This document shows, piece by piece, positions 1 to 64,000 of a stretch of DNA of 64,000 nucleotides (within the stretch, counting starts at the first letter, position 1; each line of letters begins with the position of its first letter). A program made the position numbers and the translations under genes. The stretch lies in NCBI GenBank assembly GCA_946537885.1, contig CAMNGC010000006.1, positions 33,694-97,693 on the forward strand, in the 5' to 3' direction. The notes under the pieces were generated by a model. The model had not been told where the DNA came from. It worked only from the letters and a program-made list of their open reading frames with translations, and did not search any database. The DNA is from an uncultured Clostridia bacterium. Its GTDB lineage: Bacteria > Bacillota > Clostridia > Saccharofermentanales > Saccharofermentanaceae.

Positions 1-612
1 AATGCTCTCTTTGTGGCATCTTCATACGATGATGCCCTGGTGAATGACCGCTTTGCCGCAGACATCAAGAATGCATTCAACAGTTCCGGTATCTTCTTTA
101 AGAGCATGGATATTCTGGATGCAAGGACAGCAGGAATGAGCAAGGAAGAGATCTGTTCGCATAATCTCATCGTCCTGGCAGGCGGACATGTTCCTACACA
201 GAATGATTTCTTCAAAGCTATCAGACTGAGAGAGAAGCTTGAAGGCTATGACGGAACGATATTAGGTATCAGCGCCGGCTCCATGAACGCCGCCGAGGAG
301 GTTTATGTTTTGCCTGAAGAAGAGGGGGAAGCTGTGGATGAGAGCTTTGAGCGTTTCCGTCCCGGTCTGGGTCTCACCAAGATGCAGATCATCCCGCATT
401 ATGATGATACGATAAACATGACCGTTGACGGTTTATCCATCGCCGACCGGATCCGTTTTGACAGTAAGGATCGCAAGTTCTTAGGCCTTCCCGACGGCAG
501 TTACCTGATGAGTACAGAAGGACATGAGCTTATACACGGACCCTTCTACAAGGTTGATAACAGAAACTTTACTAAGGTCGAAGCAAGCTTTATGGCGAAG
601 TCTTTCGAATGA
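1..612 (+). CDS. Peptidase S51 / dipeptidase E-like protein (5' partial, runs off window start)
   Basis: Frame is open to base 1; motifs LIVLAGGHVPTQNDFF and GTILGISAGSMNAAE resemble the S51 nucleophile G-x-S-A-G region. Confidence 0.75.
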   Translation, partial: NALFVASSYDDALVNDRFAADIKNAFNSSGIFFKSMDILDARTAGMSKEEICSHNLIVLAGGHVPTQNDFFKAIRLREKLEGYDGTILGISAGSMNAAEEVYVLPEEEGEAVDESFERFRPGLGLTKMQIIPHYDDTINMTVDGLSIADRIRFDSKDRKFLGLPDGSYLMSTEGHELIHGPFYKVDNRNFTKVEASFMAKSFE

Positions 613-616
613 GAAC

Positions 617-1465
617 ATGAAGAAAAGAATAACTATTATTATAATGGCGGCGATAATGACAGCTATCGCCGCCTGTTCTGTGAATACAGACAGGGAACAG
701 GAAGAGGAGCATAGAGAGCCTTTTGGCGTATTTCTTGGCGCGGACAGGGAAGATCTGGAAGTCCTAAAGTCTTATGATACAGTAGTGATCGAATCGGAGA
801 CCTTTTCGAGAGAGGATATTACGGAGCTTCATGACGCAGGCTGCTTTGTTTACGGCTACCTTGATATCGGAACACTCGAAGAATATCGGGATTACTATGA
901 TGAGTTCGAGGATATCGCACTGGATGTCTATGATGACTGGCCGGATGAGCGCTGGATTGATGCTTCTTCGCCAAGATGGCAGGAATATGTCGTGAATACT
1001 CTGGCACCCGCCTATCTGGATAAAGGTTTTGACGGTTTCTTTCTGGATAATTGTGATGTCTATTATTACTACCCTTCAGATGAGATGTTTGAAGGGCTTG
1101 TGGCGATCCTTCAAGGACTTAAGCTATATGACATCAGTCTGATGGTAAACGGCGGCAACGATTTTGTTATGAGGTGTGTGGATGAGGGCTTATCTGACGG
1201 CCTGATCGATGCCGTTAATCAAGAGACGGTCTTCACCTCTATTAATTTTGATGATGAGAGCTACGGTGTTCAGCCGGAAGCAGAGAATCTGTATTACCGC
1301 GAATATATTGAAGCAGCTGCGGCTTCGGGAATAGATGTCTTCGTAACCGAGTATTCTGCAGATGGTCAGACGAGCAGTATCGCAAGCGAATACTATGCTT
1401 CTCACGGCTTTACCTGGTACAATGCGCCGGATCTCTATCTGGACGTTGGAGAATATGGCGGCTGA
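617..1465 (+). CDS. Lipoprotein with GH114-like (endo-alpha-1,4-polygalactosaminidase-type) TIM-barrel domain
   Basis: ATG at 617 gives MKKRITIIIMAAIMTAIAAC lipobox; motifs GCFVYGYLDIGTLEEYR, GFDGFFLDNCD, MVNGGNDF; the ORF-track start at 524 overlaps the upstream gene. Confidence 0.7.
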   Translation: MKKRITIIIMAAIMTAIAACSVNTDREQEEEHREPFGVFLGADREDLEVLKSYDTVVIESETFSREDITELHDAGCFVYGYLDIGTLEEYRDYYDEFEDIALDVYDDWPDERWIDASSPRWQEYVVNTLAPAYLDKGFDGFFLDNCDVYYYYPSDEMFEGLVAILQGLKLYDISLMVNGGNDFVMRCVDEGLSDGLIDAVNQETVFTSINFDDESYGVQPEAENLYYREYIEAAAASGIDVFVTEYSADGQTSSIASEYYASHGFTWYNAPDLYLDVGEYGG

Positions 1466-1484
1466 ACATGGTACAATCTGACAC

Positions 1485-2561
1485 ATGACTGATCTATGGA
1501 CATATCTTAGAAATACCGATAAAGCAATTGCGCTATACGGCGGCGGCAACGGGGCAGACAAGATCCTCGACAAGCTGATCGCCGACGGGAGCGCTTCAAA
1601 GGTCGCCTCGGTCTTTGCAAGTGACGGATTCGTCCGTTCCGGTAAATTCCGCGGTTTTACCGTGGAATCTTATAGCTCTGCGAAGGAGAGGTTGGGAGAT
1701 ATGATCGTACTGGTCTGCTTCGGAAGCGCGAGAGCTGATGTGCTCCGGAACATTGAGCGGATTGCTTCCGAGAATGAGCTTTACATACCGGATGTGCCTG
1801 TATATGGGGACAATATTTTCGATATGGATTTCTATAAGGAGCACGAAGCGGAAATCCTGACAGTAAAGAACAGGCTGGCAGATGAGCTGTCGGTCAGGAC
1901 CTGCGAGAAAATGACCGAATATAAATTGACAGGATCGCTTAAAGCCCTTCGTTCATGTGAGACCGAGGCGGATGAGGCGGACGGACTGTTTGACCTGCCG
2001 GATAAAAGTGTCTTTGTGGATCTGGGAGCATATACAGGAGATACTGTAAGAAGGTACCTGGAGCTTTTTCCTCAGATAGATGAGATCTATGCAGTGGAAC
2101 CTGATTCGCGTAATTATCGAAAACTTTGCGAGAATTGCAAAGAATTTCAAGCCGGAAGAAAGATGGAGCTTATAAGAGCTATGACCGGGGATAGGGTTGG
2201 GGAAGTAATGATGCCGAGAAACAGAGGCCGTGGCGTGTCAATTGATGCGAGGGCCGCATCCGTATCAGGCAATATGGGGAATATGGATATAGTTCCTGAA
2301 ATCACGATTGACTCTCTATTAAAAGGCGGCAAGGCTGACTTTATCAAATTCGATATCGAGGGAAGCGAGGCCAAGGCGATTGAAGGCGCAAGGGAGACAA
2401 TAATCCGCTATAAACCTCAAATGTTGATATCCTGCTATCACAGAAGTGAAGATATATTTGATCTTCCGCTTAGGATCTTTGATATAAGAGATGATTATCG
2501 CCTCTATATGAGACATCTTCCTTGCGTGCCCGGTTGGGATACGGCTTTTTATTTGATCTGA
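1485..2561 (+). CDS. FkbM-family SAM-dependent methyltransferase
   Basis: VFVDLGAYTGDTVRRYLE, DEIYAVEPDSRNYRKL, ADFIKFDIEGSEAKAIEGA are FkbM-type motifs. Confidence 0.8.
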   Translation: MTDLWTYLRNTDKAIALYGGGNGADKILDKLIADGSASKVASVFASDGFVRSGKFRGFTVESYSSAKERLGDMIVLVCFGSARADVLRNIERIASENELYIPDVPVYGDNIFDMDFYKEHEAEILTVKNRLADELSVRTCEKMTEYKLTGSLKALRSCETEADEADGLFDLPDKSVFVDLGAYTGDTVRRYLELFPQIDEIYAVEPDSRNYRKLCENCKEFQAGRKMELIRAMTGDRVGEVMMPRNRGRGVSIDARAASVSGNMGNMDIVPEITIDSLLKGGKADFIKFDIEGSEAKAIEGARETIIRYKPQMLISCYHRSEDIFDLPLRIFDIRDDYRLYMRHLPCVPGWDTAFYLI

Positions 2562-2664
2562 TAGAGGACAGATGCATCTTTATAATTTCTTAATCTTTTG
2601 TTGATTCTATTTTTAACAACTATTGCTAATATCCCTAATGTAGGCTTAAGCAGGAGGGATAAAT

Positions 2665-3369
2665 ATGCTTACCGTAAATGGTGTAACTAAGAAGTATAAG
2701 AAGTTTTTGGCCAATGACAATCTGTCATTTCAGATAAACGATGGTGAGATCGGCGTATTGCTCGGACCTAACGGCGCCGGCAAATCCACTATCATCAAGT
2801 CTATCGCGGGACTGCTCAGATATTCAGGCGACATCGAGATCAACGGGCTTTCCAATAAGTCACTTGAGGCTAAGAGAATGCTCGGTTATATACCTGAGAT
2901 GCCTGCTCTCTACGACACACTTACTGTTGAAGAACATCTGGAGTTTATACGTCGTGCCTATAAAGTCGAGGATAAAGGGACAGTTGAAGGTCTTCTCGAG
3001 AGATTTGAACTGGCTGACAAGAGAAAGAAGATGGGTAAAGAATTATCTAAAGGTATGCAGCAGAAGGTATCTATCTGCTGTGCTCTGATCCATGACCCGT
3101 CTGTTGTGATCTTCGATGAGCCTATGGTAGGTCTCGATCCTCACGCCATCAAGGAGCTTAAGGTTGTTTTCCAGGAACTTAAGGCCGCCGGCAAGACAAT
3201 ACTTATCTCAACTCATATGATCGATACGATCGAGAATTATTGGGATGTAGCACATATCATGATGAACGGCAAGATCGCCGCAACGAAGCATAACAGGATC
3301 GACAGACCAGATGAGAAGAGTCTGGATACATTGTTCTTTGAGATCACTGAGGGTGCTAAGGGGGAGTAA
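2665..3369 (+). CDS. ABC transporter ATP-binding protein
   Basis: Walker A GPNGAGKST, signature LSKGMQQK, Walker B VVIFDEPMVGLD. Confidence 0.92.
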   Translation: MLTVNGVTKKYKKFLANDNLSFQINDGEIGVLLGPNGAGKSTIIKSIAGLLRYSGDIEINGLSNKSLEAKRMLGYIPEMPALYDTLTVEEHLEFIRRAYKVEDKGTVEGLLERFELADKRKKMGKELSKGMQQKVSICCALIHDPSVVIFDEPMVGLDPHAIKELKVVFQELKAAGKTILISTHMIDTIENYWDVAHIMMNGKIAATKHNRIDRPDEKSLDTLFFEITEGAKGE

Positions 3370-3372
3370 ATC

Positions 3373-4962
3373 ATGCTGAATGCATTTTTGTACAGGACCA
3401 GAAGATCGCTGATCCACTCGCCGCTCAGCCTGGTCTTAACTATTCTGGGAATTGGTCTGAGCGTTCTGATGATACTCGTTCCCTGTATGGAGAGCGGTGA
3501 AGATGCTGTTGTTGTCAGCGAGACAATAAAGCTTGGCGCTATAAATATCTTTGTTGCCGCTATGGGCGTATTCATGTACTATACGGGCCTTTTCTCCGGC
3601 GTTGTGGGTTATTCATATTCGGATGTTAACTTTCAGTTGGCAGGCCCTTTTACGGAGAAGTTCAATCTTATTATTGCCGCTTTAGCATCCATTAAGATCA
3701 GCTTTCTCTTCCTTTTTGTGTTGAGTTGTCAATCGGCCGTTGTGTATATGGCTATAGGCGTCAGAGGCTGGTATTTTGTGCTGCTGCTGGTCGGCGCCTT
3801 CCTGGCAATGCTCCTGTCATATGTGTTCGGAGCCTTCCTCGGAGCCGTTACCTGTAACGACGCGAAAAAGCGCAGAACGGTAGCGATAGTATCAGGTGTG
3901 GTCATAGGTCTTATCGTTGTCGGAGCACTTGGAATGACCGTCTATAAGACAGGATCCGTATCTGATTTCTTAGAGCTTTCCAAGCGCGAGATGATAGGCA
4001 AAGTCGGGTCTAATGTTCTCTTTCAGATCATGCCTGTATCCGGCTGGGTTGCAATGATCTGTGACGGCATATTGATCAATGACATGATATTCATTCTTAT
4101 CGGTAGTCTCCTGTCAGCGGGAACAGTTGCAGTCCTGATCATGCTCTATGCCAACTATGATTTTGACTATTACGAGACAGCCATCGAAGGCGCTCAGCGT
4201 ATCCTTGACATGAAGGCCGCAAGAAGAGCCGGTGTGGATGTCGATACAACAAATCTTAATCGTAAGGTCAAGGTTGGCAAAGAGAATATCAAGTCAGGCT
4301 GGGGCGCATCTGCTTTCAGTGCCCGTCATCATCTTGAGAATGCCAGAAGTACAAGATTCTTTTTCGTTAATAAACTTGCGCTTCTTTACAGAGCAATGGC
4401 TTTGATCTATGCCATGATCATCGTAAAGGATTCTGAGAGCGTCAAAGAAGCCATGATCCCGCTCATGAGTATGAATCTGATGCTTGGACTCATCATCTAC
4501 GGCGGAGGCAAGACCGTGTTGGAGTTCAATAAGCCATATATCTTCATGGTGCCTGAACGCGATACAGCCAAGGTTATGGCTTGCGTTCTTGGGGATCTTC
4601 CGGAGATCATCTTCGACTCGATCATGTGCGCCGGTGTGATGACAGTTGCAGTAGGCATTGATATTCCTGTTCTGTTGGCAACCTTCGTATTCTCGATATT
4701 CGCTGCCCTTCTTTGTCAGCTCACTGCTCTGCTGTGTCTGTGCCTCTTCAAAAATCTTGGAAGATATCCGCTTATGGTAGTCAGATATTTCCTGATCATA
4801 GGAGCTCTTATTGTTACGATCGTTCCCGGAATCATTGTCGGCAATATCGTCGGAGGTGGTCCTGCAGCATTCCTGCTTTTCAGCGCAGCCTTTGAAGCAG
4901 GCGTATCGGCTCTTGTCCTGCTCCTTGTATGCAAGCTCGTATCGAGACTGGAATATAAATAA
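3373..4962 (+). CDS. Multi-pass membrane protein, putative ABC exporter permease partner
   Basis: Many hydrophobic segments; begins 3 nt after the ATPase gene. Confidence 0.7.
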   Translation: MLNAFLYRTRRSLIHSPLSLVLTILGIGLSVLMILVPCMESGEDAVVVSETIKLGAINIFVAAMGVFMYYTGLFSGVVGYSYSDVNFQLAGPFTEKFNLIIAALASIKISFLFLFVLSCQSAVVYMAIGVRGWYFVLLLVGAFLAMLLSYVFGAFLGAVTCNDAKKRRTVAIVSGVVIGLIVVGALGMTVYKTGSVSDFLELSKREMIGKVGSNVLFQIMPVSGWVAMICDGILINDMIFILIGSLLSAGTVAVLIMLYANYDFDYYETAIEGAQRILDMKAARRAGVDVDTTNLNRKVKVGKENIKSGWGASAFSARHHLENARSTRFFFVNKLALLYRAMALIYAMIIVKDSESVKEAMIPLMSMNLMLGLIIYGGGKTVLEFNKPYIFMVPERDTAKVMACVLGDLPEIIFDSIMCAGVMTVAVGIDIPVLLATFVFSIFAALLCQLTALLCLCLFKNLGRYPLMVVRYFLIIGALIVTIVPGIIVGNIVGGGPAAFLLFSAAFEAGVSALVLLLVCKLVSRLEYK

Positions 4963-4995
4963 GCCAATGTCACCGTTTTTACGGTACCCCAAAGC

Positions 4996-5028
4996 AAAAG
5001 AACCGTTCTCCCCTCGAACGGTTCTTTT
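4996..5028 (+). terminator. Rho-independent terminator
   Basis: Perfect 13-bp stem AAAAGAACCGTTC-tcccctc-GAACGGTTCTTTT ending in a T-run. Confidence 0.85.
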
Positions 5029-5145
5029 ATTATGGATCTTTACGGAATTATGGGATTATACGGAATCCTTGGTATTCTCCCCGACAGATTTGGCTGATCT
5101 GAGTTTTTGGACTCTGGGCTCCGTCTCGTGTACCGAAGCACATTG

Positions 5146-5263
5146 ACCGCGTATAGGGAACAGTTTCGTGAAAACTGCCCATATTTCCCGGAGGACTTCC
5201 CTGTGTATAGGGAACAATTCCGAGAAACCTGCCCACATTTCCAGGAGGATTTCCCTGTGTATT
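5146..5263 (-). repeat. 54-bp-period tandem intergenic repeat, locus 1
   Basis: Motif tatag/tat at 5152, 5206 and 5260 is spaced exactly 54 bp; reverse complement reads TTCCCTATACACAGGGAAGTCCTCCGGGAAAT..., matching locus 2. Confidence 0.9.
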
Positions 5264-5351
5264 GACCACAGAAAATGCGTTTTTGTGATTTCTGTGGTCG
5301 TGATAAACTAGCCATTACCACAGAGATTCCGCTTTTTGATATCTCTGTGGT
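5264..5351. repeat. Two tandem related hairpins
   Basis: GACCACAGAAA(14 nt)TTTCTGTGGTC at 5264-5299 and ACCACAGAGAT(13 nt)ATCTCTGTGGT at 5317-5351; both have perfect 11-bp stems and similar T-rich loops. Confidence 0.85.
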
Positions 5352-5418
5352 CATTTGCTGCACTTTGCCGGCGCACGGCGTATATCATCCCCGGCTCGAC
5401 TGTTGTCTCATAATTAAA

Positions 5419-5455
5419 AGAACATATTTTCGAAATGCCTGTTCGGTGGTATAAT
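5419..5455 (+). promoter_or_regulatory. Putative uvrB promoter (TGGTATAAT) with LexA/DinR-like box
   Basis: AGAACATATTTTCG at 5419-5432 resembles B. subtilis-type CGAACRNRYGTTYC; extended -10 TGgTATAAT ends at 5455. Confidence 0.4.
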
Positions 5456-5489
5456 AGTCTCAAATGATCAAACAGGGAATAAAGATTTT

Positions 5490-7484
5490 ATGTTTAAGTT
5501 AGTTTCGGATTATAAGCCGTCGGGAGATCAGCCCAAGGCGATTGCACAACTGGTAGAGGGGATAAAGCGTGGAGATCGCGCTCAGACTTTGCTTGGAGTA
5601 ACGGGTTCAGGTAAGACCTTTACCATGGCCAATGTTATCGAGCAGATTAATCGTCCAACATTGATCCTTGCTCATAATAAGACCCTGGCAGGACAGCTCT
5701 ATTCCGAGTTTAAGGAGCTCTTCCCGGAGAATGCCGTAGAATATTTTGTTTCTTATTATGATTATTATCAGCCTGAGGCCTATATCGCTTCCACGGATAC
5801 ATATATCGAGAAGGACAGTTCCATAAACGATGAGATCGACAGAATGCGCCATGCCGCTACAAGATCTCTTCTGACTCGCGATGATGTTATCGTTATTGCA
5901 TCCGTGTCCTGCATCTACGGAATAGGTGAGAAGGAAGATTATAAGTCGCTGGTCGTTGAACTTCATACAGGGCTTAATATCAGTCGTGATCAGGTGATGG
6001 CGGAGCTGATCAATATTCAGTATGAGAGGAATGATTTTGAACTTAAGAGGGGCACATTCAGGTGTCGTGGAGATGTCTTGGATATCTTTACTCCTGATTC
6101 GGATAACATAATAACCCGTATAACCTTCTGGGATGACGAGATCGAGAAGATCAGTTATGTGGATAATATAACCGGCAAGACAGAGTGGACCAAAAATTAT
6201 GCGGAGATCTTTCCTGCATCACACTATGCTACCGGTAAGGCTAAGCTTCAAAGAGCTCTCACGACGATCGAGGAGGAGCTCGAAGAACGAATTGCAGTGC
6301 TTAGGGATGAAGGGAAACTGATAGAGGCATACAGATTGGAGCAGAGGACGAGATATGATATCGAGTTGCTGAACGAGACCGGTTTCTGTAAAGGAATCGA
6401 GAATTACTCGAGACATATCTCGCAGAGAAAGGCCGGAGAGCCCCCCTGTACATTGATGGATTTCTTTCCGAAGGATTATCTGCTGTTTATCGATGAGTCA
6501 CATGTAACTGTTCCGCAGGTCGGTGCTATGTATAACGGAGACAGAGCTCGTAAGGATATGCTGGTTAAATACGGCTTCAGACTTCCTTCGGCATATGACA
6601 ACAGGCCTTTGAAGTTTGAAGAATTTGAGGAGCGTATGGGGCAGACTGTCTTTGTATCGGCCACACCGGCTGAGTATGAGAAGAAACATCAGACTCAGGT
6701 AGTCGAGCAGATAATAAGACCTACAGGACTTCTTGAGCCTGAGATTGCCATTCGTCCTGTTGAAGGACAGATAGAGGATATCTTGCAGGAGTTGTCTGAG
6801 AATAAGAAACGTGGTGAGAAGAGCCTTATTATGACGCTCACCAAGAAGATGGCAGAAGATCTGACAGATTTTCTCGGAAAGGAGAATATCAGGGTAGAAT
6901 ACCTGCATTCTGATGTTAAGACTGTCGAGAGGATGCAGATACTTAACCGCCTGAGAAGTGACGAGATCGATGTTATCGTCGGAATCAATTTGCTAAGGGA
7001 AGGCATTGATCTGCCGGAGGTATCACTCCTGATGATATTGGATGCTGATAAGGAGGGATTCCTAAGATCAGAAAGATCTTTGATCCAGATAATCGGACGT
7101 TGCGCTCGTAATGCCAACGGACGCGTAATTCTCTATGCAGATGAGGTAACGGATTCCATGATGAATGCAGTATCCGAGACTAACAGGAGAAGAGCTATTC
7201 AGATGGCTTATAATGAAGAGCATCATATTGTTCCGAAGACAATAAAGAAAGAGATCAGGGATATTTTCGACATGCTGTCCGAACCTTCCGGTTCTAAGTC
7301 GAAGCTTAAGAAGAAGGATGTTAAGGCTTTGATCGATGAAGGCAAGGCAACCGGCATCGGAGATGAAGACAGGCAAAAGATGATAGAACGCCTGACAAAC
7401 GAGATGAGGACTGCTGCCAAAGAACTTGATTTTGAGAGGGCAGCTGAACTCAGGGATATCATCATTACACTTAAGGGCAACTGA
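5490..7484 (+). CDS. uvrB: Excinuclease ABC subunit B
   Basis: [44 protein letters not shown]-terminal UVR motif. Confidence 0.98.
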
Positions 7485-7518
7485 AGCAGGCTTAAAGATA
7501 TAGTTTCAAGGAGAGAAG

Positions 7519-10500
7519 ATGGCCGATAAGGATTATGGCGGATTTGTACATCTGCATCTACATACCGAATACAGTCTTCTTGACGGTGCCATAAGGATCA
7601 AGGATCTTGGGGATCGTCTTTTGGATATGGGGATGAAGGCATGTGCCATTACGGATCACGGATCCATGTTTGGCGCTGTTGAATTCTATAAAGCCATGAC
7701 TGCCAAGGGGATTCATCCTATTATAGGCTGCGAAGTTTATGTAGCTCCCGGAAGCCGCTTTGATAAGAATAATATGAGGACCGGGACCGGCGCGATCTCT
7801 GATAAGGCATATAATCATCTGATACTTCTGGCAGCTGATAATGAAGGCCTTAAGAACTTGAACCGACTTGTTTCAGCCGGTTACACAGAAGGTTTTTACA
7901 GGAAGCCCAGGATAGATAAAGAGCTTCTTGAGAAGTGGCATGATGGTTTGATCTGTCTGTCCGGATGCCTGGCAGGCAGCATAGCCACTTTGATCAGAGA
8001 GGGAAAACTGTCTGACGCTGAGAGGGAGGCCTTATGGTTCGATAAGGTTTTCGGAAGGGATAATTATTATCTGGAGATACAGAGTAATACTCTGCCTGAT
8101 CAGGGGATCGTAAATGCTGCGTTGGTAAAAATATCAAACAAGACGGGCATTCCTCTTGTGGCGACTAACGATTGTCATTATCTCAAGAAAGAAGACAGCT
8201 CTGTTCATGATGTTCTTCTTTGCATGCAGACAGGCGCAAGACTTGAAGATCCTGACCGTATGAGAATGATGACTGATGATTTTTATGTTAAATCAGAGAC
8301 GGAGATGAGAAGATTCTTCTCGGAGTTGCCGGAAGCCATCGATAATACTGTCAAGATCGCTCAAAGATGCCATGCAGAGTATGATTTCTCTACGATCCAT
8401 CTGCCGGAATATGAGATACCGGAAGGCTTTAATGACAATAAGGAATATCTGTCTCATTTGACATATGAGGGGCTTAAGAAAAGATTTGAGATAGTAGGTC
8501 GTTTTGCTGACGAAGAAGATTATCTTAAACGCGCCGAGTATGAGTTGGGTGTTATAAACAGTATGGGATATACAGACTATTATCTGATAGTCTGGGACTT
8601 TATTGCTTATGCCAAGAATAATAAGATCATGGTCGGTCCCGGCAGAGGATCCGGCGCCGGATCACTTGTTGCATATGCTATCGGTATAACGAATATCGAT
8701 CCCTTGAGGTATAATCTTGTTTTCGAGAGATTCCTTAACAGTGAACGTGTGTCGATGCCTGATTTTGACGTGGATTTCTGTTACGAGAGACGTCAGGAGG
8801 TTATCGATTATGTAACACGGAAATATGGAAAGGAGAGGGTTGCTCAGGTCATCACCTTCGGCACACTCGCGGCAAGGCAGTGTATAAGAGATGTGGCAAG
8901 GGTTTTGGATACGCCTCATATTCTGGTGGATAAGATCGCAAAGATGATACCGGAAAACATCGGTATCACTATAGCGGCCGCACTTGAGATGAACGCCGAA
9001 CTGAAGAATGAGTATGATTCTTCTCCTGAAGTAAAAAAGATAATTGATATCGCCATGAAGTTGGAGGGAATGCCAAGGCATTCTTCGACACATGCAGCGG
9101 GTGTTATTATTTCCGGTAAACCGATCACGGATATCGCGCCTCTTGCTGTTAATGATGATAATCCTGTTGTCCAGTTTGCAAAGGCTGATATTGAGAGTGT
9201 AGGTCTTCTTAAGTTTGACTTCCTGGGACTTCGAACATTGACAGTGCTTAGAGATACCGCTGACATGGTAAGAGAGAATCACGGGATCGATATTGATTTT
9301 GACAGGATCGGCTTTGATGATCAGGAGATATATGCCATGATCGGCCGGGGAGATACAGTCGGTGTCTTCCAGCTTGAGAGTCGAGGCATGACTTCATTTA
9401 TGAAAGAGCTGAAGCCGACATCGCTTGAAGACATCATTGCCGGTATTTCACTTTACAGGCCGGGGCCCATGGATCAGATCCCTAAATATGTAGAGTGTAA
9501 GAATAATCCGGCGAAGATCAGTTATGATCATCCGCTTCTTGAACCGATCTTAAATGTCACATATGGTTGCATGGTCTATCAGGAACAGGTCATGCAGATC
9601 GTTCGTGATCTTGCCGGCTTTTCTATGGGACAGTCGGATAATATCAGGCGTGCCATGAGCAAAAAGAAGAAATCTCTGATGGAGAAGTACCGTCAGCTCT
9701 TTATACATGGCGGAACTGATGAGAACGGTAAAACAGTAGAGGGCGCCATTGCCCACGGTGTGCCTGAGACCATAGCCGATAAGATATATAACGATGTAAG
9801 CAATTTTGCCGGTTATGCATTTAACAAGTCGCATGCTGCCGCTTATGCAGTTGTTGGTTATTACACAGCTTATTTGAGGCATTATTATCCGACAGAGTTT
9901 ATGGCCGCGATGATGAACTCGTTCAGATTCAATATCGGTCAGGCGGCTTGGTATATCAGTTGCTGTGAACAGATGGGAATAAAGGTGCTGCCTCCGGATA
10001 TCAACAGAAGCAAAGCGAAATTCACTTCGGAAGAGGGGGCTATTAGGATTGGTTTGTCTCTTATCAAGAATGTTGGTGAAGGTGCAGTTAACCAGTTGAT
10101 CGAGGAGCGCAACAGAGGAGGCAATTTCTCGTCCTTCGAGGACTTTCTGATCAGATGTTCGGAGAGTGATATCAAGAAGAATATGGTAGAGTCACTTATC
10201 TACTCTTCAGCTCTTGATAGTTTTGGGCTTAATCGTGCCAGCATGATCGCCACGACACAGACAGAGTTGGATAGACTTAATAATGCTGCATCCAGGAGAA
10301 TGGAAGGGCAGCTGAGCCTTTTCGATATGGGTGATGAGTCATCGTCTATGGCAGGGGCTGAGCGTAAAGTTAATATTGCCATGGTAGAAGACTATCCTGA
10401 GGATGTGAAGCTCGCCATGGAGAAGGATGTAGTCGGAATCTATATCTCCGGTAATCCAATGAGTGCTTACAGTAGTTGCATCAAAAGGACAGTAACCTTC

Positions 10501-11190
10501 GATATGCTTATGTTTAAGGAGGCTGTGGACGCCGGAAGAACGGACGAGGTTACAAGCGATGAGCCCGTTATTATGTGTGGTATGGTCCAAAACAGAAAGG
10601 TTAGATATACAAAGTCGAAGACGGCGATGTGTCTTCTGACTGTGGAGGATCTATATGGACAATATGAGGCTGTGCTATTCGGCGGTGCTTTCGATCACTA
10701 TAGTGCAATGTTACAGCCCAACAGACCCTATCTGCTGATGGGCAAGAAGCGCGTCCGTGGAGATGAGTCTTTCTCACTGGCAGTGGATCGTGTGTTCGAG
10801 ATGCCTTTGGACGAAGCAGGAATTGAGGCATTATTGGATCAGAAGGCGGTTAAGTATGCTCTTGCAATTGCTAATCGGTCTAATCGTAATAATTATGTGA
10901 CCAGAAATACTGAACCCTATCGTAAAGCCCCTGTTCGCGACAGGACGACTGTTGAAAATGTTAAAGCATCTTCTGTTAAGATCCTCTTTGGCGGGAACAG
11001 CAATAGCCGGGAATATAACAGACTCTTGAATTTCCTGGTATATTTCCATGGGGAGATGCCTGTGACGGTCGAGTTCAAGGCTGACGGAAGTTCGATAAGG
11101 TTGGACGAGGTTTGTAATGTCAGTTCGTCGGTCAAGGTCATTGAACTTCTTAAGAAGCTTTGCGGCAGTGATAATGTAATCCTGATGTAA
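7519..11190 (+). CDS. dnaE: DNA polymerase III subunit alpha (DnaE type)
   Basis: PHP start FVHLHLHTEYSLLDGAI; GPGRGSGAGSLVAYAIGIT; MPDFDVDFCYERR; C-terminal OB-like region. Confidence 0.97.
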   Translation: MADKDYGGFVHLHLHTEYSLLDGAIRIKDLGDRLLDMGMKACAITDHGSMFGAVEFYKAMTAKGIHPIIGCEVYVAPGSRFDKNNMRTGTGAISDKAYNHLILLAADNEGLKNLNRLVSAGYTEGFYRKPRIDKELLEKWHDGLICLSGCLAGSIATLIREGKLSDAEREALWFDKVFGRDNYYLEIQSNTLPDQGIVNAALVKISNKTGIPLVATNDCHYLKKEDSSVHDVLLCMQTGARLEDPDRMRMMTDDFYVKSETEMRRFFSELPEAIDNTVKIAQRCHAEYDFSTIHLPEYEIPEGFNDNKEYLSHLTYEGLKKRFEIVGRFADEEDYLKRAEYELGVINSMGYTDYYLIVWDFIAYAKNNKIMVGPGRGSGAGSLVAYAIGITNIDPLRYNLVFERFLNSERVSMPDFDVDFCYERRQEVIDYVTRKYGKERVAQVITFGTLAARQCIRDVARVLDTPHILVDKIAKMIPENIGITIAAALEMNAELKNEYDSSPEVKKIIDIAMKLEGMPRHSSTHAAGVIISGKPITDIAPLAVNDDNPVVQFAKADIESVGLLKFDFLGLRTLTVLRDTADMVRENHGIDIDFDRIGFDDQEIYAMIGRGDTVGVFQLESRGMTSFMKELKPTSLEDIIAGISLYRPGPMDQIPKYVECKNNPAKISYDHPLLEPILNVTYGCMVYQEQVMQIVRDLAGFSMGQSDNIRRAMSKKKKSLMEKYRQLFIHGGTDENGKTVEGAIAHGVPETIADKIYNDVSNFAGYAFNKSHAAAYAVVGYYTAYLRHYYPTEFMAAMMNSFRFNIGQAAWYISCCEQMGIKVLPPDINRSKAKFTSEEGAIRIGLSLIKNVGEGAVNQLIEERNRGGNFSSFEDFLIRCSESDIKKNMVESLIYSSALDSFGLNRASMIATTQTELDRLNNAASRRMEGQLSLFDMGDESSSMAGAERKVNIAMVEDYPEDVKLAMEKDVVGIYISGNPMSAYSSCIKRTVTFDMLMFKEAVDAGRTDEVTSDEPVIMCGMVQNRKVRYTKSKTAMCLLTVEDLYGQYEAVLFGGAFDHYSAMLQPNRPYLLMGKKRVRGDESFSLAVDRVFEMPLDEAGIEALLDQKAVKYALAIANRSNRNNYVTRNTEPYRKAPVRDRTTVENVKASSVKILFGGNSNSREYNRLLNFLVYFHGEMPVTVEFKADGSSIRLDEVCNVSSSVKVIELLKKLCGSDNVILM

Positions 11191-11312
11191 ATGTAAGATG
11201 GATTGCTGCAGTTGACAGGCAAAACATATGATCCCACAAGTTCGTGAAGAATACTATTTTGTGGTATTATCTTTGGGCACGTCTTTGTGCGGAACAGTAA
11301 CTGAGGGGAAAT

Positions 11313-13217
11313 ATGCCTTTATTAAGCGTTGACAATATCTCAATGAGCTATGGTGACCGCCGTCTGTTAGACGGGGTCTCATTCAGGATCAATGAAGGAG
11401 ATAAGATCGCCTTTATAGGTTGTAACGGCGCCGGTAAATCTACTCTGTTTAAGATTATCAAGGGTGTGGAAAAAGCTGATGAAGGACGTGTCATCAGACA
11501 TGGCAATACGTTAGTCGGATTCCTTTCCCAGAATATGGATGAGCAGGACTTAAGTGATAATACCTTAAAACCTCGTGCTTTGATCGAGGCTGAGGAACGT
11601 AAGGCCATGCTCGAGAATGATATAGCATTGGCATCTTCCGATGAGTCCGCATTAAAAGCCTTGATGGATGAGTATGCAAAGGTCACGGCAGAATATGAGG
11701 CTTTGGGTGGTTACGATTATGATCACAGGATCATGGATGCCTTGTCCGGCCTGGGACTTAGCGGAATAGACGGCAGGACGGATCTTTCGACTCTGTCCGG
11801 TGGTGAGAAGATGCGTGTTTGTCTTGCGCGACTGATAGTCGAGAGACCTGACATTCTTCTGCTGGATGAGCCTACTAACCATTTGGACATTGATGCAGTA
11901 GAGTGGCTGGAAGCTTTCCTGGCTTCCTACGGCGGCGCTGTCTTTGTTATTTCACACGACCGTTATTTCATAGACAGGATCGCCAATCGGGTAATCGAAC
12001 TTCAAGACGGCCGTATTCGAGAATATAAGGGTAATTATGAGGCTTATAAGTTTCAGAAAGAAGAATTCCTCAAGACTCAAGAAGCAGTGGTTGCCAATCT
12101 TGAGAAAGAACTTGAACATCAGTTGGATGTGAAGCAGACGATGCTTTCTCATCGTAATATCAGCGGCTACCATCAGCGTGAGAAGATGGTAGACAAGCTG
12201 ACGGAGATCCTTGAACGGGAGAAGAGCCTGCTGCCTGGTAACCGTAACAGTATGAGCTTTACACCGGTTCCTGCCGACAGGAGCGGTGCTGAAGACAAGA
12301 TATTGCTTAAGGTCAAAGACGTGTCCAAGAATTTTGATGACGGGCCGTTTATTTTCGAGAAAATAAGCTTTGAACTGAAAGCTAATATGAAGCTGTTCCT
12401 GTGCGGCCCTAACGGTTGCGGCAAGACAACGCTTCTTACCATGCTTCTTGGGCGACAGGGAGGATTTGACGGAACTGTCTTTATCAGCTCTACAGCGACT
12501 GTGGGATATATGTCGCAGTTTGTTCCGTTCGATGATGAAGAACTAAGCTGTTTTGATGAGTTGATCGCGAGGTCGGATCTTACTAATACGGCGGCCAGGT
12601 CCATGCTGGCAAGGTTCGGATTCAGAGGTGAAGACGTGTTTAAGCAGATATCCGTTCTGTCGGGGGGCGAGAGGTCGAGACTTTATCTTTGCTGTCTTCT
12701 GCAGGAGAATCCGGATATATTATTTCTGGATGAGCCGACGAATCACCTGGATATTGAATCTCGTGAGATACTTGAGGATGCGCTTAAGGAGTATAACGGT
12801 GCCATTGTTTGTGTAAGTCATGACCGTTTCTTTATCGAAAAGTGTGCTGACAAGATCTTAGGATTCGCGGATAATACGGCGCAACTCTACGACCGTTACG
12901 AATATTACAGAAGGGCGGTGAATAATCGTCAGTCACCGCCTGCTCAAGAGACACTTAAAGCTGAGACTGATAAGACATCACGTGAGACTGAAGCTAAGAT
13001 CCAATCTCGTAATAAAGCCTCCGAGAGGCGCCAGTCGGCTCAGAAGCGCGAGCGTAAGGTCTTCTTGGAGAAGGAGATAGAGAGACTTGAAAATGAGCAG
13101 AAGGAACTCGAGGCGAGCTTTACTTCAGGCGCAGGCGCAGCAGAATACGAGAAATATGCTGCCAATTCCGCTAAGATCGAGAAAATGTACGAAGAGTACA
13201 TGACACTGGATGAATAA
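11313..13217 (+). CDS. ABC-F family ATP-binding protein
   Basis: Two ABC domains (GCNGAGKST, GPNGCGKTT), LSGGE signatures, LLLDEPTNHLDI and LFLDEPTNHLDI, no TM segments, charged C-terminal coil. Confidence 0.93.
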   Translation: MPLLSVDNISMSYGDRRLLDGVSFRINEGDKIAFIGCNGAGKSTLFKIIKGVEKADEGRVIRHGNTLVGFLSQNMDEQDLSDNTLKPRALIEAEERKAMLENDIALASSDESALKALMDEYAKVTAEYEALGGYDYDHRIMDALSGLGLSGIDGRTDLSTLSGGEKMRVCLARLIVERPDILLLDEPTNHLDIDAVEWLEAFLASYGGAVFVISHDRYFIDRIANRVIELQDGRIREYKGNYEAYKFQKEEFLKTQEAVVANLEKELEHQLDVKQTMLSHRNISGYHQREKMVDKLTEILEREKSLLPGNRNSMSFTPVPADRSGAEDKILLKVKDVSKNFDDGPFIFEKISFELKANMKLFLCGPNGCGKTTLLTMLLGRQGGFDGTVFISSTATVGYMSQFVPFDDEELSCFDELIARSDLTNTAARSMLARFGFRGEDVFKQISVLSGGERSRLYLCCLLQENPDILFLDEPTNHLDIESREILEDALKEYNGAIVCVSHDRFFIEKCADKILGFADNTAQLYDRYEYYRRAVNNRQSPPAQETLKAETDKTSRETEAKIQSRNKASERRQSAQKRERKVFLEKEIERLENEQKELEASFTSGAGAAEYEKYAANSAKIEKMYEEYMTLDE

Positions 13218-13389
13218 TATTTTCCGGAGCCTGTAAGCGTTGGAGAAGAAGGCTTTCTATAATGTAAACAAAGAGACTGAGTAAAGCTGATAATTGCAGG
13301 ATTCATTAAGGAAATCTTTCTATTCCGGTTTGAGCGGAAGGGTCTGTCATAGTAAAATGACCATATAAAATAAAAGGCAGGGTTGTCCT

Positions 13390-14670
13390 ATGGCTATGAC
13401 GATGACACAAAAAATCCTTGCAGCCCATGCGGGGCTGCCGAGTGTAAAAGCCGGTGATCTTATCGAGGCAGGACTTGACAAGGTGCTTGGCAACGACGTT
13501 ACAACACCGCCTGCGATCAAAGTTTTCGAGAAGATGGGAGTTGATCAGGTCTACGACAAGGATCGAATCTGTTTGGTACCGGATCATTTCACTCCCAATA
13601 AAGATATAAAGTCTGCGGAGCTCTCCAAATGCGTCAGGTGTTTTGCAGCAGAGCAAAAACTCAGCCACTATTATGAACTGGGCGAAAAGGGCATGGGCAT
13701 TGAGCATGTTATCTTGCCTGATAACGGAATCGTCTTTCCGGGGGATGTCGTGATAGGAGCAGATTCCCACACATGTACTTATGGTGCATTGGGAGCTTTC
13801 TCTACGGGTGTCGGCTCAACTGATCTGGCCTGTGCCATGGCAAGCGGGCAGACATGGTTCAAGGTTCCTGAGGCTATTCGGGTCAATCTGACGGGCAAGC
13901 CGGGAAGATATGTCACCGGTAAAGATATTATCCTGCATCTGATCGGCATGATCGGTGTTGACGGAGCTCTTTATAAGTCTCTGGAGTTCTGTGGGGACGG
14001 CATAAAGTATCTCTCAATGGATCAGAGGCTTACGATCTGTAATATGGCTATAGAATGCGGCGGTAAGAACGGGATCTTCCCTGTAGACGACATTACGATC
14101 GATTATATAAAGGGGACGAATCCCGAGAGATTTTCCGAGTCGGACTATAAGATCTACGAGGCTGATGATGATGCAGAATACATAAGGACCATTGATATCG
14201 ACCTGTCGGAGGTTCCTCTGACCCTTGCTCTCCCTCATCTTCCATCCAACACGAGAAGGGCGGAGGATGTTAAAGATATGCTGATCGATCAGGTCGTTAT
14301 CGGATCATGCACCAACGGAAGGTGGGAAGATATGGTCATGGCTGCCGACATCTTCAAGGGACATCATGTTCGAAAAGGGGTCCGTTGCATTGTGATCCCC
14401 GGATCAATGAAGGTTTATAGAAAGTGCCTGGATGAAGGGCTGCTTGCTATTTTTGACGATGCAGGCTGCATTATTTCCACTCCTACCTGCGGTCCCTGCC
14501 TTGGAGGTCATATGGGTATCCTGGCGGCAGGTGAGAGATGTGTCTCCACGACCAACAGGAATTTTGTCGGAAGAATGGGACATGTTGATTCAGAGGTAAT
14601 ACTTTCAGGGGTTCCCGTAGCCTGCGCATCGGCTATTATGGGACGCGTGGCAGTCCCTGAAGAGATCTGA
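13390..14670 (+). CDS. leuC: 3-isopropylmalate dehydratase large subunit
   Basis: Aconitase-family motifs [45 protein letters not shown]. Confidence 0.93.
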
Positions 14671-14684
14671 CGGAGGTTTTTGAT

Positions 14685-15185
14685 ATGAAAGTTCAAGGCA
14701 AGGTTTTTAAGTACGGAAATAATGTCGATACTGATGTGATCATACCCGCCAGATATCTTAATTCAGCAGATCCTGAGCATCTTAAGCAACACTGTATGGA
14801 AGATATCGATCCTGCTTTTGCAGGAAATGTAAAGACGGGAGATATTATGGTCGCCGATAAGAATTTCGGTTGCGGCTCTTCCCGTGAACATGCACCTATA
14901 GCAATAAAAGCAAGTGGGATATCGCTTGTCATCGCCGCAGATTTTGCCAGGATCTTTTATCGTAACGCGATCAATATCGGTCTGCCGATAATGGAATGTC
15001 CGGAGGCTTCTGCCGCCATCAGATCTGGTGATCAGGTAGAGGCTGATTTTGACAGCGGAATAATCAGGAACCTGACTACAAACGAAGAATTCAAGGCCAA
15101 GCCTTTCCCGGAATTCATTAAGAGGATCATTGATGAGGGCGGACTTGTTAATTATACCAAGAGCAAATTGAAAGGCGGTATCTGA
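14685..15185 (+). CDS. leuD: 3-isopropylmalate dehydratase small subunit
   Basis: [36 protein letters not shown]; immediately downstream of leuC. Confidence 0.95.
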
Positions 15186-15186
15186 T

Positions 15187-16299
15187 ATGTCTTTAAGATA
15201 TAAGATCGCATATAAGATCGCAGTTATCGGAGGCGACGGTATAGGACCTGAGGTAACCTCTGCGGCAGTTGATGTTATGAAAGCTGCTGCTGATAAGTGT
15301 GGGTTTGAGCTTGAGTTTAAGTACCTGAAAGCCGGCGGCTGTTCCATAGATGAATTTGGTATTCCGCTTACTGAAGAGACACTGGAGGAGTGCCGTAATT
15401 CGGACGCAGTGTTGCTTGGTGCCGTCGGAGGCTATAAGTGGGATTCTGTTCCTGCCGACAAACGACCGGAGAGGGCGTTATTGGGACTTCGCGCAGGATT
15501 GGGCCTATATTCTAATCTGAGACCGGCGATCCTTTTCGATGAGCTGGCTGATGCATCCCCTATCAAAAACGCGAAAAACATTGATCTGTTGATTGTTCGT
15601 GAACTGACCGGAGGAATCTATTTCGGTGATCACGGAAGATATGAGTCGGACGAATGTTTATCCGACGGTTCTGAAAAGGGGATCGTGGCTTATGACACTG
15701 AGGCCTATTCAGAAGCTGAGATCAGCAGGATACTTCGTGAAGGCTTCAGATTTGCCATGGGAAGAAGACATAAACTTACGGTGGTCGATAAGGCGAATGT
15801 TCTGGAATCAAGTCGGCTGTGGCGTGAGATCGCGGCAAAGATCGCCCCGGAATTCCCCGAGGTAACAGTGGACTATCTTTATGTTGATAACTGCTCAATG
15901 CAGCTGATCAACAGACCTTCTGATTTTGATGTAATCGTAACATCCAATATGTTCGGCGATATCTTATCGGATGAAGCAGGTATGATCACCGGTTCCATAG
16001 GAATGTTGCCGTCTGCGTCTCTCGGTGCTCCCGGTAAGCCCGGCATGTATGAGCCTGTTCACGGCTCTGCGCCTGATATTGCCGGAAGCGGCAAAGCGAA
16101 TCCCATGGCTGCCATCTTATCCGCCGCCATGCTCTTTCGCTGGTCACTTGATCAGGCCGAGGCAGCTGATATGATCGAAAATGCCGTCCGTCAGGTCCTG
16201 AAGGCCGGTTACAGGACACCGGATATCATCTCTTCCGGCGAAGGGATCATAGAAGCAGACACAGATATGATCAGGGAAAATGTAATAAAATTACTTTGA
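15187..16299 (+). CDS. leuB: 3-isopropylmalate dehydrogenase
   Basis: AVIGGDGIGPEV, RELTGGIYFGDHGR, DKANVLESSRLWR, VHGSAPDIAGSGKANPMA. Confidence 0.95.
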   Translation: MSLRYKIAYKIAVIGGDGIGPEVTSAAVDVMKAAADKCGFELEFKYLKAGGCSIDEFGIPLTEETLEECRNSDAVLLGAVGGYKWDSVPADKRPERALLGLRAGLGLYSNLRPAILFDELADASPIKNAKNIDLLIVRELTGGIYFGDHGRYESDECLSDGSEKGIVAYDTEAYSEAEISRILREGFRFAMGRRHKLTVVDKANVLESSRLWREIAAKIAPEFPEVTVDYLYVDNCSMQLINRPSDFDVIVTSNMFGDILSDEAGMITGSIGMLPSASLGAPGKPGMYEPVHGSAPDIAGSGKANPMAAILSAAMLFRWSLDQAEAADMIENAVRQVLKAGYRTPDIISSGEGIIEADTDMIRENVIKLL

Positions 16300-16353
16300 T
16301 TACTCTCTGTTATCTTTGACGAATAGCTGGTAAAATCTAACCGTGAGGTGGTT

Positions 16354-17397
16354 ATGACAGTTATTTGGCGGAAAATGGCGGCGCTGGTTGCGGCAGTGCT
16401 TTTATTGACCCTTTGCGGATGTTCCCGTAACCAAAGGGAAGAACACCATACTATTGTAGCGCCTGAATTTGTTCCTTTGACCACTATCAGGGAAGATCAG
16501 CCGAACATATATCTTATAGTAAAGAATCTCGACAGCAATTACTGGCAGGTAATAATTGATGCAGTGCGCGATACGGGATACGATCTGAATTGTAATGTTT
16601 TCTATAGCGGCACATACTCAGAGGTGGACTGGACAGAGCAATCCAAGCTCCTTGATGAGGCCAGAGACAGCGGGGCGGATGCCGTTATCATTTCTCCGGA
16701 TGATTCTGTGAATCTGGCCGGCAAGATCAGTGAGATCTATAGATGCGGTATCCCGGTCATACTTGTGGATACCATTGCAAATACGGAGGATTTCAGTATC
16801 TGCTATATGACGGACAACTATATGGCCGGACAGCAGGCAGCAGATGAGATGATCAGAAGCCTTTTCGAGAACGGATACGGAGATGCTGATAAAGTGCTGA
16901 TAGGCATCCAGGTAGGTTCAACCTCTTCTCAGACTATCAATGAGAGACTGGCGGGTTTCTATCAGGCCTGGTACGACAGTGCTCCCGATAGCTGGGAGAT
17001 ATGTAATGAGATCCTTTGTAATGACGGCGAGATCGGTATCGCGGAGGATTGCGCAGAAGAGCTCTTTGATAAGTACGATCTGACCGGTGTTTTCGCGCCT
17101 AATAACGGGTCGACGGTGGGTTTTGCCCGCGTTATCGAAGAACGGGAACTACACGATATGGTGCTGGTCGGATTTGATTATTCAGATGAAGTCAGACAGC
17201 TTGTGGAGTCAGATGAGTATATTGCATCGACCTTGCTCCAGCGTCAATATGATATGGGATCCCTGGCTCTTGAAAGTGCTTTGGAATTCATTGACGGAGA
17301 AGAGACTGAATTAAAGTTCGTGGACACGGGAGTGATCGTTGTTAACTCGAGCGATCTGAATTCACCGGAGGTGTGCGATGCTATCGCCAGGAATTGA
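16354..17397 (+). CDS. Sugar-binding periplasmic-type lipoprotein (LacI-type type-1 periplasmic-binding fold)
   Basis: Lipobox LLTLCGC; NIYLIVKNLDSNYWQ, ADAVIISPDDSVNLAGKI, GVFAPNNGSTVGFARVI. Confidence 0.85.
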   Translation: MTVIWRKMAALVAAVLLLTLCGCSRNQREEHHTIVAPEFVPLTTIREDQPNIYLIVKNLDSNYWQVIIDAVRDTGYDLNCNVFYSGTYSEVDWTEQSKLLDEARDSGADAVIISPDDSVNLAGKISEIYRCGIPVILVDTIANTEDFSICYMTDNYMAGQQAADEMIRSLFENGYGDADKVLIGIQVGSTSSQTINERLAGFYQAWYDSAPDSWEICNEILCNDGEIGIAEDCAEELFDKYDLTGVFAPNNGSTVGFARVIEERELHDMVLVGFDYSDEVRQLVESDEYIASTLLQRQYDMGSLALESALEFIDGEETELKFVDTGVIVVNSSDLNSPEVCDAIARN

Positions 17398-17409
17398 TGA
17401 GGGCTGCCA

Positions 17410-18924
17410 ATGAGTCAGGTTAGAAACATTATGAGCGGAAAGGACATGATGGGACGCAGGTTCCATTTCGTTCGATTCATCGTCATATATCTCGTGTTGT
17501 GTATCGCGGGTATTGCTTTCCTTGCTTTCTATTTTAATGAACTGATCGTAACTCACGATGAAGAACTTACGACACAGATCGGAAGTCTGGTGGCAGAGAA
17601 AATGGATCATTCCATCAGATATATGTCGGATTCGGTAGAGAATATGGGGCAGGTCATCGATACACAGGATGTTATGGACACCCCCACGACATACGAAGAA
17701 TTGATAGGAAGTGTGGATGAAGCAACCTACGAGAGTCTTGGTCTTATAGCTCCTGACGGAACTGTTTATGCTACGGAAGCAGAGATCAATGAATTTGAGA
17801 AATGGGAACTGTTGGCAGTGGCAGAAGAGGCTCATGACGGCCAAGTTGCGATGTCGTCTCCCTATCGTTCCTCCATAACTGGTAAACAGGTCTTTACGCT
17901 CTTTACGAAGCTCGAAAAGAACGGTGAATATGCAGGCGTCCTGTTTGTGACTTATCCTCTTACCGAGATCGAGAGAATGGCGGACACCAGATCTCTTGAT
18001 AGCAATACTGAAATCTGGCTTATGAATGCTGCCGCAGGAAACATTATTAATTGCAGCGGACAGGAGGACTATCAGCTTGGGAGCTGGAGCAATATCCGTC
18101 TGGTATCCGGTGATATCAACCGCAGTGATATGGATGACTATGAAGAGTGGTTCGATAATATGCGAAAAGGGGACGATTACGGCGTCGTTTCCTTTAATAT
18201 AGGCAAGACAAGGTATACACAGGTCTTTACGAAGATCAATAGTATGGATGGCTGGTATATAGTTATCAGGATCCCGGGCAACTCCCTGTCCTCCGCTTCG
18301 CAGGACTACAGACGAGATGTAATGGTCTTTCTGCTGCTGATGACTCTCGCGACTTTTGCTCTTATGGTCTTCTTCTACAGAAGAAACCGGTTGGAAAACG
18401 AGCTGCTCCAGAATCTGTCGATCCATGACCCGTTAACTGATGTTCTTAACAGAAGAGCATTTGAGGTGAATGCCGACAAGTACATAAGACAGAGGCGAAG
18501 CTGTATCCTTATTTTCCTGGATGTTGATCACTTCAAGGATGTAAATGACAACTTCGGTCACAAGGCGGGAGACCGCGTGCTGATCTCCTTTGCATCTGCA
18601 CTCAAGACACTTTTCGCTGATGACGGTTTTGTCTCGCGATACGGCGGAGATGAATTTGAGGTGCTGGTCACAGGAAACCTTAAGCCCAAAGTCGTAGATA
18701 TGAAGCTTAAAAAGATCAAGCCTATGGTATCCGAGCTTCTTAACAGTTCGACGACTGAAGGGGACAGGAATGATGACTTTTCAGAATACAAGTTTACCTT
18801 CAGTGCCGGACTTGCGATATCTCCTGACAATGGTAAGACTTTACAGGAGTTAAGGCGTGCAGCCGATGAGTCGCTTTATAAGGTGAAGAACGAAGGCCGT
18901 GACGGATTCAGCTGGCATTCTTAA
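17410..18924 (+). CDS. Membrane sensor diguanylate cyclase (extracellular sensor domain, TM, GGDEF)
   Basis: N-terminal TM, extracellular region, second TM MVFLLLMTLATFALMVFFY, then HDPLTDVLNRRAFE and SRYGGDEFEVLV. Confidence 0.92.
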   Translation: MSQVRNIMSGKDMMGRRFHFVRFIVIYLVLCIAGIAFLAFYFNELIVTHDEELTTQIGSLVAEKMDHSIRYMSDSVENMGQVIDTQDVMDTPTTYEELIGSVDEATYESLGLIAPDGTVYATEAEINEFEKWELLAVAEEAHDGQVAMSSPYRSSITGKQVFTLFTKLEKNGEYAGVLFVTYPLTEIERMADTRSLDSNTEIWLMNAAAGNIINCSGQEDYQLGSWSNIRLVSGDINRSDMDDYEEWFDNMRKGDDYGVVSFNIGKTRYTQVFTKINSMDGWYIVIRIPGNSLSSASQDYRRDVMVFLLLMTLATFALMVFFYRRNRLENELLQNLSIHDPLTDVLNRRAFEVNADKYIRQRRSCILIFLDVDHFKDVNDNFGHKAGDRVLISFASALKTLFADDGFVSRYGGDEFEVLVTGNLKPKVVDMKLKKIKPMVSELLNSSTTEGDRNDDFSEYKFTFSAGLAISPDNGKTLQELRRAADESLYKVKNEGRDGFSWHS

Positions 18925-19078
18925 CAGCTGTTTTTGAAAGTTCCGTGCAGGTTTTGTATCATTTTTTACTTTTTTCATTAAGATAGCTTTTGATGCTCGA
19001 AAAAATCTCACACACCAGTTTTTTTGGGGTATAATCGCTTGGAATTATGCATAAGAAAATACTTGAGGTGACTTATAT

Positions 19079-20116
19079 ATGGAAATGCAAATGGAATTCA
19101 TAAGGAAACTGCCGGTGCCCAAGGAACTTAAAGAGCAGTTTCCGCTGGATGAGAAGACAAAGCAGATCAAGGAAGAAAGAGATCGTGAGATCGCTGATAT
19201 CTTTACGGGTAAGGATGATCGTTTCCTCCTGATCATCGGACCTTGTTCCGCTGACCGTGAAGATGCCGTAATGGACTACATGTACCGTTTGGCCAAAGTT
19301 CAGGAACAGGTTAAGGATAAGATCTTTATTATCCCACGCGTATATACCAATAAGCCCAGGACGAAGGGCGTAGGTTATAAGGGAATGCTTCATCAGCCCA
19401 ATCCTGAGACAGATGAGGATATGCTGGCGGGTATCATTGCCATTCGTCAGATGCATACGAGGGTTGTAAAAGAGACAGGATTTACTTGCGCCGAGGAGAT
19501 GCTTTATCCGGCTAATCACCGCTATCTCTCCGATCTTTTAAGCTATGTCGCGGTTGGAGCCCGTTCCGTAGAGAACCAGGAGCACAGGATCGTCGCTTCG
19601 GGAATCGGTATACCTGCAGGCATGAAGAACCCCACTGCCGGTGATCTGTCAGTTATGATGAACTCCATCACAGCGGCTCAGAGCGCTCAGAAGTTTATCT
19701 ACAGAGGTTGGGAGGTCCGTACAAAGGGCAACCCGTTGGCTCATTCCATAATGCGCGGCTATGTTGATAAGTTCGGTCGCAGTCATCCTAACTACCACTA
19801 CGAGGATCTTCTTAATGTGCTGGAACTCTATAACAAGGATGAGTCTTTGGTGAATCCCGCGGTTATCGTTGATACGAATCACAATAATTCCGGCAAGAAG
19901 TATCTCGAACAGATCAGGATTTCCAAGGATGTGCTCTACAGCCGCCGGGTTAACCCTGATATTTCCAAGCTGGTTAAAGGTCTCATGATCGAGAGTTATC
20001 TTGAGGACGGGGCCCAAAAGATCGGGGAAGGATGTTATGGTAAGTCGATCACTGATCCCTGTCTCGGCTGGGAGAAGTCAGAGAAATTGATACTGGAGCT
20101 TGCGGATCTTCTGTAA
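19079..20116 (+). CDS. aroF: 3-deoxy-7-phosphoheptulonate (DAHP) synthase, class I
   Basis: LLIIGPCSADREDAVMDYM, IPRVYTNKPRTKGVGYKGM, VGARSVENQEHR, DTNHNNSGKKY. Confidence 0.94.
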   Translation: MEMQMEFIRKLPVPKELKEQFPLDEKTKQIKEERDREIADIFTGKDDRFLLIIGPCSADREDAVMDYMYRLAKVQEQVKDKIFIIPRVYTNKPRTKGVGYKGMLHQPNPETDEDMLAGIIAIRQMHTRVVKETGFTCAEEMLYPANHRYLSDLLSYVAVGARSVENQEHRIVASGIGIPAGMKNPTAGDLSVMMNSITAAQSAQKFIYRGWEVRTKGNPLAHSIMRGYVDKFGRSHPNYHYEDLLNVLELYNKDESLVNPAVIVDTNHNNSGKKYLEQIRISKDVLYSRRVNPDISKLVKGLMIESYLEDGAQKIGEGCYGKSITDPCLGWEKSEKLILELADLL

Positions 20117-20142
20117 GCTGATCTCACAATAGTAGTTAAATA

Positions 20143-20190
20143 GGACCGGCCCTTCCCGGAATGTTTGGCAGGAAGGCCGGGTTCTTTTTG
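20143..20190 (+). terminator. Probable rho-independent terminator
   Basis: GGACCGGCCCTTCC...GGAAGGCCGGGTTCTTTTTG, near-perfect GC stem with T-run. Confidence 0.75.
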
Positions 20191-20337
20191 TTCGGATCTC
20201 ATTTTCGATCGGATCGGGCATGAGTTCGTTCTGCTACATGTCGCCATGTTGATCGCCTTATACTCGGATATATTTCATATGGCATAAGATGCCATCTTTA
20301 TTTTATAATTAAGACAGTTAAGATCCGGAGATGAGAT

Positions 20338-21876
20338 ATGTCCAAGAAAATCATAGCAGTTATAGATATCGGCTCTCTTACGGCCCGTATTAAGATATTT
20401 GAGATAGATTCAGGCGGCAGGCCCAAGACACTGGAGACAGTCAGGCTTCATACCATGGTGGGAACCAGAAGTTACAGGTCCGGCAATATAGATCCGGAGC
20501 TTTTGGATGAGATCTGCAGATGCCTGGTTAAGTTCGACTTGAAGTGCAGAGAATATAAGGTTTCCAGAGTATTCTGTGTCGCGACCAGTGCTTTCAGAGA
20601 TGCAGGAAACAAAGAAGTCATCATTGAGCAGATCAAGATCAGGACCGGTTTCAGGATCGAGGTTCTGGACAATTCTATGGAGCGTTTTTATCAGAATCTG
20701 GCAGTTAAGGAGAACATGCCTAATTTCAAGGAACTGGTCAGTAACGGTACCATGATCCTGGATATCGGTTCTGCTACAATGCAGGCGACTGTTTATGATA
20801 AATCCGAATTTATCTTTAGCCAGAATATGGTTCTCGGCTCACTAAGGATCTATGAGATGCTGAGCGATCTGCAGAATAGAACAACACATTATGAGGACGT
20901 TCTCGAAGAGTTTATCGCTCAGGATCTTGATGATTATCATGCGGTTGAGCCTAAAGGGATCATATATAAGAGTCTGATCGCTTTTGGCGGGGAGATGGGA
21001 TTTATCAAGATGCTGGCGGGGATCAACAGTGAAGAAAGTTGCATTATGTCCAAAGAGGCTTTCATGAAGGTTTACGAGTACCTGCTTAAGACAAGACCAT
21101 CCGATCTTACGCTCAAGCACAGTATCCCGTCGACGATCGCGCCCCTTCTTCTTCCATCTGCTCTTATTATCAGGAATATGACTGAGTATACGGGAGTAAA
21201 TGAGATCTATTTTCCGCATGTGTCACTGTCTGACGGCATTATTTATAATTATTGCAACAGGTATCTGGGCTATGAGCTGTCAGTCAATCCCGATGAGGAG
21301 CTGGTAAGGGCTGCCAAGAATGTTGCCAAGAGGTATAAGACCAGCCGCAAGCATATAGAATTTGTAGAGAAGGCAGCGCTGGATATTTTCGATGCGTCGG
21401 CAAAATTAAGCGGCATGAAGGAGCGCGACAGGCTTTTACTGAGACTGTCGGCTATACTTCACGAGGTTGGTAAATTTGTGCACGCCAAGGACCATAACAA
21501 TGCCGCATATGCCCTTATCAGGTACACTGATCTGATAGGACTTGACAGTGATGAGCTGGATATAATTGCTTTTGTAGTAAGGCTGTATCCTTCGTCTAAT
21601 CCTTATGATGATTATGAGTATAGCCACTTGCCGACAGCCAAAAAGGTCATGGTATCTAAGCTTACGGCTATGCTTCGGATTGCAGATGCTCTGGATGCTT
21701 CACACCGCGAGAAGGTGAAGAAGATGACTGTAACACTTCAGCCGGATAAGCTGCATATTTCTTGTGAGGCAGCGGCCGATATGTCCTTTGAAGAGTGGGC
21801 TTTTGAACACAGAAGCGGACTTTTCGAGGAGGTAATCGGTGTCAGACCTCAGTTGCGTATCAGGAGGCAATTATAA
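20338..21876 (+). CDS. Ppx/GppA phosphatase family protein with C-terminal HD-like domain
   Basis: IAVIDIGSLTARIKIFEI, FCVATSAFRDAGN, ILDIGSATMQATVY; LSAILHEVGKFVH; 1-nt overlap with ppk. Confidence 0.9.
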   Translation: MSKKIIAVIDIGSLTARIKIFEIDSGGRPKTLETVRLHTMVGTRSYRSGNIDPELLDEICRCLVKFDLKCREYKVSRVFCVATSAFRDAGNKEVIIEQIKIRTGFRIEVLDNSMERFYQNLAVKENMPNFKELVSNGTMILDIGSATMQATVYDKSEFIFSQNMVLGSLRIYEMLSDLQNRTTHYEDVLEEFIAQDLDDYHAVEPKGIIYKSLIAFGGEMGFIKMLAGINSEESCIMSKEAFMKVYEYLLKTRPSDLTLKHSIPSTIAPLLLPSALIIRNMTEYTGVNEIYFPHVSLSDGIIYNYCNRYLGYELSVNPDEELVRAAKNVAKRYKTSRKHIEFVEKAALDIFDASAKLSGMKERDRLLLRLSAILHEVGKFVHAKDHNNAAYALIRYTDLIGLDSDELDIIAFVVRLYPSSNPYDDYEYSHLPTAKKVMVSKLTAMLRIADALDASHREKVKKMTVTLQPDKLHISCEAAADMSFEEWAFEHRSGLFEEVIGVRPQLRIRRQL

Positions 21877-24194
21877 TGGCGGTAAAGAAGACAAAAAAGG
21901 ATGCTGTAAAGAATTCTCCCAAGGCGGCTCCGAAGAAGACCGGTAAGACGGCTTCAAAGACAACTGACAAGACAGGTAAGAAAAGCGGCAAGAACAGCAA
22001 ATCCGCTAAACCCGATAAGACAGCCGTTGTCGGTGAGTCGCGTTTTTATAATCGCGAATTGAGCTGGCTGGAGTTTAATGATCGTATTTTGCACGAAGCA
22101 AGAGATACAAAGAATCCTCTGTTGGAAAGACTTAACTTCCTGTCTATAACGGCTTCCAATCTGGATGAGTTCTATATCGTTCGCGTTGCTTCGCTGAGAG
22201 ATATGCAGAGTGTTAATTTCGAAGAAAAGGATATTGCCGGACTGACGGTAGGTGAGCAACTTGCCAGGATCGATGCCAAGACCAGAAAGTCAATGGCTCT
22301 GATGTACTCTACATATAACCGCTCGCTCTTGCCTGCATTGAAGCAGGAAAATATCCTGATCTGTGATTATGATGAACTGGATGACGAAGCAAAAGCTGTT
22401 GCCGATTCATACTTCAAGACGGTTCTCTATCCAATAGTAACCCCCATGGCTGTTGACGCTTCGAGGCCTTTTCCGCTTATCTATAACAGGATGCTTAACC
22501 TCTGTGTCATGCTTGAGGGAAGCGGTATCGTAAGCGGTCGGGAAGATGACAAGGCGACAGCCGGGACGGACAGTAAAGCAGACGACAGTGAGATCAACTA
22601 TGTGACTTTACAGATCCCGAATGTCGTTCCCAGGTTGTTTAAGATCAGGAGAGCGGAAGGCTTTGTATTCGTGCCTGTGGAACAGATAATCTCCGCCAAT
22701 CTCGATATGCTTTTCTTCGGTCAAAAAGTCCTTGCTTCTGCCTGTTACAGAGTTATGCGTAATGCGGATCTTGATATTGACGAAGACGAGGCTGAGGACC
22801 TCTTGAAGGAGATCGAGGAACAGGTCCGTAAGAGAAGGTTCGGCGAGATCATCAGGATCGAAGTTGAGGATGATATCGACGATGCTCTATTAGAGTTTAT
22901 TACAAGTGAGCTGGAGATCAATGATAAGGATATCTTCCGTGTAAACGGTCCTATCGACCTGACATTCCTGTCAAAGGTCGGCTCCATGGTGGGTAAGGAG
23001 AATTACGGGAATCTTCGCTATCCGGCTCACACTCCTGCGGCTCCCGCCATGTTCGGGGAATCGCTGGATAATATTTTCGATCAGATAAGAGAGAAGGATC
23101 GGATCGTTCATCATCCATACGAGAGCTTTGAGCCGGTACTCGAGTTCGTAAGACAGGCGGCGACGGATCCTAATGTGCTTGCCATCAAGCAGACGCTCTA
23201 TCGTGTGTCGAGCCAGTCGCCGATCATCGCATCTCTTCTCGAAGCGGCTAAGAACGGCAAACAGGTTATGGTATTAGTTGAGCTCAAGGCGCGATTTGAT
23301 GAGGAGAATAATATCAACTGGGCTAAGATGCTCGAAAAAGCCGGCTGTCATGTAATCTACGGCCTTGTCGGTCTAAAGACGCATTCCAAGATCACTTTGG
23401 TCGTTCGTCGCGAGGAAGACGGTATCAGGAGATATCTGCATCTGGCTACGGGTAACTACAACGATATAACCGCCAAGATCTATACGGATATCGGTCTGTT
23501 TACGGCATCAGAGAGCTTTGGTGAGGATGCTTCCGAGTTCTTTAATATGCTGTCGGGATATTCTATCCCTACAAGTTGGAGAAGACTTATTCCGGCGCCG
23601 ATCTGGATGAAGGATTATTTTGTAAGTAAGATCAGACGCGAAGCTGAGAATGCCCGGGCCGGAAAGGCTGCGAGGATCGTTGCCAAGATCAATTCACTCG
23701 TTGACGGTACGATCATCAAGGCGCTTTACGATGCATCTCAGGCGGGAGTTAAGATAGATCTGATCGTCAGGGGCATCTGTTGCTTAAGAGCCGCTGTCCC
23801 CGGTCTGTCCGAGAATATAACGGTTCGGTCCATTACAGGACGTTTCCTGGAGCATTCGAGGATTTTCTATTTCTATAATGAGGGGCATGAGGACCTTTTC
23901 CTGGCTTCTGCCGACTGGATGCCCCGTAATCTGAACCGAAGAGTCGAGTTGATGTTCCCTGTGGAGGATCGGGACTGCCGCGCGCGAGTCCTCGAGATCC
24001 TTGAGGTGGAATTAAATGACACGATACGTGCCCACTATCTCGAAGCTGACGGTACCTATCACAAGCTGGATCTTCGCGGTAAGATCAAGCTTGACAGCCA
24101 GGAAGAACTTATTAAACGTGCACAAGCGGCGGTAGCTGACAGGTATGTAGAGAATGAGACGATGTCTTTTGAGCCTGCAGCGCCCGTCGATTGA
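21876..24194 (+). CDS. ppk1: Polyphosphate kinase 1 with Lys-rich N-terminal extension
   Basis: RFYNRELSWLEFNDRILHEA, AIKQTLYRVSSQSPI, RRYLHLATGNYN, YFYNEGHEDLFLASADWMPRNLNRRVE. Confidence 0.96.
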   Translation: MAVKKTKKDAVKNSPKAAPKKTGKTASKTTDKTGKKSGKNSKSAKPDKTAVVGESRFYNRELSWLEFNDRILHEARDTKNPLLERLNFLSITASNLDEFYIVRVASLRDMQSVNFEEKDIAGLTVGEQLARIDAKTRKSMALMYSTYNRSLLPALKQENILICDYDELDDEAKAVADSYFKTVLYPIVTPMAVDASRPFPLIYNRMLNLCVMLEGSGIVSGREDDKATAGTDSKADDSEINYVTLQIPNVVPRLFKIRRAEGFVFVPVEQIISANLDMLFFGQKVLASACYRVMRNADLDIDEDEAEDLLKEIEEQVRKRRFGEIIRIEVEDDIDDALLEFITSELEINDKDIFRVNGPIDLTFLSKVGSMVGKENYGNLRYPAHTPAAPAMFGESLDNIFDQIREKDRIVHHPYESFEPVLEFVRQAATDPNVLAIKQTLYRVSSQSPIIASLLEAAKNGKQVMVLVELKARFDEENNINWAKMLEKAGCHVIYGLVGLKTHSKITLVVRREEDGIRRYLHLATGNYNDITAKIYTDIGLFTASESFGEDASEFFNMLSGYSIPTSWRRLIPAPIWMKDYFVSKIRREAENARAGKAARIVAKINSLVDGTIIKALYDASQAGVKIDLIVRGICCLRAAVPGLSENITVRSITGRFLEHSRIFYFYNEGHEDLFLASADWMPRNLNRRVELMFPVEDRDCRARVLEILEVELNDTIRAHYLEADGTYHKLDLRGKIKLDSQEELIKRAQAAVADRYVENETMSFEPAAPVD

Positions 24195-24217
24195 AATAAT
24201 AATCAGGAGAGCATTTT

Positions 24218-25330
24218 ATGAGCGTTATTATCAAAGATTACCCCTCGGCATCTCAGCCGGGTAAATACGATAAGCTGTCCAAGCAGTTTGTCATGACAAG
24301 TCCCAACGGATTAGAGGCATCGATCCTTACCTACGGTGCCTTGATCTCAAACCTTATGATACCTGACTCTAAGGGGAAGATAGCCGATGTAGTTCTGGGG
24401 CTTAAAGGCCTTGATGAGTATATGGCTTCCGGCGCCAATCACGGTTCCATAGTCGGAAGATCAGCTAACAGGATCTCGGGTGCGTCCTTTGAGATCAATG
24501 GTAACAAATATCAGATACCCGCTAATGACGGTCCCAATAATCTTCACAGCGGTAAGCCTGCCTATCAGAATGTCTTCTGGGATGGCAAGGTGATCTCGAG
24601 AGCCGGAGCGAACAAGATGGTGGAGGGATCCGGGATCAAAGGGATCGATGATGTTATCGACGATGCGGTGCTCCTAAGCTACACATCACCGGATGGAGCT
24701 TGCGGTTTCCCGGGCAATCTCGATACTCAGGTCCTCTACGCATGGACTGAGGATGACACCTTACTGATCCTTTATAGAGGTCTGTCGGACAAGGATACGA
24801 TTTTCGCTCCTACAAACCATGCATACTTCAATCTCGCTGGTCACAATTCCGGATCGGTTGCCGATCATCTGCTTATGATCGATGCGGATCAGGTTACTCT
24901 CAAGGATGAGTTTAATTGTCCTGACGGAAGATATATGGATGTAGAAGGGACGATCTTCGATTTCAGAAATGCCGATAAGGTGGCCAAAGTTCTTACTCGT
25001 GAACATCCTCAGACAGATGCTGCCATGGGTATAGACCAGAACTACTGTCTTAATATCGAACCCGGCAGATTCAGCTTCATCGCTTCGCTTGTTGAGCCTA
25101 AGAGCGGACGCGCAATGGAAGTCCTGACGGATCTTCCCGGTATGCAGATCTATGCAGGTAATCATCTTGGCGGCAATGATCAGAAGGGTGATATACCTTA
25201 TAAGCCATACGATGCAATCTGTCTTGAGGCCCAGATGTATCCGAATGCGATCAATATCCCTGAATTTGATTCCCCGGTGATCAAGGCCGGAGTAGCATCA
25301 TATCATGCATGTGGATATAGATTCGTCTGA
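24218..25330 (+). CDS. galM: Aldose 1-epimerase
   Basis: LTYGALISNLMIPD, VVLGLKGLDEY, HGSIVGRSANRISGA, APTNHAYFNLAGH. Confidence 0.92.
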   Translation: MSVIIKDYPSASQPGKYDKLSKQFVMTSPNGLEASILTYGALISNLMIPDSKGKIADVVLGLKGLDEYMASGANHGSIVGRSANRISGASFEINGNKYQIPANDGPNNLHSGKPAYQNVFWDGKVISRAGANKMVEGSGIKGIDDVIDDAVLLSYTSPDGACGFPGNLDTQVLYAWTEDDTLLILYRGLSDKDTIFAPTNHAYFNLAGHNSGSVADHLLMIDADQVTLKDEFNCPDGRYMDVEGTIFDFRNADKVAKVLTREHPQTDAAMGIDQNYCLNIEPGRFSFIASLVEPKSGRAMEVLTDLPGMQIYAGNHLGGNDQKGDIPYKPYDAICLEAQMYPNAINIPEFDSPVIKAGVASYHACGYRFV

Positions 25331-25354
25331 TAAAGCTAATACGGAGAAATAACA

Positions 25355-28060
25355 ATGAAAAGATGCACGTCAGCATTTCTTGCCGCCACATTCCTTATGA
25401 CGGCACTCTTATCTTGCGGCTGTAATGCCAAGAATGATTCCGATGATAACGGAACGGCTGCGGAAACTGAAAATGCCGTAAATGGTCTATCGACAGAGGA
25501 GGACGGAGAGGAGTCGCAGACACAGGCCCTTCCCATGACGGATATTCCCCTTGATGATGCTGACGAAGTAGGTGAGACCTCTGCCGACGGAAGTCTCACT
25601 ATGATCGAAAATACCGGCAGCTTAAATGTAGGCAATCTTACCGAGACCGGGTCAGGTTATGAGGGCATAGAAGGGACCGGAGATTATAATTACGGAGAAG
25701 CACTTCAGAAATCCCTTCTTTTCTATGAGCTTCAGCGCTCCGGTGACCTGCCGGAAGAAGTAAGGTGTAACTGGCGCGGAGACAGCGGTCTTAGTGACGG
25801 TAGTGATGTCGGCCTTGATCTGACGGGAGGCTGGTACGATGCAGGCGACCATGTGAAGTTTAACCTGCCGATGGCTTATACGGCGGCGATGTTGGGCTGG
25901 TCCTTATATGTTGACAGAGACAGCTATGAGCAGAGCGGACAACTGGAATACATTCTGGGAGACATTAAGTGGGTCACAGATTATCTGATCAAGTGCCATC
26001 CTGAGGATGAAGTCTTCTACTATCAGGTCGGCGACGGCGCTAGCGACCATTCATGGTGGGGGCCGGCCGAGGTTATGAATATGAGGCGTCCGTCATATTG
26101 CGTTACGAGGTCGAATCCGGGTTCGGCTGTTTGCGCAGAGGCTGCGGCCGCCTTGGCTACTGCGGCGATAGCTTTCGAAGAAGTTGATCCTGATTACAGT
26201 GACAAGTGTCTGGAACATGCTCTATCCTTATACGAATTTGCCGATTCAACAAGGAGCGATGCCGGCTATACGGCGGCTGACGGCTTCTATAATTCATGGA
26301 GCGGTTATTACGATGAACTGGCATGGGCCGGCGCATGGCTGTATCTGGCAACGGAAGATGGCGATTATCTGGATAATGCGGAGGCATGTTTTACTCAGGC
26401 GAACGACGATTATGATTGGGCTATGTGCTGGGACGATGTTCATATCGGCGCGGCAGTTCTTCTGGCTCAGATAACCGAGGATGACAAGTATGCTGCCGCT
26501 GTCGAAAAACACCTCGACTATTGGTCTGCCGGCACAGAAGACGGAGAGAGGATCACCTATACTCCACAGGGACTTGCGTGGCTCGATTCATGGGGATCCC
26601 TAAGATACGCTACTACCACGGCCTTTATAGCTGCCGTCTACAGCAGATGGGAGGGCTGTCCTTCATCCAAGGCTGATGTTTATTGGGATTTTGCCTTATC
26701 TCAGGCGAATTACGCTCTGGGTTCTACCGGTTTCTCATATATGATCGGCTTTGGCGATTCCTATCCGGTACATCCTCATCACAGGACGGCACAGGGATCT
26801 TACTGCAACAATATGAACGAGCCTTCTGATTCTCGTCATACGCTTTACGGTGCGCTGGTAGGCGGTCCTGATGCGTCCGACGGCTATACCGACGAGGTAA
26901 GTAATTACAATACCAATGAGGTTGCCTGTGACTATAATGCCGGATTTACGGGGTTACTTGCGGCTCTTTGGTCAGAATATCACGGACAGACTCTTATTGA
27001 CTTCGGTGCAGTAGAGAATATTGATTCGATCGAGTATGGCATAGAGGCCGGAATAAATGTTGAAGGTCCTGATTTTACTGAGATCAAAGCTTATGTATAT
27101 AACATGACCGCATGGCCTGCGAGATCTTCAGACAGTCTTGAACTCAGGTATTTTGTAGACCTCACGGAAGTATATGCGGCAGGCGGAGACGCTTCTTCGA
27201 TCGAAGTTACAACTAACTATATGCAGCACGGCAGGAGCGACGGCTTGAAGGTGTGGGACGAAGATGCGCATTTATACTATCTGTCGGTTGTTTTCGATGA
27301 AGGAGAATTATATCCCGGCGGGCAGGAGAACTACAAGGCGGAGATCCAGGTCCGTCTGCGTAATCCGAACGGAGTCTGGGATGCGTCCAATGATCCTTCA
27401 GCTGTCGGCTTATCCTCAGGGACGATGATCGACGGAACGAACCTGGCGCTATATGATGAAGGGACTCTCGTTTACGGAACTGAGCCGGGTGAGGGGGGTG
27501 CTTCTTCAGGCAATTTGGTGCTTCCCGTTAGTAACTCCGAAACAGATGACGGCAATCCTTCAACTGATCCGAATAACGATCAGGGAACACCGGGAGGAAA
27601 CAGGACAGCGGCAAGTGACTCCCTGAGCCTTAGTATCAGATATGACAGTATGTCCTCCGACTGCAACAGCATCTCCGGCACGATCGAGATAACCAATATA
27701 TCAGATTCTGATATTGATCTTGACACTCTTGAGGTTGAGTACTATATGACAGGTGCTTCCGGTGAGTCGTTCGTTTTCGATTGCTATCACTCGGCAGTTA
27801 TGACGACCAGTGGCGGCTATACCGGGCTTAATTCCACAAGCGGGAGCTTTGGGGCTGCTGACGGAGAGGCGGATTATTGTCTGACGATAAGATTCGGTGA
27901 CAAGATAGCGGTAGCTGCCGGCGCGGTTATCACGGTGAATTTTGCAGTGCATCGTCCGGATTGGAGCAATTTTAATGCTGCTGACGATTATTCGGCACAG
28001 GATGCAGCTAATATCGTTGTTACTTCCGGAGGGGAAGTCGTGCTTGGGAGCAGGCCGTAG
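25355..28060 (+). CDS. GH9 cellulase lipoprotein with CBM3c-like and C-terminal CBM3-like modules
   Basis: Lipobox LLSCGC; GH9 motifs YNYGEALQKSLLFYELQRSG, DLTGGWYDAGDHVKFNLPMAYT, HPHHRTAQGSY; Gly/Asn/Pro linker before the last module. Confidence 0.92.
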   Translation: MKRCTSAFLAATFLMTALLSCGCNAKNDSDDNGTAAETENAVNGLSTEEDGEESQTQALPMTDIPLDDADEVGETSADGSLTMIENTGSLNVGNLTETGSGYEGIEGTGDYNYGEALQKSLLFYELQRSGDLPEEVRCNWRGDSGLSDGSDVGLDLTGGWYDAGDHVKFNLPMAYTAAMLGWSLYVDRDSYEQSGQLEYILGDIKWVTDYLIKCHPEDEVFYYQVGDGASDHSWWGPAEVMNMRRPSYCVTRSNPGSAVCAEAAAALATAAIAFEEVDPDYSDKCLEHALSLYEFADSTRSDAGYTAADGFYNSWSGYYDELAWAGAWLYLATEDGDYLDNAEACFTQANDDYDWAMCWDDVHIGAAVLLAQITEDDKYAAAVEKHLDYWSAGTEDGERITYTPQGLAWLDSWGSLRYATTTAFIAAVYSRWEGCPSSKADVYWDFALSQANYALGSTGFSYMIGFGDSYPVHPHHRTAQGSYCNNMNEPSDSRHTLYGALVGGPDASDGYTDEVSNYNTNEVACDYNAGFTGLLAALWSEYHGQTLIDFGAVENIDSIEYGIEAGINVEGPDFTEIKAYVYNMTAWPARSSDSLELRYFVDLTEVYAAGGDASSIEVTTNYMQHGRSDGLKVWDEDAHLYYLSVVFDEGELYPGGQENYKAEIQVRLRNPNGVWDASNDPSAVGLSSGTMIDGTNLALYDEGTLVYGTEPGEGGASSGNLVLPVSNSETDDGNPSTDPNNDQGTPGGNRTAASDSLSLSIRYDSMSSDCNSISGTIEITNISDSDIDLDTLEVEYYMTGASGESFVFDCYHSAVMTTSGGYTGLNSTSGSFGAADGEADYCLTIRFGDKIAVAAGAVITVNFAVHRPDWSNFNAADDYSAQDAANIVVTSGGEVVLGSRP

Positions 28061-28198
28061 GAGAGCGGGTATATTCGATTCTTCACGAAAAGCTTGGGAT
28101 ACAGCGTGAATGCTTTAAGCAAAGGCATAAGCATGTTGCTTAAGGATCTGCTTAAATTCATGACCACAGAGATAGCAAATCTGTTGTCGCGCCGCATC

Positions 28199-29101
28199 TT
28201 AAAGCTTATTCGAATTGCTCCTGAACTGTTTTGGCGTGATCCCGTATGTTTTCTTGAAGAAACGGATAAGGTGGCTTGAATCGGAGAAACCAGTCTCCTG
28301 GCTGATCCTTGATATATCCATATCCGTGAATCGCAGAAGATGCTCAGCTTTATTGATCCGAACCTTTTCGATATAATCCTTGCAGGACTGTCCGTATATC
28401 TCGCGGAAGGACTTGGCAAAATACGAATAGCTCATATTGCAACGGGCGGCCAGCTCGACTATCTGCAGTTTCTCTCCTGAATGCTCGTCGATATAAGTCA
28501 GGATGTCTGTAATGGAATATTGAGTTGAGCTGTTTCTGTCGATATTTCCCGGCTCTACGCCACGGTTTTTGAATTCGCGGATAAGAAGGGTGACGAAACG
28601 CCCCACGAGTGAATAGATAATGGAATCATAGCCGTATGACTTAAGTGCATATTCTTTCAATAGCTCATCGAAAAAGACTCTTGTCCCCAGTTCCTCAGCC
28701 TGCTTGGATTCAAAGTGCAGATCCACGGACCTGTTCTTCACGAGGTTCATAAAATAATGATCAGGGTGCGGTATATACTCACCGTTGATATATATCCTTG
28801 CCGGGTTGATCTTGAGCCCTAAGAATACAGGTTGTGACTCGTCTTTGTCGGGGACTTTGCCGATATATTCAATAGAGTGGATGGTCTGTGGAGGGATGAC
28901 GATAAAGTCCCCTTCTTTTAGATCGTATTTCTGATCTGCCACGGTAACGCGGATCGGTCCTTTTTTCGCGAAAAGAAACTCGAGATAATAATGCCAATGG
29001 GAAAGCACCGGAAAGGGTTTGACGCGACTTGTGTCAAATTCAAAGATCTCGAATGGAGAATTAAGAAGATCGCTGTATTCATAGAGACTGTTGTTGATCA
29101 T
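28199..29101 (-). CDS. AraC-family transcriptional regulator (cupin sensor + C-terminal HTH)
   Basis: HWHYYLEFLFAKKGPIRVTV; C-terminal LAARCNMSYSYFAKSFREIYGQSCKDYIEKVRINKAEHLLR...SHLIRFFKKTYGITPKQFR. Confidence 0.93.
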   Translation of the reverse strand: MINNSLYEYSDLLNSPFEIFEFDTSRVKPFPVLSHWHYYLEFLFAKKGPIRVTVADQKYDLKEGDFIVIPPQTIHSIEYIGKVPDKDESQPVFLGLKINPARIYINGEYIPHPDHYFMNLVKNRSVDLHFESKQAEELGTRVFFDELLKEYALKSYGYDSIIYSLVGRFVTLLIREFKNRGVEPGNIDRNSSTQYSITDILTYIDEHSGEKLQIVELAARCNMSYSYFAKSFREIYGQSCKDYIEKVRINKAEHLLRFTDMDISRISQETGFSDSSHLIRFFKKTYGITPKQFRSNSNKL

Positions 29102-29264
29102 AGACCGCCCCTCGTGCCCAATAATAGATTTGTTCTATTTCGATGTTCCTTTGTTATTTTAATGGAAAAGCGTGCCAATGTATACTCATATCAGTGTCAT
29201 CTGAGGATGTGGCGGCAATCCTTAACATAGCGGCGAAGGCAACGGTATAAGGGAGGATCAAACT

Positions 29265-30281
29265 ATGAAGATATTGATGATTGGCGGTACGGGAACCATA
29301 AGCATGGCCATTACGAAGCTTCTGGCGCAGACGGACCATGAAGTTATACTTCTTAACAGAGGTAACAGAAGCAGCGAGCTTCCCGAGGGGATAAAGGTCA
29401 TCAATGCCGATATCAACAACGAGGAGGAGGCGGCGGCCGCAATTGAAGGAATGTCATTTGATTGTGTCTGCGAGTTTATCGGCTTTGTTCCCTCTCAGGT
29501 GGAGCGTGACTGGCGGCTCTTCAGAGGCAGGACCAAGCAGTATATCTATATCAGCTCCGCTTCGGCTTACCATAAACCTTCTGCTTCATATATCATCAAT
29601 GAAGGAACGACTTTGGCTAATCCCTACTGGCAGTATTCACGTGACAAGATCGCCTGCGAGGAATTTCTTCTCGAAAAGTATCGAACGGAAGGCTTCCCCG
29701 TGACCATCGTCCGTCCCAGCCACACCTATGATGAGCGTTCGGTGCCCCTCGGAGTACACGGCAATAAGGGCAGCTGGCAGGTCGTGGCGCGTATGCTGGC
29801 CGGCAAACCGGTCATTATTCACGGTGACGGAACATCGCTTTGGACCATGACTCACAACAGCGATTTCGCGCGTGGTTTTGTAGGCTTGATAGGCAATCGT
29901 TATGCCATTGGCGAGGCTTTCCAGATCACTTCCGACGAGACGCTGACCTGGAATATGATCTACAAATATATAGCCGATGCATTAGGAGTTGAACTCAAGG
30001 CTGTTCACGTATCTTCCGAATTCTTGACGGCGGCGGGAGACTATGATTATGAGGGCAGTCTTACGGGTGATAAGGCTGAGTCGGTCGTTTTCGATAATAA
30101 TAAACTTAAGCGTGCCGTGCCTGATTTCTGTACGAAGATGAGTTTTGAAGAAGGGATCAGGCGTACTATCGCGAATGTTCTGGCTCATCCCGAGCTTCAG
30201 ATCCCCGATCCCGAGTTTGACGATTGGTGTGACCGCGTCATAGAGGCATTAGACGAGGCGGCGGCCAAGGTTAGAGGTTGA
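29265..30281 (+). CDS. NAD-dependent epimerase/dehydratase family protein
   Basis: MKILMIGGTGTISMAIT, IYISSASAYHKP, VTIVRPSHTYDE. Confidence 0.88.
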   Translation: MKILMIGGTGTISMAITKLLAQTDHEVILLNRGNRSSELPEGIKVINADINNEEEAAAAIEGMSFDCVCEFIGFVPSQVERDWRLFRGRTKQYIYISSASAYHKPSASYIINEGTTLANPYWQYSRDKIACEEFLLEKYRTEGFPVTIVRPSHTYDERSVPLGVHGNKGSWQVVARMLAGKPVIIHGDGTSLWTMTHNSDFARGFVGLIGNRYAIGEAFQITSDETLTWNMIYKYIADALGVELKAVHVSSEFLTAAGDYDYEGSLTGDKAESVVFDNNKLKRAVPDFCTKMSFEEGIRRTIANVLAHPELQIPDPEFDDWCDRVIEALDEAAAKVRG

Positions 30282-30364
30282 TAAGTTTTTGCTAACTCGC
30301 TCTGTTATCGGGCTCGGGTTTGTTTTATAATCCGTGTGGAACAAAAACACGGAGTGCTTAAGTT

Positions 30365-31963
30365 ATGAATAATATATATGTTGTGGGACACAAGAACCCG
30401 GATACAGATGCCATAGTCTCTGCCATGGCATACGCTGCTCTGCGTAATGCCGCGGGAGATCGTGAGTACGAAGCTGCAAGGCTCGATCACTGTAATGATG
30501 AGACCAAACGCGTCCTCAAGCGATTCGGCTTTAATCAGCCTACCAGGATCAAGGATGTTCGCGCTCAGGTAAGAGATATAGATTACGATACACCGGCCAC
30601 CTTGACTCCGTCAGTAACTCTTCATACTGCATGGAATAAGATGCGTGAAGGAAACAGCAATACGATCCCGGTAGTCAATCCCGACGGCACTCTTTACGGC
30701 ACCTTGTCTGCCAGTGACATAGCGAACTATTATATGAACACGATAGAGAATACGACTATCACGAGTCTGCCTCTGTTTAATCTCATAGGTGTTATCGAGG
30801 GACGAATTATTAATGAAGGTTCCAATACTACAGGTGAGCTGTCCGGGGATGTTACCGTAGCTCTGCCTGGAACTGCCATAACAAAGGATTCCATCGTCCT
30901 TTGTGGGGATCAGCCTGAATTGATCAAGGAGGCACTCGATAAGAAAGCCAGCGCCCTGATCATCTGCGGTATCAATACTGATCTGTCTGCCGCAAGAGAT
31001 GCAGGGGACACGGTTGTCATCTATTCGCCCCTGGACTGCGCAGGTGTATTAAAGCTTATATATCAGGCTATGCCCATCTCCGTCAACTGCAGCACCGGGG
31101 ATCTTGTCTGCTTCCATTTGGATGACTATGTGGATGATGTTCGCGAAAAGATCCTTAAGAGCCGCTACAGAAGCTATCCGATCTTGGATGCGGAAGAAAA
31201 GGTAGTCGGCACTTTGTCTCGTTATCATCTCCTGCGTCCTCACCATAAGAGAGTAGTCCTGGTGGATCATAACGAGTCTGCCCAGGCCGTAAACGGACTT
31301 GATCAGGCTGAGATCCTGGAGATCATTGACCATCACAGACTGGCGGATATCCAGACGACGCAGCCGATCCATATGCGTAATGAACCTGTAGGAAGCACGA
31401 CGACTATAGTAGCTGAGATGTATCAGGAGAACGGCGTGATGCCTTCTTCGGATATGGCCGGACTTATGGTGGCGGCTATCCTGTCTGATACGGTTATGTT
31501 CAAGTCGCCGACATGCACCAAGCGCGACATCGCCATGGCGGAGCGTCTGGCTCGTGTGGCGGGACTGACTGTAGAGGAGATCGGGAAGGAGCTTTTCGCT
31601 ACATCGGGATCGTCCACAAAGACAGCGGAGGAGCTGATAAAGAGCGATTTCAAGGAATTCCATATCGCGGAGCAGAAGCTGGGCGTCGGTCAGATCACTT
31701 GTGTCGATTCCGAGTCTTTTATGCAGCGTAAGGATGAGTTCCTCGACACGATGAAAGACATTGCCAGACGTAACGGTTATGACTTTATGATGCTGATGAT
31801 CACGGATGTCCTTATTGAGGGATCATATCTTCTGTATCTTGGTAATGACGATACTATTCGCTATGCCTTCTCCGTGGATCCCAAGGATAACGAGGTCTTC
31901 CTGCCGGGCGTTATGTCGCGCAAGAAGCAGATAATCCCAATGATGACGGCTCTGTGGGGCTGA
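30365..31963 (+). CDS. Manganese-dependent inorganic pyrophosphatase (DHH family II with CBS/DRTGG insert)
   Basis: YVVGHKNPDTDAIVSAMAYA, VVLVDHNESAQAV, IIDHHRLADIQT, PVGSTTTIVAEMY; CBS-like insert. Confidence 0.93.
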   Translation: MNNIYVVGHKNPDTDAIVSAMAYAALRNAAGDREYEAARLDHCNDETKRVLKRFGFNQPTRIKDVRAQVRDIDYDTPATLTPSVTLHTAWNKMREGNSNTIPVVNPDGTLYGTLSASDIANYYMNTIENTTITSLPLFNLIGVIEGRIINEGSNTTGELSGDVTVALPGTAITKDSIVLCGDQPELIKEALDKKASALIICGINTDLSAARDAGDTVVIYSPLDCAGVLKLIYQAMPISVNCSTGDLVCFHLDDYVDDVREKILKSRYRSYPILDAEEKVVGTLSRYHLLRPHHKRVVLVDHNESAQAVNGLDQAEILEIIDHHRLADIQTTQPIHMRNEPVGSTTTIVAEMYQENGVMPSSDMAGLMVAAILSDTVMFKSPTCTKRDIAMAERLARVAGLTVEEIGKELFATSGSSTKTAEELIKSDFKEFHIAEQKLGVGQITCVDSESFMQRKDEFLDTMKDIARRNGYDFMMLMITDVLIEGSYLLYLGNDDTIRYAFSVDPKDNEVFLPGVMSRKKQIIPMMTALWG

Positions 31964-31970
31964 TGCTATC

Positions 31971-32246
31971 ATGCAGGCGATGAGTTGGTGGACATATGTC
32001 CTTCTTGCATCTCCCGGGATATTTATCTTCATGATGAATTGGTCGATCTTTATCCACAATATGCGAGGCGGCAAGTTCGTATCCGGAATCCCCTTGATCG
32101 GAGGGCTCTGGATAGCTGTCGCATGCCTTATATCGCCATGGAAATGGCTGGCTCTTATTGGCTTTGCTGACACCGGAGTCTGGATGCTGATCGCAGCGCT
32201 ATTTCTGGAGTTCTTTCCATGGAGGAAGAAGGATTCAGAAGAGTGA
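31971..32246 (+). CDS. Small membrane protein of unknown function
   Basis: 91 aa, three hydrophobic segments, 7 nt downstream of the pyrophosphatase stop. Confidence 0.6.
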   Translation: MQAMSWWTYVLLASPGIFIFMMNWSIFIHNMRGGKFVSGIPLIGGLWIAVACLISPWKWLALIGFADTGVWMLIAALFLEFFPWRKKDSEE

Positions 32247-32487
32247 GTCGGAAAATCGGTAAAACCTGAGCTTTTGATTTTGTCCCTAATCGTACAATAA
32301 TCTGATCCAAGGAATAATACGGTTTACGCCGTAGTCTTGCTCGCAATGGCAATTATGATTGGCGCGTGGTCTTGGTTCAGAAGAATAAAGGAGGAGGAGT
32401 AATTCTAATCCACTTGCAGATAAGACTGCGAGATCAGTGTCGTAAATCGACCATATAATTACAACTTATCCCCAACAAGATAAGCAA

Positions 32488-32661
32488 ATGAAGGCGGAAT
32501 CAAATTCTTGGTTCCGTCTTTATTGCTTTGGGGGAGTTTTAAGAAAAGACGGGAAAGCCGGGAATGCTCAGTTTAAAAGATTCACCGCCGGATTAATGCT
32601 TCCACATAAAGACAGGCGCGATATCGAAGAGGCTCGAAAAGCGCTGTTATACTACGCATAA
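32488..32661 (+). CDS. Possible 57-aa small ORF
   Basis: Manual translation MKAESNSWFRLYCFGGVLRKDGKAGNAQFKRFTAGLMLPHKDRRDIEEARKALLYYA*; below the ORF-track length cutoff; overlaps a terminator-like hairpin, so uncertain. Confidence 0.25.
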   Translation: MKAESNSWFRLYCFGGVLRKDGKAGNAQFKRFTAGLMLPHKDRRDIEEARKALLYYA

Positions 32662-32664
32662 CAG

Positions 32665-32695
32665 ATTTTGCACGCCTTCACAAGGCGTGCAAAAT
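32665..32695. repeat. Perfect 14-bp inverted repeat with 3-nt loop
   Basis: ATTTTGCACGCCTT-cac-AAGGCGTGCAAAAT. Confidence 0.9.
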
Positions 32696-32725
32696 GTTCC
32701 TTATCTCTTAATATGACGAGGAGGT

Positions 32726-34759
32726 ATGTGTATGAAACGTTTTACAAGAACGGTCTGTGTTTTTCTAGCAGCTTTATTGATATGTCAGTTGTTGCCGATG
32801 GTGCCTAGAGAAAAGTGGGTAGATGTAGTTCGAGCGGATATTGCTGGTGGTGATACGGCAAGTGAAGTTGTCGCGTCCGGTGTATGTGGAGAGAGTATTA
32901 CATGGTCTTTGGACAACAACGGGGTTTTGACTATAATGGGAACCGGTGATATGACAAACTATAAAGTAGCTAATGTTCCTTGGGCAGCATGCAAAGAACA
33001 GATTAAGTCAGTTGTTTTTGAAGGTGATATTACATCAATTGGTAGAGCAGCTTTCAATGGTTGCTCAGGTATAACAAGTATAATTATTCCAGACAGCGTT
33101 ACTTCTATAGAGACTTGGGCGTTTGGTAGAAATCCTAACTTGACTGATATTATTATTCCAGAGGGTATTACCCAAATTGCCGATTGCTGTTTCTATGAGT
33201 GTACGGGGTTAAAAAATATAACTATTCCAAGTAGTGTTACTTCGATTGGTGATTGTGCTTTTTTGAAATGCTCTGAAATAACAAATATTAAACTTCCAGA
33301 TAATATTACTTCAATTGGAAGAGAAGCTTTTTCTGGTTGTACAGGTCTCAGTACTATTATCATACCTGAGAGTGTTACAACTATTGGCAAAGGTGCTTTT
33401 GAAAACTGTAATTTGTCAACAGTTATAGTGGATGAGAATAGTTACAGCCAAGATGCATTTCCAGACACACATATTGATAATATTATTTACTATTACGAAG
33501 TAAACTACATCAGTGAAGGCAACGGAACAGTCTTTGGTCCTTCAAAATCGTATCCCAATGAAACTATTGAAATCATAGTGTCACCTGTTGATGATTTCCT
33601 AACAGAAAAAGTTAGCATTACTTACGGGGATACCAATATTGAAATCAAACCGGATTCTGACGGAAAGTACTACTATACCATGCCTGACTCTGAAGAATCT
33701 GTTGCTATAAAGGCTTCTTTCATTAATAGTGACACGGAGCCTTCAGGAACTCCAAGTACAGCTCCAACAGGAAATCCTACTCCTGTGCCAACCGAGATTG
33801 TTCCTTCGGTTGCGCCCACACAGTCTGCTACTCCTGTACCTACAGGAGCTACTTCAACACCTTCTCCGACAGTTCCTAATGGTACTACACGAAAGCCAAA
33901 TATGCCGACTAATACACCTCGTCCCACTTCAGCGAGTGCACCTACTAGCAAGCCTACAGCGACTCCGACAGCTACACCGACTGTTAAGCCAACGGCAATA
34001 CCTACTGAGGTGCCTGATGAGGGCGGAGTAGCCGGATTTGTAGAACGTCTGTATTCTGTAGCACTTGGCAGACCATCGGATCCGGGCGGAAAGGCTGATT
34101 GGATCCAAAGAATATCCAGTGGTGAGATCACCGGCGGTGAGGCTGCCAGAGGGTACTTCCTGAGTGACGAGTTTATCAATATGAACCTGTCAAATCACGA
34201 GTTTGTTAACCGCCTTTATCATACTTTTTTCGATCGTGATCCCGATGAGGGAGGTTATAACGGCTGGATGACTCAGCTCTCTAACGGCGCATCGCGTGAA
34301 AACGTTTTGGACGGCTTCATCAATTCTACTGAGTGGGCGAACCTGTGCCTGCGTTACGGAATAGCGTCCGGAGGTAATGGCGTGCCTAACATAACGATAG
34401 AACCCAATCAGCAGATCATTGATTTTGCTACAAGGCTATATACGACCTGCCTTGGAAGACCAGCTGATCAAGGTGGTCTCGAAGATTGGTCAAGGCAGCT
34501 TGCCAACATGCAGATCTCAGGTTCTGATGCTGCTCATGGATTCTTCTTCAGTAACGAATTTATGACGGCAGGCTACAGTGATGCAGAATACGTGACAAGG
34601 CTTTATAGGACATTTATGAACCGTGAGCCTGATCTTGGAGGCTTTGCAGACTGGATTGGCCGCCTGTCAGCAGGCGCCAGCAGAGAAGAAGTATTTCAGG
34701 GCTTTGCCGGCTCAGCCGAATGGGCCGGGATATGCGCTGAATATGGAATATTAAAATAA
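32726..34759 (+). CDS. Secreted BspA-like leucine-rich-repeat protein with Pro/Thr linker and two DUF4214-like modules
   Basis: Signal peptide; repeats IPDSVTSIETWAFGRNPNLT / IPSSVTSIGDCAFLKCSEIT; PT-rich linker; FVERLYSVALGRPSDPGGKADW and FATRLYTTCLGRPADQGGLEDW. Confidence 0.9.
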   Translation: MCMKRFTRTVCVFLAALLICQLLPMVPREKWVDVVRADIAGGDTASEVVASGVCGESITWSLDNNGVLTIMGTGDMTNYKVANVPWAACKEQIKSVVFEGDITSIGRAAFNGCSGITSIIIPDSVTSIETWAFGRNPNLTDIIIPEGITQIADCCFYECTGLKNITIPSSVTSIGDCAFLKCSEITNIKLPDNITSIGREAFSGCTGLSTIIIPESVTTIGKGAFENCNLSTVIVDENSYSQDAFPDTHIDNIIYYYEVNYISEGNGTVFGPSKSYPNETIEIIVSPVDDFLTEKVSITYGDTNIEIKPDSDGKYYYTMPDSEESVAIKASFINSDTEPSGTPSTAPTGNPTPVPTEIVPSVAPTQSATPVPTGATSTPSPTVPNGTTRKPNMPTNTPRPTSASAPTSKPTATPTATPTVKPTAIPTEVPDEGGVAGFVERLYSVALGRPSDPGGKADWIQRISSGEITGGEAARGYFLSDEFINMNLSNHEFVNRLYHTFFDRDPDEGGYNGWMTQLSNGASRENVLDGFINSTEWANLCLRYGIASGGNGVPNITIEPNQQIIDFATRLYTTCLGRPADQGGLEDWSRQLANMQISGSDAAHGFFFSNEFMTAGYSDAEYVTRLYRTFMNREPDLGGFADWIGRLSAGASREEVFQGFAGSAEWAGICAEYGILK

Positions 34760-34775
34760 ATAGGAGGAAACAGGT

Positions 34776-35246
34776 ATGGATACTGTTACAGTTGGAAATG
34801 CAGGTGAATGCTTTGTTGCGGGAGAGTTGATGCGAAGAGGCTTTACAGTTGGTTTTACACTAACCAATACCCCGGATTATGATATTTTGGCTATAGATAA
34901 AACTGATCCGAAGAGACAATTGGCTATTCAGGTTAAAACATCCAACGACACATATCTAACTGATGGTGGAAAAGAAAAGAAACTTCATAAGTGGAGATTG
35001 ACTAAGAAAGCAGAATCTTTGCAATCCGATAATATGTATTATGTTTTTGTTATACTTAACGGTCTTGATATGCCACAGTATTACATAGTTCCAAGCAAGA
35101 TTGTTGCTGAGACAGTGAAAAAAGAATACGAAGAGTGGTTGAAACAACCGGGAGCAAAAGGGCAACCGCATAAGGATAATAGTGTCCGCAATTTCATTTT
35201 ATATAATGATGAATACAAGGATAATTGGAACGTTCTTAAACAATAA
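34776..35246 (+). CDS. PD-(D/E)XK nuclease-like (DUF4365-type) protein
   Basis: GNAGECFVAGELMRRGFTV...NTPDYDILAID...LAIQVKTS fits E / D-x-D / Q-x-K endonuclease-fold motifs. Confidence 0.65.
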   Translation: MDTVTVGNAGECFVAGELMRRGFTVGFTLTNTPDYDILAIDKTDPKRQLAIQVKTSNDTYLTDGGKEKKLHKWRLTKKAESLQSDNMYYVFVILNGLDMPQYYIVPSKIVAETVKKEYEEWLKQPGAKGQPHKDNSVRNFILYNDEYKDNWNVLKQ

Positions 35247-35276
35247 GGTTATTGTGTTAATGTTTTAAAAACCAAA

Positions 35277-35303
35277 AAGGCCGGCTCACTCTGAGCCGGC
35301 CTT
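35277..35303. terminator. Bidirectional terminator between convergent genes
   Basis: AAGGCCGGCTCA-ctc-TGAGCCGGCCTT perfect stem flanked by A-run and T-containing tail. Confidence 0.85.
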
Positions 35304-35322
35304 CTGTACTTTTCGAATCTGT

Positions 35323-36987
35323 TTAAGCCTGCGGCTTATAGCTGTCCTTCAGCGATACTGCGCGGTTGAATACCAGGTGTCCCGGCTTGGAGTCCTTGTT
35401 GTCGGCGCAGAAGTAGCCGACTCTTAAGAACTGGAATCTTTCCTCGGGCTTGGTATCTGCAAGGCTTGCTTCGACCTTGGCGCCTGTTACGACTGTAAGC
35501 GAGTCGGGATTGATGTAATCCAGATAGTTTACGTCAGCCAGGTCAGGGGCTTCGATGGTGAAGAGGCGGTCGTAAAGACGGATCTCCGCATCAACGGCTG
35601 TTGCCGAATCTACCCAGTGGATGGTTGCCTTGATCTTACGGCCGTCAGCGGTGTTGCCGCCGCGGCTGTCGACGTCATACTCTGCGTGAACTGCAGTGAT
35701 GTTGCCGTCTGCATCCTTGTCGCAGCCTGTGCACTTGATGACATAAGCGGACTTCAGGCGGACTTCGTTACCGGGGAAGAGGCGGAAATACTTCTTGGCC
35801 GGTTCTTCCATAAAGTCATCACGGTCGATCCACAACTCACGAGTGAAAGTTACTTCGCGTGTGCCGTCCTCGGGGCGCTCGGGATTGTTCTCTACCGTGA
35901 AGGACTCTGACTGACCTTCGGGATAGTTATCGATTATCAGCTTAACCGGATTTATGACCGCCATTGCTCTCTTGGCTGTCTTATTGAGATCTTCTCTTAG
36001 GCAGTACTCCAGGAAGGCGTACTCAACGACGGAATTGACCTTGGATACGCCGTTGCGCTCGTGGAAATCACGGATGGATTGAGGTGTATAGCCACGCCTC
36101 CTTAAGCCGCAGAGGGTGGGCATACGGGGATCGTCCCAACCGGATACCAGGCCGTTCTCGACCAGATTACGGAGCTTACGCTTGGACAGGACCGTATGTG
36201 TTATACCGAGACGTGCGAACTCAATCTGACGGGGCTTGGTCTCAACAGAGATATTGTTTACGACCCAGTCGTAGAGAGGGCGGTGATTCTCGAACTCAAG
36301 TGAACAGAGGGAGTGGGTGATGCCTTCCAATGCATCCTCAATGGGGTGAGCAAAGTCATACATCGGGTAGATGCACCACTCGGTACCTGTTCTGTGGTGG
36401 GGGAGACGATTGATACGATAGATGACCGGGTCTCTCATGTTAAAGTTGCCGGATGCCAGATCGATCTTGGCGCGCAGTGTCATCTTGCCGTCTTCGATCT
36501 CGCCGGCTCTCATCTTGGCGAAGAGTTCCAGTGACTCCTCGATTGGACGGTCACGGTAAGGGCTTGTGGCAGGTGTATTTATATCGCCTCGCATGTCTTT
36601 CATCTGTTCGGGTGTCAGCTCACATACATAAGCCAGGCCCTTCTTGATAAGTTCTACGGCAAATCCGTACATCTTTTCGAAATAATCAGATGCATAGAAG
36701 AAGCGGTCACCCCAGTCGTGACCGAGCCAGTGGATATCTTCCTTGATAGCCTCGACGTACTCTTCGTCTTCCTTGGTCGGATTCGTGTCATCCATACGCA
36801 GGTTGCACATGCCGCCGTAAAGCTCGGCCGTACCGAAGTCTATCTCGAGGGCCTTGGCGTGACCGATGTGCAGGTAGCCGTTCGGCTCAGGAGGGAAGCG
36901 CGTATGGACGGTCTTGCCGTAACAACGTCCGCCTTCCTTGAGCTCCTCGTCAATGATCTCATGAATAAAATGTTTGCTTTCAGCCAT
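35323..36987 (-). CDS. glnS: Glutaminyl-tRNA synthetase
   Basis: HTRFPPEPNGYLHIGHAKALEIDFG, YPMYDFAHPIEDALEGITHSLCSLEFENHRPLYDW, LSKRKLRNLV. Confidence 0.96.
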   Translation of the reverse strand: MAESKHFIHEIIDEELKEGGRCYGKTVHTRFPPEPNGYLHIGHAKALEIDFGTAELYGGMCNLRMDDTNPTKEDEEYVEAIKEDIHWLGHDWGDRFFYASDYFEKMYGFAVELIKKGLAYVCELTPEQMKDMRGDINTPATSPYRDRPIEESLELFAKMRAGEIEDGKMTLRAKIDLASGNFNMRDPVIYRINRLPHHRTGTEWCIYPMYDFAHPIEDALEGITHSLCSLEFENHRPLYDWVVNNISVETKPRQIEFARLGITHTVLSKRKLRNLVENGLVSGWDDPRMPTLCGLRRRGYTPQSIRDFHERNGVSKVNSVVEYAFLEYCLREDLNKTAKRAMAVINPVKLIIDNYPEGQSESFTVENNPERPEDGTREVTFTRELWIDRDDFMEEPAKKYFRLFPGNEVRLKSAYVIKCTGCDKDADGNITAVHAEYDVDSRGGNTADGRKIKATIHWVDSATAVDAEIRLYDRLFTIEAPDLADVNYLDYINPDSLTVVTGAKVEASLADTKPEERFQFLRVGYFCADNKDSKPGHLVFNRAVSLKDSYKPQA

Positions 36988-37033
36988 TTTTTTATCTCCC
37001 GTAAAATGATTTGTTATAGGATGCCTTCGCTAC

Positions 37034-38497
37034 TTAGGCCTGGAGCTTTTCGAGACCTATCTTAAGCCTTCTCAAAGCTTCGTCCTTACCAAGAAGGATC
37101 AGGACTTCTGAACAGCCGCCGGGCGTTACTGCGACACCTGCCGCAGCGATCCTGACAGGCCACATGATAATGGCGTTCTTGACCTCTTTTGAAGCAGCCA
37201 GGTTCATAAGAAGCTCGGTTATAGCGTCACGCTCCCAATTGCATTCTTCCAGAAGCGGAATAGCCGCTGTCAGAGCATCAATGGATGTCTCTCTTGTGGA
37301 CTTGCTCTTCTTGTGCTCATAAAGGCTTATATCGTAGTCTGCCAGGCTCTTTAAGAACTCAAGCTTTTCTTCGATCTGTGTGAACCGTGTGATCCTGGGC
37401 TTGAGCATTTCTTCCAAGAGAGCGTAATGCTCTTCCTTGATGCCGAGCCTATCGTAATAGGGCTTGGCATTCTCATTGAACTCTTCGGACGACATTGCCT
37501 TGATATATTCGGCATTCATCCATTCGAGCTTATCATAGTCGAAAACACTCGGCGACTTGCTGATCCCGTTTATATCAAATGCTTCGATCAGCTCGTCCAT
37601 ACTGAAGATCTCCCTCGTATCGGCAGGAGCCCAACCGAGAAGCGCAATATAGTTAATGATAGCCTCAGGCAGGAAACCCTCTTCGATCAGATCGAAAAAT
37701 CCCGTTGACCCGTGGCGCTTTGAAAGCTTGGAAACAACAGTCTCGCCGTTCTCATCCACGCTCTTACCCATAATGAGAGGCAGGTGGATATAAGTAGGGA
37801 TCTCCCAGCCGAAGGCCTCGTAGAGCGCGTTGTACTTGGGCGTGGAAGAGAGATACTCGGATCCTCTTACAACATGTGTGATGCCCATCGTATGGTCATC
37901 GATTACATTAGCGAAATTATAAGTGGGGTAGCCGTCCGCTTTGATGAGGATCTGATCGTCCAGTTCCTCATTGGGAATTGTTATATCGCCATATACGCAG
38001 TCGTGGTATGTAGATTCGCCGGTAAGGGGGGACTTCTGTCTGATGACGTAGGGAACGCCTGCGGCAAGTTTTGCCTCGATCTCCTCTTCGGGCAGGTCGC
38101 GGCAGTGTCTGTCATAACCGATGACTTCGCCTTCCTTGGCGCTGCTTCTTAAGGCTTCAAGCCTCTCCTTGGAGCAGAAACAACGATATGCTTTGCCTTC
38201 CTTAACGAGCTGCTCGGCGTAGGGCTTATAAAGTCCAAGTCTCTCGCTTTGGACATAAGGTCCGTAATCTCCGCCTACATCAGGACCTTCGTCGTGGCTG
38301 ATGCCTGCTGTCTCCAGTGTCTTATATATGATATCCGTAGCTCCCTCGACGTATCTCTCGCGGTCGGTATCTTCGATCCTTAAGATAAAACTGCCGCCTC
38401 CGTGTCTGGCCGTCAGGTACTCATAAAGAGCTGTTCTTAAGTTGCCCACATGCATAAATCCGGTGGGGCTGGGTGCAAATCTTGTTCTGATCTTCAT
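37034..38497 (-). CDS. gltX: Glutamyl-tRNA synthetase
   Basis: MKIRTRFAPSPTGFMHVGNLRTALY, RIEDTDRERYVEGA, VSKLSKRHGSTGFFD. Confidence 0.96.
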   Translation of the reverse strand: MKIRTRFAPSPTGFMHVGNLRTALYEYLTARHGGGSFILRIEDTDRERYVEGATDIIYKTLETAGISHDEGPDVGGDYGPYVQSERLGLYKPYAEQLVKEGKAYRCFCSKERLEALRSSAKEGEVIGYDRHCRDLPEEEIEAKLAAGVPYVIRQKSPLTGESTYHDCVYGDITIPNEELDDQILIKADGYPTYNFANVIDDHTMGITHVVRGSEYLSSTPKYNALYEAFGWEIPTYIHLPLIMGKSVDENGETVVSKLSKRHGSTGFFDLIEEGFLPEAIINYIALLGWAPADTREIFSMDELIEAFDINGISKSPSVFDYDKLEWMNAEYIKAMSSEEFNENAKPYYDRLGIKEEHYALLEEMLKPRITRFTQIEEKLEFLKSLADYDISLYEHKKSKSTRETSIDALTAAIPLLEECNWERDAITELLMNLAASKEVKNAIIMWPVRIAAAGVAVTPGGCSEVLILLGKDEALRRLKIGLEKLQA

Positions 38498-38615
38498 AGT
38501 GTCAGGTCATCCGTCCTTTTGGGTTAATTATTATAATAACGGGAGTATTGTACCACTTTTGACGGATAAAGTGATATGATACAACAGTAAATATGAATCG
38601 GAGCGAGAATCCTTT

Positions 38616-39668
38616 ATGGACAAACTGACGACTAACCGTAAATACGATGCTTACTGCGGCAAGGATATAGCCTTTGATTTTGCTGCATCCTATATTCTTG
38701 AGCACACTTCGGGAGAGGGAGCGTCTGCTCCCAAAGTTGCGGTCGTATCAGACAGGATAGTCAGTGGTTATTACTATAATCGATTTGAGAATCAGTTTAT
38801 CGAGAGAGGGATAAAACCCGTATTGGTACCGGTTGAGTGCAAGGAGTCCGGTAAGAGCCTTAGCGCTGTAGAGACGGTCTTCAGGTATATAAATGACGGA
38901 GATTACGGGCGCGACGATTGGATAATTGCCTTAGGCGGCGGAGGAGTCGGTGATGTGGCGGCTTTCGTTGCGGGTACTATAGACAGTGGAATTCGGCTTA
39001 TGTCAGTTCCCACGACTTTATGCGGCATGACAGAGGTTTGCGTATCCGGTAAGGCCTTCCTTAATTGTGGCAGCCGTAAGGATCAGATCTCGGTCAGGAC
39101 AGAGCCGGATGTGGTGCTTGCTGATCCGTCTTTCTTATCTAATCTTCCTCAAGCGGTTAAGTTTAACGGTTATGCCTCGGTTATCAGATATTCTATCCTC
39201 GAAGATATTAATCTGATGCTTAAGCTGTCGGACCCGGGTAATCTCAGGGAATACTTAAATGACATATATGCGGCGAGGACTGAGATAGAGAAAAAGAATC
39301 CGCTACTTTTGACTCTCGGTAACGAGATCGCAGCGGCTATTGAAGGTTATTTCAGATTCATGAACTACAGCGAGGGTGAAGCCCTTGCCTTGTCGCTTTT
39401 GGCATCCGTTGATGAGAGACGCCGCACACCCATGAAGCGCATATATGAAGCCTTGGGATTACCGGTAATGCTTCAGGGAGTATCCGGAAAGATGATAATG
39501 AAGAATCTGCGAGAGCAGATAGGAAGAATGGGACAGAGGATGGAGATAGTGGATTTCATCGAGTCTGACGGAGGCTTGTGGGAGGTTCGCGAAGTGGACA
39601 GACAGGAGGCTCTTGAGATCCTCGGCAAGAGATTGTCCGTAATAAGTGATTGGGAGAATAATACATAA
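38616..39668 (+). CDS. 3-dehydroquinate synthase (AroB)-family protein, divergent
   Basis: IIALGGGGVGDVAAFVAGTIDSGIRLMSVPTTL is AroB-like; downstream active-site motifs deviate (see finding). Confidence 0.75.
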   Translation: MDKLTTNRKYDAYCGKDIAFDFAASYILEHTSGEGASAPKVAVVSDRIVSGYYYNRFENQFIERGIKPVLVPVECKESGKSLSAVETVFRYINDGDYGRDDWIIALGGGGVGDVAAFVAGTIDSGIRLMSVPTTLCGMTEVCVSGKAFLNCGSRKDQISVRTEPDVVLADPSFLSNLPQAVKFNGYASVIRYSILEDINLMLKLSDPGNLREYLNDIYAARTEIEKKNPLLLTLGNEIAAAIEGYFRFMNYSEGEALALSLLASVDERRRTPMKRIYEALGLPVMLQGVSGKMIMKNLREQIGRMGQRMEIVDFIESDGGLWEVREVDRQEALEILGKRLSVISDWENNT

Positions 39669-39670
39669 GA

Positions 39671-40915
39671 ATGATTATTTTTAATAACAAAGGGATCATA
39701 AAAAGAGCTTTTACAGCTGTTTTGGCGGCAATTGTTTTCTGTATGCCTTTGGCAGCGTGCGGTTCTTCCGAAGAAGAGAAGAGGACATCGGAATATGGCA
39801 GTTACGGTGCTGATTTTGCCCGCCAACTGGCAAGTTCATATCCTCACAGAGCTGCTTACTCTGTAGGAGAGAGCGGAGCAGGCGAGATGATCAGGTCGGA
39901 ATTCGAGAATCTGGGCTATGAGGTTGAGACTCAGGAGTTTAAGAGTATCGGAGGCGCTACATCCCATAATTACATCATCAGGATCGACGGCAAAGGCTTT
40001 GTCGGGGATCTTGATGAGAACGGCTCATATGAAGATACAAGACGTACCGCTGTTATCGGAGCTCATTATGATACTCCGCTTAATTCGGGAGCTGACTATG
40101 ACGGTATCTCCGGAAATGCATCGGGGGTGGCCTGCCTCATGACGGCCGCGGCGCAGATTAAAGAATACACAAATGTGGGTTTTGATGTCGTGATCGTGGC
40201 TTTTGGTGCCGGCGGAGATAATTATGCGGGTGCCAGAGCTTTCTATGATTCACTTACAGATGAACAAAAGCAGGCTATCGAGGTCATGTATTGTGTCGAC
40301 AGTATCTACGGAGGGGATAAGATATATGCTTCTTCGGGATATAATTCACTGATAACAGATCAGAAGTATGCCATGAGACGTAAGCTCTACCAGGTCTACG
40401 ATGTGGCTTACGATAATATGCTGTCCTCCAATTACGGCTTTAACCTGCTTTATAACGAGTCGAACTATCAGACGGATCTTAACGGTGACGGCAAGACGGA
40501 TCTTTATCGTGAAGTATCGGCAAATCCCTCAGATTATGTTGTTTTCGATAAGCCGGGAACAGAAATAGTATTTTTCGATAGTTTTGATTATAACTATGAG
40601 AAGCTCGAAGAGACGAAAGAGACAAAGAACCTTACACTTCAGGCATATGGCGGCATGATCCGCGGAACCCAGCTTGATTCCATGAAGGTTTTGGATGAGA
40701 TATATCGCACCGAGGAAGAGGATCGCCTTGAGATCCGAGTCAATAATGTTACCTTCTGTATCCTTGAGTCACTGCTTAAAGGCTCGGATGTAGCCATGAC
40801 CTATTCTGAATATGAAGAGTTTCTGGAGGAGCAGGCTGAGGAACAGGAAGAAGCTGCGGAGACAAGCGAGAGCGAGACAAGTCAGACTCAGATCGCTCCG
40901 GTTATTGCGGGCTGA
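39671..40915 (+). CDS. M28-like peptidase-fold lipoprotein, divergent active site
   Basis: Lipobox CMPLAAC; GEMIRSEFENLGYEVETQEF, AVIGAHYDTPLNSGADYDG, SGNASGVACLMTAAA. Confidence 0.7.
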   Translation: MIIFNNKGIIKRAFTAVLAAIVFCMPLAACGSSEEEKRTSEYGSYGADFARQLASSYPHRAAYSVGESGAGEMIRSEFENLGYEVETQEFKSIGGATSHNYIIRIDGKGFVGDLDENGSYEDTRRTAVIGAHYDTPLNSGADYDGISGNASGVACLMTAAAQIKEYTNVGFDVVIVAFGAGGDNYAGARAFYDSLTDEQKQAIEVMYCVDSIYGGDKIYASSGYNSLITDQKYAMRRKLYQVYDVAYDNMLSSNYGFNLLYNESNYQTDLNGDGKTDLYREVSANPSDYVVFDKPGTEIVFFDSFDYNYEKLEETKETKNLTLQAYGGMIRGTQLDSMKVLDEIYRTEEEDRLEIRVNNVTFCILESLLKGSDVAMTYSEYEEFLEEQAEEQEEAAETSESETSQTQIAPVIAG

Positions 40916-40928
40916 TCATAGTTCACGA

Positions 40929-40957
40929 TTGACCTTTTTGTTTTTCTTTGGTTAAAT
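40929..40957 (+). promoter_or_regulatory. Putative promoter of lacI-type gene
   Basis: TTGACC-17 nt-TTAAAT. Confidence 0.5.
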
Positions 40958-40960
40958 GAA

Positions 40961-40985
40961 GCTAAATTTAGCTAATTTTAATCGA
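40961..40985 (+). promoter_or_regulatory. Putative LacI-family operator
   Basis: Perfect palindrome GCTAAATTTAGC (40961-40972) followed by CTAATTTTAATCGA, the latter shared 13/14 with 42292-42305. Confidence 0.45.
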
Positions 40986-40995
40986 GGGATCTATC

Positions 40996-42012
40996 ATGTC
41001 GAAAACAGTCAAACTGGCAGATATCGCGGAGCGTGCAGGAGTCAGCATAGTATCAGTATCCAAAGCGCTCGCCGGCAAAAAAGGCGTCAGCGAAGAGATG
41101 CGCCGCCGTATAAGAGACATAGCTGACGAGTTGGGCTATAAGCAGCCCTCCGCCATTGCCGGGGTAACGGCTTTTGAGGGTTACAGCCTGGGGGTTCTGA
41201 TACATGACATGTATCTGGGCAAGTACGATTCCTTCTACCTGCATATGTATCAGGTCCTGTCGACCCGGGCTACTTCTCGTGGAGCAGTTACTATGCTTGA
41301 GACTATCAACGACGGTATGATAGAAGCATCGGTATTGCCGAAGATCGTCGAGGACGGTCGTGCTTCCGGCATAATCATTATAGGCAAGACAGATCCTGAC
41401 TATATCGAGAAGATCAGAGAAAGGGCGCATGTGCCTCTTTTATTTCTGGATTTCTGTACTGACAACAGTGAGGCGGATGCTGTTATATCGGATGGCTTTT
41501 ACGGAGCTTATTACATGACTAATTATCTTTGGGACATGGGCCACAGAGATATAGCTTTTGTAGGCAGCATAAATGCAAACGGTTCTATTATGGACCGATA
41601 TCTGGGATATCTTAAATCTATGAGTGAACATGGCGCAGATACGAGTAGGCTTAAGCGTTACGAGGATCGAACTTCAGACGGTGTAGTATCGGATTCTGTC
41701 ATGAAGCTTAAGAAAAATAACTTGCCGACCGCTTTCTTTTGCAATTGTGATCTGACGGCGGCATGCCTGATCCGTAAACTTGAGGGTATGGGGTATAAGA
41801 TCCCGGAAGATATCTCCGTTGCGGGTTTTGATAATTATCTGGCACCGGGCAGCTGCGATGTGGCAGTTACCTCCTACGAGATAGATGTGCGCGGAATGGC
41901 GGATCGTGCAGTGGATACAATAATAAGTAAGATCAAGGGCGAGCCTTATGCGGGCGGAGTCCATTCAATCAGCGGACATATGGTCATCAAGGATAGCGTA
42001 GCTGAGCTCTAA
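40996..42012 (+). CDS. LacI-family transcriptional regulator
   Basis: VKLADIAERAGVSIVSVSKALAGKKGVSEEMRRRI HTH; PEDISVAGFDNYLAPG. Confidence 0.95.
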   Translation: MSKTVKLADIAERAGVSIVSVSKALAGKKGVSEEMRRRIRDIADELGYKQPSAIAGVTAFEGYSLGVLIHDMYLGKYDSFYLHMYQVLSTRATSRGAVTMLETINDGMIEASVLPKIVEDGRASGIIIIGKTDPDYIEKIRERAHVPLLFLDFCTDNSEADAVISDGFYGAYYMTNYLWDMGHRDIAFVGSINANGSIMDRYLGYLKSMSEHGADTSRLKRYEDRTSDGVVSDSVMKLKKNNLPTAFFCNCDLTAACLIRKLEGMGYKIPEDISVAGFDNYLAPGSCDVAVTSYEIDVRGMADRAVDTIISKIKGEPYAGGVHSISGHMVIKDSVAEL

Positions 42013-42031
42013 GTTTGTTGGTCAGTTGTTC

Positions 42032-42236
42032 TCGGCAGACTTTCCGGTGGATGGGGAAGCCTGCCGGGAATTTTTGTTGGTTTTTCCCGGAACTATTCCC
42101 TATAGATAGGGAAGTCTGCCGGGAAATCTGTTGGTTTTTCCCGGAGCTGTTCCCTATGGACAGGGAAGTCTACCGGGAAATTTATTGCTTTTTCCCGGAA
42201 CTATTCCCTATGGACAGGGAAGTCTGCCGGGAAAAG
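42032..42236 (+). repeat. 54-bp-period tandem intergenic repeat, locus 2 (about 3.8 units)
   Basis: TTTTTCCCGGA junctions place CCC at 42086, 42140 and 42194 (exactly 54 bp apart), preceded by one degenerate unit; core TTCCCTATGGACAGGGAAGTCTGCCGGGAAA. Confidence 0.95.
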
Positions 42237-42287
42237 CAGAGGGTTTTCGAGAAAAGTAAATTATCCAAATTAAATTAACTTAAACTA

Positions 42288-42316
42288 TTGACTAAATTTA
42301 ATCGACGCGATAATAT
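42288..42316 (+). promoter_or_regulatory. Putative promoter of mannoside operon
   Basis: TTGACT-17 nt-TAATAT; spacer contains operator-like CTAAATTTAATCGA. Confidence 0.6.
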
Positions 42317-42363
42317 TCGGGTAGATGGCAAATGACTTGCGGTAAGACTACGGAGGTAAGCTT

Positions 42364-43617
42364 ATGAAGAACCCGATCTATCCCAATGAGACCTATAAGA
42401 TGAGAGGTGAGATCAAGGAGCACCTGCTTAGAGATATAATCCCTTTCTGGCTTGCTCTTAAGGACGTTGACAATGGCGGTTTTTACGGCTATGTCGGCTA
42501 TGGACGCGATGTGGATAAGCAGGCTGAGAAGGGGTGTATCTTAAACAGCCGCATACTCTGGTTCTTCTCGAATTGCTATCTGTTGTATAAGGATGGTCTG
42601 CTGACGGATGCTGATCTGGCGGCAGAAGATCTTAAGGCAGCTCAGATCCTGGCAGCCGCAGATCACGCTTTTGATTTTATGAGATCGGCGTTCCTCGATA
42701 AGATAAATGGCGGAGTCCTTTGGTCGGTCAGCTTTGACGGCAAAGCCCTGGACACGACCAAACATACTTATAATCAAGCATTTGCAGTCTACTCATTGGC
42801 GTCTTATTATCGTGCTTCGGGCAATAAAGAGGCCTTAGGAACAGCATGTATGATCTACGATATTATCGAGAGCCGCTGCAAGGATGACAAGGGCTATCTC
42901 GAAGCCTTCAATATTGATTTTACGCCCGCCGGCAACGACAAGCTCAGCGAGAACGGGGTTATGGCGGATAAGACCATGAATACGCTGCTGCATGTCATGG
43001 AGGCCTATACGGAGCTGTATAAGGCGACGGAAGATGTGGGGATAAGAGGGCAGATGATACGTGTTATGGAGATCTTTAAGAACAAGATCTATAACCCGCG
43101 ACTTAGAAGGCAGGAGGTCTTTTTCGATGAGGATTATAATTCCATAATCGATCTTCATTCCTATGGGCATGATATAGAGACCTCTTGGCTTCTGGACAGG
43201 ACATTGGAGGTAATAGGTGATCCGTCTCTTACGCGAATGATGGAGCAGATCTCCGACGCTCTGTCGGAAAACATTTACGAGACTGCTTTCGACGGCAGAT
43301 CGCTTGCCAATGAGTGCGACAAAGGTGTCGTCAACAATAAAAGAGTCTGGTGGGTACAGGCTGAGACTGTTATCGGATTCTTGAACGCTTATGCTAAACA
43401 TCCTGATGAGAAGAAATATATCGATGCTGTTTTGAGGGAATGGGAGTTTATCAGAGATTTTCAGATAGATCACAGAGGTCATCCGGCTGAATGGTACGGG
43501 GAGATCGGAGCAGACGGAAGGCCGGATCCGACCCAGCCTCTGGCAGATCCATGGAAGTGCCCATATCACAACGGCAGAATGTGTATCGAGGTCATAAGAA
43601 GGCTGGAGGACATCTGA
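42364..43617 (+). CDS. N-acylglucosamine 2-epimerase (AGE) family, likely cellobiose 2-epimerase
   Basis: [62 protein letters not shown]; operon context with GH130. Confidence 0.88.
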
Positions 43618-43618
43618 T

Positions 43619-44800
43619 ATGGCTATCTGCGATCAATACTTTAGCGAGCTTAAAAAGCAGGAAGAGCTTTTGGGACGCAAGAACGAGCCGACCGGAGAAT
43701 ATAACGGTATATATAGCCGTTACAAGTATCCGGTGCTTACAAGGGAACATGTTCCGCTTATCTGGAGGTACGATCTCGACAGCAAGACTAATCCCTTCTT
43801 TATCGAGCGGCTGGGAGTTAATGCCGTTTTTAATTCCGGTGCCATTTATCTGAACGGCAAGTATTGTCTGGCAGCCAGAGTCGAAGGTAATGATCGAAAA
43901 TCCTTTTTTGCCATAGCCGAGAGTGACAACGGCATAGATAATTTTCGCTTTACAGACCATCCGGTCTTGATTCCTGACACATATTCTGAAGAGACAAACG
44001 TTTATGATATGAGGCTTACGGCTCATGAGGACGGCTGGATCTACGGTATCTTCTGCTCCGAGAGAAAGGATCGGGATTCTGATGATCTGTCGGCGGCGAT
44101 CGCTTGCGCGGGAATAGTCAGGACCAAGGATCTCAGGACATGGGAAAGACTTGATGACCTTGTTACTCTTAATTCCCCTCAACAGCGAAATGTCGTACTG
44201 CATCCGGAATTCGTAGAAGGAAAATATGCTTTCTATACCAGACCTATGGATGGGTTTATCGATACCGGTAAAGGAAGCGGGATCGGTTTTGGTCTCTGTG
44301 ACGATATCACACACGCAGTGATCGATGAAGAGAAGATGACGAGTCTTCGTAAATATCACACTATAACGGAAGCAAAGAACGGTGCCGGAGCTGTGCCGAT
44401 CAAAACAGAGCGCGGCTGGATACATATCGCTCACGGTGTAAGAAATACAGCTGCCGGTCTGCGTTATGTCCTATATTGTTTTGCGACCTCCTTAGCTGAT
44501 CCCTCCAAGGTTATCGCGGAGCCCTCGGGCATGTTATTGGGGCCTCGCGGGGAGGAGAGAAGCGGCGACGTATCAAACGTAGTCTTCTGTAACGGCGCCA
44601 TAGTCAACGAGAAGGGAGAGGTCTTCATATATTACGCCTCTTCCGACACAAGGCTTCATGTGGCGACATCAACGATAGAGCGCCTTACGGACTACGTTTT
44701 TGCTACGCCGTCAGATCCCGGACGGTCAAGCCTTTGTGTCAAGCAGAGGACGGAGATGATAGATCGTAATCTTGAATTATTAAAGGAGGCGGGTTTATGA
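43619..44800 (+). CDS. GH130 phosphorylase, likely 4-O-beta-D-mannosyl-D-glucose phosphorylase (GH130_1-like)
   Basis: [57 protein letters not shown]. Confidence 0.85.
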
Positions 44801-45822
44801 GTAAATACAAGATCTTTTCTTCTGAAGTAGCCAATATGCCTTGGCAGGATAAGCCGGCGGACCACAAGGGGCACGCTCCCATCTGGCGTTATTCGGGGAA
44901 CCCGATAATCGGAAGAAACCCGGTAAAGGGCGTGGCCAGGATCTTTAATAGCGCTGTAATTCCGTATGACGGAGCTTTTATCGGCGTCTTCCGCGGAGAG
45001 CAGGTAGACGGCATCCCTCATATCTATCTCGGCAGATCTTGCGATGGAATTAACTGGGATATTGATGAGGAGAAGATAAGGTTTATCGACAGGGACGGCA
45101 AAGAATTCATGCCGAGGTATGCTTATGATCCGCGACTGGTGAAGGTTGATTTTACTTATTATCTGATCTGGTGTCAGGATTTCTACGGGGCGGCGATCGG
45201 AATTGCCGAGACAAGAGATTTTAAGACATTTACCCGTCTCGAGAACCCCTTTATTCCGTTTAACCGTAATGCTGTGCTCTTTCCGCGTAAGGTCGGCGGC
45301 AATTATCTGATGCTCTCAAGACCGTCGGACAGCGGGCATACCCCCTTCGGTGATATATTCCTAAGCGAGAGCCCGGATATGGAATTCTGGGGCAGACACC
45401 GTCATGTTATGAGTCGCGGGGAGAACTGGTGGGAAAGCGTTAAGATCGGCGGAGGTGCTGCTCCCATCGAGACCGATGAGGGCTGGCTTCTTTTCTATCA
45501 CGGAGTCAGCAGTACCTGTAACGGCTTTGTCTATTCCGTTGGGGGTGCAATCCTCGATCTTGATAATCCCTCCATTGTCAAATATCGCTGTGCCAATTAT
45601 CTACTGACACCCGAAGAATGGTATGAGGAGAAGGGATTTGTTCCCAATGTATGTTTTCCCTGTGCCACAATACACGATCCCGTCACCGGCAGGATAGCGC
45701 TTTATTATGGCGCTGCGGACAGCTATGTGGGGCTTGCTTTCACGACGGTTGATGAGATAATCGACTACATAAAAGAGAATAGTAAGACTGAGCTGTCAGA
45801 TACAGAGATCGGGAGACGCTAA
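44797..45822 (+). CDS. GH130 phosphorylase, likely beta-1,4-mannooligosaccharide phosphorylase (GH130_2-like)
   Basis: [62 protein letters not shown]; 4-nt overlap with preceding gene. Confidence 0.85.
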
Positions 45823-45824
45823 AT

Positions 45825-46880
45825 ATGATAATCGAGGCATCGGACAACAGGCTTTTATATTCAGGCAGAATAGGAAAAACAAAGGAAGGCTTACCTCTGT
45901 TTGTCTATCCGGCGACTTCCGTAACTGTCAGATTCAAGGCTCGTAAGATCACTGCCGTGATCAGGGCAAGATGCGAATATTGGGATGCTTATATCGGATA
46001 TATCATAGACGGAGTTCACGGCAAGCTTAAGATCAATGAGGGTGTAAACAGCCTGCTGCTGGCGGAATTCCCCGGAGACAGCACACATGAGCTTATGCTC
46101 TATAAACGGCAGGATTCCTGTAACCGGATCGTTTTCGAAAAGTTTGTTATTGAAGGAGATGAGCCGGAGATCATTGAGGGACTTAAAGCTCCGGTAAGAC
46201 GGATCGAAGTTTACGGTGACAGCGTGTCGGCCGGAGAGGTATCTGAGGCGATCGAATATACGGGAAAAACAGATCCTATGCATAACGGAGAGTTTTCCGA
46301 TGCCTATTATTCATTTGCGTGGATGACTGCAAGGCAACTGAATGCCCGGATCCATGATATTGCTCAGGGAGGTATTGCGTTAGATCACGGCACCGGCTGG
46401 TTTCATGAAGGTGACAAGGGCGGCGCCATCGGAATGTGGGATATCTATGACAAGATCAGCTATGACCCTTTCTATGGTGAAATAAGCTACTGGGACTTTG
46501 GACAATATATCCCGCATGTGGTGCTGCTGGCAATAGGTCAGAATGATGCACATCCCTACGATTTTATGGCGGATGATTATGACGGGAACAGGGCAGATGC
46601 CTGGCGCCGATCTTACGGGGCTTTCCTTGCAAGGTTAAGAGAGATCTATCCTGAGGCTCTGATAATAAGCATGACGACGCTTCTTGATCATGATGAAGCC
46701 TGGGACAGGGCGATAAGAGAGGTAAGCATGAATCTGAGTGATCCTAAGATTGTAAACTACCGTTTTGAACGCAATGGCAAGGCTACGCCCGGGCATCTGA
46801 GGATAAGCGAGGCAAAGGAAATGGCCGATGAACTGAGTTCTTTTATTGATTCCTTCGGTCCTTCAGTGTGGGAGAGTTAA
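45825..46880 (+). CDS. CE2-like SGNH acetylesterase, no signal peptide
   Basis: IEVYGDSVSAGEVSEA (Ser block), LLAIGQNDAHPYDF, GHLRISEAKEMADEL (His block); N-terminal beta-rich domain. Confidence 0.8.
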   Translation: MIIEASDNRLLYSGRIGKTKEGLPLFVYPATSVTVRFKARKITAVIRARCEYWDAYIGYIIDGVHGKLKINEGVNSLLLAEFPGDSTHELMLYKRQDSCNRIVFEKFVIEGDEPEIIEGLKAPVRRIEVYGDSVSAGEVSEAIEYTGKTDPMHNGEFSDAYYSFAWMTARQLNARIHDIAQGGIALDHGTGWFHEGDKGGAIGMWDIYDKISYDPFYGEISYWDFGQYIPHVVLLAIGQNDAHPYDFMADDYDGNRADAWRRSYGAFLARLREIYPEALIISMTTLLDHDEAWDRAIREVSMNLSDPKIVNYRFERNGKATPGHLRISEAKEMADELSSFIDSFGPSVWES

Positions 46881-46881
46881 G

Positions 46882-47868
46882 ATGGAAAAGAATACGATCC
46901 TCTTTATGCGTCCGGTCCTTAAGGAGAAGATATGGGGCGGTAACCGCTTGAGCCGGGATTTCGGCTATGATGTCGGCGAAGACTCCAGAATAGGCGAGTG
47001 CTGGGGGATCAGCGCTGTTCCCGGTTCGGAGACATGCGTCGCGGAAGGCCCCTTTGAGGGGAAGACTTTGGCGCAGCTCTGGAGTGAGGACAGGGAGCTT
47101 TTCGGCGGGCTGAATTACGAGCAGTTTCCTTTAATGGTCAAGATCATCGATGCAGCCGGAGATTTGAGTATTCAGGTGCATCCGGATGACAGTTATGCCC
47201 GCAGGGTGGAGGGCAAGCCTTTTGGTAAGACAGAATGCTGGTATATCCTGGACTGCGACAGGACTGCCTCCATAATCTACGGTCACAATGCAAGAACCGA
47301 GGAAGAATTGAAGACTATGATCTCGGAGGGCAGATGGGATGATCTTCTCTGCGAGATACCGGTTAAGTCCGGAGACTTCCTGCAGATCAACCCCGGTACC
47401 ATACATGCCATAAAGGCGGGCACGATGATCCTGGAGACTCAGCAGAGCAGTGATCTTACTTATCGCCTTTATGATTACGACAGAGTCGATAAAGACGGAA
47501 ATAAGCGAGAGCTTCATATAGACAAATGTATCGACAACATCAGAGTGCCGGCTGAGCGCCCCCGTAAGCCTTCGACCTTATCTGCAGCTGCAGATATAAG
47601 AAATCTCATGGGCGACGGACGACTTGGCGAGAGTTTTGTCTTGGAACTCTTTGCCTGCCGTTGTTATACGGTCTTCGAGATCAGGGTGGGAGGGAGTCTC
47701 AGACTCAAGCAGCCATTTCCATTCCTTAACATGAGTGTTGTAGACGGCTTCGGTGAGATAAATGAGCATCCGATATCCAAGGGCGATCACTTTATCGTTC
47801 CCTGTGACTTCGGGAATATAAGCCTTACAGGCAATCTTAAACTGGTGGCATCGACAGTAATGTATTAA
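46882..47868 (+). CDS. manA: Mannose-6-phosphate isomerase, class I
   Basis: LKEKIWGGNRLSRDFGYD, LSIQVHPDDSYAR, FGKTECWYIL, PGTIHAIKAGTMILETQQSSDLTYRLYDY. Confidence 0.9.
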   Translation: MEKNTILFMRPVLKEKIWGGNRLSRDFGYDVGEDSRIGECWGISAVPGSETCVAEGPFEGKTLAQLWSEDRELFGGLNYEQFPLMVKIIDAAGDLSIQVHPDDSYARRVEGKPFGKTECWYILDCDRTASIIYGHNARTEEELKTMISEGRWDDLLCEIPVKSGDFLQINPGTIHAIKAGTMILETQQSSDLTYRLYDYDRVDKDGNKRELHIDKCIDNIRVPAERPRKPSTLSAAADIRNLMGDGRLGESFVLELFACRCYTVFEIRVGGSLRLKQPFPFLNMSVVDGFGEINEHPISKGDHFIVPCDFGNISLTGNLKLVASTVMY

Positions 47869-47920
47869 GCCTTAAGACTTGTGTCTATCTCTTACGGCAA
47901 AATTGTTCTATAATCAATGC

Positions 47921-49399
47921 ATGCTTTTTAATTCATTGAGTTTCCTGGTCTTCTTCCCGGTGTGCGTTCTCGTATATTACGCCATCCCGAAGAAGGATCA
48001 ATATATCTGGCTCTTGGCGTCAAGTTACTATTTCTATATGAAATGGAACCCCGCCTATCTTTTGTTACTGCTATTCTCAACGGCAATAACTTATACGGGC
48101 GGACGGCTGATAGAAGGAGCGGAACACAAACAGATCAAAGACCCCCTAAGCTACAAGAAGCTTTGTGTTGCGGGAAGTTTTATCTTGAACCTGAGCGTGC
48201 TCTTTATCTTCAAATATCTTAATATGACGATCGATCTGACGGAAAGATTAATGGATCTTGCGGGAAACAGCGTCAGCCTCGGTCGAAGCGATTTGATCCT
48301 GCCGGTTGGCATATCTTTCTACACTTTCCAGGCCTTAAGCTACACTATGGATGTCTATAGGGGAGAGATAAAGGCGGAGAGGAATTTCCTTAAATATGCT
48401 CTCTTTGTGTCTTTCTTTCCGCAGCTTGTAGCGGGGCCTATAGAGAGAAGTAAGAATCTTCTTCCTCAGGTGAATCAGGAGCATTCTTTTGATTATGAGA
48501 GAGCAAGAGACGGTCTTTATCTTATGCTTTGGGGCTACTTTCTCAAGGTAGTACTGGCAGACAGGATCGCTATAGCAGTTGATTCGGTATATAACGATTA
48601 CACTTCTCACAGCGGCCTCATGATCATCCTTGCGACAGTGCTGTTCGCTTTTCAGATCTATTGTGATTTTGCAGGTTATTCCATCATCGCCATCGGTGCC
48701 GCAAAGATCCTCGGATTCAAGTTGATGGAGAATTTCAATTCCCCTTATCTTGCCGGATCATCTGCCGACTTCTGGAGAAGGTGGCATATTTCTCTGTCAT
48801 CATGGTTCAGGGATTATCTGTACATCCCCTTAGGCGGCAATCGCAAAGGCCGTTATCGAAAATACTTAAATCTCATGATCGTCTTCTGGGTCAGCGGACT
48901 CTGGCACGGCGCAGCATGGCATTTTGTTGTTTGGGGCGGTCTGTGCGGTTTGTATCAGGTCCTGGGAGACATATTAAAGCCTGCAAGAGACAAGGCCTGC
49001 GCGGTGCTTAAGATAGGGGGGCGTTTACGCTGTGTTCTTTCCGTGATCGTGACCTTTATCCTGACTGATCTGGCCTGGCTCTTCTTCAGAGCAAACGGAT
49101 TTAAGGCGGCGGTTAAGATGATCTCACGGATCTTTACGCATACGACAAGCGGCAATGAGAGCGTAAGCGATGCTTTATCCATGAATACAGCTAACATAAT
49201 CGTTATGCTGATGGGGATCCTGCTGCTTATGACAGCAGATATGATCAAATTGCGCGGAGGAGAGATCAGAGGAAAGCTTCTGGCTTTGCCGATGCTGCCG
49301 AGATGCATGCTGACGGCAGCGATCGTTACTTTGATCCTTGTTATCGGTATATGGGGTGTGGGCTTTGATGCATCCGCATTCATCTATTTCCAGTTTTGA
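47921..49399 (+). CDS. MBOAT-family (AlgI/DltB-like) O-acyltransferase
   Basis: MLFNSLSFLVFFPVCVLVYYAIPKK, FWRRWHISLSSWFRDYLYIPLGGNRKG, WHGAAWHFVVWGGLCG. Confidence 0.93.
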   Translation: MLFNSLSFLVFFPVCVLVYYAIPKKDQYIWLLASSYYFYMKWNPAYLLLLLFSTAITYTGGRLIEGAEHKQIKDPLSYKKLCVAGSFILNLSVLFIFKYLNMTIDLTERLMDLAGNSVSLGRSDLILPVGISFYTFQALSYTMDVYRGEIKAERNFLKYALFVSFFPQLVAGPIERSKNLLPQVNQEHSFDYERARDGLYLMLWGYFLKVVLADRIAIAVDSVYNDYTSHSGLMIILATVLFAFQIYCDFAGYSIIAIGAAKILGFKLMENFNSPYLAGSSADFWRRWHISLSSWFRDYLYIPLGGNRKGRYRKYLNLMIVFWVSGLWHGAAWHFVVWGGLCGLYQVLGDILKPARDKACAVLKIGGRLRCVLSVIVTFILTDLAWLFFRANGFKAAVKMISRIFTHTTSGNESVSDALSMNTANIIVMLMGILLLMTADMIKLRGGEIRGKLLALPMLPRCMLTAAIVTLILVIGIWGVGFDASAFIYFQF

Positions 49400-49419
49400 C
49401 GAAAGGAGCAGTGACAGTT

Positions 49420-50805
49420 ATGACTAAGCTTAACAAGATAATGTCCGTATTACTGACTCTTGTCTTTACGTTGCTCTTTGTATCCGGCGCAGCATATGTA
49501 TTGCGTGATAAGTCCGGAGAAGCAAAGCTTGGTGATTTCTATGACGATCCTTCCGATTACGATGTATATATCTTCGGCAGCAGCCACGCCGTTATGGGGC
49601 TTCTGCCGCTTGAATTATGGCAGGCAGAGGGGATCAGCTCCTATAATTTTGCAAACTTCGGACAGGCTATCCCTGTTGATTATTGGGTGCTTCGGAATGC
49701 TGCATCCGTCCATAAGCCGGAACTGGCGCTGATCGATGTATATACGGTATTTTTCGATGAGAAATATTCACATTTCCATATGGGATATCTGCACCAGAGC
49801 CTTGATACCATGCCCTGGTCAGCTACAAAGCTTAGGGCTCTAAAAGACCTTTTGGATGACGGTGAGAATCAAATGGAAATGTATATGCCTTTCTCATATT
49901 ATCATTCTCGTTGGGACAGCCTGTCAGTCGATGATCTTAAGCCTGTTGAACATCAGCTTCAGTTCGGTGCGGATGTCAACCAACAACTTATGGCACAGAT
50001 CGACGGAAGTGAGGTGGAGCCTGAGAAGCTTGAGAGACTTACTTTTCCTTTTGACAGTTATGATCTTTTGCCCGAGGATGATAAGTCTATGCCGCCGGAG
50101 ATCAGCGTGGAATATATCCGGAAGATGATCGAATTCTGTCAGGAAGAGGGGATAGAGGTAGTTCTTATCTCGTCGCCTCTTTATCTCACACAGGAGCAGC
50201 AAAGATATCTTAACTGGATAAATGATCTGGCAACTGAATACCATGTCCCTTTCATTAACGGTGTCAGATGCGATGTAGTGGACTACCGTACCGACATGTT
50301 GGACAGCGGTCACTTGAATTCAGCCGGAGCTCATAAATGGAGCAGTTATGTGGCATCTTATCTAATGGAGAATTATGGCTTGACAGATCACCGGGGAGAC
50401 CCGGATTATGAGCTTTTTGACGAGAATCTTGAAGCTCAGGGGAGAGTTCATGATGAACAGTTGATTGCCAACAGTTCTCTTTACGGCTGCCTGGTGCTTG
50501 CAGCTGATACACGCTATGATGTAGCGATATCGATCGCATCCGGATCTGCTGTTTATGATGACGATGAGATCAGGTTTCTGATAAACAATATCGTCGGTCT
50601 TGATATATCCGAAAATGAGTGGGAAAATGAAGGCGAGATAAACATAGCTAGTGATGCGGATTCTGTTTTGCCTGATGTGCGGGAGCTCGAGGATTACGAT
50701 ATCATCATCAGAGTTACAGACGCAGAGGGCCGGTTGATAACGGAATGTTCTTTCGTTTCTGATTACAACGGAATGGATGGCTTTACAAGGATATTCGGAC
50801 AGTGA
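49420..50805 (+). CDS. Membrane-anchored SGNH/DltD/AlgJ-like protein, MBOAT partner
   Basis: N-terminal TM; YIFGSSHAVMGLLPLELWQ (Ser block), DSGHLNSAGAHKWSSYV (His block); directly downstream of MBOAT. Confidence 0.8.
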   Translation: MTKLNKIMSVLLTLVFTLLFVSGAAYVLRDKSGEAKLGDFYDDPSDYDVYIFGSSHAVMGLLPLELWQAEGISSYNFANFGQAIPVDYWVLRNAASVHKPELALIDVYTVFFDEKYSHFHMGYLHQSLDTMPWSATKLRALKDLLDDGENQMEMYMPFSYYHSRWDSLSVDDLKPVEHQLQFGADVNQQLMAQIDGSEVEPEKLERLTFPFDSYDLLPEDDKSMPPEISVEYIRKMIEFCQEEGIEVVLISSPLYLTQEQQRYLNWINDLATEYHVPFINGVRCDVVDYRTDMLDSGHLNSAGAHKWSSYVASYLMENYGLTDHRGDPDYELFDENLEAQGRVHDEQLIANSSLYGCLVLAADTRYDVAISIASGSAVYDDDEIRFLINNIVGLDISENEWENEGEINIASDADSVLPDVRELEDYDIIIRVTDAEGRLITECSFVSDYNGMDGFTRIFGQ

Positions 50806-50884
50806 ATATGACGATTAAGGCACTGTCCTCTTGTTATTGTGCACAAAAATGAACTTAAAATATCACGCTTTTTTGTAATTTTAG

Positions 50885-50957
50885 TTGGTATTTGTGGTCT
50901 CTTTATTATATAATCAGATGTGAGAAAAGTTGTTGCGCTCCCCGAAGGGGGATCGCA
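50885..50957 (+). promoter_or_regulatory. Putative glycogen-operon promoter and 5'-UTR hairpin
   Basis: TTGGTA-18 nt-TATAAT (50885-50914), then hairpin TGCGcTCCCC-gaag-GGGGAtCGCA at 50934-50957. Confidence 0.5.
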
Positions 50958-50984
50958 GCGACCTGTTGTAAGTGGAGGAAAGTA

Positions 50985-53057
50985 ATGGACCACGCATACT
51001 TATTTAACCGTGGAGAGGATTATATGAGCTATAATTTCCTCGGTTCACATCCGCATACGGATGACAGCGGTAACTCCGGATTCATCTTCAGAGTTTGGGC
51101 GCCCAAGGCTCATGCTGTCAGTGTTATCGGTGATTTCAATGATTGGGAGCCGGATGCTTCGCAGATGTTCCGTCTTGGCGATACAGGTATATGGGAGATC
51201 TTTATTCCCGGAGCCAGACAGTGGGACAGATATAAGTACAGAGTAGTCGGTGCAGACAATCGCATATATGACAAGGGCGATCCTTATGCCAGACACTTCG
51301 AGACAAGACCCAATAATGCCTCGATCCTTTATTCGGACGATTATGTATGGGGTGACGGAGACTTCAGAAAGAATAAGAAGGATGCTCTGGCTCCCCAGCC
51401 GATCAATATCTATGAGATCCATCTGGGATCCTGGAGAAGACATCCCGACGGCAATTTCTTTACCTATAGAGAACTTGCTCTGGATCTTATTGATTACTGC
51501 AAGAAGATGAACTATACACATATCGAGTTGATGCCTGTTTTGGAGCACCCTCTTGATGCTTCTTGGGGTTATCAGGTAACCGGTTATTACGCTGTAACCA
51601 GTCGCTTCGGTACGCCTGAGGACTTTAAGTATTTTGTTGATGTCCTGCACCAGAACGGTATATCCATCATTCTTGACTGGGTACCGGCTCACTTCCCGAA
51701 GAATCTGGAAGGTCTGGTAAGATTCGACGGCACTCCCTGCTACGAGTATTCGGATCCAAGGATCGGAGAACATCGTGAGTGGGGCACATATGTTTTCGAT
51801 TATTCGAAGAATGAAGTCGTATCTTTCCTGATTTCCAATGCCATTTTCTGGATTGATGAGTATCATATCGACGGACTGAGAGTCGATGCGGTCAGCAGCA
51901 TGCTCTACAGGGATTATGGAAGAACATCATATATCCCCAATAAATATGGCGGTAATGAGAATCTTGAGGCTATAGAGTTCTTTAAGAAGCTTAATGGCAC
52001 GATAAGACGTGAGTATCCTTCGGTCATGATGGTGGCTGAGGAGTCCACGGCTTGGCCTAAGGTATCTCATCCCGTTGAGGAAGGCGGCCTCGGTTTTACT
52101 CATAAGTGGAATATGGGCTGGATGCATGACACGCTGGATTATTTCTCGACTGACTCTTACGCGAGAGGCTGGCATCATGATCAGTTCTGCTTCTCTATGA
52201 TGTATGCTTTCTCGGAGAATTATGTTCTGAGCCTGTCACACGATGAGGTCGTTCACGGCAAGTATTCCATGATAGACAAGATGCCCGGTGATGTGTGGCG
52301 TAAATTCGCCTCTCTTAGGACTCTTTTCCTCTACCAGATGAGTCATCCCGGTGCCAAGCTTAACTTTATGGGATCCGAGTTTGGTCAGTTCATAGAGTGG
52401 AGATACTATGAGCAGCTTGAGTGGTTCATGCTCGATTATGAATCGCATCGTCTGCTTCAGGACTTTAATTCAAAGCTTAACCGATTCTATATCGATCATC
52501 CTCAGCTCTGGGAAGACGATCATACCTGGGCAGGCTTTGAATGGATCGATGCGTCCGATACAAAGAATAATGTATTCATATATAAGAGATCATGTCCTGA
52601 GCCTGAATATAAGGATGTATATGTTGCTCTTAACATGGTTCCTCAGCCCTTGGAGGAATACAAGATCCCTGTATATGAGCTTGGCACATATAAGATCGTT
52701 CTCAATACCGATGATATGTCCTTCGGAGGAAGCGGTTATCCCACTGCCACCGATGTCAACGGTTGCGTAGAAGCTGTCGATGAGGAGTATAACGGTAAGC
52801 CTTATTACATCAAGCTTAATCTTCCGCCTCTCGCGGGTATCTACTTCATGAAGGTAGCGGAGCCTAAGAAGCCTGAGAAGAAAGCTAAGAAGATCGAAAA
52901 GAAGATCGAGAAGAAAGCTGCTTCCAAGCCCGACGCTAAGACTGCAAAGAAGACTGCAAAGTCGGCCGCTAAGAAGAGTGAGAAGAAGCCTGCTGAAGTT
53001 AAGACAACTGAAACAAAGACAGCAGGGGATAAGGCAAAAGCCGATAAGCCGAAGTAG
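50985..53057 (+). CDS. glgB: 1,4-alpha-glucan branching enzyme with Lys/Ala-rich C-terminal tail
   Basis: GGAGG RBS before ATG 50985; FRVWAPKAHAVSVIGDFNDW, GLRVDAVSSMLYRDYGR, MVAEESTAWP, LSHDEVVHGK. Confidence 0.96.
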   Translation: MDHAYLFNRGEDYMSYNFLGSHPHTDDSGNSGFIFRVWAPKAHAVSVIGDFNDWEPDASQMFRLGDTGIWEIFIPGARQWDRYKYRVVGADNRIYDKGDPYARHFETRPNNASILYSDDYVWGDGDFRKNKKDALAPQPINIYEIHLGSWRRHPDGNFFTYRELALDLIDYCKKMNYTHIELMPVLEHPLDASWGYQVTGYYAVTSRFGTPEDFKYFVDVLHQNGISIILDWVPAHFPKNLEGLVRFDGTPCYEYSDPRIGEHREWGTYVFDYSKNEVVSFLISNAIFWIDEYHIDGLRVDAVSSMLYRDYGRTSYIPNKYGGNENLEAIEFFKKLNGTIRREYPSVMMVAEESTAWPKVSHPVEEGGLGFTHKWNMGWMHDTLDYFSTDSYARGWHHDQFCFSMMYAFSENYVLSLSHDEVVHGKYSMIDKMPGDVWRKFASLRTLFLYQMSHPGAKLNFMGSEFGQFIEWRYYEQLEWFMLDYESHRLLQDFNSKLNRFYIDHPQLWEDDHTWAGFEWIDASDTKNNVFIYKRSCPEPEYKDVYVALNMVPQPLEEYKIPVYELGTYKIVLNTDDMSFGGSGYPTATDVNGCVEAVDEEYNGKPYYIKLNLPPLAGIYFMKVAEPKKPEKKAKKIEKKIEKKAASKPDAKTAKKTAKSAAKKSEKKPAEVKTTETKTAGDKAKADKPK

Positions 53058-53113
53058 TAGGAACTAAGGCTTAGGGAGTATAACGAAGTATTATTATTTG
53101 GAGGTAACAATAT

Positions 53114-54373
53114 ATGGGTAGAACTGATGTCGTTGCGATGATACTGGCAGGAGGTCAGGGTGCAAGACTCGGTGTACTGACAAAGAGGATTGCAAAGCCG
53201 GCGGTTCCTTTCGGAAGCCGTTACAGGATCATTGATTTTCCTTTGTCAAACTGTGTTAATTCAGGGATCGAGATCGTAGGCGTTCTGTCTCAGTACCAGC
53301 CTCTGGCTCTGAACACATACGTAGGTAACGGACATCCTTGGGATCTGGACCGTAATAATGCTGGCGCTTATATCCTTCCGCCTTACCAGAGATCAGGTAA
53401 GAGTGACTGGTATAAGGGTACGGCTAATGCGATCTATCAGAACAAGGATTTTATCGATGATAATAATCCCAAATATGTAGTTATCCTGTCAGGTGACCAT
53501 ATATACAAGATGGATTACGCAGCTATGCTTAAGCAGCATATTGCTAAGGGGGCAGACGCTACAGTAGCTGTTTATGAAGTACCGTGGGAGGAGGCTCCGA
53601 GATTCGGTATACTTAATACTGAAGGCGACGATTCCATCTATGAGTTTGAAGAGAAACCTGCTGAGCCTAAGAGTAATCTCGCTTCCATGGGTGTCTACAT
53701 CTTCACCTGGGATGTTTTAAGGGCTGCGCTCATCAAGGATGAGGCTGATCCTAATTCCAACAACGACTTCGGTAAGAATATCATCCCCATGCTCTTGAGT
53801 GAGGGCAAGAAGCTTTTCGCTTACAGGTTCTCAGGATATTGGAAGGATGTAGGAACTATTTCTTCCTTGTGGGAGACGAATATGGATATCCTTGATAAAC
53901 CTGAGGAGATCAATCTCGTTGACCGTTCATGGAAGATCTTCAGCCGTAACCCCGTAAAGCCTTCGCACTTCATCGGAAAGGACGGAAGGGTTAAGAGTTC
54001 TGCTCTGACTGATGGTTGCAGGATCCACGGAGATGTTGAGCATTCGGTTCTCTCGGAGTCAGTTATCGTAGAGAAGGGGGCAGTTGTCAAAGACTGTGTC
54101 CTGCTCCCGGGCGTAGTCGTTAAGGAAGGCGCTCATATCGAGAGATGTATTGTCGATTTTGGAACTGTCATCGGCAAGAATGTCAAGGCGGGACCCAATG
54201 TGGAAGGCGAGTGTGCATACACGAACCATAAGATCTGTTCTCAGGGTATCACGGTCTTCGAGCGTGGTCTGATCATCAAGGATAACGCGGTTATTCCTGC
54301 TAACAGCATGATCGATTCGGATATTGAAGTATCCGATGAAGAGAGTGTTATCCAGAGTACATTCAGAGTTTAA
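53114..54373 (+). CDS. glgC: Glucose-1-phosphate adenylyltransferase
   Basis: [67 protein letters not shown]. Confidence 0.97.
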
Positions 54374-54392
54374 TTCACGGAGGGAACGATAA

Positions 54393-55502
54393 ATGTTTAA
54401 TAATGCGATGGGCCTGATACTGGCCGACAATAAGAAGATCACTCTCGGAGAGTTATCCGGTCCGAGAGCTTTGTCCGCGGTTCCTTTCGCCGGACGTTAC
54501 AGAATAATCGACTTTATGCTTTCCAATATGGTCAATTCCGGGATCAAGAATGTCGGTGTTCTGACATACAACAAGTATAAGTCGCTGATGGATCACCTTG
54601 GAACAGGTGCTGCATGGTCTCTGGACCGTAAGAATGACGGTCTTCATATCCTGCCGCCTTATGTTAATTCCGAGGCTACCAATATCAACGGCGACGAGGA
54701 ATTGGCAGGTGTGCTTGATTTCTTGAGAACATCAAGAACTACATTCGTTATCGTAGCCAACAGTAATGTTGTACTGAATACTACTTTCGATGATATGATC
54801 GAAGCTCATGAGAAGAGCGGTGCAGACCTTACGGTTATGTATAATCGTGATGCTACCAAGTTCGGAAGCCCCAGTTACATCCTTGATGTAGATGAAGATG
54901 GTTTTGTTAAGGATATGCTGTATAATCCTCAGAAGGCGGCTTCCAACAAGAGTTCTCTGGGTATTATCTGTCTGAGAAGAGATATGCTGGTTGATATAAT
55001 CTCAAAGCAGATGTCTCACGGTATTACTCACTTCGGTATCCATTCGATGGTTAAGATGTTTGACGAGCTTAAAGTATATGCTTACGAATACGCCGGGGTC
55101 GCACTCAGGATCAACAGTGTTCAGACATATTTCAATGCTTCCATGAACCTGCTGAATGAATCCGTAAGAGACGACCTTTTCTGGAGCGGTGAGCCTATCT
55201 ACACGAAGGTTAAGGATGAGGCTCCTACACTTTATTTCGAGACGTCGGATGTTAAGAATTCCATCCTCTCCGACGGTTGTCGAATCTATGGAAATGTAGA
55301 AGATTCCATTATCTTCAGAAGTGTAACCGTTTCCAAGAATACTACCATCAAGAATTGTGTGGTCATGCAGGATGCCCACATTTCCGAGAATTGCCATCTT
55401 GAGAATGTAATTCTCGACAAGAATGCATTCGTCAGACCGGGTGTCAGACTTGTAGGTCATCACGACTATCCTGTAGTAATTGGCAAGGGGGCTGGTATTT
55501 AA
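54393..55502 (+). CDS. glgD: GlgC paralogue, glucose-1-phosphate adenylyltransferase subunit GlgD
   Basis: AVPFAGRYRIIDFMLSNMVNSGIKNVGVLT; lacks the intact N-terminal GGQGxRL motif, adjacent to glgC. Confidence 0.93.
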   Translation: MFNNAMGLILADNKKITLGELSGPRALSAVPFAGRYRIIDFMLSNMVNSGIKNVGVLTYNKYKSLMDHLGTGAAWSLDRKNDGLHILPPYVNSEATNINGDEELAGVLDFLRTSRTTFVIVANSNVVLNTTFDDMIEAHEKSGADLTVMYNRDATKFGSPSYILDVDEDGFVKDMLYNPQKAASNKSSLGIICLRRDMLVDIISKQMSHGITHFGIHSMVKMFDELKVYAYEYAGVALRINSVQTYFNASMNLLNESVRDDLFWSGEPIYTKVKDEAPTLYFETSDVKNSILSDGCRIYGNVEDSIIFRSVTVSKNTTIKNCVVMQDAHISENCHLENVILDKNAFVRPGVRLVGHHDYPVVIGKGAGI

Positions 55503-57214
55503 TGGAAAAGATCAAAGTATTATTCGCTTCTTCGGAGGTTAGTCCCTTCGTAAAGGTTGGAGGTTTGGCAGATGTTGTCGGAGCTTTGCCCGTAGAATTG
55601 AACAAGCACGGGATAGACGCGCGCGTTATCCTGCCGCTGTATCGTAAGATCAAGATCAAGTACCAGGACGAGTTGAATTTCTTGGGTTGGAAGATGGTGC
55701 ATATGGGTTGGAGATCTCTTTATGCAGGACTCTTCTCCATGGAAAAGAACGGAACCATCTTCTACTTCATCGATAATGAGTACTATTTCAATTTTGATCA
55801 GGTCTATGTCGAGTATGTTTTCGATATAGAGAGATATTGCTTCTATCAAAGAGCAGTACTTGATTTCATGGGCGACTTCATGAATTTCGAGCCTAATGTT
55901 CTGCATTGTAACGACTGGCAGACCGGTATGATGCCGATGCTCCTTGATGCTCATTTCAAGAAACATGGTTACCATACGAATGTTCAGACTGTCTTTACGA
56001 TCCACAATCTTAAATATCAGGGCGTTCATTCTATCGATGTGGTAAGAGAAATGCTCGATCTGCCTGATGAATATTTACGGGACGAGTTCTGTATCAAGGA
56101 TCGTGCCATCAACTTCATGAAGGCCGGTATCGTATATTCCAACTCGGTTACTACAGTATCTCCCACATATGCTTATGAGATAATGACCGACTATTACGGA
56201 GAAGGTCTTAATTACACATTGCAGAGATATGCATATAAGGTATCCGGTATTCTTAACGGGATCAACGATATGGAATACAATCCTTCTACTGATGATAAGA
56301 TCCCGATGAAGTATGACATCACTAATTATAAGGAGGGCAAGGCAGCCTGCAAAAAGTCACTTCAGGAACAGTTACAGCTTGAGATCAACCCCGGTGCTCC
56401 TCTATGCGTAATGATCTCCCGCCTCGTAGATCAGAAAGGTCTCGATCTCCTGCTCTATGTATTGGATGAGATGCTCTATGACGGAATGCAGATCGTAGTC
56501 CTCGGCACAGGTGATCCTTACTACGAGAGAGCCCTGGCTGATACAGCTGCCCGTAACCCAGGTAAGATGTGCGCTTGCATTGATTTTGATTCAGGTCTTG
56601 CACATACGATGTATGCTGCGGCAGATATCTTCCTGATGCCTTCGCTGTTTGAACCCTGTGGCCTTTCTCAGTTGGTATCCATGGCATATGGTACTGTTCC
56701 GGTAGTAAGAGAGACAGGCGGACTTAAGGATACAGTTATTCCTTATAACGAGTTTACAGGTGAAGGCAACGGATTCTCTTTTGCTAATATCAATGCGCAT
56801 GAATTCCTCTTCATCACGAAGTATGCATGTGATCTTTACAGACATCATAAGGATGTTTGGGATAATATCATCAAGGCTGGCATGAAGGGCGATTATTCCT
56901 GGAAGAAGAGCGCCAAAGAGTATGCAGGTCTTTATTCCTTGATCACAGGTATCGAGTATAAGAGCGAGACTGAGACTGCTGTTGAGAGCAAGGAAGAAGT
57001 TAAGATCGAGCCTGAGATCAAAGAGGAGCCTTCTAAGGCTGAAACTGTGGTAAAGAAAGCTCCTGCCAAGAAGACTTCTGCTGCAAAGAAAGCTCCGGTC
57101 AAGAAGGCAGCCGCAAAGAAACCTGCAGCCAAGAAGACGACGACAGCTAAGAAGCCTGCTGCCAAGAAGACTGCTGCTTCCAAGGGCGAGAAGAAAGACG
57201 AGGAGAAGGTATAA
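55502..57214 (+). CDS. glgA: Glycogen synthase (ADP-glucose) with Lys/Ala/Pro-rich C-terminal tail
   Basis: VLFASSEVSPFVKVGGLADVVGALPVEL, LHCNDWQTGMMPMLL, SLFEPCGLSQLVSMAYGTVPVVRETGGLKDTV. Confidence 0.96.
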   Translation: MEKIKVLFASSEVSPFVKVGGLADVVGALPVELNKHGIDARVILPLYRKIKIKYQDELNFLGWKMVHMGWRSLYAGLFSMEKNGTIFYFIDNEYYFNFDQVYVEYVFDIERYCFYQRAVLDFMGDFMNFEPNVLHCNDWQTGMMPMLLDAHFKKHGYHTNVQTVFTIHNLKYQGVHSIDVVREMLDLPDEYLRDEFCIKDRAINFMKAGIVYSNSVTTVSPTYAYEIMTDYYGEGLNYTLQRYAYKVSGILNGINDMEYNPSTDDKIPMKYDITNYKEGKAACKKSLQEQLQLEINPGAPLCVMISRLVDQKGLDLLLYVLDEMLYDGMQIVVLGTGDPYYERALADTAARNPGKMCACIDFDSGLAHTMYAAADIFLMPSLFEPCGLSQLVSMAYGTVPVVRETGGLKDTVIPYNEFTGEGNGFSFANINAHEFLFITKYACDLYRHHKDVWDNIIKAGMKGDYSWKKSAKEYAGLYSLITGIEYKSETETAVESKEEVKIEPEIKEEPSKAETVVKKAPAKKTSAAKKAPVKKAAAKKPAAKKTTTAKKPAAKKTAASKGEKKDEEKV

Positions 57215-57219
57215 TCCCG

Positions 57220-59253
57220 ATGGCTTTCAGACACGCATCCAGAAGAAGTGAGTACAGAACGCCCTTTGGGGCAATGCCTACAGACGGCAGAGTATTGCTG
57301 TATCTGGATACGGATAAGGAAGCTGATAATGTAACCTTATGTTATACATATGGTCTCTATGATTTCTCATATCAGGAAGAGCCCATGTGTCATGTTAAAG
57401 ATTATGAAGACCGTAAGCGATATGAGGTAAGGCTTGCCCTGCCTCATGAGCCCGGTCTTCTTTTTTACTGGTTCAAGTTCAATATGCCCTCCGAGTCCGG
57501 ATCCGTCACGCGCTTTTATGTGGCTGAGGGCGATACTCCGGACGGCAGCGGAAGACTGTCGGAAGAACCGCCGAGGGTAGGCCCCGAGGAGGATAAGTAT
57601 CCCTACGCTTTCCAGATTACCGTATATCAAAGGGGCTATAGGACGCCCGATCATATGAAGGGAGCCATGATCTATCAGATCTTCCCGGACAGGTTCGCCC
57701 GTGACTCGGAGTTCTCCTTCAAAGAGCTGATAAATGCCTCCCCCAGGGAGGAGAGGATCTACCACGAGGATTGGTATGAGGATGTAGATATCAAAGGCAA
57801 ACCTTCAACCGGCTATCTTGCTTGTGATTTCTTCGGCGGATCTCTCAGAGGTATTACTGAGCATTTGGATTACATAAAGTCTTTGGGTATAGATATTATC
57901 TATTTGAATCCTATTTTCGAGGCAAGATCCAGTCATCGTTACGATACTGCCGATTATTTGAATGTTGATCCGATACTTGGCGGTAACGAAGCTTTCGATG
58001 AGCTTTCTCGAAAAGCATCTGAACTTGGCATAAAGCTGATCATCGACGGAGTCTTCAGTCACACCGGAGCAGACAGCAGATATTTTAATAAGTTTGATCG
58101 ATATAGCGGTGTGGGAGCTTACCGTTCGTATAAAACAGGTGAGGAGAGCAAGTTCCGCTCATGGTATTCATTCTATAGGGATGATGAAGGCAACATCTCC
58201 TATGAATCCTGGTGGGGCTTCCCGGATCTGCCTAATGTTGACGAGAATAATCTCTCATATCGTAATTTTATCTTCGGAGAAGGTGGCGTAGTCGATACAT
58301 GGACTTCCAGAGGCGCAGCGGGTATCCGACTTGATGTTTCCGATGAATTGCCGGACAGTTTTATAAGGCAGATGAGAGATACACTTAAAGCGAAGACTGA
58401 TGGTCAGGGCATGCTTGTCGGCGAAGTCTGGGAGGATGCCAGCAATAAGTGCAGCTACGGTTCATATAGAGATTTTCTTTTCGGAAGGACCCATGATTCC
58501 GTAATGGGCTATACATTCAGAAGTACAGTTCTTGATTTCCTGTGCGGTTATATAGATGCCTCGGTATTTAACAGTCGCCTTGAAGGCTATAGAGAACGAT
58601 ATCCTGCAGAAAGCTATTATTGCATCATGAATCTTATCTCATCTCACGATGTCCCTCGCGCCATGACCTTGTTGGCCCTTCCGGAAGTTGGCGAAGAACG
58701 GGAGGAACAGCAGAAGTTAAAGGTTCCGGAGGAGCTTGTTGATGATTGTGCCAGACTCATGCAGATGGCTTATGCCATTCAGATCGGATATATCGGTGCA
58801 TGTTGTGTTTATTATGGCGATGAGGTTCTGATGGAGGGCTATAAGGACCCTTTCAACAGAAGGACATATCCATGGGGAAGACTTAACGGCAGGCAGGAGG
58901 AGAACCTTGAGCTGGTAAGGAGACTTGCGGCTCTCCGTAGTGAGAATGATGTATTAAAGACCGGTTTTTATGAGACTTTGTATGCCGAGGGGCAGGCAAT
59001 GGCTTTCAGAAGATTTGCTGATAGCTGCGGCAAGGACTTTTTCGATAATAAGATCGAGAATGGAAGTTCGAATATTCTTCTGCTGTTAAATAGAAGCGCC
59101 GATATCCTTTATTTTGATGTTAAGGACGGTAAGCAGGTCAGTCTGTCGGAGAACGGAGATGTGCCGTTGGCAGTAGAGCCGGTAACAAAGGCGGTGCCCG
59201 GGGCGATGCAGATAGGTTTGCCGCCGTCATCTTTTATTTTTGTAGTTTATTAA
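57220..59253 (+). CDS. GH13 alpha-amylase-family enzyme (neopullulanase/cyclomaltodextrinase-like)
   Basis: AMIYQIFPDRFA, DIIYLNPIFEARSSHRYDTADYLNVDP, LIIDGVFSHTG, AAGIRLDVSDELP, LVGEVWEDA, LISSHDVPR. Confidence 0.9.
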   Translation: MAFRHASRRSEYRTPFGAMPTDGRVLLYLDTDKEADNVTLCYTYGLYDFSYQEEPMCHVKDYEDRKRYEVRLALPHEPGLLFYWFKFNMPSESGSVTRFYVAEGDTPDGSGRLSEEPPRVGPEEDKYPYAFQITVYQRGYRTPDHMKGAMIYQIFPDRFARDSEFSFKELINASPREERIYHEDWYEDVDIKGKPSTGYLACDFFGGSLRGITEHLDYIKSLGIDIIYLNPIFEARSSHRYDTADYLNVDPILGGNEAFDELSRKASELGIKLIIDGVFSHTGADSRYFNKFDRYSGVGAYRSYKTGEESKFRSWYSFYRDDEGNISYESWWGFPDLPNVDENNLSYRNFIFGEGGVVDTWTSRGAAGIRLDVSDELPDSFIRQMRDTLKAKTDGQGMLVGEVWEDASNKCSYGSYRDFLFGRTHDSVMGYTFRSTVLDFLCGYIDASVFNSRLEGYRERYPAESYYCIMNLISSHDVPRAMTLLALPEVGEEREEQQKLKVPEELVDDCARLMQMAYAIQIGYIGACCVYYGDEVLMEGYKDPFNRRTYPWGRLNGRQEENLELVRRLAALRSENDVLKTGFYETLYAEGQAMAFRRFADSCGKDFFDNKIENGSSNILLLLNRSADILYFDVKDGKQVSLSENGDVPLAVEPVTKAVPGAMQIGLPPSSFIFVVY

Positions 59254-59289
59254 TTATAATCGTTAATATGTGATTAGGAGGATAGAACT

Positions 59290-60375
59290 ATGAGTGATAA
59301 TGAAGAATTAGAGATAATAAGCTCAACAACTGAAGACATTACCGATAAGAAGTGCCCGAGTTGTGGAGCAACCTTGCAGTACGATCCTGATATAAAGAAG
59401 ATGGCGTGTCCTTATTGTGGTTTCTCAAGGGAGATTCCCGAAGAGATGTCTTCTGACAGCGTAAAGGAACAGGATTTTGAATCAGCCAAGCTTCGTGCCA
59501 GTCAGAACTGGGGAACGAAGAAGAAGAGTATTGTTTGTAAGCAGTGCGGAGGAGAGACGGTCTACGATGAGGCGGAGACTGCGGCCAGCTGCCCTTTCTG
59601 TGGATCCAACAACATTATGCCTGTTGATGATGATGAGGATATCATGGCCCCCGGCGGTGTTGTTCCTTTTGAGATTTCCCAGGAGAAGGCTTCCGAGCTG
59701 TTCAAAAAATGGCTGGGAGGGAAGCTCTTTGCACCTAATGCGGCAAAGCAGGCTTGTGTAGCAAAGGACTTTAACGGCATTTATCTTCCTTACTGGACAT
59801 ACGATGCCGAGACAGCATCGACATATAGTGTAAGTCTCGGTTTCGACTACAAGGACGGAGATGAGACTAAGACTCGTTGGAGAAATTACAGCGGCAATTA
59901 TGCTGAGTTCATCGACGATGAGATCGTATATGCCAGCAAGAAAACAAACGATCCCTATATCAAGAGAGTATCTGTATTTGATTTCACAAGACTTCGTCCC
60001 TATTCTCCTGAGTTCATCGCGGGCTTTGCCGCAGAGCGCTATACGGTAGGTCTCGACGAGGGATGGGGCCAGGCTAAGGTCGCTATCGATTCTAAGCTTC
60101 GCAGTCATCTCAGCAGCGAGCTGCGTTCGAGATATAATGCGGATCATGTTCGTAACCTTGTTCTGAATACGGATTATTCTGATATTACTTTTAAGTACCT
60201 TCTTGCGCCTATTTGGCTGTCGAACTTTAAATTCAACGGTACTGTTTACAAATTTGTCGTAAACGGACAGACCGGCAAGATCGCGGGAAAGTCGCCCATA
60301 TCGCCTATCAAGGTTGCGATTGCCGTTGTCATCGCCATTGCAGTCCTTATTCTTTTGGCTTATCTGTTCGGGTGA
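59290..60375 (+). CDS. Zinc-ribbon protein with C-terminal TM segment
   Basis: CPSCGATLQYDPDIKKMACPYCG and CKQCGGETVYDEAETAASCPFCGSN; C-terminal VAIAVVIAIAVLILLAYLFG. Confidence 0.85.
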   Translation: MSDNEELEIISSTTEDITDKKCPSCGATLQYDPDIKKMACPYCGFSREIPEEMSSDSVKEQDFESAKLRASQNWGTKKKSIVCKQCGGETVYDEAETAASCPFCGSNNIMPVDDDEDIMAPGGVVPFEISQEKASELFKKWLGGKLFAPNAAKQACVAKDFNGIYLPYWTYDAETASTYSVSLGFDYKDGDETKTRWRNYSGNYAEFIDDEIVYASKKTNDPYIKRVSVFDFTRLRPYSPEFIAGFAAERYTVGLDEGWGQAKVAIDSKLRSHLSSELRSRYNADHVRNLVLNTDYSDITFKYLLAPIWLSNFKFNGTVYKFVVNGQTGKIAGKSPISPIKVAIAVVIAIAVLILLAYLFG

Positions 60376-60402
60376 TATATTGTCACATAAGCTTTGATAC
60401 TG

Positions 60403-60432
60403 ACGCGCTGTCCGATGGGCGGCGCGTTTTTA
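60403..60432 (+). terminator. Probable rho-independent terminator
   Basis: ACGCGCtgtccgatgggcgGCGCGTTTTTAT. Confidence 0.7.
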
Positions 60433-60621
60433 TAGTATTACAAACATCCTGCTGTGATAGGGTACATAATGCGGTTATTCCTTTTCGAGAAATAGCTTTC
60501 GAAAAATGATCTCCTGTAGATTGCAAGATTATTTTATGTCTTATCCTCGAACTATAACAGTCATTACAACATAATATTGACAAAATTGTGAAGAAAATAG
60601 CAAAAAAGTATTAAATTCTTC

Positions 60622-60650
60622 TTGAAAAATAATGGTTACGACTGTAAGAT
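60622..60650 (+). promoter_or_regulatory. Putative promoter of the surface-protein gene
   Basis: TTGAAA-17 nt-TAAGAT, followed by a leader of about 45 nt. Confidence 0.45.
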
Positions 60651-60702
60651 GATTGTGAGAACCTTTATCGAAAGAGATCTAAGGGAAAACCTGTGGGGGG
60701 TA

Positions 60703-63700
60703 ATGTCTATGACTTTTAAGAAGAAAAGAAGAGCTTTAGTTGGTGCTTTCAGCGCGATCCTTGCGGCAACTGTCATCATCCCTAATGTGATGAATATCAA
60801 ATCAAATGCTGTTGATCAAAGTGCTGCGGCAGCAGGTAAAGATGTACCGGAAGTGCTTGAAGCTGCCAGTTCTGTCAACTATGCGACCATACTGAACAGA
60901 GCAGTCGATTATGGTATTGTTGCTCGCAACTTTATTCAGAATAGCCATATGGAATCAACTTTTGCTGTTGATACATACAAGAGAACTACCGGAGACGCTA
61001 ATGAAGTCGATTATCTTGACAGTGATCATACTGCACAGTTTATTATCGCTCACGTTGAGGGTGATCGTCCCGTATTCTGGGGTGAAAAACAGACGGCAGG
61101 ATATTACAACGTTGAGATAGGTCCGGAAGTTGCATATACCACCCCCAATAATGCGAATTCTGCATCTAGAGCAGATGGAGATCTATTCTTCTCGAATGCT
61201 CTGGACAGTAACCCCGATAGAGTAGGCATACATTCAAATTTCCGAGATACGATCCAAGCAAATATCGATTCTATTATAGAGAATGGAATAGAGAATTCAG
61301 AGGTGTTGACAATTAACGCCAATGATGGTAAGCATGCTATTGACCTTTCCCAGTATTCTTCTATAGAAGGTGGTGGGGCTCACTTCAATATTAATCTTAA
61401 TTATGACGAATTTGAAAATAGAGTTGTATATATCAATGTTGATGGCGATTTCCTTAACTATATCGGACAATCCGGTAAAGTACAGATCACAAAGCCGGAT
61501 TCTACTATTATAGTTTTCGATATAGAAAAAGCTAATGCCGACGGTATTGTTGCGATCAAGCAGTTTACGGTCAATGGTGTGAGCTCTGCATCTCCTTCTA
61601 TGGGTAACGATACAGATCTCGCTGCTCTTATTGATTCTACTATCAATCAGAAGATCATATGGAATATAAATGTTCCCAAGGTTGCTGTAGAACTCGGAAA
61701 TGCAGGAGGCACATTCCTTTTGCCTCATGCTGATAATAATGTTGGTCTTTCTGACGCATGTACAGGATGGATTGTTACCAACGGTACATTCAAGTTGGAT
61801 AAAGAATGGCACTATGTTTATAATGGCGGAAGTCAGGAATACTCATCTGACGGACACAATCAGTTCCACTTTGCACTCAATAAGGGTCTTACAGAAGAAT
61901 TGTCATCTGCTCCGAGTGAAGTAACTACGATCCTTACAAAAGCTGATGATTTCAAATTTCAGCTTTATGAATATACCGGATCTTTTGATATTACCACCGC
62001 GACAGCCATTGGCCAGCCGGTAGGTAATGCGGCGAGCAGCAAGGTTACATTTGATACACTTACATTTGATCCTGACGATGTAACTAACGGAGAAGTGCAT
62101 CAGTATAGGATCTACGAGGTTAGTACAAGTACTATAATCAGAGACAGTTATAAGATCTTCCCTAATCCGGACAGCTATATTGATATCAAGATAACCGTAA
62201 AAAAAGATGCTAATGATGAACTGACATTTGTCGTAGATCATATGACCGTCTTCGATAACGGAACAGACCAATATACATACAAGAACAAAACAGGCGTTAA
62301 TCTCAGTGGTGTAGAGTTTGGTTTGGGCAAGTTCTTCAATACTGTCCAGAAGACCGGATCTATAAAGATCGATAAATTCATATCTAACAGTAGTGTTTAT
62401 CTTCCGGGTGCAACATTTACGCTGACATCTGACATGGAGCTTACCGATGCAAAGGTGACAGGTGCGGATTACGAGTTGAGCGCGGATAACAAGATGATCA
62501 CGCTTGTAACTACAGGTAAACGTATAGAAATCGATGCTCTTCCTGATGGTACATATGTGTTGGCAGAGACCGCGTCAGCTGACAATTATTCGATGGAAGG
62601 AAAGACATCAACTGTAGGATTTACAATTGATAATTCTGAAGTTAGTGTATCAACCTCTATACCGGCTGAAAGCAGTGATGATACTTCATTCAATAATGGT
62701 ATCTTCTCATTCTGTAATGATGCTACAGTCGGATCGATCATCGTTACTAAGACTGTAGAGGGAGATAATGAATCTGCAAAAAATCAAGACTATACTTTCT
62801 ATGTAGAGGCATATCAGGGCAGCAATCTTGCAGGTTATGTACAGGCAGATGGTTCTGTAGCAGATTCCAAACAGCTATTTACTGTTAATTCAGCTGCTGG
62901 TGAAAGCACGATAATTGAAAATCTTGATTTTGACTACACCTATACTGTTGTTGAGGATGAGGACAGCGCGAAGGCATATGAGAATTCATCATATGAATTT
63001 GAATCTGTATCATATAATGGTGCAGAGAATATAAGTCTCAGTTCCGCATCTCCTGTTGCCGAAGCAGAGATCATAAATACTTATGTCAATAAGTATGAAT
63101 ATAGCTTCTCGATCAGCAAGTTGGTTAGTGGTGTTACGATGAATGGAAATGGTGGGACATTTGCCATAACCGTTTCCTATGTTGAAGATGGTATTACATA
63201 TTATCTTAAGTTGAATAATGGTGTAGTAAGCCCTGAAGGTAATCAGTGGCACACACCTGATCCTCAGGATTGCGCAATAGAAGTGCCTGCTAACGGAAGT
63301 CCTATTGTTTTAGAGGGCGAATATATAAAGCCGGGTGTAGAGTATACGATTACTGAGTTAATGGGCGGAAGTAATGGTGCTGATGTTAGAGCAAATGATA
63401 GTTGGCGTTTTGCTGGTGATAGCAATAGCACACACGAATTGTCAAGGACGACATATGAAACAGCTGATTCTACATCTCCTGTTGTCGGCAATGTAGCCAA
63501 TATTACTCTCAGTGATGACCATAAGACAGATGCTGTCAATTTTGTTAATTACTACGATCAGCATGGCGCCGAGATAACTATAGTTAAGCAGGATGCAGAC
63601 GATCCTTCCATTGAGCATCTGGGTGGAGCGACATTCGTTCTGGTTGGAACTACGCTTGATGGTGAGGGACCTGTTGAACTCAGTGAATGCGAGATTACAG

Positions 63701-64000
63701 GCGCAACCAGTGACAGCACGGTTTCAGAGTTTACAACAACAGATTCTGCTGATGTTGTTATTACCGGTCTGCCGGATGGTAATTATTCGATCCAAGAAGT
63801 AACTGCTCCTGAAGGATATGAGGATAATAGCGCTACAATTTATGAGTTCTCAATTGAGAACGGTGTTGTAAGTGATAAGTCCATTGTTGATAACGGTGGT
63901 TCTTTCAGCGACGGAACGATTACTATTAAGAATGACAAGACTGAAACCTACGGTTACATTAAGGTAGTAAAGACTCTGACAGGTATCGACCTTGCACTGG
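60703..64000 (+). CDS. Large secreted surface protein: signal peptide, adhesin-like N-terminus, FctA/Spy0128-like and multiple SpaA/Cna-B-like domains (3' partial)
   Basis: Frame opened by ATG 60703 (MSMTFKKKRRALVGAFSAILAATVIIPNVMNIKSNA) stays open to base 64000; GSIKIDKFISNSSVYLPGATFTL, LPDGTYVLAETAS, LGGATFVLVG...LPDGNYSIQEVTAPEGYE, GYIKVVKTLTG. Not in the ORF track because no stop lies in the window. Confidence 0.9.
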   Translation, partial: MSMTFKKKRRALVGAFSAILAATVIIPNVMNIKSNAVDQSAAAAGKDVPEVLEAASSVNYATILNRAVDYGIVARNFIQNSHMESTFAVDTYKRTTGDANEVDYLDSDHTAQFIIAHVEGDRPVFWGEKQTAGYYNVEIGPEVAYTTPNNANSASRADGDLFFSNALDSNPDRVGIHSNFRDTIQANIDSIIENGIENSEVLTINANDGKHAIDLSQYSSIEGGGAHFNINLNYDEFENRVVYINVDGDFLNYIGQSGKVQITKPDSTIIVFDIEKANADGIVAIKQFTVNGVSSASPSMGNDTDLAALIDSTINQKIIWNINVPKVAVELGNAGGTFLLPHADNNVGLSDACTGWIVTNGTFKLDKEWHYVYNGGSQEYSSDGHNQFHFALNKGLTEELSSAPSEVTTILTKADDFKFQLYEYTGSFDITTATAIGQPVGNAASSKVTFDTLTFDPDDVTNGEVHQYRIYEVSTSTIIRDSYKIFPNPDSYIDIKITVKKDANDELTFVVDHMTVFDNGTDQYTYKNKTGVNLSGVEFGLGKFFNTVQKTGSIKIDKFISNSSVYLPGATFTLTSDMELTDAKVTGADYELSADNKMITLVTTGKRIEIDALPDGTYVLAETASADNYSMEGKTSTVGFTIDNSEVSVSTSIPAESSDDTSFNNGIFSFCNDATVGSIIVTKTVEGDNESAKNQDYTFYVEAYQGSNLAGYVQADGSVADSKQLFTVNSAAGESTIIENLDFDYTYTVVEDEDSAKAYENSSYEFESVSYNGAENISLSSASPVAEAEIINTYVNKYEYSFSISKLVSGVTMNGNGGTFAITVSYVEDGITYYLKLNNGVVSPEGNQWHTPDPQDCAIEVPANGSPIVLEGEYIKPGVEYTITELMGGSNGADVRANDSWRFAGDSNSTHELSRTTYETADSTSPVVGNVANITLSDDHKTDAVNFVNYYDQHGAEITIVKQDADDPSIEHLGGATFVLVGTTLDGEGPVELSECEITGATSDSTVSEFTTTDSADVVITGLPDGNYSIQEVTAPEGYEDNSATIYEFSIENGVVSDKSIVDNGGSFSDGTITIKNDKTETYGYIKVVKTLTGIDLAL

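Follow-up and report, generated by a model that had tools for sequence, protein, structure and literature searches.

A dispersed 54-bp palindromic repeat in an uncultured Clostridia bacterium, probably carried upstream of uvrB by an ISL3-ended MITE

Tandem arrays in the window and the insertion upstream of uvrB

The window is a stretch of 64,000 nucleotides from the genome of an uncultured member of the Saccharofermentanaceae. Upstream of its uvrB gene, at locus 1, lies an array (5149-5262) of two 54-bp units, 87% identical, in the arrangement 2 x 54 + 6 bp. TRF placed it at 5151-5262 (period 54, 2.1 copies, 87% matches) and a second array, at locus 2, at 42054-42234 (period 54, 3.3 copies, 88% matches); a repeat search of the window agreed with both registers. 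Counting a degenerate fourth unit (42028-42071), locus 2 holds four units and extends over 42028-42234. The two arrays belong to one family, sharing a common unit in opposed orientations. A sequence-only reading had already described about two units at exact 54-bp spacing upstream of uvrB, with a reverse complement matching the distant array of equal period and opposite orientation; both observations were borne out, with the limits refined as above. The pattern TTCCCT-n6-AGGGAA, allowing at most one mismatch, occurs four times in the window, always inside these arrays, where 0.14 occurrences are expected, and none of 100 shuffles reached four.

The array at locus 1 sits within a larger insertion. 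Positions 5034-5416 are homologous to other places in the same genome, and in four congeners the upstream gene, its terminator and the uvrB promoter are found within about 100 bp, as against about 527 bp here, a difference of about 380 bp. The insertion point lies immediately past the terminator T tract, and the borders of the element were set by alignment to decayed copies. The repeat noticed earlier is real, but the MITE of about 380 bp around it, with its other repeat families, had been overlooked. The features are as follows.

5034-5416, plus strand: composite MITE between the upstream-gene terminator and the uvrB promoter; degenerate at its left end (GGATCTTTACGG versus GGTTCTTCACGG), with the right terminal repeat lost; from homology to other copies and the empty site in four congeners, right border approximate
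5034-5081, plus strand: left terminal repeat in degenerate form, together with the subterminal stretch; 18 bp are duplicated within this segment; comparison with the copy on contig C29
5082-5148, plus strand: MITE left module CGACAGATTTGGCTGAT...CACATTGACC, 85-89% identical at C3, C6 (17.9k) and C9
5149-5262, minus strand: array of the 54-bp family (F1), two units plus 6 bp, the phase being permuted (GYGTAT-AGGGAA...TTCCCT-GYGTAT), with TGACC direct repeats on either side; repeat searches and alignment
5184-5227, minus strand: one full 44-bp palindrome, here in the standard phase; R1 score 64.4 bits, covariance model
5263-5299, plus strand: F2 hairpin 1, TGACCACAGAAA...TTTCTGTGGTC; pattern search and folding
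5315-5354, plus strand: F2 hairpin 2, TTACCACAGAGAT...ATCTCTGTGGTCA; pattern search and folding
5352-5416, plus strand: MITE right module, terminal repeat absent; comparison with the C29 copy
28077-28190, plus strand: second, truncated MITE copy that retains the terminal repeat GATTCTTCACGAAAAGCTTGGGAT and the right module, with the remnant of an F2 (CCACAGA) hairpin; comparison with other copies
42028-42071, minus strand: degenerate unit of the 54-bp family in a stand-alone array; 51.1 bits, covariance model
42083-42126, plus strand: unit of the same stand-alone array; 69.3 bits, covariance model
42137-42180, plus strand: unit of the same stand-alone array; 65.4 bits, covariance model
42191-42234, plus strand: unit of the same stand-alone array; 68.5 bits, covariance model

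The uvrB promoter of the four congeners contains a GAACATATTTTC box, which we take to be SOS-like. Since the insertion lies upstream of both the promoter and this putative SOS box, no effect on uvrB is expected. Judged by its sequence context, the repeat at locus 1 is mobile-element DNA and not an RNA or uvrB control element.

Anatomy and distribution of the 54-bp unit

An alignment of 22 units defines a 44-bp nested palindrome, TTTCCCGG-n5-TTCCCT-RYnnRY-AGGGAA-n5-CCGGGAAA, and a spacer of 10 nt. There is almost no variation in the TTCCC/GGGAA boxes, and the 6-nt centre fits RYnnRY in 14 of the 15 distinct loops. The earlier statement that the arms TTCCCT/AGGGAA are kept while the linkers vary holds for the arms and for linker sequence, but linker length is constant at 5 nt and the centre is constrained as well. 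Loop positions 1, 2, 5 and 6 show 28 transitions versus 1 transversion, compared with 22 versus 45 in the linkers, the units not being independent; the purine/pyrimidine conservation could come partly from shared descent and transition bias. Units differ by 5.9 bases within a locus and by 9.3 across loci (permutation 2/5000), which is what local tandem duplication predicts. Within an array two dyads stand 27 bp apart, so that units may be delimited in either of two phases. Stand-alone arrays have the whole 44-bp palindrome at their boundaries, whereas MITE-borne arrays show the permuted phase, bounded by GYGTAT/ACGCAT-AGGGAA...TTCCCT-GYGTAT, and measure 54n+6 bp.

Across the 2.07-Mb assembly the covariance model found 23 units at 14 loci, to which a permuted copy on C29 is added, giving at least 15 loci. 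All are intergenic in an ORF survey, their neighbours are unrelated genes (thrS-, rpoC-, EF-G-, surE- and blaI-like), and an intrinsic terminator usually separates the array from the gene upstream of it. The proposed genome-wide element dispersed over unrelated intergenic regions is thereby confirmed, well beyond the two copies in the window. TTTTCGA motifs near several arrays were considered as a further element and set aside, as they are not enriched over Markov expectation.

The search extended to relatives, as the sequence-only reading had suggested, did not find the repeat there. The covariance model returned nothing convincing in 86 congeners, and its weak matches (E about 1e-5 to 5e-3), which lack the box pattern when one mismatch is allowed, were taken as chance. 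Pattern searches gave no hit in a further 116 genomes of the family nor, at three mismatches, in 189 others of the order; among plasmids nothing matched the locus 2 array and among phages nothing matched the locus 1 MITE. Judged by uvrB, identity to the closest congener is just 76%, and the absence therefore means that the repeat is confined to this lineage, not necessarily that it is recent; the comparison covers one strain of the species, represented by a draft assembly that is 87.6% complete.

These data bear on two other functions for the arrays. Invariant TTCCC/GGGAA boxes at fixed spacing, the degenerate yet R/Y-constrained centre and the two dyads 27 bp apart would suit cis-acting, operator-like DNA sites, bound by a host regulator or a nucleoid or segregation factor and kept by selection at dispersed places. 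Such a role is unlikely, as the neighbouring genes share no class, the copies number from 1 to 4 at variable positions, and all relatives lack the arrays.

We regard as very unlikely an RNA element, in which transcribed hairpins would serve as 3'-end stabilisers, attenuators or terminators. Units do fold well as RNA, at about -20 to -22 kcal/mol (z -3.8 to -4.8), and the locus 2 array, which begins just 8 bp past a stop codon, speaks for it. However, none of 14 pairs is altered on both sides in the 22 units; varying pairs just break, among them the outer GG/CC pairs, broken without compensation in 6 of the 22. The terminator that usually precedes the arrays, a palindrome that ends in A's without a U tract, and the lack of an Rfam match for the repeat also argue against this role. 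The RNA-structural element once proposed, and the stem covariation that was to be looked for, were accordingly not borne out. What is conserved in the unit, as its alignment indicates, is sequence and not pairing, probably in the form of double-stranded DNA boxes, TTCCC/GGGAA around RYnnRY.

The MITE scaffold and its nested hairpin families

MITE copies of about 100-750 bp occur in a dozen places of the genome, filled with hairpin repeats and holding no transposase gene. They consist of terminal repeats GGTTCTTCACGGAAAGCTTGGGAT, a left module of either of two kinds, a hairpin-array interior and a right module; GGTTCTTCACGGAAAGCTTGGGAT stands at both ends of several copies, while the copy in the window retains a degenerate left end only. 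This 22-24 bp terminal repeat is identical to the ends of ISL3 insertion sequences in congener G053 and other congeners, and to an insertion-sequence end on contig C18 of the same genome. The element of G053 is 1455 bp long, encodes a transposase (DDE_Tnp_ISL3, E = 4e-55) and is flanked by an 8-bp target duplication, TTAAAATT; the terminal repeat recurs in congeners G053, G036, G073 and G046, in many cases where a contig ends. Contig C18 ends in a 107-bp fragment of the left end that includes the first transposase codons, ATGCTCCTCAAT. The transposase gene of this ISL3 element was not found in the organism's own contigs; an autonomous copy was probably present in the genome and lost in assembly. 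Among the MITE copies, the candidate 8-bp target duplication of C29 matches at 7 of 8 positions; elsewhere it is absent or decayed, most copies being too eroded to show one. In its shared terminal repeats, its dispersed copies free of a transposase gene and the empty site in relatives, the scaffold at locus 1 shows the main characters of a MITE.

One MITE of about 100 bp on contig C12 (L067:1032-1124) runs from the left module straight into the right end (CACATT/CACGC) and is possibly the form free of interior insertions. Other copies have CATT on each side of the interior.

How the 54-bp array is placed in the scaffold can be followed by comparing copies. MITEs filled with the array (C3, the window, C29) read CATTGACC-array-TGACCACAGA, whereas unfilled ones (C9, C13, C18, C31) read CATTGACCACAGA, and these junctions point to an array insertion with duplication of TGACC. 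The filled copies hold three units (C3), two (window) and one (C29).

Three further hairpin families occupy the same scaffold, also in tandem with a period of about 53 bp. The CCACAGA hairpins, ACCACAGA...TCTGTGGT, are spaced by 53, sometimes 64 bp, and show weak covariation, their outer pairs being fixed by the search pattern. Hairpins of the type GTCAACAGA...TCTGTTGAC follow each other at 51-54 bp in up to 8 units, and GTAATGC...GCATTAC hairpins at 53 bp. The four families (TTCCC, CCACAGA, GTCAACAGA and GTAATGC) have no evident common sequence. Notably, all of them in this one genome repeat every 53-54 bp (about five turns of the helix), either on a single MITE scaffold or next to it. Such a pitch could reflect a phasing or copying rule at the DNA level, for instance through a recombinase or slippage at the 6-bp palindrome centre. 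We consider such a rule quite unlikely; if true, it would also explain the two circularly permuted phases, with the 44-bp palindrome outside in stand-alone arrays and half-palindromes outside in the MITEs.

Several individual arrays were observed alongside. The MITEs at C1:59254-59837 and C12:29994-30729 are filled with GTCAACAGA...TCTGTTGAC hairpins (F3) that repeat in tandem every 53 bp, with up to 8 units in the C1 copy. At 108.4-108.9 kb of C1 (L158:19450-19915) a complete MITE with both terminal repeats encloses a 53-bp GTAATGC...GCATTAC array, and a further tandem repeat, CTCGCAACCCTTGCAAGCAAGTTGCTCGC, with periods of 49 and 70 bp, lies on the same contig (L159:7469-7691). Hairpin arrays in 400 kb of five congeners, a small sample partly picked for holding these repeats, have periods of 61 and 64 bp. 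Intergenic tandem hairpin arrays, differing in sequence as well as period from those of the present genome, were seen in G006 (L188:16620-16815, 64 bp) and in G059 (L174:8438-8552, 61 bp).

Spread of the repeat and comparison with known systems

Taken together, the 54-bp repeat is probably a palindromic DNA repeat that is scattered through the genome, tandem at individual sites and found in this species only among the genomes searched, and at locus 1 a passenger of an ISL3-ended MITE. An ISL3 transposase would move the MITE in trans into stretches rich in T, for instance where terminators end. The 54-bp array may have entered one MITE lineage once, beside a CCACAGA hairpin, leaving the TGACC duplication, and would persist there in versions of one, two and three units. 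Units would multiply by local tandem duplication, arising by slippage or when direct repeats undergo unequal exchange. The conserved double-stranded boxes point to a putative site of protein binding or recombination, and not to an RNA.

The spread of the 12 stand-alone arrays falls outside the MITE model: 12 of the 15 arrays have no MITE ends nearby at the tolerance used, and target duplications flanking them are not above those of shuffled pairs, the sole candidate being on C15. There, a single 44-bp unit (C15:33163-33206) stands right after a terminator T tract with an 8-bp direct repeat, TGCGAAGA, on both sides.

Among known systems the closest analogue appears to be the BOX elements of Streptococcus pneumoniae and S. 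suis, which are species-restricted, non-autonomous and composed of end modules and variable tandem internal modules (boxB; boxD in S. suis) (PMC3049150). Both systems are modular, intergenic and species-restricted, with variable tandem modules between end modules and with nested repeat families. In contrast to BOX, the ends here match an ISL3 insertion sequence, the interior alternates between four different hairpin families, 12 loci carry the 54-bp module on its own, and conservation falls on its sequence boxes instead of on pairing; the analogy is one of architecture by description, without a claim of sequence relation.

Nezha/ISNpu3 is cited as a MITE mobilised by an insertion sequence (PMC3049150). 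Such MITEs and the present elements are alike in being short, non-coding and dispersed, with terminal repeats of a host insertion sequence and an A/T-rich target; here the interior consists of tandem palindrome arrays of several families and the partner is ISL3. The small dispersed repeats (SDR) of Nostoc are very small repeats nested in other repeats. The nesting is similar, but the 54-bp repeat is longer, palindromic and tandem. PMC3116915 mentions SDR.

That the repeat is a REP/REPIN/BIME family moved by a RAYT (Y1 tyrosine transposase) is highly improbable: it shares with REPINs the short intergenic palindromes in many copies, the tandem clusters and the species specificity (PMC3116915), but Y1_Tnp (PF01797) has no match in the assembly (87.6% complete), with 5 of 14 control genomes positive, and carriage of the locus 1 copies by an ISL3-ended MITE argues against RAYT mobilisation. 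The repeat also differs from REP, REPIN and BIME elements in its two alternating dyads per 54-bp unit and in having some copies within a TIR-bounded MITE. As REPINs are defined together with RAYT transposases (PMC3116915), none of which was found in the assembly, we do not class the repeat as REP; the REP/BIME-like label given to it earlier survives as an analogy for dispersed intergenic palindromes.

With the repeat as passenger of an ISL3-ended MITE, an apparent RNA or regulatory repeat upstream of uvrB becomes an explainable mobile-element insertion. The genome offers a bacterial case in which tandem palindrome arrays are interchangeable on one MITE scaffold and share a pitch of about 53 bp, and how very small palindromic repeats arise becomes testable through strain comparison within one species.
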